Of a stretch of DNA of 45,009 bases, positions 1 through 45,009 are shown in pieces. A program made the translations under genes and the position numbers. Every line of letters starts with the position of its first letter. Position 1 is the first letter of the stretch. The stretch spans positions 1 to 45,009 of IMG/VR virus record IMGVR_UViG_3300045960_000031; one strand, given 5' to 3'. The DNA is from a virus. The notes below the pieces were generated by a model, which saw only the letters and a list, made by a program, of their open reading frames with translations, had not been told where the DNA came from and ran no database searches.

Positions 1-11
1 CGCCTCGTGCG
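1..11. repeat. Left copy of the 11-bp terminal direct repeat (candidate cos or assembly overlap)
   Basis: The first 11 bases, CGCCTCGTGCG, are identical to the last 11 (44999-45009). The element is GC-rich inside AT-rich flanks and lies about 480 bases before the terminase small subunit gene, where many phages have cos. Either this is the cohesive-end sequence written at both ends, or it is the residual overlap of a circular assembly. An 11-base overlap is shorter than usual assembler k-mers, which slightly favours a real end. Confidence 0.6.
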
Positions 12-79
12 TTCGAAAATTCACCAATCTTGATTATTTTTTGTCAATTTTAAGGTAAGTATAGGAGATTATTGAAAAA

Positions 80-259
80 ATGCCAGTAACAGTCATAAAA
101 ACACATGGGAAATATAGGGTTGTGGAGGAAAATTCTGGCCAAATTGCTAAAAATAAGGGTGGAATTGCTCTAGATGGTGGTGGTCATAATACTTATGAAA
201 AAGCCCTAGCCCAAAGTAGAGCAGTAAATAGAAGTTTACACAAACGGGGAAAGATATGA
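80..259 (+). CDS. Small basic phage protein, 59 aa
   Basis: ATG at 80 follows an AGGAG box at 63-67, and the stop overlaps the next start as ATGA. The product is 59 residues, basic and Gly/Lys-rich. It ends with a helix-like KALAQSRAVNRSL segment, a layout I associate with tiny proteins encoded near phage terminase or head genes. Those have a short beta-hairpin and a tail of the type AxxQxRAI. The function is unknown. Translational coupling to the next gene supports it as a real gene. Confidence 0.6.
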   Translation: MPVTVIKTHGKYRVVEENSGQIAKNKGGIALDGGGHNTYEKALAQSRAVNRSLHKRGKI

Positions 260-498
260 ATATGATTGGATGGGCAAAGCGGGATCTTAAAGAGGGAGAA
301 TATATCACTATTTATCAGATGCTAGATGGCAAATTAGAATCAAATGAGATTTCGTTTGTTGAGGGGATTACATTGGAAGATTTGTTACTTGGTTTAAGCC
401 AACAGAAAGAGATTGATGAAGAAACCAGGTACAAGCAACAGGCAATAGCCATAGCCATGAGCGAGGCTAGGCGGTCAATGGGGCGCGGGAAACGGTGA
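256..498 (+). CDS. Hypothetical protein, 80 aa
   Basis: The start overlaps the previous stop (ATGA), and the stop overlaps the GTG of the terminase small subunit gene, so it sits inside a tightly coupled packaging operon. The N-terminal half looks like beta strands. The C-terminal third (KEIDEETRYKQQAIAIAMSE) is a charged helix ending in a basic RRSMGRGKR tail that could bind nucleic acid. I recognise no family. Its position directly before terS hints at a packaging accessory role, which is inference. Confidence 0.6.
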   Translation: MNMIGWAKRDLKEGEYITIYQMLDGKLESNEISFVEGITLEDLLLGLSQQKEIDEETRYKQQAIAIAMSEARRSMGRGKR

Positions 499-821
499 AA
501 AAGGACGGTACAAGCTCCAACTGGGGTGGATTACGCGAAGATGCCGGTAGGAAATCGACCCCTGTTAGCGAAATAGAAAAAAAGAAACTCCTGAAGGCCC
601 TCAAGGCTAGGGGTAAAGAGGTTGGTAAGGCATGGCAGGATATTTTGGTTGATTTTCTTTATGGTAACGACCCCAAGGAACGTAGTATGGCATTTAAACT
701 TGTAACTGAAATTCTTATTACCAAAGAAAGTTATGCTAAAGATAATCAAGGGAAAGAAAGTGGGGTAGTGGAATTACCAGCCCTCAAGCCCAAAGAGGAT
801 AAGCAAGTTGCGACGGCATGA
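495..821 (+). CDS. terS: Probable terminase small subunit, 108 aa
   Basis: GTG start in a GTGA overlap with the previous stop. The N-terminus carries NWGGLREDAGRKS, matching the basic (G)GxRxGAGRK signature common at the front of phage small terminase and related DNA-binding proteins. A Lys-rich helical region and a middle segment about a stretch of repeated helices (KAWQDILVDFL, AFKLVTEILI) follow. It stands immediately before terL and overlaps it by 4 bases. Small terminases recognise the packaging site and recruit the large subunit. At 108 residues it is short for the family. The assignment rests on the motif plus position. Confidence 0.7.
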   Translation: MKKDGTSSNWGGLREDAGRKSTPVSEIEKKKLLKALKARGKEVGKAWQDILVDFLYGNDPKERSMAFKLVTEILITKESYAKDNQGKESGVVELPALKPKEDKQVATA

Positions 822-2260
822 GTTTTCTATGGACACCACACGACAGACAAAGGGTATTTCTCGAAAGGACAGAGTTCGAAGCATTCTACGGCGGGGCTGC
901 TGGACCCGGGAAAACCGATGCTCTTATCATGGGAGCCCTGCGTTATGTAGACCGTCCTCGTTATCGTGCCCTTTTGTTGAGGCGTACCTATCCCAGACTT
1001 ACGGAAATTTTAGATCGGACACGGGAGATATATCCCTTGGTAGTGCGTGGCGCGGAGTACCGACCAACGGAACACAGATGGTATTTCCCGGCGGGTTCGA
1101 TAATCCAATTAGGACACATGCAACATGAACACGACAAATACAACCATAGGGGGCAACAATACCAATACGCAGGATTCGATGAACTCACAGAATTCAGCAT
1201 TACCCAGTACCTCTATATCTTCTCACGAGTCCGCTCGCCACACGATAGATCAATTATACCGATGGTCAGAAGCGCATCTAATCCGGGCGATATTGGACAC
1301 GGGTGGGTTAAAGAGCGGTTTATTACCATTACGGACCCAGAAAAAACTTATATCGATCCCGAAACTGGGCTTTCTCGTATATACATCCCAGGATTGCTTG
1401 AAGATAATCCCTATATTTTTAAGAATGACCCGGACTATGAAAACCGTCTCAAAGCACTTCCTGAGATTGATTACAAGCGTCTCAGATATGGTATTTGGGA
1501 CGCATTTGAAGGACAGGTATTTGGAGAACTCAATAAAGATGTCCACAGTTACAACCCCAAGGACTTGCAGATCCCTCCTGAATGGCACAAATTCAGATCG
1601 TTCGACTGGGGATACGCAACACCGGGAGTCATCGGATGGTGGGCGGTAGATTTTGATGGGAAGCTTTATAGATATAGAGAATGGTACATTGCGAAGCGGG
1701 ACGAACAGAAGCGGGCGTGGGCGGGTCTTCGGATGTCAGCAACCGAGATCGCCAGGGGTATCAAGGAACGAGAAAAAGGCGAGGTGGTGCGGCCTGGTCC
1801 TGCTGATCCTTCGATATGGTCTAAACGGGTAAGAAAAGACAAAACTGTAGGGCCTTCGGTAGCGGAGGAAATGGCAAGGGAAGGAATACACTGGCTGCCA
1901 GGTGACAATGACAGGATTTTAGGTAAACACCAGTTTCATTCGAGGTTGAGGAAAGATGAAGAAGGACTACCGATGGTTCTTATTTCTGAAGAATGCGAAC
2001 ACTGGTGGCGAACCATCCCCGAAATTAGAGAATCACCCCTTAACCCAGAGGATGTAGATACAGACCAGGAAGACCATATCTATGATGAGACTAGGTACTT
2101 TTTTATGTTCCGTCCTCTCAGACCGCAAGTACAAGTCCAGGGTCCACCTGCGGGGTCTTTCATGGCAGAGAGACAGAAGTACATCCAGGCCAAGAGGTAT
2201 GCAGAGAAACGCGGAATAAGTATGAGTCAGGCGTATGGAAGAATGGGAAGAAGAAAATGA
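818..2260 (+). CDS. terL: Terminase large subunit, 480 aa
   Basis: This is the ATPase-nuclease that cuts concatemeric DNA and pumps it through the portal into the procapsid. Walker A is GGAAGPGKT at residues 25-33. A Walker B-like strand ends in FDE (residues 120-122), followed by a LTEF segment as in terminases. The RNase H-like nuclease domain begins at FDWG (D263), and a later ADPS segment probably supplies another acidic metal ligand. The length is normal. The ATG overlaps the previous gene by 4 bases (ATGA). The order terS-terL-portal is standard. Confidence 0.95.
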   Translation: MSFLWTPHDRQRVFLERTEFEAFYGGAAGPGKTDALIMGALRYVDRPRYRALLLRRTYPRLTEILDRTREIYPLVVRGAEYRPTEHRWYFPAGSIIQLGHMQHEHDKYNHRGQQYQYAGFDELTEFSITQYLYIFSRVRSPHDRSIIPMVRSASNPGDIGHGWVKERFITITDPEKTYIDPETGLSRIYIPGLLEDNPYIFKNDPDYENRLKALPEIDYKRLRYGIWDAFEGQVFGELNKDVHSYNPKDLQIPPEWHKFRSFDWGYATPGVIGWWAVDFDGKLYRYREWYIAKRDEQKRAWAGLRMSATEIARGIKEREKGEVVRPGPADPSIWSKRVRKDKTVGPSVAEEMAREGIHWLPGDNDRILGKHQFHSRLRKDEEGLPMVLISEECEHWWRTIPEIRESPLNPEDVDTDQEDHIYDETRYFFMFRPLRPQVQVQGPPAGSFMAERQKYIQAKRYAEKRGISMSQAYGRMGRRK

Positions 2261-2273
2261 GGAGGTTAAGTAA

Positions 2274-2606
2274 ATGATTTGGGCGGAGTGGAAGTCTAAT
2301 TTGGTAAGGACAAGATTTGTGGAATTTCTTACACAAGGTAGTGACCGCCAATACGAAACTGAGGCACCTGTCAGGTTGGTAGGTTTTGCCGGTGGGACTC
2401 TACCAGGACCATTTCTTGAGCCTAAAGACTGTTTTTCTAGGATAGAAGATGGAACAGTCTCAACGACGTTATCAAGCAAGAAGTATCACAAGAAATGTCA
2501 GTACACCCTACCAATTAAGGCATTAAACGAATTGCTTGAGGATACTAAGACGGGTGAATCAAAACCGACTCCATTACATAGTTTTGGATGGGACTGGCTA
2601 GACTAG
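2274..2606 (+). CDS. Hypothetical protein between terL and portal, 110 aa
   Basis: ATG at 2274 is preceded by GAGGAGG at 2258-2264, a strong ribosome binding site. The stop directly abuts the portal start. The protein has a mostly beta N-terminal half, a KKYHKKCQY basic patch and a GWDWLD C-terminus. I recognise no domain. Its location suggests a head or packaging accessory protein, perhaps made in amounts matched to portal, but nothing in the sequence proves this. Confidence 0.65.
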   Translation: MIWAEWKSNLVRTRFVEFLTQGSDRQYETEAPVRLVGFAGGTLPGPFLEPKDCFSRIEDGTVSTTLSSKKYHKKCQYTLPIKALNELLEDTKTGESKPTPLHSFGWDWLD

Positions 2607-4418
2607 ATGGCTGAAAAAGAGAAACAAGCAGTAGACAAGTGGTTACAAAAGATTTCCCGCGCTAAAGAGGTACGCGAGAAGTGGCGCGAAACCTTTAGGG
2701 TGGCGATGGCATACGAATACTTTGAGGGCAAACAAAGACCTGCAAATGTATCCGCAGACAGTTGGCTTACGATCAATCTAATCTACTCTAATCTCTTGGC
2801 TATGCTTCCGAGTCTGTATGCCGCCGACCCCTATTTTTATATAAAACTGAAACGAAGTTACAAGCCAGATCCTATGAGTGTGGCCCTTTATGAGATGAAG
2901 GGCAAAATGAGGCAATCTTTACTTAATTACTACAAAGAAGAACTAGACCTCAAAACAAAGACCCGACTCTCGATCTTCGATGCGATGTTTCAGTATGGGG
3001 TCTTTAAGATCAGACACCAATCAGAGATTTTAGAGAATAAGACTGCTGGTGATTACATTACCGATGAAGATGGAACTATTCTTTATAATGATGACGGTGA
3101 AGCTCTTCAGGAGCCGGAGACTATTCCAGTAAACGAAGAATACGTTTTAGAAAGAATCCACCCCGACGATTTTTTGGTAGATGAAGATGCCGGACCCCTT
3201 GATGAAGATGTTAGGTGGTTCGCTCAGAGAATCAAAAGACCGCTTGTTGAGGCGAAGGAAGATACTCGTTTCAAAAAGAGTGTCAGGAAGAATCTCAAGG
3301 CTACCGAGGTTAACGACAAGATTGACAAGGAACGGGAACTCAGGAAGAAGGGCTCGGGGAAAGTTTCCGCTACTGAAAAAGAAGATAAGAAAGCTGACAT
3401 CATTGTAGAGTGGGAGATTTACGACCCCAAGGAAAAAGAATGGTTGGTGGTAGCAGAAGGCAACGATGAATTTCTCATCAAACCTGAAGAAGTGCCCAAG
3501 GGTATTGAACATCATCCCTTCTGCACTCTTAGATTTACTTTGCGAGATGATAGTTGGTATCCCGTACCCCCAGTGAGTCAGTGGCTAGACCCCCAGAGAG
3601 ATTACTGCGATGCACGATCAAAGATAAGCACGCAAAGGAAAAAATCGAACCGGAAGTATGTCGTTAATGAAACGGCCTTTAATGATGCACAGACGGAAAT
3701 CGATAAACTGGAGGTTGGTGAAGATGGTACTATCATTCGTGCCCAAATCCCCGCAACCGATGCAGTGGTTTCTCCTATCCGCGAACTTCCGACAAATCAG
3801 ATGGCCATACAGGAATTAGCTCTTTTGAGAGATGAACTTACCCTCATGTCAGTCGGGCCCAATCAGAGCAAATCCGGGAGGGGTGTAGAGAGCGCAACTG
3901 AAGCTGGTATTATCGAGAAAAGATTACAAGTCCAGGAAGGTGACTGGATTTCCCTAGTGATAGATTTTGTCCGTGACATTGCTCGAAAGTTAGACCAGTT
4001 GATTCAGGTGCATTTGACTTCTGAGGAAGCGATCAAGGTAGTAGGTCCAGAAGGAGAATACTGGCAACTTGTCAAACCATCTCATTATGAAGATATTGAA
4101 GGTGAATATGAATATAGCGTAAATGTGGGCGCGACCACACCGAGGCTACCCGAAATTGAAAGACAACAATTTATTGCGTGGTTGACCCTTCTAGCGTCAG
4201 CTCCGCAGTTGGCTACCAGCAAGCGGCTTTTAAAGAAAACAGCCGAGATGCACCACATAGACGACGATCAATTAATTGAAGAACTCTACCAGATGGCCCA
4301 AAAGATAATGAGCGGCCAGATGCCCCTTCCCGGAAGACAGGGTTCGGCGGCTGGCAGTACCACAGTTCCCGGAGGTGGTATAACGGGTGCTGGGGCTGGT
4401 ACGGTTAATATGGCATGA
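2607..4418 (+). CDS. Portal protein, 603 aa
   Basis: This forms the dodecameric vertex ring through which DNA enters and leaves the capsid. It is large (603 residues) and follows terL. The N-terminal region reads WLTINLIYSNLLAMLPSLYAADP, the usual early helix-plus-PxLY segment of portals of podovirus type. A long acidic/basic wing follows, then a central stem-like stretch (VPPVSQWLDPQRDYCDARSK). The C-terminus is Gly/Ala-rich. The start directly follows the upstream stop, so translation is probably coupled. Assignment comes from position, size and these motifs. Confidence 0.9.
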   Translation: MAEKEKQAVDKWLQKISRAKEVREKWRETFRVAMAYEYFEGKQRPANVSADSWLTINLIYSNLLAMLPSLYAADPYFYIKLKRSYKPDPMSVALYEMKGKMRQSLLNYYKEELDLKTKTRLSIFDAMFQYGVFKIRHQSEILENKTAGDYITDEDGTILYNDDGEALQEPETIPVNEEYVLERIHPDDFLVDEDAGPLDEDVRWFAQRIKRPLVEAKEDTRFKKSVRKNLKATEVNDKIDKERELRKKGSGKVSATEKEDKKADIIVEWEIYDPKEKEWLVVAEGNDEFLIKPEEVPKGIEHHPFCTLRFTLRDDSWYPVPPVSQWLDPQRDYCDARSKISTQRKKSNRKYVVNETAFNDAQTEIDKLEVGEDGTIIRAQIPATDAVVSPIRELPTNQMAIQELALLRDELTLMSVGPNQSKSGRGVESATEAGIIEKRLQVQEGDWISLVIDFVRDIARKLDQLIQVHLTSEEAIKVVGPEGEYWQLVKPSHYEDIEGEYEYSVNVGATTPRLPEIERQQFIAWLTLLASAPQLATSKRLLKKTAEMHHIDDDQLIEELYQMAQKIMSGQMPLPGRQGSAAGSTTVPGGGITGAGAGTVNMA

Positions 4419-4693
4419 CTAAAGAAGAATTTGACATAGAATGCAAGAAACGCGGCTTCAGGGTGCAGACATACTACTTTGATAAATATGTCGCTCCGAT
4501 ACATATTAAATATCCCTTGGATGAGAATTTTTACAACGTGACGAAATTTCTAACCAATGATGATCCTACAATATGCAAGGTTTTGAGATATATGGTACTC
4601 TGTGATGACATAAAAGATCGTTTCTGGCTAAACAAGATTGGTCAGATCATGGGTAAGAAGATGTATAATGCTTTACAAGAGAGAAAAAAGTAA
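4415..4693 (+). CDS. Hypothetical protein, 92 aa
   Basis: The start overlaps the portal stop (ATGA). The 92-residue product is rich in aromatic and charged residues (TYYFDKYVAPIHIKYP, KDRFWLNKIGQIMGKKMY) with a predicted helical second half. No family is recognised. It lies directly before the radical SAM gene, from which it is separated by only nine bases, so the two are probably co-translated. It could be a small partner or substrate, but that is speculation. Confidence 0.6.
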   Translation: MTKEEFDIECKKRGFRVQTYYFDKYVAPIHIKYPLDENFYNVTKFLTNDDPTICKVLRYMVLCDDIKDRFWLNKIGQIMGKKMYNALQERKK

Positions 4694-4702
4694 TTAAACG
4701 AG

Positions 4703-5455
4703 ATGCAAGCAATAGAGATTACTACAAAGGTAGGATGTATTAATAGATGTTATTATTGCCCCCAAGATAAATTTTGGGCAGCATATAAGAAGGTATCTGA
4801 TATTTTTGAGATGGAATTGAAAACATTTAAGACTTGTTTAAACAAAATACCACAGCATGTGCATATTAATTTTTCAGGTTTTTGTGAACCTTGGCTTAAT
4901 CCATCTTGTGGAAAGATGGTTAGATATGCCTATGAGTCAAAACATCCAGTATCAATGTTTACAACCCTTATTGGTGTAACATTGAAGGATATTGAGAGTA
5001 TTAAAGATATTCCCTTCTTATCTTTTACGGTACATATTCCCGAAATAGAAATAACCGAGGAATATATCGAGTTGATGAGAAGGGTTAAAGAAGTTATACC
5101 AAATACGATATTTGTATCATTAAATGATAACAATAGGGAACTTTTGTTTGGGGAATTTCAATATGAGAGATGGTGGATTGCTTCAAGGGCCGGAAACAAC
5201 GGGAAAGAGAAACCAAAAAAATTACTGGGGACAATTAGTTGCAACCGAAATCTCAGGCAAAATGTTTTACTTCCCAATGGTGATGTGGTTTTATGTTGTA
5301 ATGATTACGGGATGAAACATGTTTTAGGAAATTTAACCCAGATAGATTATGAATCGTTATTTTTTGGCAAGGAATACAATAAAGTGATGGCGGGGCTTCT
5401 TGATGATTCGCAAGATATTTTGTGCAGATATTGTGACAATTTCGTGGTGCCCTGA
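4703..5455 (+). CDS. Radical SAM enzyme with SPASM-like C-terminus, 250 aa
   Basis: Radical SAM enzymes use a [4Fe-4S] cluster and S-adenosylmethionine to start radical chemistry. The cluster motif CX3CX2C is at residues 12, 16 and 19 (CINRCYYC), close to the N-terminus. The C-terminal third has further cysteines, LPNGDVVLCCNDYG and ILCRYCDNF, the pattern of a SPASM/twitch auxiliary-cluster domain that is common in peptide-modifying and aminoglycoside-type enzymes. It is shorter than typical SPASM proteins. It lies in the packaging/head module, which is unusual. The substrate cannot be told from the sequence. Confidence 0.85.
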   Translation: MQAIEITTKVGCINRCYYCPQDKFWAAYKKVSDIFEMELKTFKTCLNKIPQHVHINFSGFCEPWLNPSCGKMVRYAYESKHPVSMFTTLIGVTLKDIESIKDIPFLSFTVHIPEIEITEEYIELMRRVKEVIPNTIFVSLNDNNRELLFGEFQYERWWIASRAGNNGKEKPKKLLGTISCNRNLRQNVLLPNGDVVLCCNDYGMKHVLGNLTQIDYESLFFGKEYNKVMAGLLDDSQDILCRYCDNFVVP

Positions 5456-5724
5456 TGTATAAATGGAAAACAGCGACCGCTTCTATAACATTGGGCAAAA
5501 AAGACTATCCCAGGATCTATGGATTAGTGAATAGAAATGGAAGAATCTATTTTAGAAAATATAAAAATGTATTAAAAAATGGAAAGGGACTAGATCAGCT
5601 TGATATTTTAAATTATCGGATAGAACAGATAAAACAAGATATTTTGCGAGACTTATATTCACTACCGTGGGTTAATGAAAAAGCACTAGAAGTAAGGAAA
5701 TTATTACATGAGTCCAATTTATGA
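5455..5724 (+). CDS. Hypothetical protein, 89 aa
   Basis: It begins at the last base of the radical SAM stop (TGATG overlap). The product is basic and rich in Lys/Tyr/Arg. Its first 45 residues look like beta strands (TATASITLGKKDYPRIYGLVNRNGRIYFRKY), followed by helices with LRDLYSLPWVNEKALEVRKLL. No family is recognised. The tight coupling to the radical SAM gene makes it a candidate partner, though there is no leader-peptide-like motif to say it is a substrate. Confidence 0.6.
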   Translation: MYKWKTATASITLGKKDYPRIYGLVNRNGRIYFRKYKNVLKNGKGLDQLDILNYRIEQIKQDILRDLYSLPWVNEKALEVRKLLHESNL

Positions 5725-5968
5725 TTACTTATGTCCTTTCTGTGGTGAACGAAAAGATATTTGGGCGAAGATGGATGAAAAACTTAAATTGTGTGAAATA
5801 TGTGAATCGATTATGGAGCGATTGATGAGTCCGAGCAACATAATCTGTGATATAGAACCTTACCTAGACCCGCACATGGCATCTCAGACGAAACCAGAAC
5901 CGGTATTGGTGAAGTCAAGACAGCACAAGAAACAGTTGCTTAAAGAAAGAGGGTTAGTGCAGAAGTGA
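5708..5968 (+). CDS. FmdB-type zinc ribbon protein, 86 aa
   Basis: It starts PIYDYLCPFCGE and has a second CEIC pair at about residues 31-34, followed by ERLMSPSN. This is the layout of the small FmdB-family zinc ribbon (YxYxCxxCG, then CxxC). The C-terminal tail is basic (SRQHKKQLLKERG). The reading frame overlaps the previous gene by 17 bases, and its stop overlaps a GTG start (GTGA). Such proteins are frequent beside phage head genes. The function there is unknown, and it could simply bind nucleic acid or protein. Confidence 0.75.
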   Translation: MSPIYDYLCPFCGERKDIWAKMDEKLKLCEICESIMERLMSPSNIICDIEPYLDPHMASQTKPEPVLVKSRQHKKQLLKERGLVQK

Positions 5969-6090
5969 GCCTTGATGAACATGCCATACTTGCTTTATTG
6001 ATGAAAGTACGAGAAGAATCACCAGCCCTCTATAGGCATATAGCGGGTTTAATAATAGCGATATGTGAAAGATTTAAGATAAAAGCATAG
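5965..6090 (+). CDS. Small hypothetical protein, 41 aa
   Basis: GTG start in a GTGA overlap with the zinc ribbon gene. It encodes 41 residues: a short acidic N-terminus, then amphipathic helices (AILALLMKVREE, IAGLIIAICERFKIKA). The frame is open to a TAG at 6088 with good coupling, but it is short and lacks a recognised family. It could be a helical accessory or membrane-interacting peptide. Confidence 0.45.
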   Translation: MSLDEHAILALLMKVREESPALYRHIAGLIIAICERFKIKA

Positions 6091-6132
6091 GTTATCTAGG
6101 CACATCTCATCAACCTCCCTAGTGTTTAATCA

Positions 6133-6147
6133 TGCGGTGATTCCGCA
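6133..6147 (+). promoter_or_regulatory. Short hairpin ahead of the scaffold gene
   Basis: TGCGG-TGATT-CCGCA forms a five-pair stem with a five-base loop, 25 bases before the scaffold start and just ahead of its AGAGGAGG box. There is no T-tract, so it is not an intrinsic terminator. It may stabilise or process the mRNA at the boundary with highly expressed head genes. The evidence is weak because the stem is short. Confidence 0.3.
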
Positions 6148-6172
6148 CAAAACATTAGAGGAGGTATTTTTT

Positions 6173-7030
6173 ATGTCAGATCAAGGCCCCGTAACAGCAC
6201 CCAAGGGACCAGCCAGTAGCACTCCCGAAGGGATCACCCCAGAGGCCCCAGAGAAGGGAACAAGCCCCACAGCCCCCGAAGTGCCAGAAGGAACAGCCAA
6301 AACCAAGGATGCGGACCAGCCCAAAGGCCCCGCGAAATCGGAAGATACTGATGTATTTTTCGACCCAAAGGACTTGCCGCCTGAACTTTTGCCCTACCAT
6401 AAACAGTTGCAGGCTGCCTTCACAAAGAAAACACAGGGATTAAAGAAGCAGAAAGAAAAGATCGAAGCCTACGATGCGTTCATGCAGGACATACCTGGTA
6501 ACTTACAGCGTGCGGCTCAACAGTATGGGTTCAGAATGGTGCCGCAAGGCAACTCGCCCCAGGCAGGGGTTGAAGAGTCAGAACCATTCGCCCCAGATTG
6601 GCAGCCGCAGTCCTACCCGGAACTCTATACTGCTTTTGAGCAGAAGATGATGGGTAAAATAATGCAGAACTTAGGTCCGGTCTTCCAAAACGTAAAGAAC
6701 CTTGCTACTACTAATGCGGAACGTCAACTAGCCGACATAGACCCAGACTGGAAAATCTATGAGGATGAGATGACGGAAAATCTGAAAAAACATCCGACTC
6801 TTGCTCATGATATATCTGCTCTTTACAGAATGAGTGTCCCGGAAGAAGTGTTTAAATCGCGTGCCGTGCAGGATGCGTTAAAGAAGATGGAGACAAAGGC
6901 GAAATCGGCAAAGATCCAAGGGAAAGGTAGTATGGCACCTACAAGCCCTGCGAAAGCGGGAAAGCCGTCGTTTCAGCAAGCAGTAGATGAGGCGAAGGCC
7001 GACTTAGCTTCAAAGGGTCTAACGCCATAA
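6173..7030 (+). CDS. Probable scaffolding protein, 285 aa
   Basis: I chose ATG at 6173 because AGAGGAGG (6157-6164) lies eight bases upstream. An in-frame GTG at 6122 has no such site. The first 60 residues are Pro/Glu/Lys-rich and disordered, followed by FFDPKDLPPELLPYHKQLQAAFTKKTQ, which is a typical opening of phage scaffold proteins. A coiled helical middle and a basic C-terminus (SPAKAGKPSFQQAVDEAK) follow. It directly precedes the major capsid gene. Scaffolds shape the procapsid and then leave or are degraded. Confidence 0.8.
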   Translation: MSDQGPVTAPKGPASSTPEGITPEAPEKGTSPTAPEVPEGTAKTKDADQPKGPAKSEDTDVFFDPKDLPPELLPYHKQLQAAFTKKTQGLKKQKEKIEAYDAFMQDIPGNLQRAAQQYGFRMVPQGNSPQAGVEESEPFAPDWQPQSYPELYTAFEQKMMGKIMQNLGPVFQNVKNLATTNAERQLADIDPDWKIYEDEMTENLKKHPTLAHDISALYRMSVPEEVFKSRAVQDALKKMETKAKSAKIQGKGSMAPTSPAKAGKPSFQQAVDEAKADLASKGLTP

Positions 7031-7049
7031 ATAAGCTAGGAGGAAGTTA

Positions 7050-8156
7050 ATGGGAAATCCTGGTGCGACAACTGCACCTTCAAGTTATACCACTTATTAC
7101 GATAGCCTGTTATCAACTACGTTGTTTAATTATCGCCCGACGATGGTGGACAACATCTTTAGGTCGAGCGCGTGGTTGGCAGCTCTGAAGAAAAACGGTG
7201 GGATAGATTACCAGAACGGCGGGGAGAGAATTGCTTGGCCCCTCATGTACGAAACAAATTCTACCGTTAAAAGCTATTCAGGCTATGAAACCTTAGACAC
7301 AACCCCACAAGACGGCATGACGACCTGTTTTTATGAGTGGCGCGAAATCGGCGGAACAATCTCTATTTCCCGCAAAGAGGAAAGACAGAACTCCGGCGAA
7401 TCGGCCATGTTGAACTTGTTAGAGAAGAAAACCATGCAGGCCGAAATGTCCATGAAGCAGGCGATCAATCAGCAGTTGGTACAGGGGACTGTTTCAGCTA
7501 CCACTTTTGTCCCCGGCAACAGCTCGAAAGACCTTAACCCCTTGGGATATATAATCCGCAAGGCTCCTGCTACCGATCCCGTTTCGGGCGGTAATGTGGG
7601 AAACATAGCTGGTGCTACTTACAGTTGGTGGCGGCCACGTGTAGCAGACTTTACAACCGCTTCTACTCCTGCGGGCGGCGTGTTTGGCATGACCGTAGAT
7701 AGTTTGAGGGACTATAAGATCGCTCTCTACAGACTTTACAACTATTGTACGCGCGGTGCTGATGGTTCCGGCCCCAATATTCTTTTGGGGGATCAGGTGT
7801 CGTTCGAGACCTACGAAAACGCACTTGATTACGACAAACGATACTACGATGAAAGCCTCGCCACGATGGGATTCGACGGAATCAAACTGAAGGCCGCAAC
7901 ATTTATTTGGGATGAGCTGGTTCCCGACCTTTACAGCGGTACGACTACGCTGACCTACGGGACCGTGTTCCTTGTGAACACAAAATTTTACAAACTCGTA
8001 ATTGACTCTGAGACGGATTTTATCACGACACCTTTTGTAGAGCCGGAAAACCAGACGGCAAGAACCGCAAAGATACTCTTTATGGGTAATGCGATTGCCA
8101 ACAACCTGCGGAAATTGGGTGCAGCGTGGTATATCCTTCAGACGATAGTGGCGTAA
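7050..8156 (+). CDS. Major capsid protein, 368 aa
   Basis: It follows the scaffold gene behind a TAGGAGGAAG ribosome binding site. Its 368 residues open with a flexible Ser/Thr-rich arm, then YDSLLSTTLFNYRPTMVDNIFRSSAWLAAL, GGERIAWPLMYE and a long acidic helix (KKTMQAEMSMKQAINQQLVQG). These fit the N-arm and spine-helix layout of HK97-fold coat proteins of podovirus-like phages. The codons are more GC-rich than the surrounding small genes, as expected for a highly expressed protein. The role is assigned from order, size and this layout. Confidence 0.85.
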   Translation: MGNPGATTAPSSYTTYYDSLLSTTLFNYRPTMVDNIFRSSAWLAALKKNGGIDYQNGGERIAWPLMYETNSTVKSYSGYETLDTTPQDGMTTCFYEWREIGGTISISRKEERQNSGESAMLNLLEKKTMQAEMSMKQAINQQLVQGTVSATTFVPGNSSKDLNPLGYIIRKAPATDPVSGGNVGNIAGATYSWWRPRVADFTTASTPAGGVFGMTVDSLRDYKIALYRLYNYCTRGADGSGPNILLGDQVSFETYENALDYDKRYYDESLATMGFDGIKLKAATFIWDELVPDLYSGTTTLTYGTVFLVNTKFYKLVIDSETDFITTPFVEPENQTARTAKILFMGNAIANNLRKLGAAWYILQTIVA

Positions 8157-8208
8157 TGCTCCTAACAAAACGGGCACAAGCCGACAGTCACAACAAAGGA
8201 GAAAAATA

Positions 8209-8637
8209 ATGTTATTTCAGAGGATCAACAGAACAGACCCCGAAAAGGTCTTTGTAGTGGTTATGAACAGTTATTCTAGCGGCTCCCTGTCCAATGGGCA
8301 GGCGGTACAGTGGGATTATGCGACTGACGCAAACGGTGTCAGCGTCACGAAACCCGCTGGTACTCATGGTTTTGCTATGGCCGGTGTGGTGGCGGAAACA
8401 ATCGCTCACAATGCTTACGGTCTAGTGCAGGTCTATGGGTATCACTCGGCAGGCCGTGTGGATGGGTCCAGTGGATTGGCCGCTGGCAGCGCACTCGGTA
8501 CTTTTAGTGCGTCTTTTGCCCTTATCCACTTCTCAACGGGCAGCAACCAGATATTGAAGTTCCCCTGCGCTTTCTGCATGGAAACCTATTCGACGGGTGC
8601 GACAGCCGCAAAGAAGATTTTTATTAAGGCCCTGTAA
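8209..8637 (+). CDS. Putative head decoration protein, copy 1, 142 aa
   Basis: A strong AAAGGAG site precedes ATG 8209. The small beta-rich protein contains GLVQVYGYHSAGRVDGSSG and LAAGSALGTFSA, reminiscent of capsid-cement or DUF2190-like proteins that sit right after the coat gene. It is roughly three-quarters identical by eye to the next gene (8693-9127). The first residues (MLFQRI) and last residues are nearly the same, and the C-terminus (CAFCMETYSTGA) keeps two cysteines in both copies. A decoration role is inferred from position and similarity. Confidence 0.65.
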   Translation: MLFQRINRTDPEKVFVVVMNSYSSGSLSNGQAVQWDYATDANGVSVTKPAGTHGFAMAGVVAETIAHNAYGLVQVYGYHSAGRVDGSSGLAAGSALGTFSASFALIHFSTGSNQILKFPCAFCMETYSTGATAAKKIFIKAL

Positions 8638-8647
8638 CAAAAATCTT

Positions 8648-8673
8648 GGGGGTGGCCCTCACGGGCTGCCCCC
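8648..8673 (+). terminator. GC-rich hairpin after decoration copy 1
   Basis: The arms GGGGGTGGCCC and GGGCTGCCCCC pair over 11 positions (two are G-U wobbles) around a TCAC loop, 11 bases after the stop. No T-tract follows, so complete termination is unlikely. It more probably slows decay of the mRNA 3-prime end or partly attenuates transcription. A similar hairpin follows copy 2, so the gene-plus-hairpin unit may have been duplicated. Confidence 0.5.
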
Positions 8674-8692
8674 TCCGGGAAAAGGAGAGTAA

Positions 8693-9127
8693 ATGTTATT
8701 TCAGCGTATTAGCCAGACTGACCCCGAAAAGGTTTTTGTTATAGTCAAAAACTCTTATGACACGGCGAGTCTTACTAATGGACAGGTTGCCGAGTGGGAC
8801 TATACAACTGATGCCGATGGGGTCAGTGTAACCAAGCCGTCATCTACGGATACTCACGGCTTCGGAATATGCGGAGTTGTAGCAGAAACGATAGCACTTG
8901 ATGCGTATGGTCTAGTGCAGGTTTATGGATATCATGGTGCTGCCTTGGTTGATGGGTCAAGCGGGCTTGCGGCTGGGAGTGCATTGGGCACGTTCAGCGC
9001 AGCTTTCAACTTGATTCATTTTTCGACCGGCAGTAATCAGATTTTAAAGTTCCCCTGCGCTTTTTGTATGGAGACCTATTCTACAGGTGCGGCTGCTGCG
9101 AAGAAGGTTTTTATTAAAGCACTTTAA
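8693..9127 (+). CDS. Putative head decoration protein, copy 2, 144 aa
   Basis: This is a tandem paralogue of the gene at 8209, with its own AAAGGAG site. The two proteins differ at scattered positions and by a two-residue insertion near residue 51 (SSTDTHGFG against AGTHGFA). The last 45 residues are almost identical. The pattern looks like an old duplication with both copies kept, possibly to make a mixed decoration lattice. It has no similarity to known immunoglobulin-type Hoc proteins by eye. Confidence 0.65.
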   Translation: MLFQRISQTDPEKVFVIVKNSYDTASLTNGQVAEWDYTTDADGVSVTKPSSTDTHGFGICGVVAETIALDAYGLVQVYGYHGAALVDGSSGLAAGSALGTFSAAFNLIHFSTGSNQILKFPCAFCMETYSTGAAAAKKVFIKAL

Positions 9128-9139
9128 CCCTTAACCTAC

Positions 9140-9167
9140 GGAGGCTCCGCCTTCGGGCGGGGTCTCC
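9140..9167 (+). terminator. GC-rich UUCG hairpin after decoration copy 2
   Basis: GGAGGCTCCGCC pairs with GGCGGGGTCTCC over 12 positions (two G-U wobbles) around a TTCG loop, a very stable RNA tetraloop. It lies 13 bases after the stop and just before the ribosome binding site of the next gene. Only TTC follows rather than a T-tract, so it is best read as a transcript stabiliser or partial attenuator marking the end of the head genes. Confidence 0.6.
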
Positions 9168-9179
9168 TTCGGAGGATGA

Positions 9180-9404
9180 ATGAAAAAATATGACAAAGAT
9201 GGTTCCTTTAGTGACCCAGTTGTAAGGTGTGACAGTTGTCAGAAGTTGCTTGAACGTAGTGATATACAAAAATACGGCTGCTGTAAACATTGCGGCGGAA
9301 GAAAAATTAGGAACGTCTTGGTGTTTAGCCCGGAAGAAAAACGGGAGATGGAGCAGTGGGGCATAGACCCCGATTTTCTTGCGCTCTTTGAAGGTAAAGA
9401 ATGA
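9180..9404 (+). CDS. Small zinc ribbon protein, 74 aa
   Basis: It has CDSC (about residues 18-21) and CKHC (about 39-42) separated by a short charged loop, so one zinc ribbon. The tail is FSPEEKREMEQWGIDPDFLALFE. A GGAGG box sits four bases before the ATG. The stop overlaps the glycosyltransferase fusion gene by four bases, so it is coupled to that cassette. Its role is unknown. A small adaptor for the enzyme next to it is one possibility. Confidence 0.65.
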   Translation: MKKYDKDGSFSDPVVRCDSCQKLLERSDIQKYGCCKHCGGRKIRNVLVFSPEEKREMEQWGIDPDFLALFEGKE

Positions 9405-10825
9405 TACTAGAAAAGCCACCCGAACGGAAAAAAGTAATCTTCATAGGGATGTCTTGTTATAACGGAGTATCACCGGAAACCCTAGAAGATATGATGCGGT
9501 TCGCCTTTCACCTCGGTAGAAGATACCCAGAGTATGACTTTTTTATCGGTATCAGAAGCAAGGCCGAACAGTTTAGGGCGAGGAATCAGCTTGTCGAGGG
9601 TGCGATACAAGTCGGCGCAGATTATTTACTGATGTTGGATGACGATCACGTTCTCGAATATGAGTATTCCAACAAGCCGACTGACAAGTACGATTTTTTA
9701 AGGAAACTGATTGCCCACTTAGAGGCCGACCAAAAACGTGGGATTGTGGGAGTCTTGTATTTTCAGAGGGGCATGGACTGTAGGCCGGTTTTGTTGAGGG
9801 CAGCACAGGGCGGCGGTTATGTCATGTACCGTGATGACGAACTTAAATACGAACTTCAAGAGGTGGACGTAACCGGCGGCGGATGTATGTTGTGCCGGAT
9901 GGAGATATTTGAAAAAATTCCTTCTCCGTGGTTCGCACCTGAGTTTGAATACGGGACTGACATTCAGGTCTGCAAGGCAACTAAGGAAGCTGGTTATACG
10001 GTCTGGTGTGATACTTCGATTGAGATAGGTCATGTTCAAGATAACAGATTAGTTGTCACATCGAAAAACCGCCATAAAGTATATATTGAGTCCTTGCTTC
10101 AGGGTGTAAAGCCCGGTGTTGAATATACCGAACTTGATACAAGCGGGGTGATAAATTTATACAGGATGGATGTCATGGAATATCTGTCCATGAAAATGAA
10201 GAAGGAAATCGACCTCGAAGAAATCAACCGCATGGCATACGAGTATGACAAAAAATATTCTGTGTATTTTAAGATGCACCCCAACCATGATGATTACTAC
10301 AAGTCATTAGGTTATGAGCAACTAGCAAGACAATGTTTCTATCATGGGAAATTAACAAGCGTCAAGTTCATGCACTTTATTTTCGGCCTTCTTGCGCCGT
10401 TGGCTGGTAGTGGTAGATACGGCCTTGATTTTGGATGTGGTTCAACCCCGACAGGTTTTGAATTGGCTATGCAGGGACACAAGATGGATTTTGTCGATCT
10501 CGACGGAACACCGGCTTATGAGTTCACAAAATGGCGTGCAGAGAAACGGGGGATAAAGTGCGGCTGGGAAATGAAAGGCCCCTATGATTTTGTTCTCATG
10601 CTTGATGTAATAGAGCATTTAGAGAACTGGCGAGAGATCATGGGCGATATTTGCAACCGAATGAATGACGATGGAATATTAGTAACAAACTTTTTTATTA
10701 TGTTGGATTCCGTAAACCCGGAACATATTAATATGGATCACGATGCAGTGGGTAAGTTTTTAATGGATCGTGGGATTTATACGATCAATAAACTGTTTTG
10801 GGTAAAGACGGGGATGCTCCGATGA
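9401..10825 (+). CDS. Glycosyltransferase-methyltransferase fusion, 474 aa
   Basis: Residues 1 to about 230 look like a GT-A glycosyltransferase: VIFIGMSCYNG at the start, ARNQLVEGAIQVGADYLLMLDDDH with the DxD-type acidic cluster at D80-D82, and a VTGGGCMLCRMEIF segment as in GT2-like enzymes. After a linker, a class I SAM methyltransferase domain begins with GLDFGCG at residues 341-347 and continues to VLMLDVIEHL. The fusion implies addition of a sugar followed by methylation. It lies among head genes. The acceptor, whether virion protein or host polymer, is unknown. Confidence 0.8.
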   Translation: MILEKPPERKKVIFIGMSCYNGVSPETLEDMMRFAFHLGRRYPEYDFFIGIRSKAEQFRARNQLVEGAIQVGADYLLMLDDDHVLEYEYSNKPTDKYDFLRKLIAHLEADQKRGIVGVLYFQRGMDCRPVLLRAAQGGGYVMYRDDELKYELQEVDVTGGGCMLCRMEIFEKIPSPWFAPEFEYGTDIQVCKATKEAGYTVWCDTSIEIGHVQDNRLVVTSKNRHKVYIESLLQGVKPGVEYTELDTSGVINLYRMDVMEYLSMKMKKEIDLEEINRMAYEYDKKYSVYFKMHPNHDDYYKSLGYEQLARQCFYHGKLTSVKFMHFIFGLLAPLAGSGRYGLDFGCGSTPTGFELAMQGHKMDFVDLDGTPAYEFTKWRAEKRGIKCGWEMKGPYDFVLMLDVIEHLENWREIMGDICNRMNDDGILVTNFFIMLDSVNPEHINMDHDAVGKFLMDRGIYTINKLFWVKTGMLR

Positions 10826-11457
10826 AAATATGTGTGTGCGGATGGTATTTCTACGACGGATTTTATTCTGAGATGTGGAAGATCAAAGAGAAACATCCCG
10901 TGTTTATCGTAGCGCATAAAAATGATCCAATGCTTAGAATTGTAGATTTACCTTATGTAGTGATTCCTAATACGGGTTTGGAGTTTGGCGCATACAATCA
11001 TTACCTGATGAATATCTGGGAAGGCGGGAATGTGCTATTTACTCACGATGATGTAGCGATTCTTCCTACCATTAAGGATTATGAGATCAAAGGTGATAGC
11101 GAGATATGGGATGAAATTTCCAACCTTACAGTAGATCAGGCATATATCTTTCAAAATCGTGCGGAGGATATTGCGGCTGCCGGTATGCACGGTAGAATGT
11201 TTTTTATGTCAGAGAGACTTTTGGAATGGTTTAAAGAATGTGGTGGTTTTTGGCACGACCCATTAAATACCGGGTATTTGGGTGAAGGAGAAAGGCCAGC
11301 CCATGTGATGGGATACAACATGGCAATTAATGCGTTTAATGAAAGATTAGCGCATTCTCACATGGATGTAAGGAATAAGTTGTTTATACCCTCTCTTGCT
11401 TTAGGCAAAAGAGGAAAATTTAAAGGAGGTATAGACCCGAATGAGCAGCATACTTAA
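10822..11457 (+). CDS. Glycosyltransferase-like protein, 211 aa
   Basis: I chose ATG 10822, which overlaps the previous stop (ATGA). An upstream ATG at 10798 lies inside the fusion gene. The NTGLEFGAYNHYL segment resembles the NxGxDxGAY signature of rhamnan-synthesis-F-type and related glycosyltransferases, and LFTHDDV gives a possible metal-binding acidic pair. It is followed by GFWHDPLNTGY. It probably acts with the fusion enzyme upstream to build or extend a glycan. The family assignment is tentative. Confidence 0.6.
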   Translation: MKICVCGWYFYDGFYSEMWKIKEKHPVFIVAHKNDPMLRIVDLPYVVIPNTGLEFGAYNHYLMNIWEGGNVLFTHDDVAILPTIKDYEIKGDSEIWDEISNLTVDQAYIFQNRAEDIAAAGMHGRMFFMSERLLEWFKECGGFWHDPLNTGYLGEGERPAHVMGYNMAINAFNERLAHSHMDVRNKLFIPSLALGKRGKFKGGIDPNEQHT

Positions 11458-11764
11458 AAGGACAATTTTCATCTGCCCAAAGGACGATGGTACTTACCGT
11501 TGGTTCGGTTGGGCGCAGACCGTCACCGGGGTTGGGATTTGTGCGGAGACCTTCAGCCAGATGAGTGGACAGGCAGCGCACGACCCCCATTTTAACAGGG
11601 ACAGGCTTGCGACGGACTTCACGGATGATATGAGGATTGTCCACGATGTAAAGCTCGTCGATGAGGGACAGGCTTTCAAGGCTATCAATTTCGATATTGA
11701 TAACTCGCCCCTACACGGTGGGGTTTATCCAGTGAGTTCAAACTCATGGACAATACCCTCATAG
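11441..11764 (+). CDS. Hypothetical protein, 107 aa
   Basis: AAAGGAGG at 11422-11429 precedes ATG 11441, and the gene overlaps its neighbours by 17 and 19 bases. The product is a mixed alpha/beta protein of ordinary composition (RTIFICPKDDGTYRWFGWAQT). I recognise no family. Being sandwiched between a glycosyltransferase and a methyltransferase with overlapping frames, it may belong to the same modification unit, or it may be a small virion protein. Confidence 0.6.
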   Translation: MSSILKRTIFICPKDDGTYRWFGWAQTVTGVGICAETFSQMSGQAAHDPHFNRDRLATDFTDDMRIVHDVKLVDEGQAFKAINFDIDNSPLHGGVYPVSSNSWTIPS

Positions 11765-12288
11765 ACGAATATGTAAAGAAAATAAGGGAACAGTCGACAG
11801 TCGGATTGAACTTAGGTTGTGGGACTCTTTTAATCAAGGGATTGACAAACTGCGATCTCTACAATCCGAAGGCCAACAAGAAGCTGGATGCGCTCGACTT
11901 GTCTGAATATAAAGACGAGTCGGTTGACTTGATAGAGGCGCACCACCTCTTGGAACATTTTACTTATGTCGAAAGAGAGAAGGCGTTAAAGGAATGGTAC
12001 AGGGTTTTGCATCCAAGGGGCTACTTAATAATTTCTTGCCCGGATATGTCAAACATCCTGCGCTTTTTTCTTGCGCTTGAAAAAGTAAACTGGCACGCCA
12101 TTGAGTTGTATATTTACGGCGGCCAGGAGACACCAGGGCAGTTTCATAAATCGTGCTATTCCCCCGATTACTTGACTTACTTGCTTCAGAAGTCTGGGTT
12201 TACCCTAGATATGATTCTTCCGGGTTTTCCCCGCAGACCAACACCTTCATTTGGGGTGATAGCGAGAAAGGAGATCAAGAATGGCTAA
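11746..12288 (+). CDS. Class I SAM-dependent methyltransferase, 180 aa
   Basis: Motif I GLNLGCGT is at residues 20-27, followed by a second acidic strand (NCDLYNPKANKKLDALDLSEY), a LLEHF segment after motif II and VLHPRGYLIISCPDM as motif III. This is the small Methyltransf_11-like layout often found in glycan biosynthesis cassettes. It overlaps the previous gene and is the last of the cassette beginning at 9180. A sugar or small-molecule acceptor is more likely than DNA, since no DNA-methylase catalytic motif is present. Confidence 0.8.
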   Translation: MDNTLIDEYVKKIREQSTVGLNLGCGTLLIKGLTNCDLYNPKANKKLDALDLSEYKDESVDLIEAHHLLEHFTYVEREKALKEWYRVLHPRGYLIISCPDMSNILRFFLALEKVNWHAIELYIYGGQETPGQFHKSCYSPDYLTYLLQKSGFTLDMILPGFPRRPTPSFGVIARKEIKNG

Positions 12289-12613
12289 TGCACCAATTAT
12301 TACAAAGGACAAAAATCCCATAAGAGTATATAGCGATACCGTAACCGCTGCGGTAGAAATATTTCCAGCAAGCCAAAGTATCGCAATATCGGCAATCAAA
12401 TTTGTTGGGTTTACCACCGCAGGACATAAAGCAGAATTGACTGATGCGTCTGGTCATACTGTTTGGAAGGATGCTGTAGATGCTCCAGGGACGAATGGTA
12501 CGCCATCAACATACAATTCTTTTGATCCTCCATTGTTTGCAAGGGGTCTTAGCGTTTGCGATTTAGATTCTGGAGAGTTGTTTATTTATAAAGCGACCAA
12601 TGAACGATCTTGA
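12281..12613 (+). CDS. Probable small virion protein, 110 aa
   Basis: A good AAAGGAG site is eight bases before ATG 12281. The protein is beta-rich and Thr/Ala/Ser-rich (SDTVTAAVEIFPASQSIAISAIKFVGFTTAG), with an AELTDASGHTVWKDA segment like small fibre or decoration modules. It is similar in style to the 74-residue product at 24331. No catalytic motif is seen. A structural role is inferred from composition and from the adaptor genes that follow. Confidence 0.55.
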   Translation: MANAPIITKDKNPIRVYSDTVTAAVEIFPASQSIAISAIKFVGFTTAGHKAELTDASGHTVWKDAVDAPGTNGTPSTYNSFDPPLFARGLSVCDLDSGELFIYKATNERS

Positions 12614-13253
12614 GACAGAAGTCCTTAAACTAATCGGGGAGAATGTATCTTCTCCCGATGTGTTCACCGATGACACAACTGGCATGGCGCAGATACGGGA
12701 TAGCCTGAATCTAAGTATCCAATTGATGTGCATGGTAACGGGGTCTTATACGAAGACTTATTTTCTCCCTCTGCGCGAGGATTGTCAGTTTTACCGCCTA
12801 CAGTGGGAAAGGGACCATTTTGGGTACATTAAACAGGCATGGGATCGAGAAAGACAGTTTCGATTAAGCCAGACGAGTGTAGGTAAGTTGAGCAACGAAG
12901 ATCCCCGGTGGATGGAGATACAAGGCCCCCCGGAGGCATACTTTCACCTAGGATACAATGTAGTCGGTATTTACATGAAACCATCCAGCTCAAACATAGT
13001 GCTTGATTTGGATTGTGTGGTTATACCCCAGTATTACGTCACCGACACCGACCCTGTTAAGTTACGGGAGAATTATGAGCGAGCGACGATTCAGTTAGCA
13101 GTGAGTGAGTTTTATGCCTCAATAGGTAACGCAGAACGAGCGACTGAGTGGTTCAAAAAAGCCCTGGAAACGGCGGGGTTGGCTAAGATGCACCCCTGGT
13201 ATGCAGAACAGATTCACCAATTTGGCGGGTATAGAACGAATAAGAAACAATGA
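12600..13253 (+). CDS. Probable head-tail adaptor, 217 aa
   Basis: The frame begins inside the end of the previous gene, a coupled overlap. The N-terminus NDLETEVLKLIGENVSSPDVFTDD and the later EFYASIGNAERATEWFKKALETAG have the helical layout of podovirus adaptor or connector proteins that follow the head genes. A central aromatic beta region (YFHLGYNVVGIYMKP) follows. I name it from position and general layout, without a diagnostic motif. Confidence 0.6.
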   Translation: MNDLETEVLKLIGENVSSPDVFTDDTTGMAQIRDSLNLSIQLMCMVTGSYTKTYFLPLREDCQFYRLQWERDHFGYIKQAWDRERQFRLSQTSVGKLSNEDPRWMEIQGPPEAYFHLGYNVVGIYMKPSSSNIVLDLDCVVIPQYYVTDTDPVKLRENYERATIQLAVSEFYASIGNAERATEWFKKALETAGLAKMHPWYAEQIHQFGGYRTNKKQ

Positions 13254-14293
13254 CGACCTTTAATCAATCATTAACTCGCATTAAAAGATTTCTCCGAGAC
13301 CCTGATAATAATATATGGTCCGATGAAGATATAAGGGTCTTTTGGAATGATGCACAAATCGAGGTTGCACAGAAGATAGGTTACATCGAAAGAGTTCATT
13401 CCTATCGCTATCCCCCTCTCTATGCGGTCTCTTATTTATACGATTGGGAATATCAACACCTTGCGGGTGATAAATACAAATGTCTTTATGAGTGGACACA
13501 AAGGGATGTAGTAGTTTGTTATCCTTGGGAGCCGGGATATTATCTTACATCAATGGACACCCCCGATGATGGGTCTAGGGTGACTTATGTTTGGGAAACT
13601 GAATACTGCACACCTGCGGATGTTGTGAGACTTCCCCTTCACGAAAAATTTCATAAGGCTAAATTTGTGGCCTTTGACGAACGGCAAGTCGATCCCTTGA
13701 GCGAAAAACAGATCGCACTCGAAGATTCATATTATCGTACTACTACTGGCGAACCGATAAATTACTACCGTCCTGATCTCTTTCATAATCATATTGTGCT
13801 TTATCCGAGACCATCTAGTGTAACGTGGGATGACGCCTCCTGGCTTTTAACCGATGCCTCGGAAAGTTTCGGTACGGCAGCAAGTGATGGAATAATTTCT
13901 TATAAAGAAGATGCTTTTGATGAAACAGGCTATGGGGTTATTTACGACACCATTGATACAGATGGGCATCTTTTTATGATTTTTGAGTCACTTCCCGATG
14001 ATGTTGATAACGAGGAAGATACCTGGGATGATGAATTGACCTGGTGGGTGTCTTTTATGATTCCGACAGTAGAACAGGCTACCCTAGAGAGATGTTATGG
14101 AGCAGATACTGATGGTTTCATTCCGTCATTAAGGGATTACTGGCAGATGCGGAAGGAAGTATCTATTGCCGGTATTAAGCAGTTCAAAAATAACAGGATG
14201 TCGGACAGGGATTTTAGGATAGGTGGAGAGAAACAGATGGGTCTTTCTCCCCATCCGAGACTTCCCAGTAGATATCCAAGGGTATATCCGTGA
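13250..14293 (+). CDS. Probable adaptor or stopper protein, 347 aa
   Basis: ATGA overlap with the gene before. The N-terminus FNQSLTRIKRFLRDPDNNIWSDEDIRVFWNDAQIEVAQKI is the helical start common to phage head-tail connection proteins of gp4/gp6 type. The middle is Trp/Tyr-rich and beta, and the C-terminus (EQATLERCYGADTDGF, IKQFKNNRMSDRDF) is helical. It is long for a simple adaptor, so extra domains are probably inserted. Its place between the adaptor and the gp10-like gene supports a head-tail joining role. Confidence 0.6.
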   Translation: MTTFNQSLTRIKRFLRDPDNNIWSDEDIRVFWNDAQIEVAQKIGYIERVHSYRYPPLYAVSYLYDWEYQHLAGDKYKCLYEWTQRDVVVCYPWEPGYYLTSMDTPDDGSRVTYVWETEYCTPADVVRLPLHEKFHKAKFVAFDERQVDPLSEKQIALEDSYYRTTTGEPINYYRPDLFHNHIVLYPRPSSVTWDDASWLLTDASESFGTAASDGIISYKEDAFDETGYGVIYDTIDTDGHLFMIFESLPDDVDNEEDTWDDELTWWVSFMIPTVEQATLERCYGADTDGFIPSLRDYWQMRKEVSIAGIKQFKNNRMSDRDFRIGGEKQMGLSPHPRLPSRYPRVYP

Positions 14294-14358
14294 GTGATTT
14301 ACTTGACCTGATAGTACGGTTACAAAATCAATATGACACTATGGGGGACCCCTTTTGA
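14290..14358 (+). CDS. Possible 22-residue peptide
   Basis: A GTG start in a GTGA overlap leads to a 22-codon frame (SDLLDLIVRLQNQYDTMGDPF). Coupling is the only support. It may just be leader sequence for the next gene, whose own start at 14371 has only a weak GAGGATG-type site. Confidence 0.25.
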   Translation: MSDLLDLIVRLQNQYDTMGDPF

Positions 14359-14370
14359 GGATGTGGTAAT

Positions 14371-15378
14371 ATGTCGTTAAAGTTTATACCAACCGGATTT
14401 TTGGACATTGCTACCGATTCTTCTATTTTACCCAAGGAGGTATCGGATAAGATTGAAGTCTCTGGGGCGATGCGTAGTTGCACCAACCTGCATCTTGATA
14501 AATCTGGTGTTGCTTCTACCCGCAGAGGTTCAAGCAAGATAAATGCAACAACAATGTACCAAACTACTCCGACTTTGCTTATGGAGCAAAATGGAGATAG
14601 GTATGTTTTTGGTGGCGGTACAATTTATAAAAACGAAAACCCGATTGATACAGGATATAGTACTTTTCCTTGGAGTGCCATAAAATACAATCCATATAAT
14701 TCTATCATAGAAAGCATTTATGCCCTTAATGGTGCAGACAGAATAAGAATCTCCGGCACTGATATTTATCAATGGGGCCTTGAACCTCCCGGATTTCCTA
14801 TTACTTGTTCTGCCGGATCAAAAACCGGATTGACTGGAAGTTATGATGCCGAATATTCCTTTGCAAAAAAAGACGGCGATATAGTTATTTCAGAGTCAAA
14901 TCCTTCTCCAGCAAACACAGAAACGACATCTTTAACCGATCAATCCTTAAATATGAAAATTACACCACCGGATAATTATGTGGATATAAATACACTTAGG
15001 ATTTATCGCACTGATCTTTCCGGGGTGCATTATTATTTTGATCGAGATTTGAATTTTATGGGTGATATAGATTATTCCTATACTTATTTATGGGAAGATG
15101 GTTTATTGACCGGTATGGGTTATCACTGTACTTCTCTTATCAGTTCATCACCAAAAGTTATTTCTTATTGCGATACATTATCTGATGGGACGGGAACCTG
15201 GGATATAGCATCCGGCGCAGGGGTTGCCATTTCAATAAACACTGTTACTAAATATGAAGGCGCGGGTTCTTTGAAAATAATCGTACCGGAATCGACAACG
15301 GCTATCGTTGTTTATACTATAACAACCGCCGTTGATTTAAGTTCATATAATAGTTTAAATGCGTGGTTTTATGTCTGA
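14371..15378 (+). CDS. N-terminal half of a gp10-like tail stopper protein, 335 aa (probably split gene)
   Basis: The start (FIPTGFLDIATDSS, AMRSCTNLHLDKSGVASTRRG) is the typical opening of P22 gp10-like packaged-DNA stabilisation proteins. It continues through DSTNTLRIYRTDLSG-like text (INTLRIYRTDLSGVHYYF) to a jelly-roll domain. That domain stops at LSSYNSLNAWFYV, halfway through the usual fold. The missing later strands appear at the start of the gene at 17030. The stop overlaps the first GNAT-like gene by eight bases. Codon use is more AT-rich than the head genes. Probably a gene split by insertion. Confidence 0.65.
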   Translation: MSLKFIPTGFLDIATDSSILPKEVSDKIEVSGAMRSCTNLHLDKSGVASTRRGSSKINATTMYQTTPTLLMEQNGDRYVFGGGTIYKNENPIDTGYSTFPWSAIKYNPYNSIIESIYALNGADRIRISGTDIYQWGLEPPGFPITCSAGSKTGLTGSYDAEYSFAKKDGDIVISESNPSPANTETTSLTDQSLNMKITPPDNYVDINTLRIYRTDLSGVHYYFDRDLNFMGDIDYSYTYLWEDGLLTGMGYHCTSLISSSPKVISYCDTLSDGTGTWDIASGAGVAISINTVTKYEGAGSLKIIVPESTTAIVVYTITTAVDLSSYNSLNAWFYV

Positions 15379-16531
15379 GAAAATATTTAAGGCAAGAGAA
15401 TTAATTGCTAAATATCGGTTGGAACAAACACAACCCGGAGCCAAAGATACGTCTACCGAGTTTATGCAAGATATTATAAAACTCGGATTTAAAGGTTATC
15501 AGGATTTTTACGAACAGAACAGGACTCTTGTTCTGCAAGAAATCAAAAGAGGTCTTGTGGGGGATATAAAACCGGGATTAAAAATAGTTCTGGCGACACC
15601 AGAAGATACGGATTTTTTACTCGATCTTTTGAGAAAGAGCTATCTCTATACCGAAGAAGAATGTCAGAAGTATGCAGATGCATGGTTACGCAACAAGACG
15701 ATATTTGCAATCAAGGTAATATGGGACAATAGAGTAATACAATGGGATACCTTTCATTACATAGATACCAATATCATTCATTCCGGTTTTGATACCCATG
15801 TCGAGCGTAGATTACCACAGTGGTTTTGGGCGCAGATATCAAAGAAGATGTATGGGATATTTCTATCACAGGGGATAAAAGAAATATACACAGCTATTAG
15901 AATAGATCGTAGGGATTACGCAGAAAAACTTAAAACCCTATATGGCGACAGAGAGATTGGGGAGACAGATAAATATATTCGTTTAGCCAATACGCTAGAG
16001 ATCGTTTTGAATAATATCGGCGATTGGCCCATAAGAAGAACAGTACCAGGGTGGAGATTTGAGAAGGGGGGATATGTAGCCAGGGAGGCCGCAGAGAGCG
16101 ATCTTCCGCAGTTGAGGGATGCTGCCGTTAATTCATGGGGTGATAGTCCAAGAAAAGAACTTGCTCTAAAGATTCTCAAAGACGACTGGGAGCTTTGCAA
16201 TGCTACGATATTGATTTTTCTACAAGAGAATAAAATTATCGGTGGACTTGTAATACGGGAAAAGGAACCAACGATAAGTTCTTTAAGTTTTCCCTTTCGG
16301 CGCGATTCTTATGCTACAAACTATTTGCAAATTGCCCATGAAGCAAATATGCAATGGCAAAAAGGGGCAGGCTATAAGAAAACGATTATTGGGATTGAAA
16401 CTGAATTGTTTAACAGAAAAATAGTGCAAGGGATAGAAGTCACATCCATAGAAGAATATGAAAAGAGTTATGGGTGGACACAGCCAACAACAGAACAAGA
16501 TATTACGTTTATGACTTTAGATATAGAATAA
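15371..16531 (+). CDS. GNAT-like acyltransferase, two-domain, 386 aa
   Basis: I chose ATG 15371 over 15359, although it has no strong ribosome binding site. It overlaps the stopper half by eight bases. The N-terminal half (KIVLATPEDTDFLLDLLRKSYLYTEEECQKYAD) and the C-terminal half (YVAREAAESDLPQLRDAAVNSW, ILIFLQENKIIGGLVIREKEP) each resemble a GNAT acetyltransferase unit, so it may be a tandem pair. GNAT-fold proteins occur in some podovirus tail clusters. The acyl acceptor is unknown. Its location inside an otherwise contiguous stopper gene suggests insertion. Confidence 0.55.
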   Translation: MSEKIFKARELIAKYRLEQTQPGAKDTSTEFMQDIIKLGFKGYQDFYEQNRTLVLQEIKRGLVGDIKPGLKIVLATPEDTDFLLDLLRKSYLYTEEECQKYADAWLRNKTIFAIKVIWDNRVIQWDTFHYIDTNIIHSGFDTHVERRLPQWFWAQISKKMYGIFLSQGIKEIYTAIRIDRRDYAEKLKTLYGDREIGETDKYIRLANTLEIVLNNIGDWPIRRTVPGWRFEKGGYVAREAAESDLPQLRDAAVNSWGDSPRKELALKILKDDWELCNATILIFLQENKIIGGLVIREKEPTISSLSFPFRRDSYATNYLQIAHEANMQWQKGAGYKKTIIGIETELFNRKIVQGIEVTSIEEYEKSYGWTQPTTEQDITFMTLDIE

Positions 16532-16535
16532 ACTG

Positions 16536-17033
16536 ATGGCACTCAACCCGAAATCATTGATTATTTCTGATGATATTGTTGTTTTGTGGAGAGATTTTGC
16601 GAAAACCCTTGGTGGTTACGATATTCTCAAAAACGCTTACGGCGGTCATTGGCCTAGATTGCCGGTGAAAAATGAACGAGTAATTTCTTGGTATGATGAT
16701 GAAATATTAGTGGGTTGGTCCTCAGTTAGAAGAGATCCGGTAGAATCATATATTTTGGTTTCAATAGGTATATTTCCGAAATATTTTTTAAGAGGTTATT
16801 CAGTCGAGGTTTTTGCCAGAGCAGTAACGGATGGTTTTGAAACTTTTCCCGACGTGAAATGTGTACTTACTTCTATATTGAAAAAAAATGATACGCTTGT
16901 TAAGCATCATTTTGATTTAACAAAAAAATATACTTGGTGGAAATATGCGGGAGAAATCCTTTTACCATATTCCGGCGAACAGATATTATTTGGGACTTCA
17001 AGAATTGAATGGTTTGGTAGGCATATAAAATGA
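16536..17033 (+). CDS. GNAT-like protein, 165 aa
   Basis: It starts four bases after the previous gene and overlaps the next (ATGA). The middle reads ISWYDDEILVGWSSVRRD, then SYILVSIGIFPKYFLRGYSVEVFARAV, the beta4-alpha3 layout of a GNAT acetyltransferase, though a clear R/Q-x-x-G-x-G/A acetyl-CoA loop is not obvious (FLRGYSVE is the closest). It could be a degenerate or divergent member. The tight arrangement with 15371 suggests they work or were acquired together. Confidence 0.45.
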   Translation: MALNPKSLIISDDIVVLWRDFAKTLGGYDILKNAYGGHWPRLPVKNERVISWYDDEILVGWSSVRRDPVESYILVSIGIFPKYFLRGYSVEVFARAVTDGFETFPDVKCVLTSILKKNDTLVKHHFDLTKKYTWWKYAGEILLPYSGEQILFGTSRIEWFGRHIK

Positions 17034-18826
17034 GCCAACTATTTATTTACCCGTCATCCGCAGGAGACGAAACAAACCAAACACCATATCCCACCGTTGC
17101 CAATTATTTAAATATAGATGAAGTAACCCCAGATGACTTTGCGACCTTTAATTATTCCATTAGTGGCTCCTTGCGCGATCTTTATCAAATGCAAAACACG
17201 GGGTTGCCTTCTGATACAATTATTAATTGGATCAGGGTTTACATGCGGATTTTAACCGCCGGTTATGGTACTGCAAAAACAGCCATTAAAAGCGGTGGTG
17301 TTGTTTATGAAGGAAAAACAGAAACAACACCAGGGGTGTGGGAGGAAAAATATACCCATTATACGACCATTGGTGGAAGTGCTATTACTGTTGCTATGCT
17401 CGACAGTATTCAGGCAGGCTGTACTCTTCATGGTCTAAGTAAATCAGAGTTAGTCCATAATACTCGCACTAGAATATTAATAGATTATGGAGAATCGGGA
17501 AGTAGTGCTTATACCCTTTATTTTGGAGAGACCGATTATGACGAACAAAGTAAAGAGATTACTTCTATTGCTTCCGGGTCGTGGGTAGAAAAATCATGGG
17601 ACGTTTCTGATATTGCAGCATCAGATAGAAATGCTGTAAAAAAATTTGGGGTTAAGATCATCAATAGTACTACATCGCCCCAAACAGTATATCTTGATTA
17701 TATCAACGCGCCCTCTACGGGTGATTTACAGAAGATATTCGTATGGGAAAAGATAGATACTACCAGTAATGATTATACCGTACAACTTTACCCTTGGGAA
17801 CCGATATATCTAGAAAGTTATGTTGCCGATACATCGTTAGGCACTGAAGTTTTAACCAACCACAATAGACCCCCCCTTGGTTCGTTTGTTTTTGGGCCTT
17901 CTTTAACCGGGATGTGTTTTATCATTTACAATAATTTTTTGTATTATTGTCTCGAAAAGCAACCCGATTACTGGCCAACCGAATATAACATAGAAGTTTC
18001 TCCTGTCCAATTTCCACTCAAGGCAGGGTGCTTTTATGACGGACAGATTTATGTAGCCTCTACAGAACAAATCTATAACATTTCTGGTACGGGTGCCGAC
18101 AACTTCTCCCCGCCTATCCCGCAATCTGCGCTTACAGGAACAATAAGTCCTTATTGTTTCTTACCAATTCACGGGAAGGGAATATTCCATTTAGGTAATG
18201 ATGGGCTTTATCTCTTTACAGGTAGTGATGACGTGAATGTAACCAATGAGAGATTTCGCCCCATTTTTACTGGAGAAACGGTACTGGATATTCCCGGAAT
18301 AAGCACGACCAACACTGCAAACTCATGGCTGATTTATTTTCAAAGTAAACTCTATTTCGGCTATCCCAAAGACGGCTCGACCTATCCCGATAACATTATC
18401 GTAACCGACCTTTCTACGGGTAAATCGGCGCATTATGACTATGGGCAGACCTTCCGTTGTGTGGGGATAGATTATGAAAATGATAGACTTCTTACAGTTG
18501 ATACGAGTGGCTATGTGTGGGAATTGGAAAATAAGGACACGACAACCGATGATGGAGATGAAATCTCTTTTAAACTACAGACCATGGATTATTCTTCCAC
18601 CCTTCGAAAGTATTTTCCTCGGTGGGCAAGATATGATGTAAACGTAGGAACGGGAGCTACGGCAAGCGGGTTCGTGCTTTTAGACGGTGTTTCTGTTCAG
18701 ACCCACACACTCTCTGGGTCAAGAAATACAAAAAAGAGACTTATTGCTAAAGCTAATGGTGATCGAGTATCTATGAGAATAACGGGTACGGGTCAGGTAG
18801 ATATTTATTCGGTTGAGGTGGAATGA
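17030..18826 (+). CDS. C-terminal part of the gp10-like tail stopper protein, 598 aa
   Basis: The first 150 residues form a separate fibre-type domain (FIYPSSAGDETNQTPYPTV). The second half of a jelly-roll follows (GSWVEKSWDVSDIAASDRNAVKKFGVKI, then TVYLDYINAP), which completes the half left at 15378. The rest (SLGTEVLTNHNRPPLGSFVFGP, LEKQPDYWPTEY, GIFHLGNDGLYLFTG) is the usual C-terminal propeller region of gp10-like stabilisation proteins. Together the two genes give a full stopper. The ATGA overlap couples it to the GNAT gene. Confidence 0.7.
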   Translation: MSQLFIYPSSAGDETNQTPYPTVANYLNIDEVTPDDFATFNYSISGSLRDLYQMQNTGLPSDTIINWIRVYMRILTAGYGTAKTAIKSGGVVYEGKTETTPGVWEEKYTHYTTIGGSAITVAMLDSIQAGCTLHGLSKSELVHNTRTRILIDYGESGSSAYTLYFGETDYDEQSKEITSIASGSWVEKSWDVSDIAASDRNAVKKFGVKIINSTTSPQTVYLDYINAPSTGDLQKIFVWEKIDTTSNDYTVQLYPWEPIYLESYVADTSLGTEVLTNHNRPPLGSFVFGPSLTGMCFIIYNNFLYYCLEKQPDYWPTEYNIEVSPVQFPLKAGCFYDGQIYVASTEQIYNISGTGADNFSPPIPQSALTGTISPYCFLPIHGKGIFHLGNDGLYLFTGSDDVNVTNERFRPIFTGETVLDIPGISTTNTANSWLIYFQSKLYFGYPKDGSTYPDNIIVTDLSTGKSAHYDYGQTFRCVGIDYENDRLLTVDTSGYVWELENKDTTTDDGDEISFKLQTMDYSSTLRKYFPRWARYDVNVGTGATASGFVLLDGVSVQTHTLSGSRNTKKRLIAKANGDRVSMRITGTGQVDIYSVEVE

Positions 18827-19353
18827 AACACAATCTTCAATTGTGGCCCATGATTGAGAAAGATAAAGAATGGACTATCTCAGATGAGGTATGGACTATG
18901 ATTTTTGATATCTTAATGACGAAAGACCGCATAAGACAGACATTCCATGATGGTTGTATAAGAACTTTAGATGACTGGCTGGCTTACTGGAAGAATCCGA
19001 ATATTTATGCAGTATTGGTGATCGATAATAAACGAGTGGTTGGAATTGCCTGGTTGAATAACTTGGCACACGGAACCGCAGAGGCTAATTTTTGTGCTTT
19101 GAATCATTACATACCAGGTGGGGGAGCATTGGTAATTGATTACTGGAACAAGACATTTTACCCATACTTGAAAATATTATTGGTATATACGCCAGAATCT
19201 TATGACATGGTTTTAAGGCTTTGCGATAAGTGGGGATTTAAGTTTGTCGGTCCAATACCTAATTATTTTGATATGTTTTTCAAGGGAATACGGGAGGGGG
19301 CAATGATTTTTTGTTACCAGTTAGGAGAGAAAAATGGGCAAATCTATAGATAA
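18823..19353 (+). CDS. GNAT-like tail-cluster protein, 176 aa
   Basis: ATGA overlap with the stopper. The layout DWLAYWKNPNIYAVLVIDNKRVVGIAWLNN, ANFCALNHYIPGGGALVIDYW, then RLCDKWGFKFVGPIPNYF resembles the DUF2824/P22 gp14-type proteins, which have an acetyltransferase fold and lie beside ejection protein genes. It may be a virion-assembly factor rather than an active enzyme. The stop overlaps the next gene by 20 bases. Confidence 0.6.
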   Translation: MKHNLQLWPMIEKDKEWTISDEVWTMIFDILMTKDRIRQTFHDGCIRTLDDWLAYWKNPNIYAVLVIDNKRVVGIAWLNNLAHGTAEANFCALNHYIPGGGALVIDYWNKTFYPYLKILLVYTPESYDMVLRLCDKWGFKFVGPIPNYFDMFFKGIREGAMIFCYQLGEKNGQIYR

Positions 19354-20119
19354 TCCACAAACAAGTCAAAGTACGGCACTAGCAGATGAGGCGGCACGGC
19401 AATCAAGAGAAATCTATAACCAGACGGCAGGTTTGCGGGGGGCAACCCTGGCAGATTGGAATAAAATACTTGCCGGAGAATTTCCCACTTCATCGAACTT
19501 AATGTTTTCTGGTTTACGAGCTCCCATAGAACAACAATATAATACTGCCAAACAAAACATATTGGCGAACACGCCACGAGGTGGGGGACTAACTAAGGCA
19601 TTGGCAGATGTTGACATTGCGCGTGCCGGTGGATTGTCAGATACATTATCTAATATCTGGCAAAACCAATTAAATCAAGCTACTGGTCAGGCATGGGGTA
19701 GCCCGGCTTTATCAATTCAAGGGTTAGGTCAGTCTGCGGGTACACTTGGCCAATTAGGAGCTTCACAGTTGTCCACAGAATATCAAGCCAAGACTGGTTC
19801 CGCCCCATGTTGTTGGAATTTCCTTGCAGCTCATGGATCAATACCGGAAGAAGTGAGACAATTTCGGGATGAGCACTATCCCAAGGGAGGGATAATTGCC
19901 AAGGGATATAAATTGATGTCTAAATTTGCCGTACCGTTAATGGGAAAATATCGTTGGTTCAAGAATTTTATAGACTGGACTATGGCAAGACCTATCATCA
20001 AATGTATGCAGTGGCATTACAAAAAAAATAGATACGGGTGGGTCTTTATACCCTTTGGCTACTTTTGGGTAGGTCTATGGGCAACATTGGGAACTTTGAA
20101 TGGAAATGAGATTTCCTGA
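19334..20119 (+). CDS. Probable ejection/internal virion protein, 261 aa
   Basis: The N-terminal 150 residues are Ala/Gln/Ser/Gly-rich (SQSTALADEAARQSREIYNQT, LGQSAGTLGQLGASQLSTEY), like podovirus internal or ejection proteins that hold phage DNA. The C-terminal 100 residues differ sharply: APCCWNF, then KGYKLMSKFAVPLMGKYRWFKNFIDWTMARPIIK, basic and aromatic with hydrophobic helices. That could insert into or cross the membrane. A preceding AGGAGAG site supports the start. It overlaps the lipocalin-like gene by 20 bases. A role in ejection is inferred from composition and order. Confidence 0.55.
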   Translation: MGKSIDNPQTSQSTALADEAARQSREIYNQTAGLRGATLADWNKILAGEFPTSSNLMFSGLRAPIEQQYNTAKQNILANTPRGGGLTKALADVDIARAGGLSDTLSNIWQNQLNQATGQAWGSPALSIQGLGQSAGTLGQLGASQLSTEYQAKTGSAPCCWNFLAAHGSIPEEVRQFRDEHYPKGGIIAKGYKLMSKFAVPLMGKYRWFKNFIDWTMARPIIKCMQWHYKKNRYGWVFIPFGYFWVGLWATLGTLNGNEIS

Positions 20120-20915
20120 AGATCATTATCCTCACGGCGACTCTGGGATTGAGTGGTGGTATTTCTGGGGCCGCCTTAACGACGGTCGCTTTCTGCACTT
20201 TTCCCTTTTTAAGACTTCGCTCGGTAGGATGCGACATGAGGTATTTTGCACAATACACTCGTCTATTTTCGATTCACGGATACAGTATTTCGATGTGCAG
20301 GATGATGAGATTGAGGGACTGAACGGCTTTGTACGATATGAGCATCCCTTTTTTATCTGCAAGAACGACCAGATGGAGTTCGAGGCGCGACCTATGTGCG
20401 AGCCTGTGGTGTGGGACATAGAGGGGAGAAATTATTACTCCATCCCCAAGATGCAGATTTGCTTGAAAGAGAATGGCAACTTTGTGCTTGGAGAAGGCTG
20501 GTTCGATCATGATCGTTTTGAGAGAATATGGGACTTGATATCCGGCGGGAATTGGTCTTGGGTAGCCATAAAGCTCTATAACGGCATCAACATTATGGGA
20601 TATCGCCGTAAAAAGGAAATATATACGGAAGTCGAACACAACGGCAAGATTTACAAGGAGGAAATAAAACAATCATACCCTTACCCCTTTGAACTTGATA
20701 GTTTTTACCTGAAAAATTTGCCCATTCCTTTAAGGGTGTATCCCTTAATCAGGGAAAGAATCTTTAGGCCGAAGATCGGCATGAAATACTCTGAGCAACC
20801 CCTGATGATCTGCTGCGACGGAAAAGAGGTCGGGTACGGCATAAGAGAAAAGACCTATGGGGGGCAAAGGGTTGATGAATCAAGACTGACAATATCACCT
20901 TCATTGGAGAATTGA
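20100..20915 (+). CDS. CrtC/AttH lipocalin-like protein, 271 aa
   Basis: The start reads FPEDHYPHGDSGIEWWYFWGRL with EWWYF at residues 18-22, and later GEGWFDHDRF (residues 131-140) and WSWVAIKLYNG. These are the three landmarks of the CrtC/AttH double lipocalin-like family: HxxxxEWWYF, GxxWxDHxx, WxWxxxxLxxG. Known members hydrate carotenoids or act on hydrophobic ligands. Here it sits in the tail region of a phage, which I have not seen described. Several family conserved residues are present, so it may be active or act as a ligand-binding virion protein. Confidence 0.75.
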   Translation: MEMRFPEDHYPHGDSGIEWWYFWGRLNDGRFLHFSLFKTSLGRMRHEVFCTIHSSIFDSRIQYFDVQDDEIEGLNGFVRYEHPFFICKNDQMEFEARPMCEPVVWDIEGRNYYSIPKMQICLKENGNFVLGEGWFDHDRFERIWDLISGGNWSWVAIKLYNGINIMGYRRKKEIYTEVEHNGKIYKEEIKQSYPYPFELDSFYLKNLPIPLRVYPLIRERIFRPKIGMKYSEQPLMICCDGKEVGYGIREKTYGGQRVDESRLTISPSLEN

Positions 20916-20916
20916 A

Positions 20917-21309
20917 ATGAGTGGCTTAAACATACATCAAGGTGGTAGTAATGCGCTTGGTATAGCGTCGTTAATTTATAAACTCTTGCAACCAAATTCA
21001 TTGCCTAATTCATTGCCTAAAAGTGATCTTGATGTTAGTCCTGGGCAAATGGCTACCCCCCAAGGAGCCGTTAGTTTGCCGAGTACGATTGCTAATATGC
21101 TAATAGGCGGAGGGCAAGGTGGTGGAGACATACAACAACCACAACAACAGGTTCAACAACCTAAATCACTTTTGGCCGCTGGTAGTAAAAATTGTCCTGA
21201 TCCCAATGGAGTTCATGGTCCGGGAACACCAATGACTTTAACATCAATGTATGGAATACCAATGTATATGTGTCCTGTTTGTGGGTATAGCGAACGGGCG
21301 GGAGGTTAA
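20917..21309 (+). CDS. Hypothetical protein with Gln/Gly-rich middle and C-terminal zinc site, 130 aa
   Basis: It starts one base after the lipocalin-like stop. The middle is Gly/Gln/Pro-rich (GGGQGGGDIQQPQQQVQQP) and near the C-terminus lies CP (NCPDPN) followed by CPVCGYSE, probably one zinc-binding site. Two 12-base tandem copies near 20996-21019 encode PNSLPNSLP. Low complexity and the site before the ejection gene suggest a small internal virion protein. Confidence 0.5.
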   Translation: MSGLNIHQGGSNALGIASLIYKLLQPNSLPNSLPKSDLDVSPGQMATPQGAVSLPSTIANMLIGGGQGGGDIQQPQQQVQQPKSLLAAGSKNCPDPNGVHGPGTPMTLTSMYGIPMYMCPVCGYSERAGG

Positions 21310-21310
21310 T

Positions 21311-22549
21311 ATGGGAGATTGGGGAGTACCACTAGCTAGTTTGATTGTTCAATCAATACTTGGTTTTAAAGAAAGCGGAAGGCAAAGTGCTTTAAACCAA
21401 GAACAAGTAACCTTGCTCAAAGAGCAGAATCGAAAGACTAAATTATTTAATGATATGTTAGAAATGGGTTTTGGCCAAGTAGATAAACTACCACAAGAAA
21501 TGCAAAATCAGGCTAGGATTGCTATAGGGCAAATGGCCCTGAGTGGTGGTAGACAACAGAACGATACGCAAGGAACGAATATAAGCGGTGGTGGATGGGC
21601 ACCGGGACTGCCGCAACAAATCGCTCAACAACAGGGTGGTATAGGCGGGATACAAGGTGGAGTAAACCCACAACAACAGGGAGGATTGAATCCGCTTATG
21701 ATGCGAGCTGCAATCAAAGGAGGTTTAGATATTGACCCTGGCAATCCCTATACCTTGCGCGGATTAGATGGATCACAGTTTGGTTATAATGGTCCTGTTT
21801 CGGTAACCTTTGATCCGGTTAGCATGAAACCAATACAGATAATGCCTGAATCGGTAACGCCACAGAGAGTAGATGTTGCAACCCCCGGTGGTGGTACTTC
21901 TCCTGCGTTTGTAAATCCCTATGGGCAATCCAATACGCAAATTAAGAGTCCTGGATTGGGGATAAGAACAAAACTTGACATAGCCGATACGCCGATTCCC
22001 GATGCAGATCTGGCAGAGTATGTGCATCCCGATACCCTGGAAACACCCCCCTCTGGTTCCACGCCACGACAACTAGCCGCACTGGGATTTAAAAGATTAA
22101 CTACTAATGCAAGAACAATGGTCGATTCTTTTAAGGGTGTCGCAGCCGTAGCTCAAAGAATACAAGCCCTCATGCAAGAAGTTTATCCGCAACAGGGAGG
22201 TTTAATGGAGAGAATGGCGGGTGGGTTCCAGAGATATGTTGGGGCAAAACTACAGACCTTTCCGCAAGCAACCGAATTAGATTCTCTCATTCGTGGTACT
22301 CTTGCTCCCACGATTAGAGCCTTGGGAGAGAAGGGTACTTTAAATGAAGGCGATACAAAAAGGGCTTTGGCCCTAATGCCAGTTATGACAGATTCCGCCG
22401 ATGTAGCATGGAGAAAAGTAAAACAACTAAATGAACTTTTTGCCACTATTCAAACATCAATGGTGGGTGGGATATATAAATCAAAAACTTCGGGAATCAA
22501 TTTAAAACCAGGGATAAAAAAAGAAGATCCCCTTGGGCTTAGAAAATGA
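21311..22549 (+). CDS. Probable ejection/internal virion protein, 412 aa
   Basis: I chose ATG 21311, directly after GGGAGG at 21300-21305, over an upstream in-frame ATG. The N-terminal 60 residues are helical (LIVQSILGFKESGRQSALNQEQVTLLKEQ), followed by a Gly/Gln-rich linker and a helical C-terminal half (RTMVDSFKGVAAVAQRIQALMQEVYPQQ, DSADVAWRKVKQLNELFATIQ). This long helical, Gly-rich profile fits ejection proteins of podoviruses. The next gene overlaps it (ATGA). Confidence 0.6.
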   Translation: MGDWGVPLASLIVQSILGFKESGRQSALNQEQVTLLKEQNRKTKLFNDMLEMGFGQVDKLPQEMQNQARIAIGQMALSGGRQQNDTQGTNISGGGWAPGLPQQIAQQQGGIGGIQGGVNPQQQGGLNPLMMRAAIKGGLDIDPGNPYTLRGLDGSQFGYNGPVSVTFDPVSMKPIQIMPESVTPQRVDVATPGGGTSPAFVNPYGQSNTQIKSPGLGIRTKLDIADTPIPDADLAEYVHPDTLETPPSGSTPRQLAALGFKRLTTNARTMVDSFKGVAAVAQRIQALMQEVYPQQGGLMERMAGGFQRYVGAKLQTFPQATELDSLIRGTLAPTIRALGEKGTLNEGDTKRALALMPVMTDSADVAWRKVKQLNELFATIQTSMVGGIYKSKTSGINLKPGIKKEDPLGLRK

Positions 22550-24216
22550 ATATTCAGGAATTTAGGCAACAATATCCACAATATAATGATATTTCAGATG
22601 CCGAGTTAGCGAATACTCTGCACAAAAAATATTATTCAGATATGGACCATTCAGAGTTTTCTAAAACATTTTTAGGGGTTACTCCTATGGTCGGTGGAGG
22701 AGATACTGGTGGTAAGGGCGTTACGGGGACTACTCCACAACCTACCTTTAATGTTTTGAGTCTCTTAGTAGGTGGAAGGCCAGTTTACCCTATTGAGAAA
22801 CGGTTACTCTCAGGGCTTTCGGATCAGGACATAACAAAGGAATTGCCAACTATCGGCATGATAGCTGGTGGGGCAGGGGGTACTGCCCTTGGTGGACCCC
22901 CTGGGGGGGTTTTGGGTGCAGGATTGGGGGCTGGCGTAGGTAAATCTGCTCAAATGGGTATAGAACACCTTACTTCGCAACATGAACTCGCCACAGGGCA
23001 ACCTGGCGCAATTTCTGCCCCTTCTGAGACCATACCAAGCGTGGTTTATGACATCGGCAAAGAAATGCTCTATGGTGCTGGTGCGGAGATGGGCGGGGGG
23101 TTAATAGGGAAGGGTGCGGAACTTGCATTTAAGCCAGGTCTCGATCTAGCCAAACGAAAACTTGCCCAGGGTTTACTGGAAAAAGGTATGCCAATTACCC
23201 GTGGGACTATAGGTGAAAAGATAGTTGAAAAGATTCCTCCTGGAAATTTGTTTTTCCAAAAATGGCGCAAGAAATTGAGCGAAATGATACTTCAGTCAAA
23301 TAAACAGTATGCAACCGAAGTATTGGGGCTACCCTCTTTGGCCCTTAAGCCGGGAGCCCAAGAATCCAAAAAGGCGGCCTTTGATAAAATGGTTGAAGCT
23401 GCTGGGGGGAAGGAATCTTTAGTTCCTACCCCTAACCTCAAAGCATTTATTGAGGGAAATCTTGATACTCTTTATTTTACCGGAAACAAGGGTATGCAAA
23501 AAGCCCTTTCTGCTCTCAGGGAAGATCTGGCGAGAACCGGAGAAATACAATTTGGCCAACTCAATAATATCTCATCGAATGTTTGGGGAAAGAACTTTAA
23601 TAAATTAGCCCCGCAAGAAAAAGCTGTTTTAGGATCTCTTAGGGAAGCGGTTGAACTTGATATGAAACACATCCAAGAAACTACGGGGAAACCTGTCTGG
23701 GATGCCTATACAACTGCTATGGAGAAATCGCGTCAGGTTCATCGATTTGCCGATACCGCAGTAGTGGAGGGTATGTTTAAACGAGCAACCGATTATCATA
23801 TTGATAAACAGGAATATATATTTTCGCCAGTAAAATTTCGCAAGATTGTTGATGATATGATGCCACGCTTACAAGTTATTTTTAAAGATAGACCGGAAAT
23901 TCCCAAGGGGATAAATAACTATGCTGATCAGATGATGTTAGCTGCGAGAGATTTACAACGATATGCCGGAACCAAACCAGCCATGGAACAGGCCATTGGG
24001 TGGTTAGGGGTCGGTGGCTTGCCGATTTCAATCAAGGTTCTACCCGGCCTCGCAGTTCCATGGGGTTTTGAAACGGAGATGGCTCATTCTTTAGCTCACC
24101 CTAGGGGTTGGATGAAGAAATGGCTTTTTAGGGAAAGTGCTGGTAACATACCGAAATTGTTAGAGATTGGCATAAAACCCCCATTATTGAAACTACAGCA
24201 AGGAGTTAATCCTTAG
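22546..24216 (+). CDS. Probable large ejection/internal virion protein, 556 aa
   Basis: The N-terminus FRQQYPQYNDISDAELANTLHKKYYSDMDHSEF matches a domain common at the front of phage internal proteins (YPQYNDxSDxELAxxLHxKYYxDM). Residues about 100-135 are Gly/Ala/hydrophobic (IGMIAGGAGGTALGGPPGGV, then GAGLGAGVG), a likely membrane-active segment. The rest is long helices, ending in a basic tail. Ejection proteins of this kind enter the host before the DNA. The last gene of the structural block. Confidence 0.7.
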   Translation: MNIQEFRQQYPQYNDISDAELANTLHKKYYSDMDHSEFSKTFLGVTPMVGGGDTGGKGVTGTTPQPTFNVLSLLVGGRPVYPIEKRLLSGLSDQDITKELPTIGMIAGGAGGTALGGPPGGVLGAGLGAGVGKSAQMGIEHLTSQHELATGQPGAISAPSETIPSVVYDIGKEMLYGAGAEMGGGLIGKGAELAFKPGLDLAKRKLAQGLLEKGMPITRGTIGEKIVEKIPPGNLFFQKWRKKLSEMILQSNKQYATEVLGLPSLALKPGAQESKKAAFDKMVEAAGGKESLVPTPNLKAFIEGNLDTLYFTGNKGMQKALSALREDLARTGEIQFGQLNNISSNVWGKNFNKLAPQEKAVLGSLREAVELDMKHIQETTGKPVWDAYTTAMEKSRQVHRFADTAVVEGMFKRATDYHIDKQEYIFSPVKFRKIVDDMMPRLQVIFKDRPEIPKGINNYADQMMLAARDLQRYAGTKPAMEQAIGWLGVGGLPISIKVLPGLAVPWGFETEMAHSLAHPRGWMKKWLFRESAGNIPKLLEIGIKPPLLKLQQGVNP

Positions 24217-24330
24217 TAATGAGGGTTCCTACGATAGGACCGACAAAAAAGACTAAGAAAATCACTATGCAAATTAAAGTAATCATAATTTTAAACTATA
24301 TATCATTATAGGGAAAAGTCAAGGAGAAAA
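24217..24330. other. 114-base gap after the ejection protein gene
   Basis: An AT-rich gap with no convincing + strand gene. A short + frame at 24219 would give 30 residues but lacks a ribosome binding site. The minus strand has a hydrophobic 26-residue frame (24206-24286) without a ribosome binding site. AAGGAGAAAA at 24321-24330 serves the next gene. Confidence 0.5.
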
Positions 24331-24555
24331 ATGACAGTTGCAGTGATTAAAAGCCACATAGGAAAAGAAGATTGTGAGGTTCAGACTAATACCAATGATG
24401 CAGAAACCTTTACGAGATTAACCAGTACGGGGGCAGAAATAACCCTGACCAAGATTCCCGATATCTGGGGTGGGACGGGTTTGGTCAAGATAGCCGGTAT
24501 AAAGGTTTATGCCGCCGATTCTACGACCACAGTTCTTCATTCTTTTGGAGCTTAA
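24331..24555 (+). CDS. Small virion-like protein, 74 aa
   Basis: Directly behind an AAGGAGAAAA site. The beta-rich 74-residue protein (NTNDAETFTRLTSTGAEITLT, GLVKIAGIKVYAADSTTTVL) is Thr-rich and resembles the 110-residue product at 12281 in composition. It may be a small fibre or decoration protein. No catalytic motif is seen. It shares its stop region with the TTG start of the next gene. Confidence 0.5.
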   Translation: MTVAVIKSHIGKEDCEVQTNTNDAETFTRLTSTGAEITLTKIPDIWGGTGLVKIAGIKVYAADSTTTVLHSFGA

Positions 24556-25077
24556 TTGACTAAATCAGTTTATAGAATATCTTTACCGGCTGCTACGGAA
24601 ATTAACCGTGAGCTGGAAAAAATATCTAATGCTATTATAGAAGTTAATGCATATAGAGATAGTAGCGGAGGAAATATTACTATATTACCGTATGCTTATG
24701 ATTCTATTGGGCAAGGAACATGGGGTTGGGCATTAGAGGCAACTCAATACTTATATGGTGAAATTTGGAATACAAGTTTAGTCGATGGCGATTATATTAT
24801 ATTTAAGGCATTTTTTGCCGTTGGTACTTATACCTGTAAATTATTTTGTAAAAAAAACAGTGCATCAGGGAATGCTGAAATAAAAATTGATAAAAAACAG
24901 GTTGCACTATTTGATTTATATAGTGGTGGTGATTTTAATTATATTGCAACGAAAGCGAGAATTAAAATAAATACAGCAGGTATAAAGTCAATCACTTTCG
25001 GTGTAAAAGGAAAAAATACTGCATCTTCTAATTACGCCGTTACGATGGGGGCCTTGAGTTTTTATAGAACGGCATAA
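24556..25077 (+). CDS. Fibre/receptor-binding-like protein, 173 aa
   Basis: I chose TTG 24556, which directly follows the upstream stop, with GGAG five bases ahead. The C-terminal half (VDGDYIIFKAFFAVGTYTCKLF, EIKIDKKQVALFDLYSGGDF, AGIKSITFGVKGKNTASSNYAVTMGALSFYR) fits the beta-sandwich tip found at the ends of phage tail fibres (GxHxLxxxVxGKNxxSSGY). It may be a host-recognition module and is the best candidate for a receptor-binding protein here. Confidence 0.55.
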   Translation: MTKSVYRISLPAATEINRELEKISNAIIEVNAYRDSSGGNITILPYAYDSIGQGTWGWALEATQYLYGEIWNTSLVDGDYIIFKAFFAVGTYTCKLFCKKNSASGNAEIKIDKKQVALFDLYSGGDFNYIATKARIKINTAGIKSITFGVKGKNTASSNYAVTMGALSFYRTA

Positions 25078-25150
25078 GAGACTTTGGAACATGGAGTGGT
25101 CTGCGGGGATTCAGGGGTAGAAATGAACGCAACGGAAGGGACGGAGAATA

Positions 25151-25435
25151 ATGGGGAAAGGTAAAAACATAATCGAACAACTCTTAGAAGATGAGACCAA
25201 TGGTAACTGTATGACAGTTGATATTAAGATTGATGATTTTGTCAAAATGTCTGCCCCCCAAAGGGATGCTATTATGTTTCATGGAATCCGCAGGTTAAAC
25301 GATCATGGCAGCTTATGGGCACGAAAATGGATAATCAGGGGGGGGATAGCCCTAGTAGTCCTAGCGTTGTTCTTTTTTGACCATCTTGGTATAGGTATGA
25401 TTTCACTCATCAAAAAGTTCATTTTTAATCAATGA
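25151..25435 (+). CDS. Membrane protein, possible holin, 94 aa
   Basis: A GGAGAATA site precedes ATG 25151. One strong transmembrane segment spans about residues 64-81 (GGIALVVLALFFFDHLGIG), after a soluble acidic-to-basic N-terminus and a basic WARKW flank. The C-terminus is KKFIFNQ. A single membrane helix with a cytoplasmic N-domain fits a class III or regulatory holin, but no family is recognised. Its position opens the lysis region. Confidence 0.5.
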   Translation: MGKGKNIIEQLLEDETNGNCMTVDIKIDDFVKMSAPQRDAIMFHGIRRLNDHGSLWARKWIIRGGIALVVLALFFFDHLGIGMISLIKKFIFNQ

Positions 25436-25451
25436 AAATCTTGAAAACGCC

Positions 25452-25479
25452 TTGACCTGTATATTGGATATGGTATTCT
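25452..25479 (+). promoter_or_regulatory. Candidate sigma70 promoter for the lysis region
   Basis: TTGACC (25452-25457) is followed after 16 bases by TATTCT (25474-25479). It lies in a gap of about 65 bases before the lipoprotein gene, and its leader begins with the conserved hairpin element at 25479. It is the only promoter-like sequence recognised between the head genes and the early region. The match is moderate (5 of 6 and 4 of 6). Confidence 0.5.
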
Positions 25480-25502
25480 ATCTCTCTAGGAGGTAGATAG
25501 AA
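25476..25502 (+). promoter_or_regulatory. Hairpin exposing the ribosome binding site
   Basis: TTCTATCT and AGATAGAA pair over eight bases around an 11-base loop that carries AGGAGG, the ribosome binding site of the gene at 25503. The arms are shared with a second copy near 44425 (finding below). Either the hairpin presents the site to ribosomes, or it is the footprint of a regulator. Confidence 0.55.
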
Positions 25503-25922
25503 ATGACCAAATACCTCATTTTCGTCTTTTCCTTCCTTATTATAGTAAGCTGTGCAACCCCACTGAAAGACACCTGTTTTCAATACCCTAACCAGAAACC
25601 CCTGTGTAAAAATGATATCAAGGGTCTACCGGATGATTTCCCCGATAATCTGTTCCTCAAATGGATTACCCAAAAACCCGTAGATCAAAGAACTATAGGG
25701 CCATTCCCTGTAATAACGTGGGGAGAGATTGATAATGGTAATGTTCTTGTCGAGGCTATTTTGCTCTTTAAGGTTGTAGGTAATAAGAAAAGGGCATTTG
25801 CTATGATCGAAGCCAAGTATGGTAAGGCAGAAGTAGTATGGGTATCAAAAGAGGCAACTGAGTTAGATAAGATTTTATTGGATTTATTTATTCACGACCT
25901 AAACCAAGAAGCAACAACGTAG
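25503..25922 (+). CDS. Lipoprotein, 139 aa
   Basis: The N-terminal signal has two charged residues, a hydrophobic run (LIFVFSFLIIV) and the lipobox IVSC, with the lipidated cysteine at about residue 17. The mature part is alpha/beta with acidic and aromatic residues (DDFPDNLFLKWITQ, TWGEIDNGNVLV, RAFAMIEAKYGKAEV). It has no recognised family. Phage lipoproteins act as outer spanins or superinfection-exclusion factors. It is longer than typical outer spanins, so exclusion is possible. Confidence 0.7.
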   Translation: MTKYLIFVFSFLIIVSCATPLKDTCFQYPNQKPLCKNDIKGLPDDFPDNLFLKWITQKPVDQRTIGPFPVITWGEIDNGNVLVEAILLFKVVGNKKRAFAMIEAKYGKAEVVWVSKEATELDKILLDLFIHDLNQEATT

Positions 25923-25935
25923 AAAGGAGAGGGGA

Positions 25936-26157
25936 ATGGCAATTACACCAGAAAATTGGGTCGGGGCAACTAATGGGATGCCCATGTCAACACCTACGCC
26001 ACAATTTCAAGAAGTTCATATTATTAAAGTAGTAAATGGTTTTTCAGTAAAAATAGGTTGTACAACTTTTGTTTCGCAGAATTGGGATAAACTTTCAAAG
26101 GCATTAGGTGAATACTGGAAGAATCCCGAAGAAGCTCAAAAGAAATATTGTAAGTAG
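25936..26157 (+). CDS. Hypothetical protein, 73 aa
   Basis: A strong GAAAGGAGAGGGG site precedes ATG 25936. The protein is small and beta-rich at first (EVHIIKVVNGFSVKIGCTTFVSQ), ending in a helical LSKALGEYWKNPEEAQKKYCK. The pattern VNGFxVxIGCxxFV resembles small uncharacterised phage proteins, and the Cys near each end may pair. No function can be given. Confidence 0.55.
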   Translation: MAITPENWVGATNGMPMSTPTPQFQEVHIIKVVNGFSVKIGCTTFVSQNWDKLSKALGEYWKNPEEAQKKYCK

Positions 26158-26170
26158 AAAGGAGAATAGT

Positions 26171-26311
26171 ATGTTTAAACTAGGAGTTCTTTTTGCCGTA
26201 GTCGTTATTGGCATTATTTTTCTATTGGTGAAGTTCGGCCTCACGGCAATCGTAGCGTGGGTTAAAGGTGCCATTGCGACTATTACGGGAATCTTTAAGA
26301 AGGAAGAGTAA
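26171..26311 (+). CDS. Small membrane protein, 46 aa
   Basis: I chose ATG 26171, with AAAGGAG at 26158-26164, over an upstream in-frame ATG inside the previous gene. Two hydrophobic runs (LGVLFAVVVIGIIFLLVKFGL and AIVAWVKGAIATITGIF) are followed by a KKEE tail. It fits a holin, antiholin or other lysis accessory. It directly precedes the structured gap at 26312. Confidence 0.6.
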   Translation: MFKLGVLFAVVVIGIIFLLVKFGLTAIVAWVKGAIATITGIFKKEE

Positions 26312-26635
26312 TTGAGATACCCCAAGCCTTCCACCCTGCGCGTAGGGAAGGGGATAGATCAGGCATGCGTGGCCTGACGAACCAACAGAAGGAAGGCCCA
26401 AAACGCAGGTTCTGTTGGGACAAAAAACCGCGCGTGTCCCGCCCATGTCGGGACGCAATCCCTGTGATGGGGGTGCAAACGCGGTTAATAAAAAACTTAA
26501 TAGGTCACATGAGCCGCTATTAATCAAGTAACTGATCGGCGGCGGGATAGGGTGGGGAACTTACTTATTGTAAGATAAGTCAAAATACTACAATAACAAG
26601 AATCACTATTGTAGGATAAGGAAATAAGGAGAACT
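26312..26635 (+). ncRNA. Candidate structured RNA, about 300 bases, before the endolysin gene
   Basis: A 324-base stretch without a credible gene contains at least seven stems. They are CCTTCC/GGAAGG (26327, 26346), TCAGGC/GCCTGA (26359, 26372), CCAACAGAA/TTCTGTTGG (26382, 26410) and AACCGCG/CGCGGTT (26426, 26480). The last encloses GTCCCG/CGGGAC (26436, 26449) and ATCCC/GGGGT (26458, 26470). Downstream come TTAATAG/CTATTAA (26497, 26517), ACTTA-CTTA/TAAG-A-TAAGT (26559-26580) and CTACAATA/TATTGTAG (26588, 26607). Most are perfect. GCCTTCC at 26326 can also pair with GGAAGGC at 26391. Family unknown. Confidence 0.65.
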
Positions 26636-27073
26636 ATGCGAGACATCCCGCAAAAGGCCATTGAGTTTATCAAAAAATGGGAAGGATGCTATCTCCAGGT
26701 TTACCATGACGTAGCAGGATATCCGACAATTGCTTATGGACACTTGGTCAAAGAAGGTGAGGACTTCTCAGATGGTATCACCCAGGAGCAAGCCGAGGCA
26801 TTACTAAGGGCCGATCTTGCCGAAGCCAATAACGTCATTGACGATCTTATTGAAGTTGGCCTTAACGATAACCAATTCTCCGCGCTACTCAGTTTCACGT
26901 TTAATTTGGGTGCGAACAACCTCAAAAAATCTACTCTCAGATATAAACTTAACAAGGGTGAACCAAAAGAAGAAGTAGCTAATGAGTTCCTTAAATGGGT
27001 CTATGCCGGAGGTCAGGTAGTTAAGGGATTAGTCCGTAGAAGGAACGCTGAAAGGGAATTATTTCTAGCATAG
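26636..27073 (+). CDS. Endolysin, GH24 lysozyme, 145 aa
   Basis: This T4/P22-type lysozyme hydrolyses the peptidoglycan glycan strand. The catalytic set is E16, D25 and T31, with the same 9- and 6-residue spacing as T4 E11/D20/T26. The core has WEGCYLQVYHDVAGYPTIAYGH and LLSFTFNLG, and the C-terminus RRRNAERELF. There is no signal peptide, so it is cytoplasmic and needs a holin. AAGGAGAA precedes ATG 26636. The length is normal. Confidence 0.95.
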   Translation: MRDIPQKAIEFIKKWEGCYLQVYHDVAGYPTIAYGHLVKEGEDFSDGITQEQAEALLRADLAEANNVIDDLIEVGLNDNQFSALLSFTFNLGANNLKKSTLRYKLNKGEPKEEVANEFLKWVYAGGQVVKGLVRRRNAERELFLA

Positions 27074-27082
27074 GAGGTAAAT

Positions 27083-27298
27083 ATGCACATAGGTATTTTG
27101 TTAGGTCTTATTTGGGTTGGTAGTGGGTTGCTTGGCGGATTTATAGAACTCTTTGCCCGTTTTCGTAATGGAGGATCAATGACATTAGATGATATTGGGG
27201 CATGGTTCCTTGCTGGATTATTTGGCGGCCCGTTTGTTCTTATCATTTCAATATTTAACAATTATGGAGATATAATAATTATCACAGGCAAAAAGTGA
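27083..27298 (+). CDS. Membrane protein, possible holin or antiholin, 71 aa
   Basis: A TAGGAGG site precedes ATG 27083. There are two or three hydrophobic segments (IGILLGLIWVGSGLLGGFIELF and IGAWFLAGLFGGPFVLIISIF) with RFRNGG between. Lysis position directly after the endolysin supports a holin-type role, but several other membrane proteins in the region compete for that name. It overlaps the next gene through a GTGA. Confidence 0.55.
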   Translation: MHIGILLGLIWVGSGLLGGFIELFARFRNGGSMTLDDIGAWFLAGLFGGPFVLIISIFNNYGDIIIITGKK

Positions 27299-27564
27299 AA
27301 ATCCTCAAGGCAATCTCAAGTTCTATCAATGCCGTTAAGTTTATTGCTGATTTAAAGTCTGCCAAGTATCAGATGTTTATCTTTGCCTGTGTAGCCTTGT
27401 GGGTAGGTAAATTGCCTTGGCAGGGATGGGTAGCCGCAGCCGCTATCTTTACAGGAGCTAATATGTATAAACACTATCTTAGTGGTGATTACAGTAATGG
27501 TAATGGTATTAACGCTACAATTACTAATACTATTTCGGAAAGGGGGATAAGTGACCATCCATGA
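27295..27564 (+). CDS. Membrane protein, possible holin, 89 aa
   Basis: GTG start in a GTGA overlap. It has hydrophobic segments around KYQMFIFACVALWVGKLPW and GWVAAAAIFTGANMYKHYL, i.e. two closely spaced membrane helices, followed by an Asn/Gly/Ser-rich tail. This two-helix pattern with a polar tail suits phage holins of class II. The next gene is coupled by ATGA. Confidence 0.55.
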   Translation: MKILKAISSSINAVKFIADLKSAKYQMFIFACVALWVGKLPWQGWVAAAAIFTGANMYKHYLSGDYSNGNGINATITNTISERGISDHP

Positions 27565-27869
27565 CTAAATATCTCGCCGCTGGTTGCGTAATCTTAGCCT
27601 TACTCTGTGTCGTATTCTTCTATCGTGGTCAGGTATATGTTGCCAAGTACAAGGGTGAAGTAGAAAAAGTAGCCCAACGTGATGCTACGATTAAGAATCA
27701 GGCAGATGTAGCCAACAAACAACGCACTGGAGATAAGAAGGTAATTGAATCTTATCAAAAGCTACTCAAAGAGTGCCAGGATACCATACCTGTCTGCCCA
27801 CCTACTCAGATAATCTGTGAAGGTGGTAAATGTAACGTAACCATAGAACCATGTGAGGCACCATTTTAA
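27561..27869 (+). CDS. Inner-membrane spanin-like protein (Rz type), 102 aa
   Basis: One N-terminal membrane helix (LAAGCVILALLCVVFFYRG) is followed by a long charged helix (KYKGEVEKVAQRDATIKNQADVANKQR) and a Cys-rich end (ECQDTIPVCPPTQIICEGGKC). An inner-membrane anchor with a periplasmic coiled region matches i-spanin design, although the Cys-rich tail is unusual. The lipoprotein at 28074 is the natural outer partner. Confidence 0.6.
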   Translation: MTKYLAAGCVILALLCVVFFYRGQVYVAKYKGEVEKVAQRDATIKNQADVANKQRTGDKKVIESYQKLLKECQDTIPVCPPTQIICEGGKCNVTIEPCEAPF

Positions 27870-27878
27870 GGAGGGGAT

Positions 27879-28064
27879 ATGAACATTCACGCCATACAAT
27901 ATAACCAAAGGGCTATAAGGATCGTGCAAAACCTTATTCTAAAATATGATTGCATATTTGATCCTGCCAATAAACACGATATCAGGTTAAAGCAAACTGA
28001 ATTATTGGCAACACATATTGTAAAGAATCTGAAGAAAAATGGTTTTATGAAAACTCTTCAATAA
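27879..28064 (+). CDS. Hypothetical protein, 61 aa
   Basis: A good AAGGAGG site precedes ATG 27879. It is a basic helical protein (NQRAIRIVQNLILKYDCIF, LKQTELLATHIVKNLKKN) with no membrane segment and no recognised family. It sits between the two candidate spanins. No function can be assigned. Confidence 0.5.
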   Translation: MNIHAIQYNQRAIRIVQNLILKYDCIFDPANKHDIRLKQTELLATHIVKNLKKNGFMKTLQ

Positions 28065-28073
28065 GGAGACCCT

Positions 28074-28349
28074 ATGAAATCAATTTTGCTTATTCTCGTA
28101 ACCCTTTTTATCCTCTCAGCTTGTGCCACTCATTATATCCCTAGCACTTGTCCAACGGTAGGTAATCCTCCCGTAATGAGTGAGGTAAAATGGGTAAGGA
28201 TATGTATTGTAGGGGATAAACCTGATAATGTAGTCTGCTTTCGCGCTCCCGCTAGTGAGGCCGACATTAACAAATTAAGGGCAAATTTCAAAATGAAGGA
28301 TATTTACATTACGGATTGCTTTGATAAAATCGGTGAACCTGCTCAATAG
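28074..28349 (+). CDS. Lipoprotein, possible outer spanin, 91 aa
   Basis: A TAAGGAG site precedes ATG 28074. The signal is SILLILVTLFILSAC, with a clear lipobox LSAC and lipidation at about Cys17. The mature part (THYIPSTCPTVGNPPVMSEVK) is short and carries several further Cys. It is located just after the i-spanin-like gene, so it is the best outer-spanin candidate. Outer and inner spanins fuse the two membranes at lysis. Confidence 0.65.
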   Translation: MKSILLILVTLFILSACATHYIPSTCPTVGNPPVMSEVKWVRICIVGDKPDNVVCFRAPASEADINKLRANFKMKDIYITDCFDKIGEPAQ

Positions 28350-28352
28350 GTT

Positions 28353-28658
28353 ATGACACCAGGACAACGCAAAGTCTTTAACTATAACAAACGCCATTTC
28401 TTAAAGGGGTTATGTATTCATTGTCCTCGTCCCGCCGAACCAGGCAAATTAAAATGTAAACGATGTAATGAAGTTCACAATAGACGCAATAGGGTGAATA
28501 ACCCTATTTATGTTCAGGAACGTATTGAAATGAGGTTATGTACTCGATGTGGTACGCCTTTATTAGAAGATGAAAATAGAACTTGCGACAACTGTAACGA
28601 CTATAACTTCAGAGAGGCGGTAAGTTATGCAACGCGTTACCAAAGATTTGCCCCTTAA
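28353..28658 (+). CDS. Double zinc ribbon protein, 101 aa
   Basis: It contains two Cys4 units, CIHC/CKRC and CTRC/CDNC, spaced by about 15 and 14 residues, with an intervening basic Asn/Arg-rich linker. It begins with MTPGQRKVFNYNKRHF and lies just upstream of a metallophosphoesterase, whose start overlaps its end by 32 bases. It probably binds nucleic acid. No family name is sure. Confidence 0.65.
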   Translation: MTPGQRKVFNYNKRHFLKGLCIHCPRPAEPGKLKCKRCNEVHNRRNRVNNPIYVQERIEMRLCTRCGTPLLEDENRTCDNCNDYNFREAVSYATRYQRFAP

Positions 28659-29457
28659 TTGTGAAATTGTTTTTGCAGGTGATACACATTATGGTAGCAG
28701 ATTTACCCATGAAGATGGGATTGCTTATTTGGTTGATTATGTGGCAAGCAAAGAAAATAGGTTTATGGTTCACATGGGGGATTGGATTGAGGCCATTATG
28801 GTGGACGATAAACGCTTTGATCCCAAAACCTGTACTAATCCCATACCCCTTGAACAGGCCGCAGATATTGTTGAAATATTCCGACCAATTCGAAGTAAGC
28901 TAATTGTTGGATTGTGTGGGAACCATGAAAGAAAGATACACCGCTTTGGTAATATTGTTGAATATATCTGTGATAAAGATCATCTCAATATTCCTTATGG
29001 CACACAAGAGGCAAGAATAATCTTTACTAATGATGGGCAACCACTTTTTAATATGTGGGTAGAACATAGGAATAAGCGGTTTACTTCTAACGCTAAAGAT
29101 TGGGAACAGAGACAGGCAAACAAAAAGTCCGCGCTTAAGCTATACCTCAGTGAAAAAATGGGAGACTGCGCAGTTCAAGTTTGTGGTCATGCCCATTGGT
29201 TAGCTGCCGTACCCCCTAGTAAAAGACTTTATCTTGTAGATAACCCCGATGGTGTTAAGCAGAACTATCTACAAGGGGATATGGGGCATGGGTATATAAA
29301 CCCCGACCAGAGGTGGTATGGGTGTTCAGGGAGCTTCTACAAGGCATACGTGGATGGTCTAAGTAACTATGGGTCATTTCCACCTAATGAGTTAGGGTTT
29401 TTAAGTCTCATTATAGATGGGGGCAAAATTCAGGAACTTCGAGAAATTGTCGTATGA
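28627..29457 (+). CDS. Calcineurin-like metallophosphoesterase, 276 aa
   Basis: Motifs in order are GDTHYG (D19, H21), GDW (about residue 52), GNHE (about residue 99) and GHAHW. Together they are the two-metal site of the calcineurin-like phosphoesterase superfamily. The insert after GNHE and the Cys/His-rich stretch are typical. Phage members are sometimes DNA repair or nucleotide-processing enzymes. Substrate is unknown. It overlaps the zinc ribbon gene by 32 bases. Confidence 0.85.
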   Translation: MQRVTKDLPLNCEIVFAGDTHYGSRFTHEDGIAYLVDYVASKENRFMVHMGDWIEAIMVDDKRFDPKTCTNPIPLEQAADIVEIFRPIRSKLIVGLCGNHERKIHRFGNIVEYICDKDHLNIPYGTQEARIIFTNDGQPLFNMWVEHRNKRFTSNAKDWEQRQANKKSALKLYLSEKMGDCAVQVCGHAHWLAAVPPSKRLYLVDNPDGVKQNYLQGDMGHGYINPDQRWYGCSGSFYKAYVDGLSNYGSFPPNELGFLSLIIDGGKIQELREIVV

Positions 29458-29516
29458 GTAATTGGGGTAAACCGCTTAATGGAGAAGATAATAAATGGCA
29501 GATGAGCAGAAAGTAA
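29454..29516 (+). CDS. Possible 20-residue peptide
   Basis: An ATGA overlap with the metallophosphoesterase stop opens a 20-codon frame that ends inside the next gene. Support is only the coupling. It may be a translational bridge to the gene at 29495 rather than a functional peptide. Confidence 0.2.
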   Translation: MSNWGKPLNGEDNKWQMSRK

Positions 29517-29689
29517 GAGGTATTGTGAACAGGGAAGAAGCGAAAGCCCTCCTGTGGTTACTCGTCAAGGAAAAGAAACGCCATGAGAAGGACATCAAAC
29601 AGATAGTAATGGATATACTTATCATTACGACAAAATATCAAATACCAATACCCGACCCGGAAGATGTGTGGATAGACCCCTCACTATAG
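29495..29689 (+). CDS. Hypothetical protein, 64 aa
   Basis: ATG at 29495 has GGAGAAGATAATAA ahead. The protein is Lys/Glu-rich and helical (REEAKALLWLLVKEKKRHEKDIKQIV), with an acidic tail (PDPEDVWIDPSL). No domain is recognised. It is the last gene before the early promoter. Confidence 0.5.
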   Translation: MADEQKVRGIVNREEAKALLWLLVKEKKRHEKDIKQIVMDILIITTKYQIPIPDPEDVWIDPSL

Positions 29690-29776
29690 CTTGTGAAAAG
29701 AAATATTTATATCAATTTTAGTCAATTATTCCCGATAATTACCCTTCCATAGTTTGTTTTATCTCCATAAATCTCC

Positions 29777-29806
29777 TTGACATTTTTATATACCACAGGT
29801 AATACT
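29777..29806 (+). promoter_or_regulatory. Candidate early sigma70 promoter
   Basis: TTGACA (29777-29782), a perfect -35, is followed after 17-18 bases by TAATACT (29800-29806) as -10. It lies in a 124-base AT-rich gap (29690-29813). Transcription would begin near 29813, so the ATG at 29814 would be at or next to the first base. The 19-base segment AAATCTCCTTGACATTTTT (29769-29787) recurs exactly at 44372-44390. Confidence 0.7.
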
Positions 29807-29813
29807 TACACGT

Positions 29814-29948
29814 ATGAAGATCATAAAACTACCTAGAAGATTACGTTGCTTTAAGTGTGGGTATCGGTGGATTCCAAGAAAACGGGAAGTTAGAATTTGC
29901 CCAAAATGCAAAAGTGCTACCTTTGACAGACCAAGGGTGAGGGCATGA
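29814..29948 (+). CDS. Small zinc ribbon protein, 44 aa
   Basis: Basic protein with CFKCGYRW and CPKC as the zinc ribbon, and a basic Arg-rich rest (IPRKREVRIC). No ribosome binding site is visible, and the predicted transcription start is at the ATG, suggesting leaderless translation. The ATGA overlap couples it to the HTH-HNH gene. It resembles small zinc ribbons that open early operons and may bind nucleic acid. Confidence 0.65.
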   Translation: MKIIKLPRRLRCFKCGYRWIPRKREVRICPKCKSATFDRPRVRA

Positions 29949-30400
29949 ACAAAGACTGGTTACGCAAGAAATACATTGACGAACGACTCTCTTGCGATAA
30001 AATTGGCATGTTAATCAATATGTCTCGTCAAAGTGTTTGGAAGGCCCTTAAACGATATGATATTCCCACTAGAAAGAAAACCGATGCTATTATCCGCTTG
30101 CCACAAAAACAGCGAGAACCTCTACAATGTCGAATATCACAAGGTTATTTTTGGATTTATAATCCTAGACATCCTAAGGCCAATGGACTTTATGTAAAGA
30201 GGGCAATTTTGGTACTTGAAGAAAAACTAGGGCGACCATTAGCAAAAGAAGAAATGTCTCACCATAAAGATGAAGATAGGATGAATGATAATCCTGATAA
30301 TCTTGAAGTCACTACAAGGTCAGAACACATGAAGATACACAGACCCATATCTTATAGATGGGAAAGTAGGCGATTCTCTCTATCTACAAGAGAGAAATAG
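29945..30400 (+). CDS. HNH endonuclease with N-terminal HTH, 151 aa
   Basis: The N-terminus (DERLSCDKIGMLINMSRQSVWKALKRYDIPTR) is a helix-turn-helix DNA-binding unit. The C-terminal half has SHHKDEDRMNDNPDNLEVTTRSEHMKIH, the HNH core with paired His, an Asn and a final His, as in free-standing homing endonucleases of HNH_3 type. Such genes are often mobile within phages. The ATGA overlap couples it to the zinc ribbon. It lies directly before the prepilin-like gene. Confidence 0.85.
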   Translation: MNKDWLRKKYIDERLSCDKIGMLINMSRQSVWKALKRYDIPTRKKTDAIIRLPQKQREPLQCRISQGYFWIYNPRHPKANGLYVKRAILVLEEKLGRPLAKEEMSHHKDEDRMNDNPDNLEVTTRSEHMKIHRPISYRWESRRFSLSTREK

Positions 30401-30408
30401 GAGGTACT

Positions 30409-30537
30409 ATGTCAAACAAGGGTGTCACCCTCATAGAACTTTTAATCTGTTTAGCTGTTTTAGCAATCCTGGCCTCAATAGCAATCCCGTATGGGTTACA
30501 TGCGATAGAGCATGTGCGAAGGGTTTTTAATTTCTAA
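30409..30537 (+). CDS. Type IV prepilin-like peptide, 42 aa
   Basis: AGGAGG (30399-30404) precedes ATG 30409. The sequence starts MSNKG followed by VTLIELLICLAVLAILASIA, a nearly exact class III prepilin signal. It has a basic leader, cleavage after G5, E at mature position +5, and one hydrophobic helix with Pro at about residue 27. The mature protein lacks a globular pilin domain and ends HAIEHVRRVFNF. It is too short for a pilin. It may mimic or poison host pilus assembly. Confidence 0.75.
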   Translation: MSNKGVTLIELLICLAVLAILASIAIPYGLHAIEHVRRVFNF

Positions 30538-30549
30538 AAGGAGGACACC

Positions 30550-30951
30550 ATGAGTGAGAAGTACATTATCTACACGATGGGGAATGAGAAGATAGGAAGA
30601 GAAATAGTAGAGGTCTTGTTGGGCAAGGGTTATCGTTGGCCTGGTTACGATCAAAACTTTCCCAGAACGATCTTGGGTGCTATTACCATCAATACAATAG
30701 CTAATGGTTCAATTGCCTATTTTAGAAAGGGGGAAGAAGAATGCGGTTCTTTATATAAGGAACTTACCTTCCGTGAACTCTGTGAGCTTCCACCTGTGCA
30801 TGATGAATATGAAGAGGCCGCAAAAGAAATAACAGATTTTCTTATCAATAAACTTTCTATTTTTGATAATAATGAATTTATTGATTTTGCTATTAAAAAA
30901 ATAGATTGGTGCAAGATATGGGAAAAGATGAAACCTAAACTCGGATTGTGA
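30550..30951 (+). CDS. Hypothetical protein, 133 aa
   Basis: AAAGGAGGACACC is upstream of ATG 30550. The protein is acidic to neutral, mostly helical in its second half (EYEEAAKEITDFLINKLSIFDNNEFIDFAIKKIDWCKIWEKM). The first half is alpha/beta with YIIYTMGNEKIGREIVEVLLGKGYRWPG. Not recognised. It could be a replication or host-takeover factor in the early block. Confidence 0.55.
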   Translation: MSEKYIIYTMGNEKIGREIVEVLLGKGYRWPGYDQNFPRTILGAITINTIANGSIAYFRKGEEECGSLYKELTFRELCELPPVHDEYEEAAKEITDFLINKLSIFDNNEFIDFAIKKIDWCKIWEKMKPKLGL

Positions 30952-30959
30952 GGACTAAC

Positions 30960-31148
30960 ATGACTGACAAAAAGTATATTGAGTACCGCGATCCCCATTG
31001 TCCTGTTTTTACTGATAATGACTGTTCTCTAAATAGTGAACGTGATGATTCTAGTGAACATGAGGATTCAATGACCGAGGAAGAAAAGCATGGCCCCGAT
31101 CCGTATCTTGTTAATAAACCACTGAGGCCAAGGAGGTTAGCGGGATGA
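30960..31148 (+). CDS. Hypothetical acidic protein, 62 aa
   Basis: I chose ATG 30960, with TGAGGA at 30949-30954, over GTG 30948 that overlaps the previous stop. It is a very acidic Asp/Glu/Ser-rich protein (DNDCSLNSERDDSSEHEDSMTEEEKHGPD) with a basic end (RPRRLAG). This composition is common in small phage proteins that mimic DNA. That is a suggestion only. It overlaps the next gene through ATGA. Confidence 0.5.
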   Translation: MTDKKYIEYRDPHCPVFTDNDCSLNSERDDSSEHEDSMTEEEKHGPDPYLVNKPLRPRRLAG

Positions 31149-31231
31149 GCAAACTTTGGTGGTTAGCTCCCTGGATAATGGCTGGTTTGGTTATACTTAT
31201 ATGCTGGATGCTTGGTGTAACAATCTGGTAG
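31145..31231 (+). CDS. Single-pass membrane micropeptide, 28 aa
   Basis: ATGA overlap with the previous stop. The 28 residues form one membrane helix with Trp-rich ends (LWWLAPWIMAGLVILICWML). Coupling and the clear helix support it. It is below the size of most annotated genes. It is one of several tiny membrane proteins in this genome. Confidence 0.5.
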   Translation: MSKLWWLAPWIMAGLVILICWMLGVTIW

Positions 31232-31246
31232 AAGGAGGGGTAGCCA

Positions 31247-31516
31247 ATGGAAGCCGATCTTGAAAAAGACCACGAGTTCAGAGAGTATTTCACTCCCACA
31301 CCGGAGGATCTAAGGGTGAAGAAGGATGTTTTAAATCCGTTCGATCATCTTAATAAGGATGGTCAATTTTGCTGCCCCAAGTGTGATACCGAGCTTGAAT
31401 ACTTCAGCGGGCTAGAACGGATGCCTGCGGGTTTGTTTTGTTCAAACAAAGAATGCGGGAACAATGCGCTCTACGAAGTCAATACGATGAAGGTGATAGG
31501 AAGAATGTTTGATTGA
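31247..31516 (+). CDS. Zinc ribbon protein, 89 aa
   Basis: GGAGGGG precedes ATG 31247. The C-terminal half contains FCCPKCDTELEY and LFCSNKECGNNALYEV, a Cys4 zinc ribbon. The N-terminal half is acidic and helical. This is the common small phage zinc ribbon type (CPKC...CxNxxCG), with no known function. Confidence 0.65.
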   Translation: MEADLEKDHEFREYFTPTPEDLRVKKDVLNPFDHLNKDGQFCCPKCDTELEYFSGLERMPAGLFCSNKECGNNALYEVNTMKVIGRMFD

Positions 31517-31645
31517 CCCTGATAGTGGGGAGAAGATAGCGCGACTGGTTTGATACCACATATTAGTAGTTTACAATTTACATGGTTTTTATATCGGGTA
31601 AGAATACCATTAGAGATTTTTGGATTCAAATGGAGAAGGAATTTA

Positions 31646-31813
31646 ATGCTACGAAATAAAAGTATTCTAAATAAATTAGCTGTAGGATATTGCAAGAGTG
31701 AACACATTCCCTTTGTTCCTAAAAAAGATCATAAGGCGGTAATGTTTTTTAAAGATGATGAACATTTTTGGTGTCACATGACGAATGACGAGTTTAATGG
31801 GATATTTAAATGA
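31646..31813 (+). CDS. Hypothetical protein, 55 aa
   Basis: I chose ATG 31646, with AAGGA about six bases ahead. A longer version from TTG 31550 would add 32 residues. The short form (MLRNKSILNKLAVGYCKSEH) is basic, ending in an acidic aromatic part (VMFFKDDEHFWCHMTNDEF). The ATGA overlap couples it to the radical SAM gene. No family is recognised, but a substrate or partner role for the radical SAM enzyme is conceivable. Confidence 0.5.
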   Translation: MLRNKSILNKLAVGYCKSEHIPFVPKKDHKAVMFFKDDEHFWCHMTNDEFNGIFK

Positions 31814-32766
31814 AGTTAGAAGATATTGGATTCTACACATTAGCAGATAAACGAGCAAGAAACTGTTCTGCAACATCTCGTTTGTGGAGATGTGAACTTT
31901 TACTTACTTCTAGGTGTAATTTTCAATGTCCTTATTGCCGAAAAATGGATGGGAAAGACATAACTATAAAAGAAGCAATCCACATTCTTGATTTATGGGC
32001 AGATGATGGTTTAAAAAATGTTCGTTTTAGTGGTGGAGAACCTACGCTTTGGGGGAATTTATTGTCATTAGTGCAATATACCAAGGCATGTGGAATAGAA
32101 CGAATAGCCCTTTCAACGAATGGATCTGCCCCCCCTTTTTTATATTATCAATTAGTAAATGCTGGTGTAAATGATTTTTCGTTTTCACTTGATGCTTGTT
32201 GTTCATCAACTGCTAATTTAATGAGTGGCGGAATGGCAGATTTTAATCTCATTACTCATAATATCAAGGAAATATCAAAACTTACTTACGCAACAATCGG
32301 CATCGTAGTTACAAATCAAAACATAAAAGAAGTAGAAAAAATTATTAGTATGGCAAGCGAGTGGGGTATTGCAGACATAAGAATTATAAGTGCTGCACAA
32401 AACAATTCTATTCCTATCCATCTAAACATCAAGGCAAATGGCTTCCCCATCTTGTCTTATCGTTTAAATAATATGAAACAAGGTAAGCCTATGCGTGGAT
32501 TAACCGTGAACGATAACAACCGATGTCCACTCGTCTTAGATGATATGGCAGTATGGGATGGCAACCATTACCCTTGCATTATTTATCTTCGAGAAAAGGG
32601 ATTACCGATAGGTAAAATTGGGCCAAATATGCGGCGAGATCGTTCTGCGTGGGCTATAAACCATGATACTTACCAGGATAATATCTGCCGTAATAATTGC
32701 CTTGATGTTTGTGTTGCCTATAACAATAAAGTAAAGGAGACTACTTATGACCACAAACCACGCTGA
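31810..32766 (+). CDS. Radical SAM enzyme, SPASM-like C-terminus, 318 aa
   Basis: CX3CX2C at residues 36, 40 and 43 (CNFQCPYC), GGEP in VRFSGGEPTLWG (the SAM-binding motif), and then NGSAPP and DFSFSLDACCSSTANL. The C-terminus carries CPLVLDDMAVWDGNHYPCIIY and CRNNCLDVC, an auxiliary-cluster pattern. It is similar in layout to MoaA/SPASM peptide-modifying enzymes. The start overlaps the upstream gene. It is a different protein from the radical SAM enzyme at 4703 and lies in the early region. Confidence 0.85.
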   Translation: MKLEDIGFYTLADKRARNCSATSRLWRCELLLTSRCNFQCPYCRKMDGKDITIKEAIHILDLWADDGLKNVRFSGGEPTLWGNLLSLVQYTKACGIERIALSTNGSAPPFLYYQLVNAGVNDFSFSLDACCSSTANLMSGGMADFNLITHNIKEISKLTYATIGIVVTNQNIKEVEKIISMASEWGIADIRIISAAQNNSIPIHLNIKANGFPILSYRLNNMKQGKPMRGLTVNDNNRCPLVLDDMAVWDGNHYPCIIYLREKGLPIGKIGPNMRRDRSAWAINHDTYQDNICRNNCLDVCVAYNNKVKETTYDHKPR

Positions 32767-32965
32767 TAAAAGGTATCAGAACTTACTCATCCGCCTGACT
32801 GATGGTTATGAGCATTTACGTTATCCTACATCACCTGAAGAAGAAGGGGCCAAGGTAGCGGTACTGAAACTAATCAAGGTGATAAGTACCACGATGGATG
32901 ATGGGGTAAGGTCGCCTTATGTGACCCCTGAGTTGTTAGACAGGATGCGGAAGGCGGGAATGTGA
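32747..32965 (+). CDS. Hypothetical protein, 72 aa
   Basis: A GGAG site precedes ATG 32747, and the start is inside the end of the radical SAM gene. The small protein (NHADKRYQNLLIRLTDGYEHLR, TTMDDGVRSPYVTPELLDRMRKAGM) is helical and mildly basic. No family is recognised. A role next to the following SSB and nuclease genes is only positional. Confidence 0.5.
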   Translation: MTTNHADKRYQNLLIRLTDGYEHLRYPTSPEEEGAKVAVLKLIKVISTTMDDGVRSPYVTPELLDRMRKAGM

Positions 32966-33318
32966 TGGCAGATATTTTTCAGGTTCCGGCTACACTTTAT
33001 AAAGTAGAGTCCATGTCTCATTGGTGGCGTGTAATCTTTGACACGCAGGAGAACATACCAGCAGAACACATGGCGGTTACTTTGGGATGGTTACACAAGT
33101 TAGGTCATTTAACCTTCGCCATAAGGCAAATTGAGGCTGATGATCTACTTTCATTACCTCCGATTAAAACTGATGATACCTTGACTCCAGCACAACGGTT
33201 GCGTCATGTCCTTTACAGATTGTGGGAGAAATCACCGGAAGGACATAAAACATCAGAAACTTTTTATCTCATGGTAATGGAGAAATTGATTAACCATTAC
33301 AAGGAGAAATTAGCATGA
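32962..33318 (+). CDS. Hypothetical protein, 118 aa
   Basis: It starts at GTG 32962 or ATG 32965, one codon apart, overlapping the stop before. The text (PATLYKVESMSHWWRVIFDTQENIPAEHMAVTLGWLHKLGHLTFAI) looks like a compact beta-alpha domain followed by LTPAQRLRHVLYRLWEKSPEGHKTSETFYLMVMEK. This recurs in phages near recombination genes. I cannot name a family. It stands at the head of the SSB and exonuclease block. Confidence 0.55.
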   Translation: MMADIFQVPATLYKVESMSHWWRVIFDTQENIPAEHMAVTLGWLHKLGHLTFAIRQIEADDLLSLPPIKTDDTLTPAQRLRHVLYRLWEKSPEGHKTSETFYLMVMEKLINHYKEKLA

Positions 33319-33479
33319 ATTATGATCCTGATTACGAACGATGGCTTGATGAACTTGAAGAAGAAATGAAGGCTAAAGAAGCCGAATATTACGATCTTGA
33401 AGAAAGATATGGGTATCTCACACCCTGTGCTAAACGAGAGATAAGGAGGCATTATGCAAGCCAAGATCGAAGCGATTAG
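33315..33479 (+). CDS. Small acidic helical protein, 54 aa
   Basis: ATGA overlap with the previous gene. It is strongly acidic at first (DPDYERWLDELEEEMKAKEAE), then Tyr-rich and basic (REIRRHYASQDRS). It overlaps the SSB-like gene by 26 bases. The arrangement suggests real translation. The function is unknown. Confidence 0.5.
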   Translation: MNYDPDYERWLDELEEEMKAKEAEYYDLEERYGYLTPCAKREIRRHYASQDRSD

Positions 33480-33885
33480 TGTAAAGGACAAGTATGTAGG
33501 TATCAAGGTTCAGGGAACATGGTATAGCATTTGGAAGGACAAGTGGCAATCTACTCTTGTGAAGGGAGACACGGTTGACTTTGAATTTACCACAAACGAT
33601 AAGGGGTTTCACAATATCACACAGATCAAGAAGGTAGGTGGTAATAACCAATCGGGAAGTTATGACAAAGACAAACAGGATCAGATCCGTAGGGAAAGTG
33701 TATTGAAGGTAGCCACAGATTTAGAGATACACAACGCACAACAGGGTAATCGTAAGGCTATTGTAGATAACGTTATCTCAATGGCAAAGACCTTCTCACA
33801 ATTTGTAATGGGACATGATCCTACACAAGAACCACCTATACCTGACCCTGGTGATCCGGCACAAGATGAAGATTTGCCTTATTGA
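33454..33885 (+). CDS. Single-stranded DNA-binding protein-like, 143 aa
   Basis: The N-terminal 65 residues (KIEAISVKDKYVGIKVQGTWYSIWKDKW, GDTVDFEFTTNDKGFHNITQI) read as an OB-fold barrel. A linker and helix follow, then an acidic Pro-rich tail that ends in DEDLPY. That matches the acidic DDDIPF-type tip by which bacterial and phage SSBs recruit partners. SSBs coat single-stranded DNA during replication and recombination. The AAGGAGG site lies just ahead. A highly divergent member. Confidence 0.7.
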   Translation: MQAKIEAISVKDKYVGIKVQGTWYSIWKDKWQSTLVKGDTVDFEFTTNDKGFHNITQIKKVGGNNQSGSYDKDKQDQIRRESVLKVATDLEIHNAQQGNRKAIVDNVISMAKTFSQFVMGHDPTQEPPIPDPGDPAQDEDLPY

Positions 33886-33924
33886 TTATATTATTTAATT
33901 ACAAATAGTTTATATGGAGAGACG

Positions 33925-34455
33925 ATGAATTATTGGTTTACCTCTGATACGCACTTCGATCATCAGAATATAGTTAAATATACGCATAGACCTTATTCCT
34001 CCGTTGAGGAAATGAACGAGGGGTTAATTAATAATTGGAACTCTGTTGTTTCTGTGGGAGATGTTGTCTACCATCTGGGCGATTTTGCATTTAAACGGCA
34101 TGGATACTTTGCGGAACGACTCAACGGATTAATCGTTCTCATCACGGGTAGCCACGACAAGATGGATGCTAGGGAGAAAAAGAAATTCCAATGTGTCGGT
34201 AGGGTTCATATCTTTAAGGGTAATCCCGACATTATTTTATCTCATTACGCCATGAGAGTTTGGGACAGAAGCCACTATGGTACTTGGCATTTATTTGGGC
34301 ATTCTCATGGACAACTTGAATCATGGGGGAAAAGTTTTGATGTTGGCGTAGATGCCCATAAGTTTTTTCCACTTTCCTTAGATCAAGTTTCCAAAATTAT
34401 GGATACCCTAACGGTTGAGGGTGGAGTAGACAATAGATACAAGAAAAGATATTAA
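33925..34455 (+). CDS. Metallophosphoesterase, 176 aa
   Basis: SDTHFDH (D8, H10), GDVVYHLGDF, TGSHDK and GHSHG give the full set of metal-binding motifs of the small phage metallophosphoesterases. It is shorter than the other one (28627) and a different subfamily. Such proteins occur near phage recombination genes and may process nucleotides or RNA ends. A GGAGAGACG site precedes ATG 33925. AT-rich leader. Confidence 0.85.
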   Translation: MNYWFTSDTHFDHQNIVKYTHRPYSSVEEMNEGLINNWNSVVSVGDVVYHLGDFAFKRHGYFAERLNGLIVLITGSHDKMDAREKKKFQCVGRVHIFKGNPDIILSHYAMRVWDRSHYGTWHLFGHSHGQLESWGKSFDVGVDAHKFFPLSLDQVSKIMDTLTVEGGVDNRYKKRY

Positions 34456-34474
34456 CTAAGATATAAAAAATGAT

Positions 34475-35155
34475 ATGTTAAAAAAATACGATAAGACGAA
34501 ATCGCACCAGCGATACCGATTGAAGGACAATAGCATCGTCCGTGGGGTGACTACTGTCATTAACCAGAACCTTGGATGGAATAAAGAAAATTTAATTAAT
34601 TGGGCCAGGCGTGAGGCAATGGAGGGTCGTGATCCTCACAAAGTCCGTGATAAGGCCGCTGATGTAGGCACAATAACCCACTTCATGATCCAATGTTTCC
34701 TAGAAACGGTCATAGGCGACATCATGGATGATCCAATTAAACCCGATCTTAGTGATTTTTCCCCTGATGACGTAAGCAAGGCCGAGAACCGGGTAATAGC
34801 CTTCTATGACTGGTACGACAAACACCATGTAAGACCCAATCATGTAGAATACCAAAGAGTATCAGAATTGTGGAAATATGGGGGTACGTGTGATTTTGAC
34901 GGGATTGTAGATGGTGAAATAGCCATTGTAGATTATAAGTCAGGCGGTAAAGACGTATATGTAGAATCTAAAGTGCAGGGTGCAGCTCTCGCACAGTTGT
35001 ACCTTGAAGAAACCGGGCACCTACCCATTGTTTCTATCCTGAAATTAGGTGATAACGGCGAGTTTCAGCCAGTGAAGATAAAGAACACAAGCAAGTATTG
35101 GGAAGTCTTTTATGAGTGCCTTCAACTAGACAGACTGAGAAAGGAGATAGGATGA
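34475..35155 (+). CDS. PD-(D/E)XK exonuclease, Cas4/RecB-like, 226 aa
   Basis: The active site runs FDGIVDGEIAIVDYKSG, with D142 as the first acidic residue and D153-Y-K155 as the (D/E)xK element. It is preceded by an upstream helical region with H in GTITHFMI. This is the layout of RecB/Cas4-family nucleases, which phages use to resect DNA ends for recombination. The neighbouring SSB-like gene fits. There is no obvious Fe-S Cys cluster, so not a typical Cas4. Confidence 0.8.
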   Translation: MLKKYDKTKSHQRYRLKDNSIVRGVTTVINQNLGWNKENLINWARREAMEGRDPHKVRDKAADVGTITHFMIQCFLETVIGDIMDDPIKPDLSDFSPDDVSKAENRVIAFYDWYDKHHVRPNHVEYQRVSELWKYGGTCDFDGIVDGEIAIVDYKSGGKDVYVESKVQGAALAQLYLEETGHLPIVSILKLGDNGEFQPVKIKNTSKYWEVFYECLQLDRLRKEIG

Positions 35156-35156
35156 T

Positions 35157-35384
35157 ATGTGGGAAAATTGGGTGATTGATGCGAGTATGCCAACGCCAGA
35201 TGATAATATAGTAACCTTTGTTCCGATTGAAGATGATGAAACTTTAGTTTTGGGTATGAATTTTATCGGGAATAAATGCCCTGGGAATCTTGTTGGTGTT
35301 GTCCACCTTAACGGACAAGAGGCAGTAGAACAATGGATTAAAGATCATCCTGATTGGCATAAACAATTCAAAAAGGCAGAATAA
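35157..35384 (+). CDS. Hypothetical protein, 75 aa
   Basis: It starts one base after the nuclease stop with GGAGATAGGATGAT ahead. Acidic alpha/beta protein (DDNIVTFVPIEDDETLVLGM) ending in QWIKDHPDWHKQFKKAE. No family is recognised. It is probably co-translated with the nuclease. Confidence 0.5.
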   Translation: MWENWVIDASMPTPDDNIVTFVPIEDDETLVLGMNFIGNKCPGNLVGVVHLNGQEAVEQWIKDHPDWHKQFKKAE

Positions 35385-35385
35385 C

Positions 35386-35589
35386 ATGGACGAAGTAGAT
35401 AGCAAACTATATCGTGCCTATGCCTTGGTAGATCAACTAGGACTCTCCATAGCCAATTACCGGAGAATGGTACAGGACATGGCGGTAAAGATAAAGAAGA
35501 TACCCACAAACAGTAACGACTGTAACGATCAAAACGAACATAACACAAGTAACGATGTTAACGCGCATAATGATATCAACGCTACATAA
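35386..35589 (+). CDS. Hypothetical protein, Asn-rich tail, 67 aa
   Basis: It begins one base after the previous stop. A short helical N-terminus (VDSKLYRAYALVDQLGLSIANYRRMVQDMAVKIKK) leads into an Asn/Asp-rich tail (NSNDCNDQNEHNTSNDVNAH) encoded by near-repeats of AACGA-type codons. This tail is low complexity. No function is known. Confidence 0.5.
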   Translation: MDEVDSKLYRAYALVDQLGLSIANYRRMVQDMAVKIKKIPTNSNDCNDQNEHNTSNDVNAHNDINAT

Positions 35590-35643
35590 CCTTTTGAAAC
35601 GCAACCATGACGCGAAAAACGCTAATTCTTTTAAGGGGGTCAT

Positions 35644-36711
35644 GTGGATAAGTTCAAAATCTCATCCGATTTTTTAAAAGGTGAACGAGCAAAAAAGACA
35701 ATAGAATCAATAGCCTATCTACTAACTAGACATTACGATCCATCCCTGGCAGAGGATGTTGTTAAGTCGCTGATTTTGGGCCTAGATGGAGGACCGGAGC
35801 AATACGAGCGTTACGCCCTCTCTCTTATAAAGAACTTAAGAGATAATAAGATAGTAGTTAATAGAGAAGAATTAAAAGCAAACATAAGAGCGTTTATCGA
35901 AGACGCGGCAGGGTCTTGGATTAGCTACTCGCAGTTAGACAAAGAACTTGGGATTGTTAGCCCTAAAGACATGAACTATCGAAGGCAGGTGATCTATAAG
36001 TTTATCCAAGAGGGTATTGTAGAGAAAGACCCCAAAAAAGATGGCCTCATTAGAAAAGCCCCTGATACTTTAGCTGAATCTGACTGGCAGAATGTAAAAA
36101 CCGACAATATCTTTCCTCTAAGATTGCCTTTTGCCCTAGAGACTATGGTTCATATCTATCCCAAAAATCTTGTAATCGTAGCTGGGAGTCCTAATGCGGG
36201 GAAAACAGCTTTTTTGCTTTCGACAGTAGAACTCAACATGAATGATAAAGAAATCTATTATTTTTCTTCTGAAATGAGTCCCGAAGAAATGCAAATAAGA
36301 GCATCTAAGTTTGATACTCCTTTCAAAAAATGGAAGGTACACTTTATTGAAACAGCTAGTAATTTTGTGAATCAGTTAAGACCTGATGATATTAACATCA
36401 TAGACTACTTTGAGATCGGAGATAACTTCTATGCTATATCTGATGCCTTCCGGCAGATATTTGATAAACTTAATAAGGGAATTGCAATTATAGCTTTACA
36501 GAAAAAATTTGGTGCATCACTTGGGAGAGGTGCAGAATTTGGCATGGAGAAGGCAAGGCTTTACTTAACCATAGACAATGGTGAGTTAGTAATCCAAAAA
36601 GCTAAGAATTGGGCTACAAAAGATAACCCGAACCACAAGAAGATCAGGTTCAAGTTAGTGGATGGAGCGAAGTTTATCCAAATAAATATTGAAGATAGAA
36701 TACCATTTTGA
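35644..36711 (+). CDS. RecA/DnaB-fold ATPase with N-terminal winged helix, 355 aa
   Basis: GTG start after AAGGGGG. Walker A is GSPNAGKT at residues 181-188, followed by a Walker B-like strand (DDINIIDYFEI, about 242-252). YYFSSEMSPEEMQIRASKF resembles the DnaB helicase and phage ATPases of the same fold. Residues about 100-130 (WISYSQLDKELGIVS) are a winged helix. The protein probably loads or drives DNA unwinding in replication. No primase domain is visible. Confidence 0.8.
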   Translation: MDKFKISSDFLKGERAKKTIESIAYLLTRHYDPSLAEDVVKSLILGLDGGPEQYERYALSLIKNLRDNKIVVNREELKANIRAFIEDAAGSWISYSQLDKELGIVSPKDMNYRRQVIYKFIQEGIVEKDPKKDGLIRKAPDTLAESDWQNVKTDNIFPLRLPFALETMVHIYPKNLVIVAGSPNAGKTAFLLSTVELNMNDKEIYYFSSEMSPEEMQIRASKFDTPFKKWKVHFIETASNFVNQLRPDDINIIDYFEIGDNFYAISDAFRQIFDKLNKGIAIIALQKKFGASLGRGAEFGMEKARLYLTIDNGELVIQKAKNWATKDNPNHKKIRFKLVDGAKFIQINIEDRIPF

Positions 36712-36741
36712 AGCCCCCGCAAGGTAGGGGTGAAAGGGTAA

Positions 36742-37326
36742 ATGGTAAACTCTGATAAAATTATTCTTGATCTTTGTGGGGGTACTGGTAGTTGGTCAAA
36801 ACCTTACAAGGAGAAGGGATATAACGTGATAAACGTGACATTACCCAATTATGATGTGAGAACCTTTTGTCTGCCAAAAAATGTTTATGGGATATTGGCA
36901 GCTCCACCTTGTACGATGTTCAGTCTGGCAAGGACAACAGCAAAAACGCCACGAAATTTCAAGGAAGGGATGGAAGTGGTTATTGCCTGTCTTGATATTA
37001 TCTGGCAAGCACGTTATCGGAATAAACTGGCTTTTTGGGCATTAGAAAATCCAATGGGATATTTGCGACAATTTTTAGGGAAGCCGCCGTTTACTTTTGA
37101 CCCTTGCGATTTTGGCGATCCCTATACTAAGAAAACAGATTTATGGGGATACTATAACATTCCGAAGAAAAAACCAGTTGCTCTTGATGCAGAGACAAAA
37201 TATAGATGCAGCCAAAATTCGCGGAAGTTACCAAGCATAAGGGATATTACGAGTGGCAACCAAGCGGCGCGGAGAGCAATTACGCCGGCAGGATTCGCGC
37301 AAGCATTTTTTCAAGCTAATCAGTAG
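36742..37326 (+). CDS. DNA cytosine-5 methyltransferase-like, 194 aa
   Basis: Motif I is DLCGGTGS (residues 10-17), motif IV AAPPC with catalytic Cys57, and the later ALENP is the ENV-type motif. TKKTDLWGYYNIPKKKP is the usual end. At 194 residues it is much shorter than bacterial enzymes and lacks a clear target recognition domain, a known phage-type short form. It may protect phage DNA from restriction. It follows a short GGGGTGAAAGGGTAA leader. Confidence 0.8.
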   Translation: MVNSDKIILDLCGGTGSWSKPYKEKGYNVINVTLPNYDVRTFCLPKNVYGILAAPPCTMFSLARTTAKTPRNFKEGMEVVIACLDIIWQARYRNKLAFWALENPMGYLRQFLGKPPFTFDPCDFGDPYTKKTDLWGYYNIPKKKPVALDAETKYRCSQNSRKLPSIRDITSGNQAARRAITPAGFAQAFFQANQ

Positions 37327-37361
37327 TAGCCCCCTTCGTGGTGGGGTGAAAGGAGTAGGAG

Positions 37362-37886
37362 ATGATAAAGACCATAACGAAACAATGGTTACGGAAACAG
37401 GGTGCTTGCGGCGAAGCGGTGCAGGCTTGGAATGGCGAGAAGGATCATGGCACGATTATTACCCTCAATCGCCTTATCAAGCACAAGCAATACGATTGGG
37501 CTAATTGGCTGATAGTGCGGGTGATGGAACGAAAGCGATATCTCCGCTACGCCATCTATGCGGCAAAGCAGGTTATTGCTATTTACGAGAAGCGATATCC
37601 TGGTGATGATCAGCCTCGGTTGGCAATTAGGGCGGCAGAGAAATGTTTAATGGCGGATACGAAAAAGAATAGGGCCGCCGCCTACGCCGCCGCCAACGCC
37701 GCCTACGCCGCCGCCAACGCCGCCGCCTACGCCGCCGCCTACGCCGCCGCCAACGCCGCCTACGCCGCCGCCAACGCCGCCTACGCCGCCGCCTACGCCG
37801 CCGCCAACGCCGCCTACGCCCCCAAACAAAAAATGCAATTAAAAATCCTGCGGTATGGAATGAGGTTACTCAAGGAGGCCCCATGA
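37362..37886 (+). CDS. Imm-5-like protein with Ala-rich repeat, 174 aa
   Basis: AAAGGAGTAGGAG precedes ATG 37362. Residues 1-95 (KQGACGEAVQAWNGEKDHGTI, LRYAIYAAKQVIAIYEKRYPGDDQPRLAIRAAEKCL) match the Imm-5-like domain pattern, named after putative immunity proteins. Then about 50 residues of AAY/AAN repeats follow, encoded by GCC-rich DNA. The C-terminus is short and basic. Function is unknown. The helix repeat could form a long ridged rod. Confidence 0.6.
   Translation: MIKTITKQWLRKQGACGEAVQAWNGEKDHGTIITLNRLIKHKQYDWANWLIVRVMERKRYLRYAIYAAKQVIAIYEKRYPGDDQPRLAIRAAEKCLMADTKKNRAAAYAAANAAYAAANAAAYAAAYAAANAAYAAANAAYAAAYAAANAAYAPKQKMQLKILRYGMRLLKEAP
37673..37820 (+). repeat. GCC-rich tandem repeat within the Imm-5-like gene
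   Basis: About 148 bases are built from GCC codons with single TAC or AAC codons every third or fourth position, in units of 9 and 12 bases (GCCGCCTAC, GCCGCCGCCAAC). The codon use is sharply unlike its surroundings. It encodes Ala-Ala-Tyr/Asn repeats and would be prone to slippage, so lengths may differ among relatives. Confidence 0.9.
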
Positions 37887-37936
37887 GTGAGTGTACCTGT
37901 TGCAAGCGGTGTGGGGTAGTGATGAAAGGAGAATGA
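37883..37936 (+). CDS. Possible Cys-rich 17-residue peptide
   Basis: AAGGAGGCCCC precedes ATG 37883, giving MSECTCCKRCGVVMKGE. The same 23-base start segment recurs at 39640, where it begins a real gene, so this may be the stump of a gene whose body was lost by recombination. Confidence 0.3.
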   Translation: MSECTCCKRCGVVMKGE

Positions 37937-37944
37937 GGAACGAA

Positions 37945-38136
37945 ATGGACTTTGAAGAATGGATAGAAAAAAATGGTCCTAACTATGATGGCAATTTTAC
38001 CCTAGAGGATATGCGGTGGATTGCGGCAATGGCGTGGGACGCTGCGTTTTTAGCAGGGTTGAATGAAATGATTGTAAACTCCATAGAGAAGGGAGAAATA
38101 AAAAATGTTACAAAAGGAAGCATTAAAGGACACTGA
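37945..38136 (+). CDS. Hypothetical protein, 63 aa
   Basis: I chose ATG 37945, with GAGGA six bases ahead. An upstream GTG at 37891 lies in the shared repeat. The protein is acidic (MDFEEWIEKNGPNYDGNF) with an Ala-rich hydrophobic middle (WIAAMAWDAAFLAGLNEMIV). The end is partly coded by a duplicated start segment (38087-38107), which explains the KGEIKNVTKG tail. Confidence 0.5.
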   Translation: MDFEEWIEKNGPNYDGNFTLEDMRWIAAMAWDAAFLAGLNEMIVNSIEKGEIKNVTKGSIKGH

Positions 38137-38314
38137 ATTTCCTTGGACAAGTGAATGGGAAAAAGAATCATTTAAGGGTATGACTTTGCCCTCTTGGTTA
38201 AAAAGGGTTGCTGTAGGAATCTGTAAGGCGTATAATATCACTGGAATATGTGATGCAGGTTATATTGCAAATCTCATTAAAAATGAAATAAGCAGAGTAT
38301 TGGAGGAAAAATAG
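38105..38314 (+). CDS. Hypothetical protein, 69 aa
   Basis: It begins in the duplicated 21-base start segment (38087-38107). The product (LQKEALKDTEFPWTSEWEKES, LKRVAVGICKAYNITGICDAGYIANLIKNEIS) is helical and of neutral charge. It is coupled to the next gene by a one-base overlap. No family is recognised. Confidence 0.5.
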   Translation: MLQKEALKDTEFPWTSEWEKESFKGMTLPSWLKRVAVGICKAYNITGICDAGYIANLIKNEISRVLEEK

Positions 38315-38541
38315 TGATTAATATAAAAGAGGCACAATGTGTCGCCAAAGGGTTAACTGGTTATGACAAAAAAATGGTTGATGAATTGATCGTAGAAAAC
38401 CAACGTCTTTCCAAACTAGTGATGGCGATGAGAGAATATATAGAGTGGCTAAGAAAATTAACTACATGGGTTAAGGGCAATCCAGAAGAACAGGAACTTC
38501 GCACCCGCATCGAGGAACTGGAGGGGAAGGAAGGTGGGTAG
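38314..38541 (+). CDS. Small coiled-coil protein, 75 aa
   Basis: GTG start that shares its first base with the previous stop, with GGAGG ahead. Residues 20 to 70 form a heptad-like helix (KMVDELIVENQRLSKLVMAMREYIEWLRKL, EEQELRTRIEELEGKEGG). It may make dimers or bind a host protein. No family name. Confidence 0.5.
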   Translation: MINIKEAQCVAKGLTGYDKKMVDELIVENQRLSKLVMAMREYIEWLRKLTTWVKGNPEEQELRTRIEELEGKEGG

Positions 38542-38829
38542 ATGAGCAAGACGCTGGATGAGATGAAAATTGAGTACGCCAAGGAACTTAGAAATGACTT
38601 AGGTACAATGATAGATGGTTGTTTGCATCATACCAAAATAGATTCAAGAGATCGAGAATTTTTGATTGATATTTTAGTTGCTTATTTGAAACAGCGAGAC
38701 TATCGAGTTGTGGGGTTGGATGATGAAGTAGATCGGATATGGGATCAAATACAATTTCACTATTATCGCAAGGAAGATTTGAAAGCCGACCTCTCCCGCA
38801 TTGTCGAGGAGGCGAGAAAGAGAGCATAA
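38542..38829 (+). CDS. Hypothetical protein, 95 aa
   Basis: Starts immediately after the previous stop. Acidic and helical (LDEMKIEYAKELRNDLGTMIDGC, FLIDILVAYLKQRDYRVVGLDDEVDRIWDQIQFHY). It ends in a basic helix. It has no recognised family. Coupling suggests that it is made with the coiled-coil protein. Confidence 0.5.
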   Translation: MSKTLDEMKIEYAKELRNDLGTMIDGCLHHTKIDSRDREFLIDILVAYLKQRDYRVVGLDDEVDRIWDQIQFHYYRKEDLKADLSRIVEEARKRA

Positions 38830-39051
38830 ATGAGTCGTATAATCATTAAAGGCAACTATATGAATCCCGCCGGAGAGTGCGACCACGACATGAAAACCTT
38901 TGTGGTTGATTTGCCAGAAGTAGAAAGATATTTATCAGAAACCTTTGGCTTTGGTGGCAGTCGTCAGATTATTGGAGCAGAGATAACAGATGATAAGAAG
39001 GGAGAAATAAAAAATGCAAAAAAGGAGACCACATATGATGAAAAGATATAA
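38830..39051 (+). CDS. Hypothetical protein, 73 aa
   Basis: It directly follows the previous stop. The beta-strand start (RIIIKGNYMNPAGECDHDMKTFVVDLPEVERYL) is followed by a Gly-rich turn. The last 20 residues run through the duplicated 21-base segment (38996-39016), as in the gene at 37945. So the tail is partly the by-product of a copied start site. Confidence 0.5.
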   Translation: MSRIIIKGNYMNPAGECDHDMKTFVVDLPEVERYLSETFGFGGSRQIIGAEITDDKKGEIKNAKKETTYDEKI

Positions 39052-39250
39052 ATTAAATTGCCTTGAATGGAACCCCACACACATAAAGTTTGTTCTCTTT
39101 GATACAAGCGGAGCCAAGTGTGGTGTAATAACCATATATGCTGATGATGTAAAAAATTTCATTAAATATTCCTGGAATGGCGATATCTACTGGAATGGTA
39201 AAGTACCAAAAGATTTTCAGGATAATAAATTTATGTTGGATGCATTTTAA
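39035..39250 (+). CDS. Hypothetical protein, 71 aa
   Basis: I chose ATG 39035 (or 39038), with AAAGGAG seven bases before. ATG 39014 in the duplicated segment would add seven residues. Mixed alpha/beta (KRYKLNCLEWNPTHIKFVLFDTSGAKCGVITIY, FIKYSWNGDIYWNGKVPKDF). It starts within the end of the previous gene. No family. Confidence 0.5.
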   Translation: MMKRYKLNCLEWNPTHIKFVLFDTSGAKCGVITIYADDVKNFIKYSWNGDIYWNGKVPKDFQDNKFMLDAF

Positions 39251-39658
39251 ATGGAAAACCTTTTTGATAATGAAATAAGCATTGATCCTGTAAATTGGTG
39301 TCCTGAATGCGGAGAACCAACCGAAGCATGTGATGGTTTTGGTGTATGCTCCTTGGCGCAGACGCATAGATACGAAAACATAAAACTATCTCGAATATGG
39401 GTAATGCCATCAATCTGGACTTTTAGCATGAAACCTGTGCGCAAACTTTTCAGCAAGTACGGAGTTGGCACGGGTTGGATTGATCCATTTGGTGGTGGGG
39501 TGAAAGGAGTAGAGATGAGTTATGATTTTCATAAAGAAGTTGCAGGGTGGAGTTGGTATAAAAGATTGTGGGTTCGTTTTAGATGTTTTGTGAAATATAG
39601 AATACCGATGATAGTTTACTTGGCAAAGCGGGAGTGGAGAAGGAGGCCCCATGAGTGA
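39251..39658 (+). pseudogene. In-frame fusion containing a truncated adenine methylase start, 135 aa
   Basis: Three parts read as one frame. First, a small zinc-like opening (WCPECGEPTEACDGFGVC). Second, LSRIWVMPSIWTFSMKPVRKLF and WIDPF, which match the start of phage DNA adenine methylases, normally 230-270 residues. Third, after GGGVKGVE, a new basic Trp/Tyr/Arg-rich segment (MSYDFHKEVAGWSWYKRLW). The junction falls exactly in the 19-base repeat 39494-39512, which is also found at 37340. The methylase body (including its catalytic motif) is gone. It is a remnant, probably fused by recombination. An internal ATG at 39515 may make the last part alone. Confidence 0.6.
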
Positions 39659-39848
39659 GTGTTATTTTAAATTGAAAGTTGCCTTTGTTGAGGTGCTGTG
39701 GTGGTTTGGTTTGCTCCACTCGTCAACCACAGAATATATACGCCGAAAAGTTTATTGGGAATGGCGGTGGAGCAGATACGCAAGGGCGCAGAGAAGGCGG
39801 CCCTCTCCGTATATCGCACTTATCAAAAGTAGGGAGAAACACAATTAA
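39651..39848 (+). CDS. Small basic protein, 65 aa
   Basis: It starts with the duplicated segment (39640-39662), ATG 39651. Very basic and Trp-rich (KVAFVEVLWWFGLLH, YIRRKVYWEWRWSRYARAQRRRP), with one short hydrophobic stretch. Possibly peripheral to membrane or nucleic acid. Not recognised. Confidence 0.45.
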   Translation: MSECYFKLKVAFVEVLWWFGLLHSSTTEYIRRKVYWEWRWSRYARAQRRRPSPYIALIKSREKHN

Positions 39849-39901
39849 CCCTCACCCGTTGCAAGCGGTGTGGGGTAGTGATAATGAAGGGAGGATGAGA
39901 G

Positions 39902-40090
39902 ATGGGAACCAAAATAGAGGTTTTAAAAATGATAGCAGATGACATGAAAAACGATGCAAAGAATTTTGATGGTCGCCCCTTTAACGGGAAAACGGTTGCA
40001 GAATACTTTGGGAATCAAGGGGCGGCGATAGCAGCACTGGCAAACATTGTACGATCAATGCTTGAGGATAAAGAAGGGGGAGAGAAGTAA
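39902..40090 (+). CDS. Hypothetical protein, 62 aa
   Basis: GGGAGGATGAGAG precedes ATG 39902, after the second copy of the 24-base repeat (39859-39882). The protein is acidic to neutral and helical (IEVLKMIADDMKNDAKNFDG, TVAEYFGNQGAAIAALANIVRSMLEDKEGG). No family is known. Confidence 0.5.
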   Translation: MGTKIEVLKMIADDMKNDAKNFDGRPFNGKTVAEYFGNQGAAIAALANIVRSMLEDKEGGEK

Positions 40091-40112
40091 CCCCCGCCAA
40101 GGAGGAGAGAGA

Positions 40113-40286
40113 ATGAAAACTGAATTACGAGCAAAGTTAGAAAGAGTTCTTCAAAAGTTTATAGATGAAGATGACTATCGAAATTTTTATGTTTATGAAA
40201 CTATGATAGAGGATATGGCACGGGCAGTAAGCCTTGTATATGACGCGGCAGAAAAGGGCCAATTATTTGCAGAGAAACAGAAATAA
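40113..40286 (+). CDS. Hypothetical protein, 57 aa
   Basis: I chose ATG 40113, with AAGGAGGAGAGAG directly upstream, over an in-frame ATG at 40047 inside the previous gene. Helical, mildly charged protein (TELRAKLERVLQKFIDEDDYRNF, TMIEDMARAVSLVYDAAEKG). No domain. The stop lies 14 bases before the tRNA-like element. Confidence 0.5.
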   Translation: MKTELRAKLERVLQKFIDEDDYRNFYVYETMIEDMARAVSLVYDAAEKGQLFAEKQK

Positions 40287-40300
40287 TGAGTCAACCTGAT

Positions 40301-40404
40301 GGCGAGAGATGGCGGAATGGAGACGCAGACCAGCGTGCGGTTGGGGAGAGAACCAGCGAAAAGGAAGGCCGTCCCCGTGCCAGTTCGAACCTGGCCCTCT
40401 CGCC
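40301..40404 (+). ncRNA. tRNA-like element without a clear anticodon loop, 104 bases
   Basis: GGCGAGAG (40301-40308) and CTCTCGCC (40397-40404) close an acceptor-like stem of eight pairs. A perfect T arm is GCCAG-TTCGAAC-CTGGC (40379-40395). The D-arm region (TGGCGGAATGGAGACGC, 40310-40326) is like tRNA-Leu. The central part is 18 bases longer than in Leu tRNAs. It forms TGCGGTT/AACC-A-GCG (40336-40358) with an eight-base loop GGGGAGAG that lacks U33 and a normal anticodon. No CCA is encoded. Not a canonical tRNA; a mimic or decayed tRNA. Confidence 0.6.
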
Positions 40405-40419
40405 GCACAAGGAGGTAGG

Positions 40420-40545
40420 ATGAACGATCTTGAGAGGTGGTTTACTGAGTTAACGAGAAAATGTAAAAGGCGACCATCTTATTGGATTGAATATTGGCGA
40501 TTGATCGTTTCGGAGTGGTGGCTGAAGTGGTGGAGAAGGAGGTAG
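40420..40545 (+). CDS. Small basic Trp-rich protein, 41 aa
   Basis: AAGGAGGTAGG directly precedes ATG 40420, so I reject the longer version that reads through the tRNA-like element. MNDLERWFTELTRKCKRRPS is basic, and SEWWLKWWRRR is a Trp/Arg-rich end. The function is unknown; it may bind membrane or nucleic acid. Confidence 0.5.
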   Translation: MNDLERWFTELTRKCKRRPSYWIEYWRLIVSEWWLKWWRRR

Positions 40546-40548
40546 GGG

Positions 40549-40731
40549 ATGGATAAGTTGAAGCCGGTTTACGGAAATGTCGAAGTCAAAGTTGCTCCGT
40601 GGTGGTTGCTTTTACTGGCTCGTTATTTTGGGACATCCCTTGGTATAGAAGATGGTGCCTATGTGTTCAAGGGCTATCAATGGCGCGGGAAAATATATAT
40701 CGCAAAAATGAGGAACAGGAGGCAACCATGA
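40549..40731 (+). CDS. Hypothetical protein, 60 aa
   Basis: GAGGTAGGGG precedes ATG 40549. It has a short hydrophobic stretch (APWWLLLLARYFG) and a beta hairpin-like YVFKGYQWRGKIYIAKM. The stop overlaps the next gene (ATGA). The function is unknown. Confidence 0.5.
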   Translation: MDKLKPVYGNVEVKVAPWWLLLLARYFGTSLGIEDGAYVFKGYQWRGKIYIAKMRNRRQP

Positions 40732-41156
40732 CTGAGATAGATTTGGAGGAAGCAAGGGGAGGAGGAACGAGTGATTGGATTAGAGAGCAATATATTAAAA
40801 TACAGGATTATGTCATTCATAACAGACTCTATCCAGGGCAACCCCGTACCCTAAGTTGTGCTGATATTATTGTCTCCGAACTCTCCCGTGTGCGTGAGGA
40901 ATTGTTTCAAGAGACATCTCGCCTTAATGCAGCTGATGAGGAGATCAAAAAGCTGCGTCAGCGCGAGCAGGAGTATTGGGGGCCACTTGGTAAGGCGCAG
41001 GGGAAATTGATAACGATGCTTTGCAATGAAATTGATCTCATAATTATTGCCGCTACTGCACTTGGTGTAGATAAAATAATCAACAAGGCTGTGATAGAAA
41101 AATCAAAGCAACTCCGCGCCCGTATCGCTGAACTCGAAAAGGAGGTAGGGGTATGA
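40728..41156 (+). CDS. Coiled-coil protein, 142 aa
   Basis: I chose ATG 40728, which overlaps the previous stop and follows AGGAGGC. The protein has a flexible acidic start (TEIDLEEARGGGTSDWIREQY) and long helices with heptads (LSRVREELFQETSRLNAADEEIKKLRQREQEY, EKSKQLRARIAELEKEVG). Alternative longer frame starts at 40599. Not recognised. Confidence 0.55.
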   Translation: MTEIDLEEARGGGTSDWIREQYIKIQDYVIHNRLYPGQPRTLSCADIIVSELSRVREELFQETSRLNAADEEIKKLRQREQEYWGPLGKAQGKLITMLCNEIDLIIIAATALGVDKIINKAVIEKSKQLRARIAELEKEVGV

Positions 41157-41458
41157 CCAAAGATGAGATAATGAAGATGGATGACCATGAACTGTTAATG
41201 AAAGTTTGGGATTGGGCTGATAAAGACGGAACCACCCCGTTCCCTAATAAATTAGCCGATCAGCTTTATCTCTGCTACCAAGCCGAGGAAAAGATCAAGG
41301 AGATGGGGGAAGAAATGTGGATGAAATATGGTGCTTATCTATCACATAACTATCCCGTAAAAGACGTTATTGAGGATCATGCGGACATAGCGAATGTAGC
41401 CCATCTTTATCCTCGCCCTCGTGCCCAGGCCATACTCTTAACCGTGGAGGGGGTATGA
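41153..41458 (+). CDS. Hypothetical protein, 101 aa
   Basis: ATGA overlap with the previous gene. Acidic protein with a helical pattern (KDEIMKMDDHELLMKVWDWADKDG, QLYLCYQAEEKIKEMGEEMWMKYGAYL). Probably soluble. The stop overlaps the next start. No family. Confidence 0.5.
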   Translation: MTKDEIMKMDDHELLMKVWDWADKDGTTPFPNKLADQLYLCYQAEEKIKEMGEEMWMKYGAYLSHNYPVKDVIEDHADIANVAHLYPRPRAQAILLTVEGV

Positions 41459-41580
41459 CATTACTAGAGAAAAAAATTAGACTCACTATTGAAGATGTTA
41501 TATGGATTATAGCTTTGAGTTTTTGCGGTGGTTTTATTGCAGGAGTTTTAATTGTATATTGGCTAATTATATTTGCTTAA
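41455..41580 (+). CDS. Single-pass membrane protein, 41 aa
   Basis: ATGA overlap. One clear membrane helix (DVIWIIALSFCGGFIAGVLIVYWLIIFA) after a basic start (LLEKKIRLTI). Its stop is at 41578. It is too short for most gene finders. One of several micro-membrane proteins here. Confidence 0.5.
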   Translation: MTLLEKKIRLTIEDVIWIIALSFCGGFIAGVLIVYWLIIFA

Positions 41581-41595
41581 TCAAGGAGGCACCCA

Positions 41596-41823
41596 ATGAC
41601 TGAGCCGGTTTTGTCAGAGACGGTGAAGGGGATGATGGAGGATTTTATTCGTAAATGGGTAATAGATCAAGATTATCACTGTGAAACATGGGGTGATGTA
41701 AGAAAACAGTCACGCGCCGCCCTTCTTCCCATCCTCACGGTCGCACAGGAGGAGGCGAAGGCTGAGTGCAATCGCGAATGGGTGAAAAAACATGGCAAGG
41801 AACTCAATATCAGTCATACATGA
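41596..41823 (+). CDS. Hypothetical protein, 75 aa
   Basis: AAGGAGG precedes ATG 41596. Helical and acidic (TEPVLSETVKGMMEDFIRKWVIDQDYHCETWGDVRKQ, ILTVAQEEAKAECNREWVKKHG). No family recognised. It overlaps an in-frame upstream extension of the next gene, which I did not accept. Confidence 0.5.
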   Translation: MTEPVLSETVKGMMEDFIRKWVIDQDYHCETWGDVRKQSRAALLPILTVAQEEAKAECNREWVKKHGKELNISHT

Positions 41824-41840
41824 TAACCAAGGAGGGCGTG

Positions 41841-42263
41841 ATGGCGAAGATGATTATCATTGAAGGTTGCAGAGATTGCCCCAAGTTAGATGGCCCTTTT
41901 AATGGTGGAACCTTTCGGTGCTTCAAAACGGGGATATATTTCAGAAACATTAACATAATAGATGCTGCCTGTCCCCTCCCCGATGCCCCCTCATGCGAGA
42001 GAGAGGGGAAGGAGAAGAAGATGGCGCAAATTGATCCTGTTTATGATTTTGCTTATAAAATAGCCAAGGTCTTAAAAGAGATTTCATCTAGTCATGTATT
42101 TTTTATCATGCAACAAGCCTTTGGCGAAGAAATGGAATGGGACTCGGTTGTTGAATTGCTCAATACAATCATTGCACTTTCGGCATTACCCGATACCCCT
42201 CCCGCTATTGAAGGGGAGGATACCCCCGCTGAGGTTCAGGGTGACAAGGGGAAGGAGGGGTAA
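41841..42263 (+). CDS. Small Cys-motif protein, possibly fused to a second protein, 140 aa
   Basis: I chose ATG 41841, with AAGGAGG at 41829. The first 50 residues (IIEGCRDCPKLDG, FRCF, CPLPDAPSCER) follow the CxxCP...C...CPLP pattern of small phage proteins. At 42021 an internal ATG with GGGAAGGAGAAG ahead starts MAQIDPVYDFAYKIAKVLK, so two genes may have fused or the second may also be translated alone. The end is acidic and Pro-rich. Confidence 0.5.
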   Translation: MAKMIIIEGCRDCPKLDGPFNGGTFRCFKTGIYFRNINIIDAACPLPDAPSCEREGKEKKMAQIDPVYDFAYKIAKVLKEISSSHVFFIMQQAFGEEMEWDSVVELLNTIIALSALPDTPPAIEGEDTPAEVQGDKGKEG

Positions 42264-42264
42264 G

Positions 42265-42855
42265 ATGAGTGCTGAGGTTAAAATTGTGCTGACCGATCAG
42301 GAAATTATAGACTGTTTGCTTGAAGAAGCTGAGTATTGGGCAAAGCATAATCAAACTAGTGGTTATGGTGCCGCAGCAAATATGATTGCCTATTTGACTG
42401 TGCCCTATTTTTATAAAGGTAGACCGCCATCTACAAGGGACGAACGTCACCCAAAGAATCCGGACCTTACGAGAAAGGAGAGAGAAGAAAACGTGAAGAT
42501 ACGGATTGATCCCCTAGATACCCTTGTAAGCAAATATGTGAGGTTGCGTGATAAACATATATGCCAACGCTGTCATCATCCCGGCAATATCGTGGCGTGC
42601 GCCCATTTTCATGGAAGGGGAAAAAAGACTGTGAGATATGATCCTGATAACTGTACGTCTTTATGTTATGGGTGTCATTCGTTCCTAGATGGTCGTCCCG
42701 TAGAAAAGATTGAGTTTTTCCGGCAACTATTAGGTGAGAAGAAATTTAATGAATTGAATTATCGAGCTATGCAGACACATCCAAAACCTGACAAGGCGGC
42801 AATCAAGATATATCTACAAGAACAAATTAAATCATTGGAGGTAACTAATGGCTAA
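42265..42855 (+). CDS. NinG-like HNH recombination nuclease, 196 aa
   Basis: I chose ATG 42265, with GGGAAGGAGGGG ahead. The C-terminal half has DTLVSKYVRLRDKHICQRCHHPG, AHFHGRGKKTVRYDPDNC, SLCYGCHSFLDG, GKKKFNEL-type text (GEKKFNEL). This is the NinG-like fold with two Cys pairs and HNH-like His residues. NinG acts in recombination of lambdoid phages. The N-terminal third is unrelated and helical. Its end overlaps the next gene. Confidence 0.75.
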   Translation: MSAEVKIVLTDQEIIDCLLEEAEYWAKHNQTSGYGAAANMIAYLTVPYFYKGRPPSTRDERHPKNPDLTRKEREENVKIRIDPLDTLVSKYVRLRDKHICQRCHHPGNIVACAHFHGRGKKTVRYDPDNCTSLCYGCHSFLDGRPVEKIEFFRQLLGEKKFNELNYRAMQTHPKPDKAAIKIYLQEQIKSLEVTNG

Positions 42856-43567
42856 TGGTGACACAATACCTAAAATAAAAATACCGTTTCCTATCTGGTT
42901 AATTAAACAGGTATGGTATTGGCGAGGTCGCATTTTCCCCGACAAACACAAACAACGGCACTCCGAAGATGATAAGTGGATGCAGGAGAGAACGATATGC
43001 ATCTTGTTTTGGGGATTAGCAATACTGTTAGCTGGATGGGTTACATTTGTAATCTATATAGGTATCAAACAATATAATCAGCGTTTTTATATAAGGCAAC
43101 AAATTGAGGCCATCCTATTAAAGAACAACAAGGAACTTGACCCTACTTATGTCAGAGCCTTATCGCAGACGATCATTAATGAATCAGGGCCTATTGATCC
43201 TAGATTAGTAGCGGAGATGGTGATAGCAGAAAGTCATGCCATACCAGATAAAAAGGGGCCGCCAGTAGGTGATCACAAGAAACAAGCTGAGGGTGTAGCT
43301 CAGATATGGCCTGATAATCAAAAAGGCAGACCTGAATATATTAGATATCATTTAGTCCCGCAGATAGGAACTGCTAAAGAAGTATTTATGAAAGCCTATA
43401 AGGACAAGGGGGGTCTGAGAGGAGCTTTTGAGGGGTATATTGGGTTATCAGACAAAACTAAGAAAGCGAAGGATGCAAAATCAAAGGCAATAGTGGCAGA
43501 GGTAAATAGATATATAGCACAAATAACAGTAGGATTTTTAGAAGAAACAGGATATTGGAGGAAATGA
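42848..43567 (+). CDS. Membrane-anchored transglycosylase-like protein, 239 aa
   Basis: A single membrane helix (ICILFWGLAILLAGWVTFVIYIG) lies at residues about 50-72. The C-terminal domain has IDPRLVAEMVIAESHAIPDKKG and GVAQIWPD, which follow the ESxFxP...GLMQIxP scheme of soluble lytic transglycosylases, with E at the usual catalytic position. It overlaps the NinG-like gene by 8 bases. It may locally cut peptidoglycan during entry or host modification, or protect against superinfection. Confidence 0.6.
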   Translation: MANGDTIPKIKIPFPIWLIKQVWYWRGRIFPDKHKQRHSEDDKWMQERTICILFWGLAILLAGWVTFVIYIGIKQYNQRFYIRQQIEAILLKNNKELDPTYVRALSQTIINESGPIDPRLVAEMVIAESHAIPDKKGPPVGDHKKQAEGVAQIWPDNQKGRPEYIRYHLVPQIGTAKEVFMKAYKDKGGLRGAFEGYIGLSDKTKKAKDAKSKAIVAEVNRYIAQITVGFLEETGYWRK

Positions 43568-43635
43568 TGGATTATGAATTAGTAATGTTAATTATGAGCG
43601 GAATATTTATTTGTTTATTATTATTTTGTGATTAA
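43564..43635 (+). CDS. Single-pass membrane micropeptide, 23 aa
   Basis: ATGA overlap with the previous stop. 23 residues, of which MLIMSGIFICLLLFC form a membrane helix. It is coupled with the transglycosylase-like gene but is extremely short. Confidence 0.35.
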   Translation: MMDYELVMLIMSGIFICLLLFCD

Positions 43636-43704
43636 TTCTTCATCACCTCCTTAGCCCCCGCCCATCGGGTCTGAATAGGTGGGTTGTACCCCTGTGAGGA
43701 TAAT

Positions 43705-44124
43705 ATGAGAGAGATTAAGTTTAGGGCGTGGGTTAAAAAAGAAGATATTTTTCATAAAAAAGACAAAGATACAATGTTTACGGGGTTTACCTTCTCTGAT
43801 ATAGAAAATGGACATGATGAAGCAAATGTTTATTGTGAAAACGGAACATGGGAAGAACAAAAATGGGACAAGGCAATTATTATGCAATATACCGGCCTCA
43901 AGGACAAAAATAGCAAAGAGATTTATGAGGGGGATATTGTAAGAGAACCCTATGGATATGATGGAATAGAATGGCTTTATTATGTTGTTGCGTTTGGAGA
44001 ATCTGACGAATTAAGATGGGGGTTTTATCTCAACGAATATCCCGCTGCATCTACCAAAGATGTATTTGAAAGAATGGAAATTATTGGCAACCTCTATGAA
44101 TCACCTGAATTACTCAAGGAATGA
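43705..44124 (+). CDS. YopX family protein, 139 aa
   Basis: I chose ATG 43705, with TGAGGA upstream. MREIKFRAWVKKEDIFHKKD followed by IIMQYTGLKDKNSKEIYEGDIVR and MEIIGNLYESPELLKE are the standard YopX segments. The insert between them is normal. YopX proteins are common in phages and mobile elements and have no known biochemical function. The gene that follows starts two bases past the stop. Confidence 0.9.
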   Translation: MREIKFRAWVKKEDIFHKKDKDTMFTGFTFSDIENGHDEANVYCENGTWEEQKWDKAIIMQYTGLKDKNSKEIYEGDIVREPYGYDGIEWLYYVVAFGESDELRWGFYLNEYPAASTKDVFERMEIIGNLYESPELLKE

Positions 44125-44125
44125 G

Positions 44126-44383
44126 ATGGTTGAAAGAATACTATCTTTTGAAGAATACAAAGCTGATAACCTACGATGGGGTGGTGATATTCCCCCTTGT
44201 GTTAAGTGTACTGAAGAAAACTTTATCAAGTGTAGAGAATATGATGGTATCTGTGCAGCTTGGAGAAGATACGAACAATTAGAACCTTATGAAGATAAAG
44301 ATATAGGGGTAAGGAAACACTCTTTGAAGATGCCTTGGTTATTGTGGGAGGATTTACCTTCAACTTTCTTAAAATCTCCTTGA
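44126..44383 (+). CDS. Cys-containing hypothetical protein, 85 aa
   Basis: I chose ATG 44126, with AAGGA six bases ahead, over an in-frame upstream ATG inside YopX. The sequence has CVKC, CREYDGIC and several Trp, so a small Cys-rich, perhaps zinc-binding, protein. Its stop lies inside the TTGACA of the candidate promoter at 44380. Confidence 0.5.
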   Translation: MVERILSFEEYKADNLRWGGDIPPCVKCTEENFIKCREYDGICAAWRRYEQLEPYEDKDIGVRKHSLKMPWLLWEDLPSTFLKSP

Positions 44384-44408
44384 CATTTTTCCTAAAGTCG
44401 TGTATGCA
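44380..44408 (+). promoter_or_regulatory. Candidate promoter near the genome end
   Basis: TTGACA (44380-44385), the -35, lies in the 19-base segment shared with the early promoter (29769-29787). After 17 bases comes TATGCA, with TATGAT also at 44411 and 44416. A conserved TAnnnACTTA follows the same spacing in both promoters (29800 and 44403). It points to the intrinsic terminator at 44450 and then to the HNH gene, the ends and the packaging genes. Confidence 0.55.
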
Positions 44409-44424
44409 CTTATGATATGATTTA

Positions 44425-44445
44425 TATCTCTCTTCTAGAAAGATA
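44425..44445 (+). promoter_or_regulatory. Leader hairpin, copy of the 25476 element
   Basis: TATCTCTCT and AGAAAGATA can pair with one mismatch around TCT. The region TATCTCTCT-N7-AGATAGAA (44425-44448) has the same two arms and the same 7-base spacing as at 25479-25502. It stands between the promoter and the terminator. Confidence 0.45.
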
Positions 44446-44449
44446 GAAT

Positions 44450-44484
44450 AGCTCTCGTTTGTAAAGACGAGGGCTTTTTGTTTA
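44450..44484 (+). terminator. Intrinsic terminator
   Basis: AGCTCTCGT (44450-44458) pairs with ACGAGGGCT (44467-44475), nine pairs with one wobble, around an eight-base loop, followed by TTTTTGTTT. This is a classic rho-independent terminator and the best one in the window. It is located about 40 bases after the candidate transcription start region, before the last gene. Confidence 0.85.
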
Positions 44485-44503
44485 AGGGAAGGATATTAAA
44501 TAA

Positions 44504-44947
44504 TTGGTAACATTGGTTCTGGTTAAGCCTAGATTGAAACGATGTTCAATATGTAAGGAGGAAAAGCCTTATACGCCTGAGTATTTCTTTAGGGATAGAA
44601 CCAAATCAAGTGGTTTGAAGCAAAGATGCAAGAAGTGTGAGAATCAACGAGGGGAAGCACGAAAGCGCAAAAATCCTAAATGGATAGCCTATAGAGTGAA
44701 ATACAATAGGGAAGTTCTTGCTCCTAAATTAAGAGTGATAAGAGATGACGCTAAAAGAAAGGGTTGTAGTATTTGTGGATATAAGAAATGTCTTGCAGCC
44801 CTAGAATATCATCCTCTGTTTAGTAAAGAACGTGCAGTTAGTAAATCATTTCATAGCATACGCAAAATCAAAGAAGAAATAAAGAAGTGCATAGTAGTGT
44901 GTTCTAACTGTCATCGAGAGATCCATGAGGCAGAAAGAAATAAATAA
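44504..44947 (+). CDS. HNH endonuclease-like protein, 147 aa
   Basis: The start is uncertain; the frame opens at TTG 44504 with GGAAGGA further upstream. It has CSIC and CKKC (first zinc ribbon), then CSICGYKKCLAALEYHPL and CIVVCSNCHREIHEAE, the Cys/His arrangement of the HNH nucleases that stand next to terminase genes (CxxC...H...CxNCHxxxH). HNH proteins at this location help cos cleavage in several phages. If the genome is circular or concatemeric, it lies just upstream of terS. Confidence 0.8.
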   Translation: MVTLVLVKPRLKRCSICKEEKPYTPEYFFRDRTKSSGLKQRCKKCENQRGEARKRKNPKWIAYRVKYNREVLAPKLRVIRDDAKRKGCSICGYKKCLAALEYHPLFSKERAVSKSFHSIRKIKEEIKKCIVVCSNCHREIHEAERNK

Positions 44948-45009
44948 AACGAAAGTGATACCCCGGGGGAGGGGCCGGAAAGGGTGCCGGTATAAATACG
45001 CCTCGTGCG
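44948..45009 (+). other. GC-rich end region (candidate packaging site)
   Basis: The last 62 bases after the HNH gene contain GATACCCCGGGGGAGG and GGGGCCGGAAAGGGTGCCGG, far richer in GC than the neighbours, before the 11-base terminal repeat. The CCCCGGGG is palindromic, and CCGG-AAAGGGTG-CCGG could form a small hairpin. This lies directly between the HNH gene and the start of the packaging genes, so a cos-type site is plausible. Confidence 0.5.
44999..45009. repeat. Right copy of the 11-bp terminal direct repeat
   Basis: Identical to bases 1-11 (CGCCTCGTGCG). See the left copy. If this is a circular assembly, the unit length is 44998. Confidence 0.6.

Follow-up and report, generated by a model that had tools for sequence, protein, structure and literature searches.

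A tailed phage encodes, in a gene of 42 codons, a small protein that its sequence supports as a class III prepilin truncated before the head domain. It keeps the prepilin signal and the first helical segment of a type IV pilin (alpha1-N), and stops after a short tail. The window, meaning the whole stretch of DNA that was analysed, comprises all 45,009 bases of one IMG/VR record and is a tailed-phage contig. The gene for this mini-prepilin and its two neighbours are arranged as follows:

29945..30400, + strand: upstream neighbour, HNH endonuclease of 151 aa (PF13392, 1e-6; phrog_7545, 2.1e-20)
30399..30404, + strand: AGGAGG ribosome-binding site of the mini-prepilin, read from the sequence
30409..30537, + strand: mini-prepilin gene, 42 aa (mature form 37 aa if cut after G5)
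30409..30423, + strand: prepilin leader MSNKG, with a prepilin-peptidase cut predicted after G5 from the PF07963/TIGR02532 match
30424..30489, + strand: alpha1-N, mature residues 1-22 (VTLIELLICLAVLAILASIAIP) with E5 and P22, from the translation; aligns with Geobacter PilA-N 9egp
30490..30534, + strand: short tail YGLHAIEHVRRVFNF in the place of alpha1-C and head domain, from the translation
30550..30951, + strand: downstream neighbour of 133 aa with its own AGGAGG; it has no N-terminal hydrophobic stretch and is not a pilin head

The full-length product, MSNKGVTLIELLICLAVLAILASIAIPYGLHAIEHVRRVFNF, is divided by the predicted cut into MSNKG^VTLIELLICLAVLAILASIAIPYGLHAIEHVRRVFNF. Numbered from that cut, the mature peptide ends at residue 37 and carries both landmarks of type IV pilin alpha1-N, E5 and P22. 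The hydrophobic run of alpha1-N is uninterrupted. Only the 15-residue tail follows P22 before the stop codon, and neither alpha1-C nor a C-terminal head domain is present in the translation. The AGGAGG site is set 4 nt ahead of the ATG, the HNH gene ends 8 nt upstream, and 12 nt separate the stop codon from the next gene, an operon-like layout. No pilin continuation is found in the downstream DNA, and the ORF sits snugly between the genes on either side, so the short product does not come from a pilin gene that was recently frameshifted. This agrees with a sequence-only reading of the same DNA, which had described G at -1 and E at mature +5 as marks of a class III prepilin signal, and had noted the missing pilin head and the AGGAGG site; a canonical Pro22 can be added to these. 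The "basic leader" of that reading is basic but weakly so, having one Lys only, and its "early region" is uncertain, as the gene comes after the lysis cassette and before the genes for replication.

The prepilin signal is far beyond what chance would give. The protein scores 34 bits against Pfam PF07963 (N_methyl; cut-off 21.2) and 35.1 bits against TIGR02532 (GFxxxE; cut-off 16.3). On a position-specific profile built from other prepilins, with the mini-prepilin itself left out, it reaches 52.8 bits. The runner-up among 1,017 six-frame stretches of the window scores 7.5, and related phages, over 840 kb, reach 7.7 at most. When the hydrophobic segment was shuffled 50,000 times, no shuffle rose above 27.6. 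A transmembrane helix of the ordinary kind therefore does not account for the signal, and the ORF is a genuine gene. Comparison with solved structures shows that the match goes beyond the cleavage motif and spans the whole of alpha1-N, including P22. The nearest solved sequence match is Geobacter PilA-N (geopilin domain 1; PDB 9egp and 7tgg; E 7e-5), and the closest sequence matches overall are ordinary full-length pilins. With the class III prepilin N-terminus (PF07963; TIGR02532) the mini-prepilin shares K-G(-1), E at +5, P22 and an unbroken hydrophobic helix; it differs in having V rather than F at +1 and in ending 15 residues past P22.

The other landmarks of the window are those of a tailed phage:

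818-2260: large terminase
2607-4418: portal
7050-8156: major head protein
17030-18826: internal virion protein
25503 and 28074 (28074-28349): lipobox-type ORFs near the lysozyme gene, spanin-like
26636-27073: phage lysozyme
27561: membrane-anchored ORF near the lysozyme gene, spanin-like
beyond 34,000: genes for a DnaB-like helicase, an exonuclease and a DNA methyltransferase

The two lipobox ORFs and the membrane-anchored ORF look like spanin components, and a Gram-negative host is suggested by the lysozyme and lipoprotein genes together. The window's capsid gene has close relatives on two small contigs (L249 and L250) that were binned as Candidatus Gottesmanbacteria. Contigs of small size easily end up in a wrong bin, and the lysozyme and lipoprotein genes point to a Gram-negative cell, so Gottesmanbacteria were set aside as the host; L249 and L250 are probably mis-binned phage contigs, though they may hold a hint about the host. 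No integrase occurs among the ORFs scanned, and the window has no tRNA. It encodes no prepilin peptidase either, so that processing of the mini-prepilin would depend on the host. Several other ORFs deserve mention. A very small, Trp-rich membrane ORF of 28 aa (MSKLWWLAPWIMAGLVILICWMLGVTIW; 31146-31232) lies 0.6 kb downstream of the mini-prepilin. A radical SAM protein (31810-32766; PF04055, 2e-17) was placed in the early region; two viral relatives of it were found. An ORF resembling Imm5-like immunity proteins (37362-37886; PF21805, 2.4e-6) is found in the replication region. Just past the major head protein gene, two adjacent ORFs (8209-8637 and 8693-9127) both match one locus in related phages and look like a tandem duplication.

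Whole records of the phages related to the window by terminase (L002-L043) or by capsid (34 viral loci) were searched with PF07963. No match over the cut-off was found in 39 terminase relatives or in 29 viral capsid relatives; many of these records are fragments, and about a dozen are near full length (38-50 kb, e.g., G003, G049, G059, and G065). The same search recovers the window's own copy. When the closest long relative (G003) is aligned with the window, the virion genes match but most of the region around the mini-prepilin does not. With no copy among the relatives searched, the gene is a lineage-specific accessory of this phage. In 50,697 phage records, tblastn with the 42-aa protein found no match, but with low-complexity filtering such a null says nothing about so hydrophobic a peptide; queries with two further short prepilins of viruses likewise found none. 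The sequence-only reading had looked to homologues for conservation of G(-1) and E(+5). As the gene is absent altogether from related phages, there are no orthologues to display it; the unrelated viral contigs described below keep both residues, but the search pattern required both.

Short prepilins recur in unrelated viruses. A DNA pattern for KGxxTLIELL finds 80 loci in viral contigs, 74 of which are prepilin-like once translated. They reduce to 45 non-redundant loci, with 23 complete ORFs of 110 aa or less, nine of these not exceeding 60 aa. The short ORFs range from 29 to 105 aa; examples are ORFs of 29-32 aa (L112, L090, and L046) and of 42-45 aa (L070, L059, and L077). As a rough bacterial baseline, obtained by a different search in 25 matching genomes of one phylum, about 150 PF07963 frames include only two of less than 60 aa. 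A DNA pattern for the helix as it stands, LA(V/I)LAILASIAIP, occurs in no viral contig, and the TLIELLIC pattern gave six proteins, all longer. In PHROGs, families 13280, 10597, 11263, and 27437 (of unknown function) and 3433 (pilin) have the same kind of N-terminal 25-30 residues. Their proteins are longer (59-140 aa) and have unrelated tails, so the mini-prepilin matches their N-terminal part only; members of 59-72 aa do occur among the families of unknown function. Phage-borne prepilin-like proteins are thus already in PHROGs, as a known but uncharacterised kind, and headless prepilins are a recurrent phage gene type.

What might such a protein do? Prepilin peptidase and the assembly platform recognise G-1, E5, and alpha1-N of type IV pilins. 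Because the mini-prepilin has these features and lacks a filament-exposed head, we favour, tentatively, the reading that it interferes with the assembly of a host type IV filament. We infer its processing, target, effect, and benefit alike. The protein would be inserted into the inner membrane with its N-terminus inside, and the host prepilin peptidase would cut it and possibly N-methylate it. Its alpha1-N retains E5 and P22, which serve in assembly; it would then either be a competitor of the host's pilins or pseudopilins at the PilC-type platform or poison the growing filament. The outcome would be a shutdown of the type IV filament of the infected cell (pilus or type II secretion), and the phage might benefit, for example, by excluding pilus-dependent phages. 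A signal far beyond chance with alpha1-N whole, a compact gene with a strong ribosome-binding site, tight spacing and no pilin continuation, and the recurrence of short prepilin-like proteins in unrelated viral contigs and PHROGs are all consistent with interference. Against it, that the host has a type IV filament is an assumption, related phages have no orthologue, the single basic residue of the leader and the basic tail make the topology less certain, and many other short viral prepilins adjoin SPFH genes, which points to a role beyond plain pilus poisoning for at least part of the class.

There is a precedent for the effect proposed here. PfsE, the smallest protein of Pseudomonas phage Pf4, resides in the inner membrane, binds PilC, and blocks pili and superinfection; it depends on a conserved aromatic cluster, YAWGW (PMC8764522). 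Both PfsE and the mini-prepilin are very small phage proteins, and the pilus shutdown via PilC that the former brings about is what we propose for the latter. The mini-prepilin has neither the YAWGW motif nor any Trp, and instead carries a prepilin signal; no sequence kinship between the two is apparent, and we claim none. Other phage inhibitors of type IV pili, Tip of D3112 and Aqs1 of DMS3, bind the ATPase PilB and, unlike the mini-prepilin, are not pilin-like (PMC8764522). The "different strategy" of the sequence-only reading is therefore weakened: PfsE is likewise very small, sits in the inner membrane, and blocks pili by binding PilC (PMC8764522).

It is also possible, if doubtful, that the product is a small membrane protein in which the prepilin signal is an anchor or targeting device for some envelope function other than a pilus block. 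It might, for instance, be a membrane scaffold's partner or substrate, act on membrane proteases of the host, or modulate lysis. The main argument comes from other contigs. A Band_7/SPFH gene, confirmed by Pfam, lies within 2 kb of 11 of the 23 non-redundant short viral prepilins and in every case shares their strand; among 17 long pilins there is no such case (Fisher p = 8e-4). This pairing with SPFH/Band_7 (prohibitin/HflK-like) genes was seen in L090, L070, L059, L092, L076, L122, L098, L065, L091, L100, L068, and L051. In two Clostridial-looking contigs (L112:7786-8253 and L046:6331-6820), micro-prepilins of 29 and 32 aa directly precede one and the same small membrane protein of 125-129 aa, which contains FFPGG(K/R)ALINSYDNMMKKVDDKT...; its L112 version matches no PHROG. 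In three further contigs (L045:5811-6221, L069:767-1174, and L079:997-1404), prepilins of 64-75 aa adjoin a truncated SPFH-like membrane/coiled-coil protein; the L045 copy matches phrog_11227, annotated as a protease. In the window, the spanin-like lipoprotein ORF 28074-28349 is some 2 kb upstream of the mini-prepilin, which also suits an envelope role. However, the window has no PF01145 (Band_7) match anywhere at E 0.1, so the mini-prepilin is not a member of the SPFH pairing, and its neighbours are an HNH nuclease and a soluble-looking protein of 133 aa. The Band_7 gene is equally absent from all 31 related records searched. Nor is the link universal, since eight GenBank phages with SPFH genes show no prepilin motif nearby. 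Finally, a complete alpha1-N with E5 and P22 exceeds the needs of an anchor.

An inert relic is unlikely. In that case the phage would have acquired the 5′ part of a pilin gene from its host, perhaps with the adjacent HNH element, and the piece, cut short, would now be drifting. Its single occurrence in the lineage, the mobile HNH endonuclease next to it, and a length below that of all known pilins would fit such an origin. Yet the frame is neat, with a strong ribosome-binding site and tight spacing on both sides, no leftover pilin sequence follows, every key residue of the signal is intact, and equally short versions recur in unrelated phages. We consider a split pilin very improbable. Geobacter PilA-N is a naturally short, headless pilin, and pilins split over adjacent genes are described in Desulfuromonadales (PMC5174107), so that the solved-structure matches reported above could suggest a short PilA-N with a separately encoded head. 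Mature PilA-N has about 61 residues and a secreted head protein encoded alongside it, whereas the mini-prepilin has 37 and no such partner: the downstream protein of 133 aa has no visible secretion signal and no family match (Pfam, PHROGs, and TIGR), and no relatives of it were found. With no secreted partner encoded next door, the split-pilin reading was rejected. A chance ORF without a product is scarcely credible, for although it has just 42 codons and no homologous gene in related phages, its profile score stands far above those of the shuffles and of related phage DNA, and it has its own ribosome-binding site and spacing.

Interference with filament assembly may not be confined to this phage. 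Phages may repeatedly have reduced host prepilins to headless decoys of signal plus helix, which would be processed by the host and would poison type IV filament assembly, and the mini-prepilin would be a stripped-down example; we put this forward as a conjecture, open to considerable doubt. In the open-licence literature we found no description of a decoy-pilin strategy, of headless phage prepilins, or of the prepilin-SPFH pairing. Type IV pili, type II secretion, and DNA uptake machines share the prepilin peptidase. Should the mini-prepilin prove to be a substrate of prepilin peptidase and an inhibitor of pili, it would amount to a phage weapon made from the host's own filament subunit, and would offer a compact, genetically encoded inhibitor for any of these systems. 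More broadly, the short prepilins that recur in viruses, often near SPFH genes, suggest an unstudied class of phage membrane modules.
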